A DNA stretch of 22,612 nt from a virus: the IMG/VR virus record IMGVR_UViG_3300035698_007529, positions 1 through 22,612 of that record, one strand, 5' to 3'. Shown here in pieces: positions 1 to 22,612 of the stretch. Every line of letters begins with the position of its first letter. The first letter of the stretch is position 1. The notes under the pieces were generated by a model that had not been told where the DNA came from, searched no databases, and saw only the letters and a program-made list of their open reading frames with translations. Both the position numbers and the translations under genes were made by a program.

Positions 1-1728
1 AGCATAACCACCCAAAACGTCCATTGCGGATACAATTGAGTTTATCATTTCTTGTAATACTGGATTACTGGATTTAATATATCTTACATTATGAACAGAA
101 TCTTCCGCAGTATTTAGTTCATGTGATACTCTATTATACTCCTCTTTATCATCTATTAATTCATCAAATGAAATATTTGCTAATAGTTCCATTTTCATAA
201 CACAAGGTTCGTCATAACCACGTAGGTTATCTCTTACTTCATAGATATCATATATTCGTACTATATTAGGATGATCGATATTTATGAATTCACCATAATA
301 TTCTGGTACATTACTCTTGGATACTACTTTATAAGCAAATTCACCATCACTATACACTTCCGATGTACTTCCTTCACCAACTTTTGTTAAATTAGAAAGA
401 TCGAAACCTTCCAACTCATTTACGTTTTCTTTTATTACTTCCTTTTTCATCAAAGTTCTTATAATATCTTTGATGCTTCCTGACTTTGGTTCTCCATCTC
501 TATCAAATCCTGTATAATTCCCATCTTCTATTTGTTCAATAAATACGTCACCATCTTGGGTTTGTGCCCATTGACCTTCCTCACTATAGCCATGTTGTGT
601 ATTATGAGCGACCATAGTAGATTGTGAATCTACTTTATGTTTATCCATCCCATAACTATTCTTAGACCATTCCCAAAATTCTTTTATAGGACGTTGTTTC
701 TCATTAATTTGTTTCATCATACGCACAGTAGACGAATAGCTACTAGCAGTACTTTTGATTATCTTATATGCTATATAATCTTTTGACTCAATATTTTCTA
801 TTTTCACCACTCGCTCACCAGGTTCTACCAATACAGAAAGTTCATTATCATCACGATCAACAGAAAAGGAATAAATATATATATCGTCCTTAAATAAGAA
901 ATGTATTCTACCGCTTTTATTATATAAATCAAAATATTCTTCCATACAACATAAGATAGATCCTTTATCAAAATCTTTTATTTCAGCAAAGGTATCTATT
1001 TTAAATAATTTATATTCTAGTTTAGCGAATATTAAATTTACACCATTAAAATTCTCTATCCCAAATTTATTAGATTTATTTATTACTTTATTTATGAATT
1101 CGATAATATTTGTTACATAATCTTCTAAATCGAGTGACTTAAAAGATACATCATACATATTTTTTTTTAATATAGAATCTTTAAATATATTATTTAAAGG
1201 TTCTGCATTCGTATTAGAAAATTCTTCGAGTTCTCTTAAATGTTTCGGTAGTTTACCAAGCTGCTCAACTTCTCTCCACTGACTTTTAATTTCATATCTG
1301 GTATTATTAAATATCTTATTTAAAATACCCTTAGATTTGGTATTTTCATTAATTTGTTTCATCACAGAACTCAAATCATGGCTTTTAGCTGTTTTAACCA
1401 TTATTTCATGCGCAAATTGATCTAATTCTTCAACATCGGGTAATCTAGGACTGAATTCAGGACGCTCAGCTTCTTCTATATCCTCTACTTTGTAATTTTC
1501 TATATTAATGAAAAAAGTATAAATATATTCACCATTTTTATAAATACAATACATGAATCCCCATTTATTATATGAATTAAACCAACTCCCATCTTCTTCA
1601 TCTTCGTATAAATTTACCACACCCTCTTTAGAAAGTATTAGATATAATTTATATCCATTTACATCAAGTACTAATTTAGTTCCCTCTATACCAGGTGTGT
1701 TAGATTCGAATTTTTTTAAATATTTCAT
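1..1728 (-). CDS. Ser/Thr protein kinase-like protein, 5' part only (C-lobe beyond window edge)
   Basis: This open frame starts at ATG (complement of 1726-1728) and runs 576 codons without a stop to base 1, so the 3' end is missing. The last ~130 residues match a eukaryotic-like kinase N-lobe: glycine-rich loop GEGSTSEVY (residues 451-459), ATP-binding lysine in AYKVV (K467), a likely helix-C Glu (E476 or E480), HPNIVRIYDIYE (486-497) and a hinge-like MKMELL (511-516). A helix resembling kinase helix E follows, so the HRD and DFG motifs should lie just outside the window. The first ~430 residues match nothing I recognise, but contain two related ~75-residue modules. The N-terminus MKYLKKFES is short and basic-hydrophobic. 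It would phosphorylate proteins if the C-lobe is intact, which cannot be seen here. It is divergent from the gp32-like gene and has its own AT-rich leader. The kinase call is fairly sure; the target is unknown. Confidence 0.8.
   Translation of the reverse strand, partial: MKYLKKFESNTPGIEGTKLVLDVNGYKLYLILSKEGVVNLYEDEEDGSWFNSYNKWGFMYCIYKNGEYIYTFFINIENYKVEDIEEAERPEFSPRLPDVEELDQFAHEIMVKTAKSHDLSSVMKQINENTKSKGILNKIFNNTRYEIKSQWREVEQLGKLPKHLRELEEFSNTNAEPLNNIFKDSILKKNMYDVSFKSLDLEDYVTNIIEFINKVINKSNKFGIENFNGVNLIFAKLEYKLFKIDTFAEIKDFDKGSILCCMEEYFDLYNKSGRIHFLFKDDIYIYSFSVDRDDNELSVLVEPGERVVKIENIESKDYIAYKIIKSTASSYSSTVRMMKQINEKQRPIKEFWEWSKNSYGMDKHKVDSQSTMVAHNTQHGYSEEGQWAQTQDGDVFIEQIEDGNYTGFDRDGEPKSGSIKDIIRTLMKKEVIKENVNELEGFDLSNLTKVGEGSTSEVYSDGEFAYKVVSKSNVPEYYGEFINIDHPNIVRIYDIYEVRDNLRGYDEPCVMKMELLANISFDELIDDKEEYNRVSHELNTAEDSVHNVRYIKSSNPVLQEMINSIVSAMDVLGGYA
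700..924 (-). repeat. Internal protein-level duplication, copy 2 (kinase gene)
   Basis: Residues 269-343 of the kinase-like protein. It begins YNKSGRIHFLFKDDIYIYSF and ends RMMKQINE, matching copy 1 at residues 53-128. It is followed by ~100 residues leading into the kinase N-lobe. The repeated module may be a sensing or binding domain, but no known family was recognised. Confidence 0.6.
1345..1572 (-). repeat. Internal protein-level duplication, copy 1 (kinase gene)
   Basis: Residues 53-128 of the kinase-like protein. It begins YNKWGFMYCIYKNGEYIYTF and ends SSVMKQINE. It aligns with residues 269-343 with almost no length change: YNK-G at the start, YIY(T/S)F in the middle, then A-x-(E/K)-I-(M/I)-x-K-(T/S)-A and the identical MKQINE at the end. 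The similarity is at protein level, not a recent DNA repeat. Confidence 0.6.
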
Positions 1729-1753
1729 ATTTTTTGAAACTTTTTCTACTATT

Positions 1754-1766
1754 CTTATATATTAAA
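1754..1766 (-). promoter_or_regulatory. Candidate promoter element for the kinase gene
   Basis: On the minus strand this reads TTTAATATATAAG, 25 bases upstream of the kinase ATG. It is close to the TTTAATATATAGT elements found before other genes in the window. Assignment rests only on this similarity and on position. Confidence 0.35.
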
Positions 1767-1813
1767 AACCAATCAGTTAAATCTCTTAAAAAGGTTGAAA
1801 AAAGGTCAAAAAT

Positions 1814-1836
1814 AGATAAACCTTTGATTTTTATCT
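1814..1836 (+). other. Small hairpin in the leader region of the gp32-like gene
   Basis: AGATAAA and TTTATCT form a perfect 7-bp stem with a 9-base loop, just upstream of a TATAAT (1839-1844). T4 gene 32 is autoregulated through its leader. This hairpin could be an operator or a chance structure in AT-rich DNA. It lacks the extended A-rich pseudoknot layout of T4 as far as I can see. Confidence 0.25.
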
Positions 1837-1838
1837 GA

Positions 1839-1844
1839 TATAAT
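1839..1844 (+). promoter_or_regulatory. Candidate -10 element (TATAAT) for the gp32-like gene
   Basis: TATAAT lies 42 bases upstream of the ATG. No convincing -35 box is at normal spacing, so it could be a phage-specific promoter or a chance match in A/T-rich sequence. Confidence 0.3.
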
Positions 1845-1886
1845 ATAAAACAGCTTTAATAGCAATAAAAAATAATTAGCAATATT

Positions 1887-3002
1887 ATGGATTACACAGA
1901 AGATTTATTTAATGATGAAGCATTAGACAAAAAATCATCTTACGAGGTGAAACAAACAGATAGAGGTCAAGATGGCTTATATCGTGTGGATATGGACAAA
2001 GTAAGTTCACAAAACAAAAACAGAGGTTATAGATCAGTTCTACGTTTTTTACCGAACATTTCTAGCGACCCAGTTTATGTGAAAGCATACACAGGGGAGA
2101 AGTATAATGAGGACATTACAAGAGCATTAGGACCATCTCATTATGAGAAAATAACTCACTACTTAAACATTCAGCCCGAATCGTTGAGTCACTTAAAAGG
2201 ATACTATGACGATCCAACTAACGTCAATCCTGTAACGCAAAAGCCTTACATAACTGAAAATTGGGGACCTTTGGCAATTACTTATTTCACGTTAGATAAG
2301 AGTAAAAATGCAATAGCAAAACAAAAAGCTAAGATGATTAAATATTCTAAGAAATATTTCTCTTATGTTTTAGTTTTAGAAGATGAGCAACAACCTGATT
2401 TAGTTGGTAAAATAATGATTTTATCTTATGGAAAACAGATTAAAGACATTATTGAAATGGAAAAAAATGGTGAAATCTCAGGAATCGAATGTAATGTATT
2501 TAAATTACACAGTGGGAAAGATTTTGTTCTTTTAGCTAAAAACAAATCATTTAGTATTGATGGGAAAGAAATAACTGCACCTGATTACACAATGAGTGGA
2601 TTTAATTCTAATAACACATCTGTTAAATTACCTAATTGGAAAGAAGGTGTATTAGAAAACTGGGTTCAAATTCCATTAAATGATAAAGGTAGAATCAAGC
2701 CTGATCATTTAGAGAAAATCACAAACTTTTTATTAAGTAGAGAGGTTGAATTAGAGACATTCGCTGGTAAAGATTGGACTGAAGAGCAACAAGAAAAAGT
2801 AACAGAGGCTATTGATTACCTAACGGGTAAAGTATCTGCTTCGAATTCTAAATCTCAATCTAACGATGAAACTGAGGTTGATGATTTTTCTTTTGATGAA
2901 ATAGGAGATGCTAAAGCAACTAGCGAACCTAAGAAAGCCGCAGCAGTTAGTGGTGGTGATGATGATTTCAGTGATGATGAATTTGATGATTTAGACTTTT
3001 AA
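1887..3002 (+). CDS. 32: gp32-like single-stranded DNA-binding protein
   Basis: The 371-residue product has the layout of T4 gp32: a basic N-terminal segment, a core with a YRSVLRFLPNI segment (T4-like FLP motif, ~residues 48-58), aromatic-rich strands for ssDNA stacking, and a strongly acidic C-terminal tail (SGGDDDFSDDEFDDLDF, 355-371) that in T4 recruits replication and recombination partners. It would coat ssDNA during replication, recombination and repair. It is longer than T4 gp32 (301 residues). The T4 zinc-binding cluster (His and three Cys) is absent: only one Cys is present (ECNVFKLH). The ATG at 1887 follows an A/T-rich leader without Shine-Dalgarno, and a strong terminator follows, so it is probably expressed as a single gene. 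Family assignment is confident. Loss of the zinc site is seen directly, and its effect on folding is inferred. Confidence 0.9.
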   Translation: MDYTEDLFNDEALDKKSSYEVKQTDRGQDGLYRVDMDKVSSQNKNRGYRSVLRFLPNISSDPVYVKAYTGEKYNEDITRALGPSHYEKITHYLNIQPESLSHLKGYYDDPTNVNPVTQKPYITENWGPLAITYFTLDKSKNAIAKQKAKMIKYSKKYFSYVLVLEDEQQPDLVGKIMILSYGKQIKDIIEMEKNGEISGIECNVFKLHSGKDFVLLAKNKSFSIDGKEITAPDYTMSGFNSNNTSVKLPNWKEGVLENWVQIPLNDKGRIKPDHLEKITNFLLSREVELETFAGKDWTEEQQEKVTEAIDYLTGKVSASNSKSQSNDETEVDDFSFDEIGDAKATSEPKKAAAVSGGDDDFSDDEFDDLDF

Positions 3003-3027
3003 TTAATACAAATCATATAAATTTTTA

Positions 3028-3068
3028 AATGCTTTTTCGAGACTATTCTCGAAAAAGCATTTTTTTTT
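3028..3068 (+). terminator. Rho-independent terminator after the gp32-like gene
   Basis: A perfect 15-bp stem (AATGCTTTTTCGAGA, 3028-3042, with its complement at 3047-3061) closes a 4-base loop (CTAT) and runs into eight T residues (3061-3068). It starts 26 bases after the gp32-like stop codon. This is the strongest terminator in the window and isolates the gp32-like transcript. Confidence 0.93.
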
Positions 3069-3126
3069 GTTAAACAAAGGAACGATTATTTGATATATAT
3101 TTTAAAATCAAGCACTTATTAATAAT

Positions 3127-4107
3127 ATGAAATTTGAAGATAGAAGAGGAAGAACTGTTACTGTAGTACGAATGGAAGGTAATATAGCAATATTAAATAA
3201 TGGTGAAAGAGTGGCAACTGAAAGACTTAGGGATCCTGGTTTCTATAAACCTCTAAATGAAGGAACTGTTGTATCTACACCACCTATAGCACAACGAACA
3301 ACGATACCCACCGCAATTCCGATACAAAAACAAACAAGAATAATAGAAAATATGAATAATAATGATCAACCAATTATAACTCCCGATGAAGTTAGACATA
3401 GAAATTTATCTACTAATAAATCATTCTCTATTGGAGAAGATGACGGTTCTTTATTACGAGGGACGCAGAGGGGAAGAACGAACCCATCTTCTGATATAAA
3501 AATGAGCAGTAGTGTTGTAGAGTCACATAATGATAATTTGAGATCAATCGGTAAAGAACCTATGGAAGAAGCAGTCCCTGTTCATCAACCATACACTCAA
3601 CAATACGATCAAACTCCAAGCAACCTAACTCAAGAAGAACAATTAATACAAAAGTATGGAGCAACTGTGCCTGATACAAAAAGATCAGATCCTAGATTAG
3701 AAGAATTAGCATATGGTAAAAAAGTAAATCCACCAACACGAGAAGAATTGGGAAATAAAAGAGATGAAAGAAGAATTTCTAATGGTCCGAATCACACAGA
3801 AGAAGATCATTATGGACAACCCCACATACCCCAACAAGTAGTGAATCCAGTTCACCAAATGTTGGCTAAAGCAAAGAAAGTTCACCCTTTAGTTGTTAAT
3901 TTAAAAATTAATGAGAAAATACCGAATAAAGAATTCATTAAGATGATGGAAGAGAATTTCGAAGATGAATCGATAGTTGATTACTACGCTAGGGATATTT
4001 ATAAGAAATTAATGGAAGATCCTTCAGTTATCGAAAATCAAGTTAAAGATGCTATTAAAAAATATCTTAGAAGTAGAACTACTAAAGCTAAGGCTAAAAA
4101 GAAATAA
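3127..4107 (+). CDS. Unrecognised phage protein with basic N-terminal domain and helical C-terminus
   Basis: I do not recognise this 326-residue protein. The first ~40 residues (MKFEDRRGRTVTVVRMEGN onward) look like a small beta-barrel of alternating strands and glycines, SH3- or KOW-like in feel. Residues ~45-235 are polar, rich in Pro, Gln, Asn and charged residues, and probably disordered. The last ~85 residues (from about NPVHQMLAKAKKVHPLVV) are predicted helical and end in a lysine-rich tail (KAKAKKK), suggesting nucleic acid or partner binding. It begins at ATG 3127 after a terminator and an AT-rich leader, and is followed 6 bases later by a coiled-coil gene, so the two are probably cotranscribed. 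Position after gp32 suggests replication or morphogenesis, but nothing proves it. Confidence 0.8.
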   Translation: MKFEDRRGRTVTVVRMEGNIAILNNGERVATERLRDPGFYKPLNEGTVVSTPPIAQRTTIPTAIPIQKQTRIIENMNNNDQPIITPDEVRHRNLSTNKSFSIGEDDGSLLRGTQRGRTNPSSDIKMSSSVVESHNDNLRSIGKEPMEEAVPVHQPYTQQYDQTPSNLTQEEQLIQKYGATVPDTKRSDPRLEELAYGKKVNPPTREELGNKRDERRISNGPNHTEEDHYGQPHIPQQVVNPVHQMLAKAKKVHPLVVNLKINEKIPNKEFIKMMEENFEDESIVDYYARDIYKKLMEDPSVIENQVKDAIKKYLRSRTTKAKAKKK

Positions 4108-4113
4108 TATAAC

Positions 4114-4506
4114 ATGATACATAAGAAATTTTTAGACCAAGCACTTCGGATTAGAAAAGATTATAAAGCAACTGATACAGAACTATTAAATTTGAAGGAA
4201 AAATTACTCACAGTTAATGATAAAATTAAAGGTACCTTGGATAATTTAACTGAATTAAAAGACCGAGCTGAAGAATATACTGACCAAGAAACTTTCGTAG
4301 CAGAAGTTACTAAATGTTTAGCAGAATTTGAAATTCAAGCAAATGGTGTTAATGAATTTTATAACCCACTGAATGATAAAATGGAAAAACTAAAAGATGA
4401 AGAAACAGATTTATTTAAAAAATTAATCAAAGAGTATCCACATTTAAAACAGGAGAATATAGTGAAAGAAGTTCATGAATATTTAATAGAAAATGGAGCA
4501 GCCTAA
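4114..4506 (+). CDS. Small coiled-coil protein, unknown function
   Basis: The 130-residue product is almost entirely helical and charged. Heptad-like leucine patterns are visible in residues ~20-55 (TELLNLKEKLLTVNDKIKG) and again near 90-110 (NDKMEKLKDEETDLFKKL). It has one Cys and no membrane segment. The C-terminus (KEYPHLKQENIVKEVHEYL) looks like a short helical hairpin. It lies 6 bases after the preceding gene and probably shares its message. Its stop codon directly abuts the stop codon of the minus-strand phosphatase gene, with no spacer. No family recognised; an assembly adaptor or chaperone-like role would be a guess. Confidence 0.8.
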   Translation: MIHKKFLDQALRIRKDYKATDTELLNLKEKLLTVNDKIKGTLDNLTELKDRAEEYTDQETFVAEVTKCLAEFEIQANGVNEFYNPLNDKMEKLKDEETDLFKKLIKEYPHLKQENIVKEVHEYLIENGAA

Positions 4507-5010
4507 TTATATATAGTGACTCCATAACCATAACCGTTTCAATATAGTAGTAACAATTACATTCCCCTTAACTATAGGATTGTCCATTTTGAATCTATTT
4601 GAATCATACTTAAAGAAATCAACCGCAAATAACCCCACAGAACCACTCCTGTTCTGTCCTGCTGTACAATGTATTAATAACTTAGTATCTTTATTAAGAT
4701 TAGACATAACGTTAGTTAGAAAGGATATTACATCTTTTCCTTGTTCTTCAGTCATTATTTTTAAGTCAAATTTTTCACCAGTTTCCTTCGATTCCATTGT
4801 GAAATTTCTATCAGAATCATCGAAATGTAAAACCAGTACATTATCAGATTCAACATCTTGGAAATATGACTCGAATTTACCATAATGATCATGACTATCA
4901 TTTATAGAAATTATAAATGTGTCTTTTACTTCACCCACATTTTCCTTAGTGATATCATTAGATACCATTAAATCATTGAAATCATATTTATTTAATACTT
5001 TTATTAACAT
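4507..5010 (-). CDS. Protein tyrosine phosphatase-like enzyme
   Basis: The 167-residue product carries the cysteine-phosphatase P-loop HCTAGQNRSG (residues 114-123), fitting H-C-x5-R-S with catalytic C115 and phosphate-binding R121. Upstream, VLHFDDSDR (60-68) fits the FDD segment of small prokaryotic and phage predicted tyrosine phosphatases (COG5350-like), where an Asp acts as general acid; D64 or D65 is the likely residue. The helix before the P-loop (ISFLTNVMSNLNKDTKLLI) matches the family. It would remove phosphate from Tyr or Ser/Thr of proteins, or from another small substrate. It lies 27 bases downstream of the DUF3307 gene on the same strand, and meets the plus-strand gene tail to tail. 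A phage kinase gene is 2.8 kb away. The family call is good; the substrate is unknown. Confidence 0.82.
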   Translation of the reverse strand: MLIKVLNKYDFNDLMVSNDITKENVGEVKDTFIISINDSHDHYGKFESYFQDVESDNVLVLHFDDSDRNFTMESKETGEKFDLKIMTEEQGKDVISFLTNVMSNLNKDTKLLIHCTAGQNRSGSVGLFAVDFFKYDSNRFKMDNPIVKGNVIVTTILKRLWLWSHYI

Positions 5011-5037
5011 CCCACAAATATATGAATTTTTTATTAA

Positions 5038-5472
5038 TTAATAAAAAATAATTTTATAAATTATAAATAGATGTACCATATGTAAGAATTGGTCAATACC
5101 TATTATAGAACTTGAGAAGTATTTCCATTTCCAATTATCCGTATCTACATATCTATCGTTACATACATTTTCTAATCTATGTGTCCACACATCTATTAAT
5201 AAATGTCCTATGAAAAGGTATACAAATACACCAAAATTCCAATCATTTATAGCCGTTAACTCATATGTGGCTAAAAATTCTACCATTGGTAATCCACTGA
5301 ATATCTGAAGAACTAAAACTAATAAAGGGAACGCGATATATAATGTCGCACTATAAATTAATATATGCACCATAAGAACCATTAGATTTGTAGATTTATT
5401 CTCAAACATCCACTTTGGTTGGAATATATAATCACCTAATAAGTGAAAGAATAAAATTAACATGAACTCCAT
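5038..5472 (-). CDS. DUF3307 family membrane protein
   Basis: The 144-residue product has the DUF3307 pattern: HLLGDYIFQPKW (10-21), HILIYS (36-41), GHLLIDVWTHRLEN (89-102) and IDQFLHM (126-132), separated by about four hydrophobic membrane segments (2-18, 31-58, 80-95, 122-144). The conserved His and Asp residues in the membrane segments suggest a metal- or proton-binding inner-membrane protein, but the family's biochemical role is not established. It starts at ATG (complement 5470-5472), two bases after a palindromic ACTATATAGT. It is first in a two-gene minus-strand unit with the phosphatase-like gene and is divergent from the first large virion gene. Confidence 0.85.
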   Translation of the reverse strand: MEFMLILFFHLLGDYIFQPKWMFENKSTNLMVLMVHILIYSATLYIAFPLLVLVLQIFSGLPMVEFLATYELTAINDWNFGVFVYLFIGHLLIDVWTHRLENVCNDRYVDTDNWKWKYFSSSIIGIDQFLHMVHLFIIYKIIFY

Positions 5473-5474
5473 GC

Positions 5475-5484
5475 ACTATATAGT
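5475..5484 (-). promoter_or_regulatory. Candidate promoter, palindromic ACTATATAGT
   Basis: This 10-base perfect palindrome ends two bases before the DUF3307 ATG. It shares TATATAGT-NN-ATG with the elements at 5513-5525 and 8485-8497. It is similar to, though not identical with, the T4 late promoter TATAAATA. If transcription starts at T4-like spacing the message would begin at or near the ATG. Confidence 0.4.
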
Positions 5485-5512
5485 AAAATAATCCTAATTG
5501 AAATAAAATTGA

Positions 5513-5525
5513 TTTAATATATAGT
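5513..5525 (+). promoter_or_regulatory. Candidate late-type promoter TTTAATATATAGT
   Basis: This 13-base element ends two bases before the ATG of the 641-residue virion gene. The same 13 bases with the same 2-base spacing occur before the endonuclease gene (8485-8497). Identity and fixed spacing over two unrelated genes argue for function as a promoter or start-site signal. Confidence 0.45.
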
Positions 5526-5527
5526 TC

Positions 5528-7453
5528 ATGAAAACATCCAAATTCGTTCAACTAGACCCTAAAGTTTTAATGGAATATATCTATGAAGATTCCTTTTTAA
5601 CATCAGAAAATTACATAGTCACTCATGATTTGAATGAGGATTTAAGAAGCTTTGCGCCCAAAAATGATGAGGGTAGTAATAATAGATACTCTAATCAATT
5701 AGTGATGTTAGATCCTGTTAGAAATAAATACGGTATCCGAAATAGCGATCAATACAATTTTTTACAAGACAGAGAATATACACAAAATTTACCTATAAAA
5801 TATGATAGAGTTAAATTACATTTCCCTATCGATTTTAATTTTGCTGATTACTCTGGATGTTATCTGAGAGTTTTTATAATGGATTATGATAACACTAATT
5901 TAATTGGTCTATCTAATTATTATTTTGATAAGCAAAATCAGGATAGATTTAATAGTGAGTTACAATTATCATCACCACCCAACACATTGAATGGTAAATT
6001 GTGGGGTAAATATATTGAAATCGCATATCCTTCACCGAGTGGTATTTCTTTACAAAGGACTAATAATATAGCAAATAGTAATAGTATAAATTATAATATA
6101 TCTGGCGGTATTGGAATTTCCAATACCTCACCAATAATGATTGAGTTCGGATATATCACAAAGAAGGAAGAGATTAATAATGTTGTAACATATCTTTTAA
6201 GAGCACCTTATCAAACAAGTGTTCCACAAACACCAGATTATGAAAATTTATCAATAACAATCGAACCAAATTCAGATGGAGATTGGTTTGACCTTTACGG
6301 AACATATAATGGAACAGGAGCGGAATTTAATACATGGATACAAGTTCCTCAACAAAGTGGTAAAAGATATTATGTGGAGTATGTAATTACTATGTTTGAG
6401 GAAAATATTAGAGGAAAAACATTAACAACACTTGTTACGAGTGATTTCAATGAGCAAATAGAATATAGACCTATTATAAAATATAGCTCCACAACTGCCG
6501 CAATTGAGGTGGTTATGAGAGTTGTGGATCAGGTTGATAGTTCAATAATAACAAGAAGAGCATCATATGGGTTACTACCAGATGAAATATCTAAGTATTC
6601 AAGAAGTTTAGTTAGAATAAATGTAGATGGTATCAAAACACCGAAAATTTATAATCTAAGAAGTGGTGGATCAATGTTTGATGCATTTGATGGGTTGAAT
6701 AATAGAAAATATAACTCGGATGAATCGTTATCTGGTACAGGTGTATATGGATCTGATATACAAACAATCAAAGTTCCTTATCCAATATTAGTTAATTCAA
6801 ATAATATATTAGCCAAATCAGAGTCAGCTATTGTGGGTGGTAGAAGATGGTATGGGTTCGGTAAACTGAAAATAATAGTGGATCCATTTGATAATATTTT
6901 TAAATTCGTATTAGCTAAAAACATCAGAACAGTCACTAATCAATCAAATACTACTTCGAATACTACAACTTCAAATGAGATTGCGAATAGAGAACAATCA
7001 GCTAGTAGATTAGCAGATACATCAAATTCAACTCAAACAACTGGGAGTGGAACATATGATACAGTACACGTAGATCACTTTAATTTATTAAAAGTGGGAA
7101 CAATAGATATGTATTTTAAAAACCACAATAGAGATATTAAAACACCTTTATACCGAAAGACAGGAGAGATTGATCTTAAAAATGGAACTGTTGTTTTTAA
7201 ATTAAATAAGAACAAAGTAAATGACGTTAGACAAATATATGATTCAGGTGTTAATATGTTTTACTTAACATCAACAAATGAAGAAACAAACGAAACAACG
7301 GTTATATACGAGGGTACATTCATAATGAGTGGTAGTGTCGAATATGTGGAAGAGGTGTCTAATTTATTTCAATCAGAAAATGGTAATGTTGATATTATCC
7401 GTGATTCTTTACAAGAACGAGCAATCATAACTCGTAGTGAAAAAGATAATTAA
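5528..7453 (+). CDS. Large virion structural protein (tail or baseplate, unassigned)
   Basis: The 641-residue product begins MKTSKFVQLDPKVLMEYIYED, an opening I associate with uncultivated large-phage structural proteins rather than a named T4 protein. It is beta-rich with many Asn, Ser and Thr residues. A low-complexity Asn/Thr/Ser linker at ~467-510 separates an N-terminal part from a C-terminal beta domain. There is no signal peptide, membrane segment or catalytic motif. It heads the plus-strand block of very large proteins typical of tail and baseplate regions. In this phage it is separated from the next virion gene by an accessory island at 7506-9750. The start is fixed by a promoter-like element 2 bases upstream. 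Confidence is high for coding, moderate for virion and low for the exact role. Confidence 0.8.
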   Translation: MKTSKFVQLDPKVLMEYIYEDSFLTSENYIVTHDLNEDLRSFAPKNDEGSNNRYSNQLVMLDPVRNKYGIRNSDQYNFLQDREYTQNLPIKYDRVKLHFPIDFNFADYSGCYLRVFIMDYDNTNLIGLSNYYFDKQNQDRFNSELQLSSPPNTLNGKLWGKYIEIAYPSPSGISLQRTNNIANSNSINYNISGGIGISNTSPIMIEFGYITKKEEINNVVTYLLRAPYQTSVPQTPDYENLSITIEPNSDGDWFDLYGTYNGTGAEFNTWIQVPQQSGKRYYVEYVITMFEENIRGKTLTTLVTSDFNEQIEYRPIIKYSSTTAAIEVVMRVVDQVDSSIITRRASYGLLPDEISKYSRSLVRINVDGIKTPKIYNLRSGGSMFDAFDGLNNRKYNSDESLSGTGVYGSDIQTIKVPYPILVNSNNILAKSESAIVGGRRWYGFGKLKIIVDPFDNIFKFVLAKNIRTVTNQSNTTSNTTTSNEIANREQSASRLADTSNSTQTTGSGTYDTVHVDHFNLLKVGTIDMYFKNHNRDIKTPLYRKTGEIDLKNGTVVFKLNKNKVNDVRQIYDSGVNMFYLTSTNEETNETTVIYEGTFIMSGSVEYVEEVSNLFQSENGNVDIIRDSLQERAIITRSEKDN

Positions 7454-7505
7454 TATGGTACATAGTATAAAATATTTTAGCTAATATCATAATTTAGGTT
7501 TTCAT

Positions 7506-7745
7506 TTATTGTTTATCTAACATTTCAAAAAAGGCATCCATAAGATACATCATCTGTTCTCCATTATCACCATCACCACCTACTTTAATACACATTGAAT
7601 CGTTGTAATCATTTAAATCATGATCAGACATAAACCGAACCAACCTTTCACTCATTGGGTGATGGTCAATCCCATCCTCCCATCGATTCAAATCGGTCAA
7701 TTCTAATTCCTTTGCTTTTTTATAATCTTCTGAATTTCTCGGCAT
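7506..7745 (-). CDS. Small acidic protein, unknown
   Basis: The 79-residue product is polar and acidic, with a basic N-terminus (MPRNSEDYKKAKELEL), one Cys, a GGDGDNGEQ loop and a helical C-terminus (MMYLMDAFFEMLDKQ). No family recognised. It is the last of three closely packed minus-strand genes, 7 bases after the 125-residue gene, and faces the end of the 641-residue virion gene 52 bases away. The compact operon and normal codon use support it as real. It lies in the accessory island inserted in the virion block. Confidence 0.7.
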   Translation of the reverse strand: MPRNSEDYKKAKELELTDLNRWEDGIDHHPMSERLVRFMSDHDLNDYNDSMCIKVGGDGDNGEQMMYLMDAFFEMLDKQ

Positions 7746-7752
7746 AGTTTAA

Positions 7753-8130
7753 TTATATTTTTGAAACTTCTTCAATTGTTATTTTGATTCTTTTACCCAC
7801 GAACTTATTAAGTTGTGTGTGTTTTAATTCTTCATCCCAAGATTGAACTCTTACGAACATTCCATTATCATCGTGATATTCTTCACCACCAGTAGTAAAT
7901 ATTTTAGCCATTCCACCATCCTCGCTATCAATTTCATCGGGGTTCATATCAGAATAGATTACATATTTATTTGATTTTCCTTCCTCTATCACACCAATCA
8001 ATTCATTCAATGCATCAATTGTTGCCTCATAAGTAAGACCATCAATTTGCTTAGGGCTTAAATGTTTATCGGTTGGAATACATCGTTTCAGATGTTTCTT
8101 ATATATTTTCTTCGCGTTTAATTCAGACAT
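7753..8130 (-). CDS. Small acidic protein, unknown
   Basis: The 125-residue product has a basic helical N-terminal part (MSELNAKKIYKKHLKRCIP, then a helix around EATIDALNELIGVIEEGK) and a beta-rich second half with GGEEYHDDNGMFVRVQSWDEE. The final segment (FVGKRIKITIEEVSKI) reads as two strands. No catalytic motif or family recognised. It is the middle gene of the minus-strand trio, starting 2 bases after the stop of the 95-residue gene, so translation is probably coupled. The role is unknown. Confidence 0.75.
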   Translation of the reverse strand: MSELNAKKIYKKHLKRCIPTDKHLSPKQIDGLTYEATIDALNELIGVIEEGKSNKYVIYSDMNPDEIDSEDGGMAKIFTTGGEEYHDDNGMFVRVQSWDEELKHTQLNKFVGKRIKITIEEVSKI

Positions 8131-8132
8131 AG

Positions 8133-8420
8133 TTAATTATTTATATTATTATATTCTATTTTCACATCAATATCACCAAAGAGCATAATACTCAACGAAT
8201 CATAGTCAGCCTTTGACATATTATTAATATCCATTGCTGATATAAGTGTATTGGAGTAATCACATCCAATCATTTCGTCTTTCGCATTTTCAATCGACCA
8301 CTCTGACCACAGCTTATCAACTACTTTCCAATTTCTTCCCCTAGGTGAGTATTTCTTTCTAGGGATAGGTGTTAATTTTCTTCCTGATTTACTAATTGGA
8401 TTATCTGCGTTGATTACCAT
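8133..8420 (-). CDS. Small basic protein, unknown
   Basis: The 95-residue product has a basic, proline-containing N-terminal half (MVINADNPISKSGRKLTPIP, then RKKYSPRGRNWK) and an acidic C-terminal half ending KIEYNNINN. It is promoter-proximal in the three-gene minus-strand unit: an exact T4 late-promoter octamer TATAAATA lies 3 bases before its ATG. No family recognised. The basic half could bind nucleic acid, which is inference only. Confidence 0.72.
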   Translation of the reverse strand: MVINADNPISKSGRKLTPIPRKKYSPRGRNWKVVDKLWSEWSIENAKDEMIGCDYSNTLISAMDINNMSKADYDSLSIMLFGDIDVKIEYNNINN

Positions 8421-8423
8421 ACT

Positions 8424-8431
8424 TATTTATA
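8424..8431 (-). promoter_or_regulatory. TATAAATA, T4 late-promoter match
   Basis: The minus strand reads TATAAATA then AGT and ATG. This is the exact T4 late consensus octamer and precedes the three-gene minus-strand unit. At T4 spacing, transcription would start within or at the ATG, as for the other elements in this window. Confidence 0.45.
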
Positions 8432-8484
8432 TAACAAATGTAATAAAAATAATGTGAATAAACACACAAAAGGGGTATATTATT

Positions 8485-8497
8485 TTTAATATATAGT
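8485..8497 (+). promoter_or_regulatory. Candidate late-type promoter TTTAATATATAGT
   Basis: The 13 bases are identical to 5513-5525 and the 2-base spacing to ATG is also identical, here before the endonuclease gene. The endonuclease therefore seems to carry its own expression signal rather than relying on read-through. Confidence 0.45.
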
Positions 8498-8499
8498 AA

Positions 8500-9750
8500 A
8501 TGAGAAGATTAACACATGAAGAATATATAGAAAAATGTAAAGAAGTTCATAATAATAAATATGATTATTCATTAGTCGAATATAAAAGGAGTCGTGATAA
8601 GATACAAATAATATGTAAAGAACATGGTATTTTTGAACAAGGAGCTAAACCACATAAAGAAGGACATGGTTGTTCTAAATGTAATGGTAGATATAAAATG
8701 ACAACTGAGGAATTCATAAAAGAGTCTAAAAAAATACACGGTGATAAATATGATTATAGTTTAGTTGATTATGTAAATATTAGAACACCAGTTAAATTAA
8801 TAGATAAAAAGTATGGTGAGATATTTACACAAAACCCTAAACACCATTTAAATGGACATATCACAAATAAACCAACTACTGAATTATTTATTAAAAAATC
8901 GAAAGAAGTACATGGTGATAAATATGATTATAGTTTAGTTGAATATATAAATAGGAAAACTCCTATTAAATTAATAGATAAAGAGTATGGGTTTGTATTT
9001 AAACAAACTCCCCAACACCATTTAAATGGGTATGGTAATTCAGGTAAAGTAACGAAAGACTATTTTATTAAAAAATGTGATAAAATACATGGAAATAAAT
9101 ATGATTATAGTTTAATTGAAGAAATAACATCAAATAAAGGTGTGGTGGAAATAATTTGCAAAGAACATGGAATATTTAACCAATCTGTTTCTAATCACAT
9201 GAACCTAAAACAAAATTGCCCCCAATGCTCACATAATTTTCCTTACACAACTAAATCATATATAAAAAAATGTAATAAAATACATGGTGATAAATATGAT
9301 TATAGTTTAGTAGATTATAAGAGAATTGATGAAAAAATAAAAATAATATGTAAAGAACATGGTGTGTTTGAGCAGTCTGCATCAAAACATAGTAATTCTG
9401 AACAAGGATGTCCTCAATGTAAAACCATATCAAGAGGAGAAAATAAAATATCTAAAATATTAACTAAAAATAATATTGAATACATTAAAGAACACTCATT
9501 TGATGATTGTAAATATGTGAATAAATTACCATTTGACTTTTATATACCATCCATAAATTTATTGATCGAATATGATGGAATTCAGCACTTTAAACCTGTT
9601 GATTTCTTTGGTGGTGATGAATATTTTAAAATAAGACAAAAAATAGATAAAATAAAGGATAAGTACTGTGAGAAAAACAATATATACTTAGTAAGAATAC
9701 CTTACACCGAATATAAGAATATAAATAAGGTATTACAAAAAATAATTTAA
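8500..9750 (+). CDS. Free-standing homing-type endonuclease with five DUF723-like repeats and Vsr-like nuclease domain
   Basis: The 416-residue product has five ~55-60-residue repeats (about 5-61, 67-123, 125-180, 184-243 and 248-307), each with an (H/N)(G/N)(D/N)KYDYSL core, as in DUF723 arrays. Repeats 1, 4 and 5 keep a C-x2-H ... C-x2-C set that looks zinc-binding (C39/H42/C58/C61, C220/H223/C240/C243, C284/H287/C304/C307). Repeats 2 and 3 have lost it. The C-terminal domain (311-416) is PD-(D/E)xK/Vsr-like: SRGENKIS (E314), LPFDFYIP (D346) and LIEYDGIQHF (E357, D359, Q362, H363), as in EDxHD-type phage homing enzymes. It would cut DNA, with the repeats giving site recognition. It has its own promoter-like element, and its stop codon directly abuts the next virion reading frame, which lacks a start. 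It is probably the mobile part of the island. Confidence 0.85.
   Translation: MRRLTHEEYIEKCKEVHNNKYDYSLVEYKRSRDKIQIICKEHGIFEQGAKPHKEGHGCSKCNGRYKMTTEEFIKESKKIHGDKYDYSLVDYVNIRTPVKLIDKKYGEIFTQNPKHHLNGHITNKPTTELFIKKSKEVHGDKYDYSLVEYINRKTPIKLIDKEYGFVFKQTPQHHLNGYGNSGKVTKDYFIKKCDKIHGNKYDYSLIEEITSNKGVVEIICKEHGIFNQSVSNHMNLKQNCPQCSHNFPYTTKSYIKKCNKIHGDKYDYSLVDYKRIDEKIKIICKEHGVFEQSASKHSNSEQGCPQCKTISRGENKISKILTKNNIEYIKEHSFDDCKYVNKLPFDFYIPSINLLIEYDGIQHFKPVDFFGGDEYFKIRQKIDKIKDKYCEKNNIYLVRIPYTEYKNINKVLQKII
8512..9420 (+). repeat. Five tandem repeats inside the endonuclease gene
   Basis: The most conserved DNA core of each unit begins at about 8547, 8737, 8911, 9088 and 9283; the last four share ATAAATATGATTATAGTTTA. 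Units are ~170-195 bases apart. They are in frame and encode the DUF723-like modules, so this is a domain array rather than a CRISPR or a replication iteron set. Confidence 0.8.
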
Positions 9751-10395
9751 ATAGCTATCAGAATCAATTCACAGGGGTCTCAATTCTCCTTCAATCTCCC
9801 AAGTGACCTTATACCGAAGTCTATCGCAGATAGGTATATACCAGTTTTAGAAAAGAATTGGATTCAGTATGAAAATGTATTGGATTATTTAAACAGCACT
9901 ATCAAAGAGATTGCATTCCCTGGTATGGCTCTTACACTACCTTCACAAACATTGATGAGGGGTAAAAAGAGAAACTATCGTCCAGTAACAAACATTAATG
10001 ATATCACAACAACGAGAGAATTATCAATTGTGTTTCGTAGAGTGGATAGTGATTTGAATTACATGATTCTTAGAGATATATTTGATACTAAATATCTTGA
10101 TGTATTAAACGTATTTGCAGAACCGTTCCAATTAATATCATTAGATATTCACCGAGATGCTATCTATCAAGTAAATTTCACCGAGATAATATTGAGTAAT
10201 ATATCTGAGATAATATTCTCATATAGCCAACAATCATTTCAAGAACAAACCTTCACATTGAATTTTAATTTTAATTTCTATGAAATAGAATTCTTATTAA
10301 ACAATGAAAAGGTATTAGAACTTGAGCCAGATGAATTACCATCTATACAGAATAAAAATTGGAAAATAGGTGATATTAATAAGTTGAATTTATAA
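9751..10395 (+). CDS. Virion structural protein (tail tube-like or baseplate), start codon displaced by the endonuclease gene
   Basis: The open frame begins directly after the endonuclease TAA and encodes up to 215 codons. The first in-frame accepted start is TTG at 9880 (171 residues), but the 43 codons before it read as good protein: IAIRINSQGSQFSFNLPSDL, followed by aromatic and charged residues like the rest. There is no ATG or GTG between 9751 and 9880. The first codon is ATA, a rare initiator; with ATG instead it would give a natural N-terminus (MAIRINSQG). The body (STIKEIAFPGMALTLP, RGKKRNYRPVTN, FRRVDSDLNYMILRDIF) is beta-rich and suggests a tail tube-like or baseplate protein, though I cannot name it. 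Its last 20 bases overlap a minus-strand ORF. Most likely the insertion removed the normal start, and expression uses ATA, TTG or re-initiation after the endonuclease stop. Confidence 0.72.
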   Translation: MAIRINSQGSQFSFNLPSDLIPKSIADRYIPVLEKNWIQYENVLDYLNSTIKEIAFPGMALTLPSQTLMRGKKRNYRPVTNINDITTTRELSIVFRRVDSDLNYMILRDIFDTKYLDVLNVFAEPFQLISLDIHRDAIYQVNFTEIILSNISEIIFSYSQQSFQEQTFTLNFNFNFYEIEFLLNNEKVLELEPDELPSIQNKNWKIGDINKLNL

Positions 10396-10630
10396 GATCC
10401 CTCACTTTTTTATGGTGTGTTATACTTTCACTAAATGAGACTGAGAAACAAGGTATAACACCTAACAACATTTCTATGTTGAGTTCTCTGAGAAATATTT
10501 TAACATCATCAATAGTATAATTATTAGGAAATAATGGGTTCTCATAATCGGGAATGAATAAACTCCATACAGATTTAACGACACTTGATGCCTTTTCTAC
10601 ACAATTTTGTAATAATGAAGATTTATCCAT
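10376..10630 (-). CDS. Possible small protein, antisense-facing
   Basis: The 84-residue ORF (MDKSSLLQNCVEKASSVVKS onward) fills most of the 290-base space between two plus-strand virion genes and overlaps the 3' end of the first by 20 bases. It is mixed in composition, with Trp, Pro and two Cys, and has no strong membrane segment or known motif. Its leader contains a TATATATAAAAAG stretch. It looks more protein-like than a chance frame, but it is the weakest gene call among the small minus-strand genes. Confidence 0.5.
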   Translation of the reverse strand: MDKSSLLQNCVEKASSVVKSVWSLFIPDYENPLFPNNYTIDDVKIFLRELNIEMLLGVIPCFSVSFSESITHHKKVRDLINSTY

Positions 10631-10648
10631 AGAAAATAGTTTTCTTTT

Positions 10649-10658
10649 TATATATAGT
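10649..10658 (+). promoter_or_regulatory. Candidate promoter TATATATAGT
   Basis: TATATATAGT lies 27 bases upstream of the ATG at 10686. The larger distance to ATG than at 5513 and 8485 fits a promoter giving a short A/T-rich leader. Confidence 0.4.
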
Positions 10659-10685
10659 TTAATAAAAAATAATTGTTTAAAAATT

Positions 10686-13600
10686 ATGTCTGTTAAAATT
10701 ACTCCTAAAGCACCCTCTAGTAAAAATTCATTTGCTACTGTCGCAGAACAAATAGTGAATTACAATAATAACACTTTAAATCTATTAACGCAAATGAATT
10801 CAATAATGAAATCTAATGATACTAGCGTATCGGTTGATTTCACTGATAATAATAGAGTATTAACAACATACGATATACCTTCATGGGGATACTTAACAAA
10901 CGAAATACAAAGGTTAAATAACAATATAAATTCGTTATTTTCTATAAATGAATCTGGTGCAATAATACAAACTGCGGAGAATATTTATAAAAAATTGATA
11001 TTGGTAGATCTTAATACAGAACCGAATCAAATAGCTAATTTGAATAGTGTTTCTACATTTGAGAGTGAGAGGAATCATTTCTTCGATGGATTATTAAATC
11101 CAAATTTAAGAATTAGAATAGATTTAAATGAAAAAGTTGAGGATGATGTTCGTCAAGTTTTAGTGCGTAGATATATTTTAGAACTTGAGAGAGATGAACA
11201 CGGAGCTTTAACTACCAATGGTCAAATCGCATTAACTAGTTTCAATCTTAATTTCAGGGGTAAATCTAATATCAACATTGATAAGTATATTGAATGGCAT
11301 AAAACGACACCTGGTATTTTAAATTCAACTACTCCATATTTTGATCAACAAGATTTCAATTTAGAGCCGAATCAATTAATATATGATGGTCAATTTTCTG
11401 TATTAGAAATAGAAGAAGATCAGCTTAATAGGAAATTATGGTTTCACTTAAATACTCTTAATTTCTTATTATTAACAGAAAAGAACACATTAAATTCTAC
11501 TGTAACTGTGGATACCAAAACATCATCAAGAACAGCATATATCCCACCTGTAGCAGAAACTACTTCAGAAACTGCACCATCATTACCACCAGTAATTGCT
11601 CCTACCGATACTAATTCAACAAGAGAATTAGCAGAGGGTGATCATTTAATTATAAACCGCGACAAAACATCGACGATATATAAGATACTTGAAGTATCTA
11701 AAGCGAGTTCTAATCCAAGAATTAGAGTGGAAAGAATACAAGGACTAGAAGCTATTCCAGTTGGTGAGGGTACATTGAAAATCTACAGCCCAGTAGTTAA
11801 TAATAAAGAAGTTAAAATAACGATTGGATATGGTGAGAGAAATGTAGTATTCATGAGACCAATTAATTCAGAGAATTATCTTTTAGCTAAGAAATGGTCA
11901 TTAGGTTCTGCATATTTCACAAATGATTTAACTCTTAATAGCGAAGATAGTAGCAATGGAAAAACAATGGATGAGTATTATGTTGAAACCGTAGAAGATT
12001 ATGGAATGGCGGTTAAAGATTTAGTACAAACTAAAACACCTCTTGGTCTAGGTAAGATACCTAATGAACCAACATTAATAACGGACAACTTCAAAGTAGT
12101 ACAGATAAATAAACACCTAACTGATAATAAAGATCAAAAGGAAATTGCTACTAAATACAAAAAAATGAAAGAATTAAAAACTGAGGTATCTCAGTTAGAT
12201 AATTCAATTAAATCCAAAAAAACTGAAATGAGATTATCCACATTCAAATCGAAGAGTATGGAGAGAACTTTCAATAATGAATTACAAAGTTTAATAGCGA
12301 AAAAAGAAAGTAGTTCTAGGTTATTAAAAACAACAACTGATGAAATTATCACACTAAGCAATAGTCCGAATACGAACCGAAAAGTGAAACCGAAATATCG
12401 TGTGCGTGGTTTTTGGGATATACCAGAAGCTCAAGTAGTTCGTGGTTCTCGTCCACAAGAAGTTGTTCAATTTAAAATAGAATATAGATATTTATCTTCT
12501 GATGGTAATGAGACACAAGTAGAGACATTCAAATTAAAAAATTCACAAGGTAGGCTTTCTACTAATGCTGCGTTTTCAAATTGGAATTTATTACTTACTG
12601 ACGGCAGAGAAAGGGTATATGATATAGATTTAGATTTATGGGTATGGCAAATTGAAGATGTTTCAGATGCGGATACTCCTAATATAACACAAATTGATAT
12701 TCCTATACAGAAAAGTGAAAGAGTGGAAATTAGAATTAAATCTTTATCCGAAGTTGGGTATCCTGATTTACCTATGGAAAGTGAATGGTCGGAAATATTG
12801 ACAGTTGATTTTCCCCCAGATTTATCATCAATTCTAGGAGAAGATGAATTCATTTTACTAGAAGCTGCAAGAGAAGATACAATCGTGCAATTAAAAAGTG
12901 AACTTAATAATGTAGATGAACATCTTGCAGATGGTGTAACTATCGGAGATACTGACTATCATCATGTTGCTGATAAAATATTATCTGGTATTCCAGATGA
13001 AAATGGTAATCAGCAATCATTATTAGACTACCTAAGATATTTAGTGAGTAAGGTGGAGTCCTTAGAAGAGCAAATAAACAGAACTCGTGGTATCTTACAA
13101 GTATTCATATACAGAGGGGATGAAGAATTTTCAGTACCAAATGATACAGAATTACAATTTAATGTAGAATGTGAAGATTATTTAGACAAATATGACGCAG
13201 AAGAGTCTGTTATAGGTAGAGTTTATAGAAATAATATTTACACCATAAAAGATTTCTACTTAAAAGTAGTTAATGCATCTACATCATCACCATTAGGTCT
13301 ATTAAGTAACAGAACGTATGTGACTGATCAAGTTATTTATTCAAGATCATCGCCTCAAACTTTTTGGATTAATGATAGAGATGAATTATTATATAACACT
13401 TCAACAGGTGTTACGAACAATCAATTAAATAATCAATATTTATGGAGTGTTAATTTTGATAGTGGTGATTCAAATAGAACTAGCAATGTTATAACAAATA
13501 AATTAGCTGAAAACATTGGCAATGATTTCACAACAGATAATTCAAATAGTATCACATCTATATTATCTAGCTCGGAATATAATGTAGGATACAATGAGTC

Positions 13601-14087
13601 TACTATATTAGAATTTGTGGGTAATAATAATTCATTATTAGATATTAAAAAATGGACAGACGTTTCACCAAGTGTGAAGTCAGCGACTAAACTTTTAACA
13701 TCAGTTCACCCATCTATTCAAAATTTAGAAGATTTAGTAGAGAATAATACGGATAAAGTTAAGAATTTTAAGTCGAAAGAAGAACTTATAATTCCTCTTA
13801 ATATCTATTTTAAAATGAATGCACTGGATCCTAATGATGGTTCTGGGAAAGATAGTGATTATATTGATTTAAATAACACATCATCGACTACTAGACATAT
13901 CAAAAAAGTTAAATTTCTATTAGAAAATGAATCTGAAAATAAACCATTTATATTCAGAGCTAAGTTTACTATCAATAGAAATAAAGTAGTGGTTCAAAAA
14001 TTAGGTAAGAATAATAAATTAACGAGTGTTAGTCAGTTTAAATACAAAGCTTTTAATCAATCTATAATAACACCCCCACAAAAATAA
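10686..14087 (+). CDS. Very large virion protein with fibronectin III-like region (tail or baseplate)
   Basis: About 1133 residues, starting at ATG 10686 (MSVKITPKAPSSKNSFATVA). An in-frame ATG 132 bases upstream was rejected because that stretch reads poorly and covers a minus-strand ORF and a promoter-like element. Visible parts are: a beta-rich N-terminal region; a Pro/Thr/Ser linker at ~272-315; a coiled coil at ~485-558 (KMKELKTEVSQLDNSIKSKK); a beta-sandwich region at ~570-710 (YRVRGFWDIPE, FKIEYRYLSS, VEIRIKSLSEVGYP, SEWSEILTVDFP) resembling FN3; a second helical segment near 800-820 (YLRYLVSKVESLEEQINRTR); and an Asn/Ser-rich C-terminal half. This build is typical of tail-tip, baseplate or fibre-associated proteins. 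The next virion gene starts 14 bases later. The exact role is unknown. Confidence 0.82.
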   Translation: MSVKITPKAPSSKNSFATVAEQIVNYNNNTLNLLTQMNSIMKSNDTSVSVDFTDNNRVLTTYDIPSWGYLTNEIQRLNNNINSLFSINESGAIIQTAENIYKKLILVDLNTEPNQIANLNSVSTFESERNHFFDGLLNPNLRIRIDLNEKVEDDVRQVLVRRYILELERDEHGALTTNGQIALTSFNLNFRGKSNINIDKYIEWHKTTPGILNSTTPYFDQQDFNLEPNQLIYDGQFSVLEIEEDQLNRKLWFHLNTLNFLLLTEKNTLNSTVTVDTKTSSRTAYIPPVAETTSETAPSLPPVIAPTDTNSTRELAEGDHLIINRDKTSTIYKILEVSKASSNPRIRVERIQGLEAIPVGEGTLKIYSPVVNNKEVKITIGYGERNVVFMRPINSENYLLAKKWSLGSAYFTNDLTLNSEDSSNGKTMDEYYVETVEDYGMAVKDLVQTKTPLGLGKIPNEPTLITDNFKVVQINKHLTDNKDQKEIATKYKKMKELKTEVSQLDNSIKSKKTEMRLSTFKSKSMERTFNNELQSLIAKKESSSRLLKTTTDEIITLSNSPNTNRKVKPKYRVRGFWDIPEAQVVRGSRPQEVVQFKIEYRYLSSDGNETQVETFKLKNSQGRLSTNAAFSNWNLLLTDGRERVYDIDLDLWVWQIEDVSDADTPNITQIDIPIQKSERVEIRIKSLSEVGYPDLPMESEWSEILTVDFPPDLSSILGEDEFILLEAAREDTIVQLKSELNNVDEHLADGVTIGDTDYHHVADKILSGIPDENGNQQSLLDYLRYLVSKVESLEEQINRTRGILQVFIYRGDEEFSVPNDTELQFNVECEDYLDKYDAEESVIGRVYRNNIYTIKDFYLKVVNASTSSPLGLLSNRTYVTDQVIYSRSSPQTFWINDRDELLYNTSTGVTNNQLNNQYLWSVNFDSGDSNRTSNVITNKLAENIGNDFTTDNSNSITSILSSSEYNVGYNESTILEFVGNNNSLLDIKKWTDVSPSVKSATKLLTSVHPSIQNLEDLVENNTDKVKNFKSKEELIIPLNIYFKMNALDPNDGSGKDSDYIDLNNTSSTTRHIKKVKFLLENESENKPFIFRAKFTINRNKVVVQKLGKNNKLTSVSQFKYKAFNQSIITPPQK

Positions 14088-14101
14088 ATAATAAATAATA
14101 A

Positions 14102-17100
14102 ATGGAAAGTTTTGGATTATTACGCACTAACCCCAATTTAACAAGTAACACAAAAGTTGTAGTAACATCAGATGATTTAATGTATTTTGAATCGTTTGAT
14201 AGTTCTGCAACATTGGGTGATAATCGATATAAAAAACAAATAATTCCTGATGGATTATTATATAATAAAGAATTATCTAAATTCTGGGAAAATACTCCGA
14301 TTGATTTAATATTTGAATCTAAGGATTTGAATGATTTTGATATTATGTATAGTAATTACAGCGATCAAATAGATGACATTTATCTGAGTGGTGCTGCTAA
14401 TGTGAAAGATACAGACTACCAAGAAGATTTCGAATACTTTTCACCTCTACATATTTACCCAGGCAATTTACCAAAGGACTTTATAATATTCAGAGTTGAT
14501 GGCGCAGGTATCATAGACTTAACAAAGGACAATTTCAGAACAGAAATATTGAATAACATGAAAGTTGTTAATAGATATGACCTTACTCCAAAAAGTAAAT
14601 TAGGTAGGTTCATAGAAAGAAGTTTCAACCAAGAAACATTACCACCATCGAGTATAGATTTGAATTTCAATAATGGGGAATTTACATATTGGAAAGGGAT
14701 TGATTATGTTACAGGAGAATATATTAGTAAAGCTAAATTAATGACGGATGAATTCAAAAAGGAAATGACATTTACACAAGGGAATGATATACTAACGAGT
14801 GGGTTTAAAGACAGTGGTTTAATATATCCTTATATTGTTAATTTTAAATTCTTATTCAATGACACACCAGCAACACCAGACAATTTAAGAAAGTGGAGTA
14901 TCAATAGATATTACGGGTTCTATGGTGCTATGGAAGAGGTTGGTAATGTAACAGCATATAAATCTCCTCAATTAAAAATAGGAATGAAACTTAATGTCAA
15001 TAAAGTATTTACATTAAATGGTGAAAAAGTTGACCCATTTGAAAGAGGATATAAGAATGATAGAACATATTATGTTGAATATTTATCTAAATTTTATTTA
15101 GTTTCTAAATTAGACGATGGTAGTTTTAAAGTGATATCCGATATTTTATTGCCGCTAGATGTAGATTCAAATTTCAATTTAAATACTATAACTTTTGGAA
15201 CAGATAATACGATATCATACATCTCAGGAGATACATTCACAGTTGACTCAACGGCAGATATTATAATCATTGAAATAGATGGAAAATATCATAGGCTAGT
15301 CAATGATGGGACGGATTGGAAAGTATTATCTGATTACCGATTCACTGTATCAAATAACATATTCAAATATTTCATTAACAAAACAGATTCGGATTACACA
15401 ACAGTCATTAATTTAAACGATGTTGATATTAATAACTTACCAGTATCATTTAAAATATACCAATATAATTTCAATGATATTAAAGATTTCGATTTAAGTA
15501 TATTAGATACTGATTTCTCTAAGTACGAGTTCGAATTTGAAGAAGATATTGTCCATACAGAAGAGCCAAAATTATATGAAAGTGATTTATCATTTTCTAA
15601 TAGTGATGTTATTCAAAAATATCTTTATAAAAATAAAGTATCATCTATTCCAGTAAGTGAATATCTTGCTACTCATGAACTATACGAAGTGACTGAGAAT
15701 AATACCCGACCAAATAAAATGTGGATGAAAAATAGCAAATTAGCTAAGTGGGGAATAAATGGTAGTTTAAGTAATAATGATTACCCATATATGTTTAACA
15801 TAAATAGTAAAGCGGATAGTTATAATAGAACAACAGATACATCAGAGTTAATACCTGATAGACAAAGTAGGAATGAAGATTATTTTTACACTCTATCTGA
15901 TAGTTCGTATAATTTTGGATACACATCAGATGTCCAACATCAATCATTATCTATTGTAACTAATAATAGATTTGAAATTGATAAATATTTTAATTATGGA
16001 ACATATAGTGCAAATTATTTCGATGAAGTTTTTGGTCAAAATCAAACATATAATGGTTTAGTAAATCCGAAAAGGAAATTCTCTGAGTTATCAAAGGGGG
16101 ATCAAGTAACACCTAATCAAACTTTATTTAAAGGATTGAATATTTCTTTACATGGGGTCGATAGTGTATTAACAAATGTTGTGAATGATACGAAGAGTAT
16201 AACTAGCTTGAATGTAAAGGGAACGAATGTTTTCGAAAACTATAAATTATCTATATTATTATCTGATCTTAATAAAGATATAGATGCGGATTTCACAGAC
16301 ATAAGTCAAGAATCAGATTGGACTATTATTAAGAAGTGGGAAAGGAATACTAATTATTCAACTGGTGATATCGTATTATTTAATGGATATGATTTTAAAG
16401 ATTCTAATGGTGATTATGGGTTCAATGGGTATGGTTCAGAGAGCGCAACGGGATCAATCGTACCGAGTGCTTATATTTACCCAGATGGGACAACAGAAGA
16501 ACTTATCATAGATAGTAATACGAATGTAGTAACTTCAGTTACTGCATCTGGACCTAATAATGGAATTTCTCAATTATTTAGATGCACGTCCGATACAATT
16601 GTAACAGACCCTACATTAAATTTAATGGATGATTCTAATTGGGATACGTACCCAAGTGGGTATCGATCCATATTTTACGCACCAAATATAGGATATACTG
16701 CATGGGATTCTATCTCAGCATCATATAGTTATTTAATTGACACAACAGGAGTTGATTCAAATTATCTTAATTATTTCGTATATTTTAGAGGTGAATACTA
16801 TAAATGTGTGAGGGATCAGGGTATCTCAATCAGCCTCAGTGCTATCAGTAAAACCCCTGATTATGTTGGTATATCTACGGTAAATGGGGAAAAAGTAGAA
16901 TATTGGGAAAGAGTTAATGGATATTTAACCACTACTAATTACACTGGTGATGAAATAGTAACACTAAACGGTAATCTATACTACTATAATAACAGTAACC
17001 AAAAGCTAGATATTATACATAATTTTGATCCTGTTGCAAAACTCCCATATAATTTGAATAATGTTGTGAGATTCAATAATAATTTGTATATTGTATCTAA

Positions 17101-17890
17101 GAACTTATCCATACTCGATAATGGTGTGAATATTTATATCAATAAGAAATGGAATAATATTTTAATACAATTATATTTCAATGATAATATAGCTTCTACA
17201 TATAATGTAAAGAGGGATGATTTATATTGTCCAGAGTTACAACAAATAGTTGCATCCAATTTTATAGAGATGATAAATAATATCACTTTATTAAATGGGT
17301 TTATTAATCCATTGAATTATTATGTTATTGAAACGGATGGGACATATACTAAATATGATATATCCAACATAGAAGACCTTCCTTATGCTTTACAGATGGA
17401 AAGTCCTGTTGAGATAGAGATTTATAGTCACAGTTTGAATTTAAAGGCTGTTAATATAAATGAAAATATTTTGAAAACTAAAAAGATATTGGAGAACAAT
17501 GAATTGAATGATGTTTCTCAGGTAGATTATTATAGTAATAGCTATGTGGCATATGAGTATGAAAGGTTAGATATCTTTGGACACGAAGATAAAACAGATA
17601 TTTTATATAGATTTAATGGATTATATTCGCCTATATTCAATAATATTAGTATCTTTAATAATATCGATGATGATAAATACAATTTTAATGATGGATTTGA
17701 GAAATTCGGAGAAATCAGAGAGATGGTTAAATCAAAGGTAGGAGATTCTAATTTACTTAGAATTGATGATGATACATACCGTTCTATCTACCCACAAGTA
17801 GATGAGATAGGATATTTTATAGACAATCATAACATATTCAAATCGACTTGGGATACTAGGTACTATAAAAAAACAATAAAGAATAACTAA
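14102..17890 (+). CDS. Giant virion protein with carbohydrate-binding-like segments (baseplate or fibre)
   Basis: The 1262-residue product begins MESFGLLRTNPNLTSNTKVV, an opening shared in my memory by large structural proteins of marine and Bacteroidota phages. It is beta-rich, Asn/Asp/Tyr-rich and almost Cys-free, with no signal peptide. Around residues 743-770, KKWERNTNYSTGDIVLFNGY resembles the W...Y..GD.V..NG pattern of chitin-binding (ChtBD3/CBM5/12-like) modules. At ~890-960 a second stretch has YFVYFRGEYYKCVRD, then YWERVNGYLTTTNY and EIVTLNGNLYYYNN, which is similar. These suggest glycan contact at the cell surface. It is flanked by gaps of 14 and 4 bases to virion genes, so it is part of one transcription unit. 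Virion role is likely; receptor binding is inference. Confidence 0.82.
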   Translation: MESFGLLRTNPNLTSNTKVVVTSDDLMYFESFDSSATLGDNRYKKQIIPDGLLYNKELSKFWENTPIDLIFESKDLNDFDIMYSNYSDQIDDIYLSGAANVKDTDYQEDFEYFSPLHIYPGNLPKDFIIFRVDGAGIIDLTKDNFRTEILNNMKVVNRYDLTPKSKLGRFIERSFNQETLPPSSIDLNFNNGEFTYWKGIDYVTGEYISKAKLMTDEFKKEMTFTQGNDILTSGFKDSGLIYPYIVNFKFLFNDTPATPDNLRKWSINRYYGFYGAMEEVGNVTAYKSPQLKIGMKLNVNKVFTLNGEKVDPFERGYKNDRTYYVEYLSKFYLVSKLDDGSFKVISDILLPLDVDSNFNLNTITFGTDNTISYISGDTFTVDSTADIIIIEIDGKYHRLVNDGTDWKVLSDYRFTVSNNIFKYFINKTDSDYTTVINLNDVDINNLPVSFKIYQYNFNDIKDFDLSILDTDFSKYEFEFEEDIVHTEEPKLYESDLSFSNSDVIQKYLYKNKVSSIPVSEYLATHELYEVTENNTRPNKMWMKNSKLAKWGINGSLSNNDYPYMFNINSKADSYNRTTDTSELIPDRQSRNEDYFYTLSDSSYNFGYTSDVQHQSLSIVTNNRFEIDKYFNYGTYSANYFDEVFGQNQTYNGLVNPKRKFSELSKGDQVTPNQTLFKGLNISLHGVDSVLTNVVNDTKSITSLNVKGTNVFENYKLSILLSDLNKDIDADFTDISQESDWTIIKKWERNTNYSTGDIVLFNGYDFKDSNGDYGFNGYGSESATGSIVPSAYIYPDGTTEELIIDSNTNVVTSVTASGPNNGISQLFRCTSDTIVTDPTLNLMDDSNWDTYPSGYRSIFYAPNIGYTAWDSISASYSYLIDTTGVDSNYLNYFVYFRGEYYKCVRDQGISISLSAISKTPDYVGISTVNGEKVEYWERVNGYLTTTNYTGDEIVTLNGNLYYYNNSNQKLDIIHNFDPVAKLPYNLNNVVRFNNNLYIVSKNLSILDNGVNIYINKKWNNILIQLYFNDNIASTYNVKRDDLYCPELQQIVASNFIEMINNITLLNGFINPLNYYVIETDGTYTKYDISNIEDLPYALQMESPVEIEIYSHSLNLKAVNINENILKTKKILENNELNDVSQVDYYSNSYVAYEYERLDIFGHEDKTDILYRFNGLYSPIFNNISIFNNIDDDKYNFNDGFEKFGEIREMVKSKVGDSNLLRIDDDTYRSIYPQVDEIGYFIDNHNIFKSTWDTRYYKKTIKNN

Positions 17891-17894
17891 TACT

Positions 17895-18584
17895 ATGAGA
17901 AAGAAGGGCATATCACCAGAGTATATTTATGAATCTGTACCAGGTAGTTTAAATATGGTTGAGCAACGATCATTTCTTGGTTCTAAAATGATGTATATAG
18001 AAAATGACATTGTTTTGGATAAGCGAGATATTGTATATTACCAACAATCAACTGGTGAACAATTAGATTTAACACAAGAATTAAATTTAGATTCTAACTT
18101 ATATTCTATATCTGCTGATAAATTAGCCAATCATGAATTTGGATTTGATGATACTCAAACAGATGATGAGAAAAATTATAAGACTAAATGGGTATTAGAA
18201 ATTGATTTAAGGCAAATTTTAAAGAATTATATCTTTGCTAATATAAAAAATAATCGTATCTTCGAGTCTATAACAAATAAAGACACTCAAACAAAATCAG
18301 TAAATGAATCTATAAACAAATACATTGACAATAATATAATTGATAGATATCAGTATAAAAGTATTGACTTTTTTATTAAATATATACCATTAACTGAGAA
18401 TAATACATCACGATTCGAAACAAATTATGATTCTAACATAAAATCAGAAGATAATAAATTTTCGAATACACGAATTATCTTCACTGAAGATAAATCAATG
18501 TCGAGAATATTCTTTACCCAACAACAAGATAGTAAAGAATACACATTTGAGTATTATTTTAACGTAAGTTTTGAAAAGAAATAG
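17895..18584 (+). CDS. Virion-associated protein, unassigned (tail or baseplate)
   Basis: The 229-residue product (MRKKGISPEYIYESVPGSLN onward) is beta-rich with a helical stretch at ~100-150 (VLEIDLRQILKNYIFANIKN). It ends in a strand-rich part (SRIFFTQQQDSKEYTFEYYF). There is no Cys, signal peptide or membrane segment. It follows the 1262-residue gene by 4 bases and precedes the UVR-motif gene by 4 bases, so it belongs to the late virion operon. It may be a baseplate or fibre-attachment protein; that rests on position only. Confidence 0.78.
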   Translation: MRKKGISPEYIYESVPGSLNMVEQRSFLGSKMMYIENDIVLDKRDIVYYQQSTGEQLDLTQELNLDSNLYSISADKLANHEFGFDDTQTDDEKNYKTKWVLEIDLRQILKNYIFANIKNNRIFESITNKDTQTKSVNESINKYIDNNIIDRYQYKSIDFFIKYIPLTENNTSRFETNYDSNIKSEDNKFSNTRIIFTEDKSMSRIFFTQQQDSKEYTFEYYFNVSFEKK

Positions 18585-18588
18585 ATAT

Positions 18589-18966
18589 ATGGATTACAAA
18601 AAATTCGAAGACAATTTATCATTATTACTAAAGTTGTTCAATAATAGACCTAATCATTTGGCTAAGTATTTAATAGACAATGATTGTTTTACAACTGAAT
18701 TTAAAGACCTCATATTAAAAAGTGAGAAACTAAATAATACTTTATTCTCTGAATCGAACGATATGAATTTTACAAACTATGAAGAAATGCATTCATATTT
18801 TGCGAAATTAATAAAGGAAGATATTAAAGATAAAATTGTTCCCGATCCAGAATTGGTCAAGGAACTTAATAAACAATTATTTAATTTACTAACTAGTGAG
18901 AAATTTGAAGATGCAGCTAAACTAAGAGATTACATGTTAAAGAAGAATATTGAAATAATAATTTAA
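18589..18966 (+). CDS. Small helical protein with C-terminal UVR-like motif
   Basis: The 125-residue product begins at ATG 18589. An in-frame TTG at 18571 would overlap the previous gene by 14 bases and is less likely. It is mostly helical. Its C-terminus (residues 88-121, with KELNKQLFNLL and FEDAAKLRDYM) fits the UVR motif of UvrB, UvrC and some Clp-linked adaptors: L..(L/I)...(A/L)...E.FE.AA.LRD. In those proteins the motif mediates protein-protein contact. It lacks any nuclease or helicase domain, so it is not itself a repair enzyme. Lying after virion genes, it could be an adaptor or assembly factor. The motif is clear; the function is open. Confidence 0.75.
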   Translation: MDYKKFEDNLSLLLKLFNNRPNHLAKYLIDNDCFTTEFKDLILKSEKLNNTLFSESNDMNFTNYEEMHSYFAKLIKEDIKDKIVPDPELVKELNKQLFNLLTSEKFEDAAKLRDYMLKKNIEIII

Positions 18967-19013
18967 ACAAATAATAATACCATTACTATAAGAATAACTT
19001 AAATAACAAATAT

Positions 19014-20141
19014 ATGGAGATAATAACAAAAATTAAAGAAACTAAAACTATCGAATCAACAGAAACAACAATAGAACAAGAGGTAATTAGAGTACCTGAT
19101 TTGAGCTATTTTGAAGAAGAAACTATCCCTGATTACGGAGATAAAGACATATTCAAAATCGCAATGGAAACTGTTAAAGTTCCCAAACCAGGATACGTAC
19201 ATGACGCTGTTTATGTAGGTGAGGATTTCACTCACTTTTTATTAGATGCTGATTTTAAAGATTTAGTAAGAGTGCTAAAAACTACGGAGGAATCTAATTT
19301 CTTCGTGCAAGCTGAATTGGGCGACATAATGCGTGTCGTTGTTATGAAAATAACAGATGAAAAGCATTTCAGTATTGATGGCAGTGTTTCTCGCATCTAC
19401 CGAGAAGAAGCATTTGAAATGTTGAAGAACATGAAAGATGATTTTTTCATTAACGTGAAAGTAGATAAATTAACTGGTGCTGGATATAATTGCACTATCA
19501 AAGTCGGAGGGTGTGAGATAAAATCTTTCTTACCTCAGATATTAGCTGGTGTGAATAAAATCCATGATGATGAAAAAGAGGCATTAGTAGGTAAAGAATT
19601 GGAAATGTGTGTTGAATCGTATGTAGAAGATAAAGGAACTTGGATTGTTTCTCGTAGAAAATATCTAAAGCAATTGATTCCAGCATATATGGACAATTTA
19701 GATACTGTTACTGATTACACTGGATCAGTAACAGGAACAGCAAAATTTGGAGTCTTTGTAGAGTTCAATGATTGTTTAACTGGAATGATTCATAGGAGTA
19801 ATCTAACTGATGAACTTAAAGAAAGTTTTGATGATATTAAACAAGGTGATGATATTACATTTAATGTGAAGGAAATCATCAAAGGTAATAGAATAATTCT
19901 AACCCAAGTGCATACTACCTCTTTATGGGATAGTATATCTATCGGACAGAATTTAACTGGGACGATTAAAGACCATAAACCGTTTGGTTCATTAATTATC
20001 CTAGACCATGAAACTTTAGGGCTTATTCATAGCTCTGAGCAAACACCAGAGGTTAAGGATCTGAAAAGTGGTGACGAATTAGGCGTTAAAGTATTAGCGA
20101 TTAATAGATCAGAACGTAAAATATATTTAAGAAACACTTAA
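19014..20141 (+). CDS. S1-domain RNA-binding protein, ribosomal protein S1-like
   Basis: The 375-residue product has an acidic ~55-residue N-terminal extension (MEIITKIKETKTIESTETTI) and four S1/OB-like units. Unit 1 (~60-125: VYVGEDFTHFLLDADFKDLV) and unit 2 (~145-215: KVGGCEIKSFLP, then GTWIVSRRKYLKQ) match domains 1 and 2 of bacterial S1. Unit 3 (~233-298: YTGSVTGTAKFGVFVEF, GMIHRSNLT, RIILTQ) and unit 4 (~308-375: GTIKDHKPFGSLIIL, GLIHSSEQT, SERKIYLRN) are canonical S1 folds. Bacterial S1 usually has four to six. The first two units in S1 contact the ribosome and the later ones bind mRNA, so the protein could act at the ribosome, or protect RNA. It is followed by a strong terminator and preceded by an A/T-rich leader. 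Assignment as S1-like is confident; action on the host ribosome is inference. Confidence 0.88.
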   Translation: MEIITKIKETKTIESTETTIEQEVIRVPDLSYFEEETIPDYGDKDIFKIAMETVKVPKPGYVHDAVYVGEDFTHFLLDADFKDLVRVLKTTEESNFFVQAELGDIMRVVVMKITDEKHFSIDGSVSRIYREEAFEMLKNMKDDFFINVKVDKLTGAGYNCTIKVGGCEIKSFLPQILAGVNKIHDDEKEALVGKELEMCVESYVEDKGTWIVSRRKYLKQLIPAYMDNLDTVTDYTGSVTGTAKFGVFVEFNDCLTGMIHRSNLTDELKESFDDIKQGDDITFNVKEIIKGNRIILTQVHTTSLWDSISIGQNLTGTIKDHKPFGSLIILDHETLGLIHSSEQTPEVKDLKSGDELGVKVLAINRSERKIYLRNT

Positions 20142-20173
20142 TATACATTTTAATGCAGATTTTTTAGGAAAAG

Positions 20174-20203
20174 AGGATAAATTTTAGTAAATTTATCCTT
20201 TTT
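20174..20203 (+). terminator. Rho-independent terminator after the S1-like gene
   Basis: AGGATAAATTT (20174-20184) pairs with AAATTTATCCT (20189-20199) around a TAGT loop, giving an 11-bp stem that can be extended by a few A-T and G-T pairs, followed by a T-run. It lies 32 bases after the S1-like stop codon. Confidence 0.87.
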
Positions 20204-20207
20204 CTTA

Positions 20208-20220
20208 TTTATATATAACT
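20208..20220 (+). promoter_or_regulatory. Candidate promoter TTTATATATAACT
   Basis: This element lies directly after the terminator and 4 bases before the next ATG, resembling the TTTAATATATAGT set. It would start the unit 20225-21674. Confidence 0.35.
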
Positions 20221-20224
20221 AACT

Positions 20225-20530
20225 ATGAATTCCAATGTAAATAAAATAGAACTTATAAAAGAACTATGTTCTTTGGTTGTATATCAAACTACTTATAATA
20301 AAGGTTGGTTACAAGTAGAGAAAACAGCTACTTTGAAGATATGGCACACTTCAGTTAAAATACATTTAATCGAAGTAACTGACAATAAAGGGAAAGCTTT
20401 AACTAAACACACACCATTTAATTTTGAATTCAAATCGGGAGATTACACAGAAGAGATTACTAAATGGGCAGACAAAAATGAATATGAACCGACTCATACC
20501 TTAAATAGAGGGAGAGGCAAACGTAAATGA
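20225..20530 (+). CDS. Small basic protein, unknown
   Basis: The 101-residue product has a helical N-terminus (NKIELIKELCSLVVYQ) and beta strands (WLQVEKTATLKIWHTSVKIH, LIEV). Its C-terminus (NRGRGKRK) is strongly basic and may touch nucleic acid. No family recognised. It is first in a unit that begins after a terminator. The next gene starts 3 bases after its stop, so coexpression is likely. Confidence 0.72.
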   Translation: MNSNVNKIELIKELCSLVVYQTTYNKGWLQVEKTATLKIWHTSVKIHLIEVTDNKGKALTKHTPFNFEFKSGDYTEEITKWADKNEYEPTHTLNRGRGKRK

Positions 20531-20533
20531 ATT

Positions 20534-21466
20534 ATGGTAAATAGTATTAGAACAAAATGGAACTGGAAGAATGTAGTATTTTGGGCTTTCTCGGTGTTCG
20601 TTATTTTATGGACAATATTTTGGCAAATACCATATGAATACACAAAACCCATATTAGAACCTATATTCAATCAAGCAACATCTATTGCATTGAAAAAACT
20701 TGATAGTGTCGGTGGTTTAGAAAATTTAAGAGAAACAAAAAACGGAGTAATCAATAAAGTAAATAGTTCTAAAATAATTCTAAATAAAAAAGAATTGGTG
20801 GATAGGATAAATAATTTTAACTATAGATATCAAGGAGATAGTCGTTGGTTAAAAAGTGATGTAACTTCTCTACTGTCTTATAAATTTGATCCTGTAACCA
20901 ATCAAGATTATATTATGTTACATGACCTTGATTATAAATACAATAATACTTCCATATCACACGAATTAAATCATTTAGTAGATGAACATAAAGAAGTTAG
21001 TATAGAAATTATTCCTTCAAGTCTAATTAAAGGATTCAACAGAGAAGCATATATCGAATTTTATAAAAATTTTGATATGATTGATAGAAAATTAGCTGTA
21101 AGTATGATGATAAGCGGTTCTGAATTTTTACCAACTACTGATAAAATATCAATTGGTGATATATCATATGCATTTATAGCAGCTAAGCCAAAATATTATC
21201 TATCAGATAAAGAAATATACACTAGATTATCGAGCCTTAAATCTTTTTTAGTCAATAAAGAAGTTATAAACATCAATGAGGATGTAGTTGGTACCGATAT
21301 TTCGTTAGTAATAAATGTTATATTGGAATTGGTTTGTCGGAAAAAAATGAATGGTGAGTGGGTAGGCGATAAGGAACTAATACTATTCATAAGCAGTATA
21401 GAATGGCTTATGTATGCACCAATTCTTGATTATGATAAGTTTGTCGAATTAAATCTAATGATGTAA
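20534..21466 (+). CDS. Membrane-anchored protein with HELNH (HExxH) zinc-peptidase-like motif
   Basis: The 310-residue product has one N-terminal membrane segment (VVFWAFSVFVILWTIFW, residues 14-30) preceded by basic residues, so it is probably a signal anchor with the rest outside the cytoplasm. ISHELNHLVDEH (141-152) contains HELNH, the HExxH zinc and catalytic motif of gluzincin or metzincin-type metallopeptidases: H143 and H147 as ligands and E144 as base. The third ligand is not obvious; H152 or an acidic residue in the following helices are candidates. The region before the motif (YIMLHDLDYKYNNTSI) reads as the usual edge strand. It overlaps the next small gene by one base (TAATG). The peptidase call is moderate, because HExxH can occur by chance. 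Confidence 0.72.
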   Translation: MVNSIRTKWNWKNVVFWAFSVFVILWTIFWQIPYEYTKPILEPIFNQATSIALKKLDSVGGLENLRETKNGVINKVNSSKIILNKKELVDRINNFNYRYQGDSRWLKSDVTSLLSYKFDPVTNQDYIMLHDLDYKYNNTSISHELNHLVDEHKEVSIEIIPSSLIKGFNREAYIEFYKNFDMIDRKLAVSMMISGSEFLPTTDKISIGDISYAFIAAKPKYYLSDKEIYTRLSSLKSFLVNKEVININEDVVGTDISLVINVILELVCRKKMNGEWVGDKELILFISSIEWLMYAPILDYDKFVELNLMM

Positions 21467-21674
21467 TGAGGATAGTCTGTATAGATGATAGCACATATGG
21501 CTTAACTTTATATAGAACATATGAGGGGAGAAAGAAACGGTTTATAGGAATGGTCTATATAAAACGTTTTATAGAATTCCCACCTCTCCCCACACATCTT
21601 TCACATATGATACTAAACATTTTATGGAATTGAGTAAATATAGAAAACTGGAATTAGAAAAACTAGGAATATAA
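21466..21674 (+). pseudogene. Small gene with apparent one-base frameshift (69 residues when corrected)
   Basis: Frame 1 starts at ATG 21466, overlapping the previous stop (TAATG), and reads MRIVCIDDSTYGLTLYRTYE before running into a poor-looking tail that stops at 21633. From the G-run at 21525-21528 a second frame, shifted by -1, reads EKETVYRNGLYKTFYRIP, then HFMELSKYRKLELEKLGI, and stops at 21674, two bases from the stop of the next, convergent gene. One extra G in GAGGGGAG would join both parts into a natural 69-residue protein. The cause could be a sequencing or assembly error, a true inactivating deletion, or -1 frameshifting; a classic slippery heptamer is not present. No family recognised. 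Confidence 0.6.
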
Positions 21675-21675
21675 G

Positions 21676-21861
21676 TTAATCAAAGCTTATAAAATCACCT
21701 CTACGCCAGAAATTACCAGTTAATATTCTCATATTACTTTTACTGTTTGAATGATCAATTCTACTCCATTCTTTTATAGATTTTAAATTATCCAATGCTA
21801 GTCTTTTAGTACGACCTTCATCAAGTTTTTTAATCTCTTTTTTCATTTTTCGTATATTCAT
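21676..21861 (-). CDS. Small basic protein, unknown
   Basis: The 61-residue product is strongly basic at its N-terminus (MNIRKMKKEIKKLDEGRTKR) with an aromatic C-terminus (NFWRRGDFISFD). It is the last gene of a three-gene minus-strand unit, starting 6 bases after the stop of the upstream membrane gene, and converges with the frameshifted gene. Spacing and composition support it as real. The function is unknown. Confidence 0.6.
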   Translation of the reverse strand: MNIRKMKKEIKKLDEGRTKRLALDNLKSIKEWSRIDHSNSKSNMRILTGNFWRRGDFISFD

Positions 21862-21867
21862 AATAAT

Positions 21868-22422
21868 TTATTTATCTTCTTGGGCATTAAGAATGTCCAG
21901 TTCTTCTTTTGTTAAACTAGCCATACCTGTTTTACCAATCTTATCTAAAATATCATTAACTGATGGTACATATTTATTAGCTAATTTGGATTTTATAACT
22001 TCATTGATTCCTTCGAAATCATCAGGGTTATGGTTGCTGTCTATTAGTAGATTATTCGAGAAAATATTACCATTCAATTTTGTGATATTGGTATATACCT
22101 CGTTATTAAACCCACTCACTAATTTATCGAACAGGTAGTCCATTTTCTTTTTATTATCATCAACTTGATATACTGTTAGCTTATCGTCCATGAAAACATT
22201 CACACTCTTCGAATCAAGCATAACGGCTAAATAACAATCTTTATCATATTGTATCTTAACTAAATTATTCTTTCGCTCAACGAATGTGAATGCCGAAATG
22301 TCTGAGTTTATGAAAAGAGTTAATGGTTTATTCAATATATCATACTCTTGAGTAGCTTGGTAAGCTACTCTAAATATTCCCAATAAAACAATTCCTAACG
22401 CAATCCCTAATATAAAATCCAT
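21868..22422 (-). CDS. Single-pass membrane protein with rhomboid-type C-terminal tail (DUF6576-like)
   Basis: I start this gene at ATG 22422 (184 residues, MDFILGIALGIVLLGIFRVA), 19 bases after the rhomboid stop. The longer frame from 22482 would overlap the rhomboid gene by 41 bases. Residues 3-22 form a membrane segment; the rest is soluble and mixed alpha/beta. The C-terminus (VNDILDKIGKTGMASLTKEE, 155-174, then LDILN) closely fits the short tail found after the membrane domain in Bacteroidota rhomboid proteases (ILDKI...G..SLT.EE...L). Here it is on a separate protein encoded directly after a rhomboid protease that lacks such a tail. It may be a partner or substrate of that protease. The tail match is from memory of the family; the partnership is inference. 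Confidence 0.72.
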   Translation of the reverse strand: MDFILGIALGIVLLGIFRVAYQATQEYDILNKPLTLFINSDISAFTFVERKNNLVKIQYDKDCYLAVMLDSKSVNVFMDDKLTVYQVDDNKKKMDYLFDKLVSGFNNEVYTNITKLNGNIFSNNLLIDSNHNPDDFEGINEVIKSKLANKYVPSVNDILDKIGKTGMASLTKEELDILNAQEDK

Positions 22423-22441
22423 ATATGTTATATATAATAAT

Positions 22442-22612
22442 TTATCTATGTTTCCGTAAAAATAGTACATAATATAACGCACCTACCACAGCTCCCGCTA
22501 CATGAACAAAATGTGCTGTTATATCTCCAACACTTGGGAAGATAGTCATATATAATTCATAGGCTAACATAAGACCAATTGCGATCCAAAGTTTTATTGG
22601 AATTATACCAAA
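22442..22612 (-). CDS. Rhomboid family intramembrane serine protease, C-terminal end only
   Basis: The window edge cuts this gene; 56 residues and the TAA (complement of 22442-22444) are visible. They show two membrane helices: KLWIAIGLMLAYELYMTIFP, and DITAHFVHVAGAVVGALYYV with the rhomboid AHxxH-x-x-G-x-x-x-G signature. The second His (complement of 22502-22504) fits the catalytic His of the Ser-His dyad, which in rhomboids lies in the last core helix. The GxSG serine must lie beyond the edge. The protein ends LFLRKHR, without the extra soluble tail common in Bacteroidota homologues. It would cleave membrane proteins within the bilayer. It leads the minus-strand unit with the tail-bearing membrane protein. 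Confidence 0.8.
   Translation of the reverse strand, partial: FGIIPIKLWIAIGLMLAYELYMTIFPSVGDITAHFVHVAGAVVGALYYVLFLRKHR

What the first reader, a model, noticed from the sequence alone, without database searches (positions are those of the whole stretch)
9700..10395. Endonuclease stop codon abuts a virion gene that has no ATG: apparent removal of the start by insertion
The frame from 9751 encodes credible protein from its first codon (IAIRINSQGSQFSFNLPSDL), but no ATG or GTG exists before the TTG at 9880, and the upstream boundary is the in-frame TAA of the endonuclease. ATA at 9751 is where an ATG would be expected. Either an essential virion gene now uses ATA, TTG or re-initiation (stop-start coupling TAA-ATA), or part of the gene lies elsewhere, or this copy is broken. 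It links a mobile endonuclease directly to the expression of its target gene.
Basis: partly seen in the sequence, partly recalled or inferred. Interest (0 to 1): 0.72.

Follow-up and report, generated by a model that had tools for sequence, protein, structure and literature searches.

The report
Mobile endonuclease replaces gene's start codon
In a group of large phages, a DNA-cutting mobile gene has repeatedly jumped onto the first codons of a tail-tube gene, and each time it brings its own rewritten gene start in which the usual ATG start signal is replaced by ATC or ATT, so an essential virus part appears to be made from a start codon that is almost never used.

Summary
In detail: the endonuclease stop (9748-9750) abuts an open frame with no ATG/GTG before TTG 9880. 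The gene is a tail-tube-fold protein. Among 55 distinct homologues, 41 start with ATG and 14 do not (8 ATC, 5 ATT, 1 TTG). All 14 carry the endonuclease, a fragment of it, or a short scar; none of the 40 loci without any trace of the element lacks ATG (p about 3e-12). The non-ATG copies are scattered over the gene tree (at least 8 well-supported changes), so the element is mobile and brings the new start with it. It replaces about 30 bp (-6 to codon 8) with very different but synonymous codons (AGA to CGT, AGT to TCC), beside a hairpin that ends about 22 nt before the start. One scar (L067) has no ATG/GTG/TTG in any frame upstream, which excludes splicing, bypass or an upstream start. Best reading: an I-Bth0305I/Vsr-like homing endonuclease carries a recoded, probably cleavage-immune copy of its target's start, using AUC/AUU because Met has no synonym. 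Initiation at AUY and immunity are inferred, not shown.

The parts
8500..9750 (+). homing-endonuclease-like gene (416 aa): about five repeated HGDKYDYSLV / zinc-finger (DUF723-type) units plus a C-terminal Vsr / I-Bth0305I-like nuclease domain (residues 310-416)
   Evidence: ORF; phrog_559 E 7e-91, phrog_9084 'homing endonuclease' E 1e-31; DUF723 above cut-off; AlphaFold model pLDDT 86, VIA-align Z 11.1 to Vsr 1cw0 and Z 10.8, 21% identity to the I-Bth0305I catalytic domain 3r3p
8462..8499 (+). left end of the element and likely endonuclease promoter (CAAAAGG...TTTTTAATATATAGTAA); in relatives this block follows a vestige of the old tube start
   Evidence: aligned by eye with left flanks of L023, L034, L039, L042, L049, L062; promoter role inferred
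9696..9734 (+). hairpin AATACCTTA(21-nt loop)TAAGGTATT whose 3' arm ends 22 nt before the start codon; overlaps the endonuclease 3' end
   Evidence: unrelated arm sequences form a stem at the same place in 14 of 15 element/scar loci, 0 of 200 shuffles reach that; 8 of 40 in ATG controls, 7.6 expected
9735..9756 (+). 22-nt leader with A-rich box (ACAAAAAATAATTTAAATAGCT); holds the endonuclease stop TAA 9748-9750
   Evidence: similar A-rich box at the same spacing in element/scar loci
9757..9759 (+). predicted start codon ATC of the tail-tube gene
   Evidence: aligns with the initiator ATG of 41 homologues; ATC/ATT in 13 and TTG in 1 element/scar loci
9757..9780 (+). recoded 5' end (start codon plus codons 2-8) carried by the element
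   Evidence: excess divergence from empty-site homologues limited to nt -6 to +24, about zero beyond codon 9
9757..10395 (+). tail-tube-fold virion gene, 212 aa from ATC 9757
   Evidence: phrog_45 tail tube E 5e-4; AlphaFold model (pLDDT 64) matches the T4 portal-neck-tail complex, P1 tube, phage baseplate/tube and Hcp proteins, best E 2.7e-3, prob 1.00; single copy in related records

Best explanation
This is a mobile homing-endonuclease element that targets the first codons of a tail-tube gene and carries a rescue copy of what it destroys. Inferred mechanism: the endonuclease (I-Bth0305I/Vsr-like nuclease on repeated zinc-finger DNA-binding units) recognises about 30 bp around the tube start (consensus AA-ATG-AGA-TTA-AGT-AGT-CAG) in a co-infecting phage, and repair copies the element in. 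Its right end supplies a new gene start that keeps the protein (R-L-S-S-Q) but swaps the codons for the most different synonyms (CGT, TCC), so the resident copy is no longer cut. Met has no synonym, so ATG is exchanged for a near-cognate start, ATC or ATT, which initiator tRNA still reads as fMet. Translation is helped by a leader made of a hairpin ending about 22 nt upstream and an A-rich box. The endonuclease can later be lost, leaving a scar with leader plus ATC/ATT start. Shown here by sequence: association, mobility, recoded footprint, absence of any other start, purifying selection, hairpin position. Inferred: initiation at AUC/AUU, the cleavage target, and immunity as the reason for recoding.
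For: Association: 14 of 15 element/scar loci non-ATG, 0 of 40 others, p 3.4e-12. Mobility: on a tree of 55 tube proteins the non-ATG state needs 12 changes, at least 8 forced by starred branches, while tube-site endonucleases cluster (2 changes, shuffled mean 5.9). Start position: the M-aligned codon is the only position that is start-like in every non-ATG locus; L067 has TAA TCA AAG TTT ATC and no ATG/GTG/TTG in any frame in the 60 nt after the upstream gene. Codon is not ordinary Ile: 8 ATC, 5 ATT, 0 ATA, whereas tube genes use ATA 44% and ATC 10%. Recoding: CGN at codon 2 11/14 vs 1/38; TCC 18 of 46 vs 13 of 126 Ser codons at codons 4, 5, 7, 8, 3-4% elsewhere; excess divergence only at -6 to +24. 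Old ATG start left behind on the other side in L034, L039, L042. Purifying selection, dN/dS about 0.05. Hairpin 14/15, 0/200 shuffles. Nuclease fold.
Against: No cleavage, expression or proteomic data. ATC/ATT starts are weak and repressed by IF3 in known cases (PMC5472188), odd for a tube protein needed in many copies. Element copies share descent, so codon counts are not independent. Six scars without endonuclease keep ATC/ATT although one base change would restore ATG; only L077 has ATG. L062 (TTG) keeps AGA at codon 2, and the window/L023 pair keeps AGA/AGG, so recoding is not uniform. The hairpin window was chosen after looking at the data, and L039 has no clear hairpin.
Confidence: 0.66

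Rival explanations
1. The element's leader is a structure-guided non-AUG initiation module selected for translation, not immunity: the hairpin at -22 sits at the rear edge of the 30S subunit and places AUY in the P site; recoding serves mRNA accessibility.
For: Hairpin end at 19-22 nt from the start in nearly all element loci with unrelated arm sequences, kept in scars after the endonuclease is gone (L043, L067, L035, L050); YY before ATY and CGT after it are conserved; the window and relatives encode an S1-like RNA-binding protein.
Against: Does not explain why Ser/Arg codons were changed to their most distant synonyms, nor why the change ends at codon 8-9; L077 keeps the hairpin with ATG.
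Confidence: 0.25
2. The tube gene is made from an upstream start by splicing, translational bypass or stop readthrough: the endonuclease lies in an unrecognised intron or hop element and ATC is an internal Ile codon.
For: An old ATG-AGR-TTA start lies left of the element in L034, L039, L042; homing endonucleases often live in introns; T4 gene 60 has a hop.
Against: No Rfam intron. Scars L067, L043, L035 have no ATG at all in the 60-97 nt upstream, L067 not even GTG/TTG. Codons R-L-S-S-Q are present on the right, so splicing would duplicate them. No ATA at this codon although ATA is a common Ile codon.
Confidence: 0.05
3. Start by re-initiation coupled to the endonuclease stop, at ATA 9751 or ATC 9757.
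For: Stop and start are only a few nt apart in window, L023, L024, L034, L049, and overlap in L062.
Against: Scars without any upstream endonuclease ORF keep ATC/ATT; ATA is absent upstream in L034, L042, L067. Coupling may still add to expression in intact elements.
Confidence: 0.1
4. Broken gene: insertion killed the tube copy and an intact one exists elsewhere.
For: No ATG.
Against: Intact conserved frames in 14 loci with dN/dS about 0.05; one copy only in 24 of 25 related records; the window's own genome is only a fragment, so this is indirect for it.
Confidence: 0.03

Closest known systems
I-Bth0305I and the EDxHD (Vsr-like) homing endonucleases
   Same: C-terminal Vsr-like nuclease fold (Z 10.8 to 3r3p, Z 11.1 to Vsr), long multi-unit DNA-binding part, phage-borne
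   Different: Here free-standing at a gene start, not in a detectable intron, and next to a recoded copy of the target's first codons; residues of the named motif were not checked against the original paper (not held)
Free-standing homing endonucleases of T4-like phages (seg, mob) and the T5orf172/DUF723 enzymes of ICP1-like phages
   Same: Intergenic, near essential structural genes, spread by copying flanking DNA; repeated DUF723-type zinc fingers (PMC10448857, PMC2988022)
   Different: Known cases sit beside or split genes; the passages read describe no replacement of the start codon by ATC/ATT with a synonymous rewrite
infC (IF3) genes with ATT (E. coli) or ATC (Streptomyces) start; sigR with GTC
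   Same: The same two near-cognate start codons, ATT and ATC (PMC5472188)
   Different: Those are low-level regulatory genes under IF3 control; here a tail-tube gene, and the codon travels with a mobile element
ShiLan-type out-of-frame HNH insertions in phage methylases
   Same: Endonuclease insertion without intron or intein that keeps the target gene usable (PMC11855218)
   Different: ShiLan lies inside the gene in an open frame; here the gene start is duplicated and rewritten
Engineered home-and-rescue gene drives
   Same: Cutter linked to a recoded, cut-proof copy of the target
   Different: Engineered and CRISPR-based; here natural, with a nuclease whose target is inferred. The analogy rests on general knowledge

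Membership tests
EDxHD / I-Bth0305I-like homing endonuclease | Vsr-like catalytic fold | tested here: met
   residues 310-416, Z 10.8 (3r3p, rmsd 2.6, 89 aligned), Z 11.1 (1cw0)
EDxHD / I-Bth0305I-like homing endonuclease | catalytic E, D, H, D residues | tested here: inconclusive
   E314, D346, H363, D383 invariant in 18 relatives, but the motif definition could not be read
EDxHD / I-Bth0305I-like homing endonuclease | cuts the empty allele and spreads into it | not testable with these tools
   patchy spread over the tube tree agrees
Group I/II intron-borne endonuclease | recognisable intron RNA around the ORF | tested here: not met
   no Rfam family up to E 1; scars of 60-97 nt without an ATG upstream
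T4 gene 60-type bypass | translated 5' part with matching take-off codon upstream | tested here: not met
   L067 has no ATG/GTG/TTG in any frame between the upstream stop and ATC
Genes split by homing endonucleases (Aeh1 nrdA, T4 topoisomerase) | target gene left as two coding pieces | tested here: not met
   whole tube frame lies to the right of the element
Near-cognate AUU/AUC start genes (infC-like) | ATT/ATC at the conserved initiator position with no alternative start | tested here: met
Near-cognate AUU/AUC start genes (infC-like) | initiation with fMet at that codon, IF3 sensitivity | not testable with these tools
   needs proteomics or reporters
Contractile-tail tube proteins | tube/Hcp fold | tested here: met
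   nearly all upper matches are phage tube, baseplate-tube or Hcp chains; the model is only moderate (pLDDT 64)

The most novel reading that the evidence does not exclude
A natural home-and-rescue element whose rescue includes a new way to start translation: a hairpin fixed about 22 nt upstream positions the ribosome so that AUC/AUU works about as well as AUG for a major virion protein, letting a selfish gene rewrite even the start codon of its target.
Probability: 0.3. Interest if true: 0.87.

Novelty: new variant of a known kind. Interest (0 to 1): 0.72.

Why it matters
Gene callers assume ATG/GTG/TTG; here they would truncate a conserved virion protein or miss its start in 13 of the loci found. 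If right, it is a natural counterpart of engineered rescue drives, it gives a clean system (empty, occupied and scar alleles, with repeated gains) for asking how a selfish gene avoids killing an essential target, and it offers a testable case of efficient AUC/AUU initiation in phages that also encode S1-like and sometimes IF3-like factors.

Tried and rejected
Intron: Rfam search with nothing up to E 1, excluded also by short scars. Bypass, readthrough and upstream start: excluded by L067, L043, L035. ATA 9751 or TTG 9880 as start: alignment and codon survey. Second gene copy: none convincing in 25 records. Phage tRNA reading AUY as initiator: tRNA search found tRNAs mostly in the large ATG records and in one non-ATG record only; fragments, so inconclusive and not followed. 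Phage IF3: only 3 of 17 records, none non-ATG. General property of this endonuclease family: related endonucleases at other sites precede genes with ordinary starts or no clear downstream gene. Genome-contig scan found no relative. A broader DNA-pattern scan added only three loci, all ATG. Whole-leader folding z-scores were not informative; only the positional stem test separated the groups. Sequence search of the endonuclease against PDB found nothing useful.

Full report
What is in the sequence. The endonuclease ORF runs 8500-9750 and its TAA abuts a frame that stays open to 10395. No ATG or GTG occurs in that frame before TTG 9880. The protein read from 9757 aligns without gaps to the N-terminus of homologues in other large-phage contigs: M-R-L-S-S-Q-x-S-Q-F there, I-R-I-N-S-Q-G-S-Q-F here. 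The gene is a tail-tube-fold protein: weak phrog_45 hit, and a moderate AlphaFold model whose best structural matches are phage tube, baseplate-tube and Hcp proteins.

Who lacks the ATG. Profile and DNA-pattern scans of IMG/VR and a search of phage records gave 55 distinct tube genes; three further loci from the pattern scan are all ATG. Forty-one start with ATG, 8 with ATC, 5 with ATT and 1 with TTG. All 14 non-ATG loci have the endonuclease directly upstream (window, L023, L034, L042, L049, L062), a broken or partial one (L061, L024), or a 60-176 nt scar between the upstream gene and the tube gene (L035, L039, L041, L043, L050, L067). In 40 loci without any trace of the element the gap is -4 to 44 nt and the start is ATG. 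One further scar, L077, has the leader and CGT but an ATG. Fisher p is 3.4e-12. The neighbouring structural gene upstream has an ATG start in the loci listed. Related endonucleases at other sites precede genes with ordinary starts, so this belongs to the tube site.

The element moves. On a tree of the tube proteins the non-ATG loci do not group: 12 changes are needed, and well-supported branches force at least 8. Near sisters differ in state: L034/L030, L039/L018, L035/L033, L050/L044, L062/L071. The endonucleases at this site cluster among 78 relatives (2 changes against 5.9 in shuffles; quick tree). This is the pattern of homing.

What the element brings. Left of the endonuclease several occupied or scar loci keep a vestige of the old gene start: L039 ATGAGATTAAGTATCAAAAG, L042 ATGAGGTTAAAGTATCAAAAG, L034 ATGAGATTAATTG. 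To the right the gene start is complete again but rewritten. Divergence from empty-site homologues above background is confined to nt -6 to +24 and is about zero after codon 9. Arg2 is CGN in 11 of 14 against 1 of 38 (elsewhere in the gene 14-16% in both groups). TCC makes up 18 of 46 Ser codons at codons 4, 5, 7 and 8 against 13 of 126 (3-4% elsewhere in both). The protein is nearly unchanged, and purine-rich DNA has become pyrimidine-rich. About 30 bp is the length of target that many phage homing endonucleases contact (PMC3943268). ATG to ATC/ATT fits the same rule at the one codon that has no synonym. That this gives immunity to cleavage is inference.

Why ATC/ATT must be the start. In every non-ATG locus an in-frame stop lies 2-6 codons upstream and no ATG, GTG, TTG or CTG lies between. 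The Met-aligned codon is the only one that is start-like in all of them. L067 reads TAA TCA AAG TTT ATC CGT, and its whole 60-nt gap has no ATG, GTG or TTG in any frame. That rules out an upstream start followed by splicing or hopping. Downstream starts are ruled out because codons 2-40 are strongly conserved with mostly synonymous change (dN about 0.06-0.11 with dS about 1 or more between near relatives). If the codon were an ordinary Ile, ATA (44% of Ile codons in these genes) should appear and ATC (10%) be rare; observed are 0 ATA and 8 ATC of 13 (probabilities 6e-4 and 6e-6 if independent, which they are not fully). ATT and ATC are the known start codons of infC in E. coli and Streptomyces (PMC5472188).

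The leader. In 14 of 15 element or scar loci a Watson-Crick stem of at least 5 bp ends 17-22 nt before the start (most at 20-22), against 5.9 expected from dinucleotide shuffles (0 of 200 reach it); ATG loci show 8 of 40 against 7.6 expected. The arms have unrelated sequences (AATACCTTA/TAAGGTATT, ACAACT/AGTTGT, ACTGA/TCAGT, TCCTT/AAGGA, CTACAG/CTGTAG, TTACAAT/ATTGTAA), and window and L023 keep the stem through several paired changes. In scars the endonuclease is lost but the hairpin, the A-rich box and the start remain, so this block appears to serve the tube gene. Its function (ribosome placement, mRNA 5' end, other) is unknown.

The nuclease. The AlphaFold model (pLDDT 86) has five repeated N-terminal units and a C-terminal domain that matches Vsr (Z 11.1) and the I-Bth0305I catalytic domain (Z 10.8, 21% identity). 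DUF723-type zinc-finger repeats are typical of phage homing endonucleases (PMC10448857).

Limits. All loci but the named phage records are metagenomic contigs; several non-ATG ones are short. The metagenome collection could not be scanned. No expression, cleavage or proteomic data exist. The hairpin window was set after seeing examples. Codon counts are inflated by common descent, which is why the tree-based count of at least 8 changes is the fair measure of repetition.

Noticed in passing
window 19014-20141 (+): S1 RNA-binding-domain protein (PF00575, E 2e-14), 41-45% identical to proteins in most large relatives including two complete 635-642 kb genomes: a phage S1-like factor that may bear on start selection.
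   Followed up: partly
window 7506-8420 (-): Three small reverse-strand genes sit between the structural gene and the endonuclease; L023 has only one related to them, so this spot seems to collect insertions.
   Followed up: no
window 4507-5010 (-): Dual-specificity/tyrosine phosphatase-like protein with an HCTAGQNRSG signature (PF00782 E 2.5e-5, below cut-off) on the opposite strand within the late region.
   Followed up: no
window 5038-5472 (-): DUF3307 membrane protein (PF11750, E 3e-10) in a phage.
   Followed up: no
L077 (=L016), start at 3962: Scar with hairpin, A-rich box and CGT at codon 2 but an ATG start: a probable reversion of ATC to ATG after loss of the endonuclease.
   Followed up: partly
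several intergenic regions, e.g. window 8485-8499, L020, L021, L043, L058, L067: Shared TTTAATATATA motif before gene starts, a candidate phage promoter; in scars the endonuclease's copy now lies just before the tube leader.
   Followed up: no
G017, G019, G021 (records of L045, L059, L009): IF3 homologues (PF00707, E about 1e-26) in three large relatives, all with an ATG tube gene.
   Followed up: no
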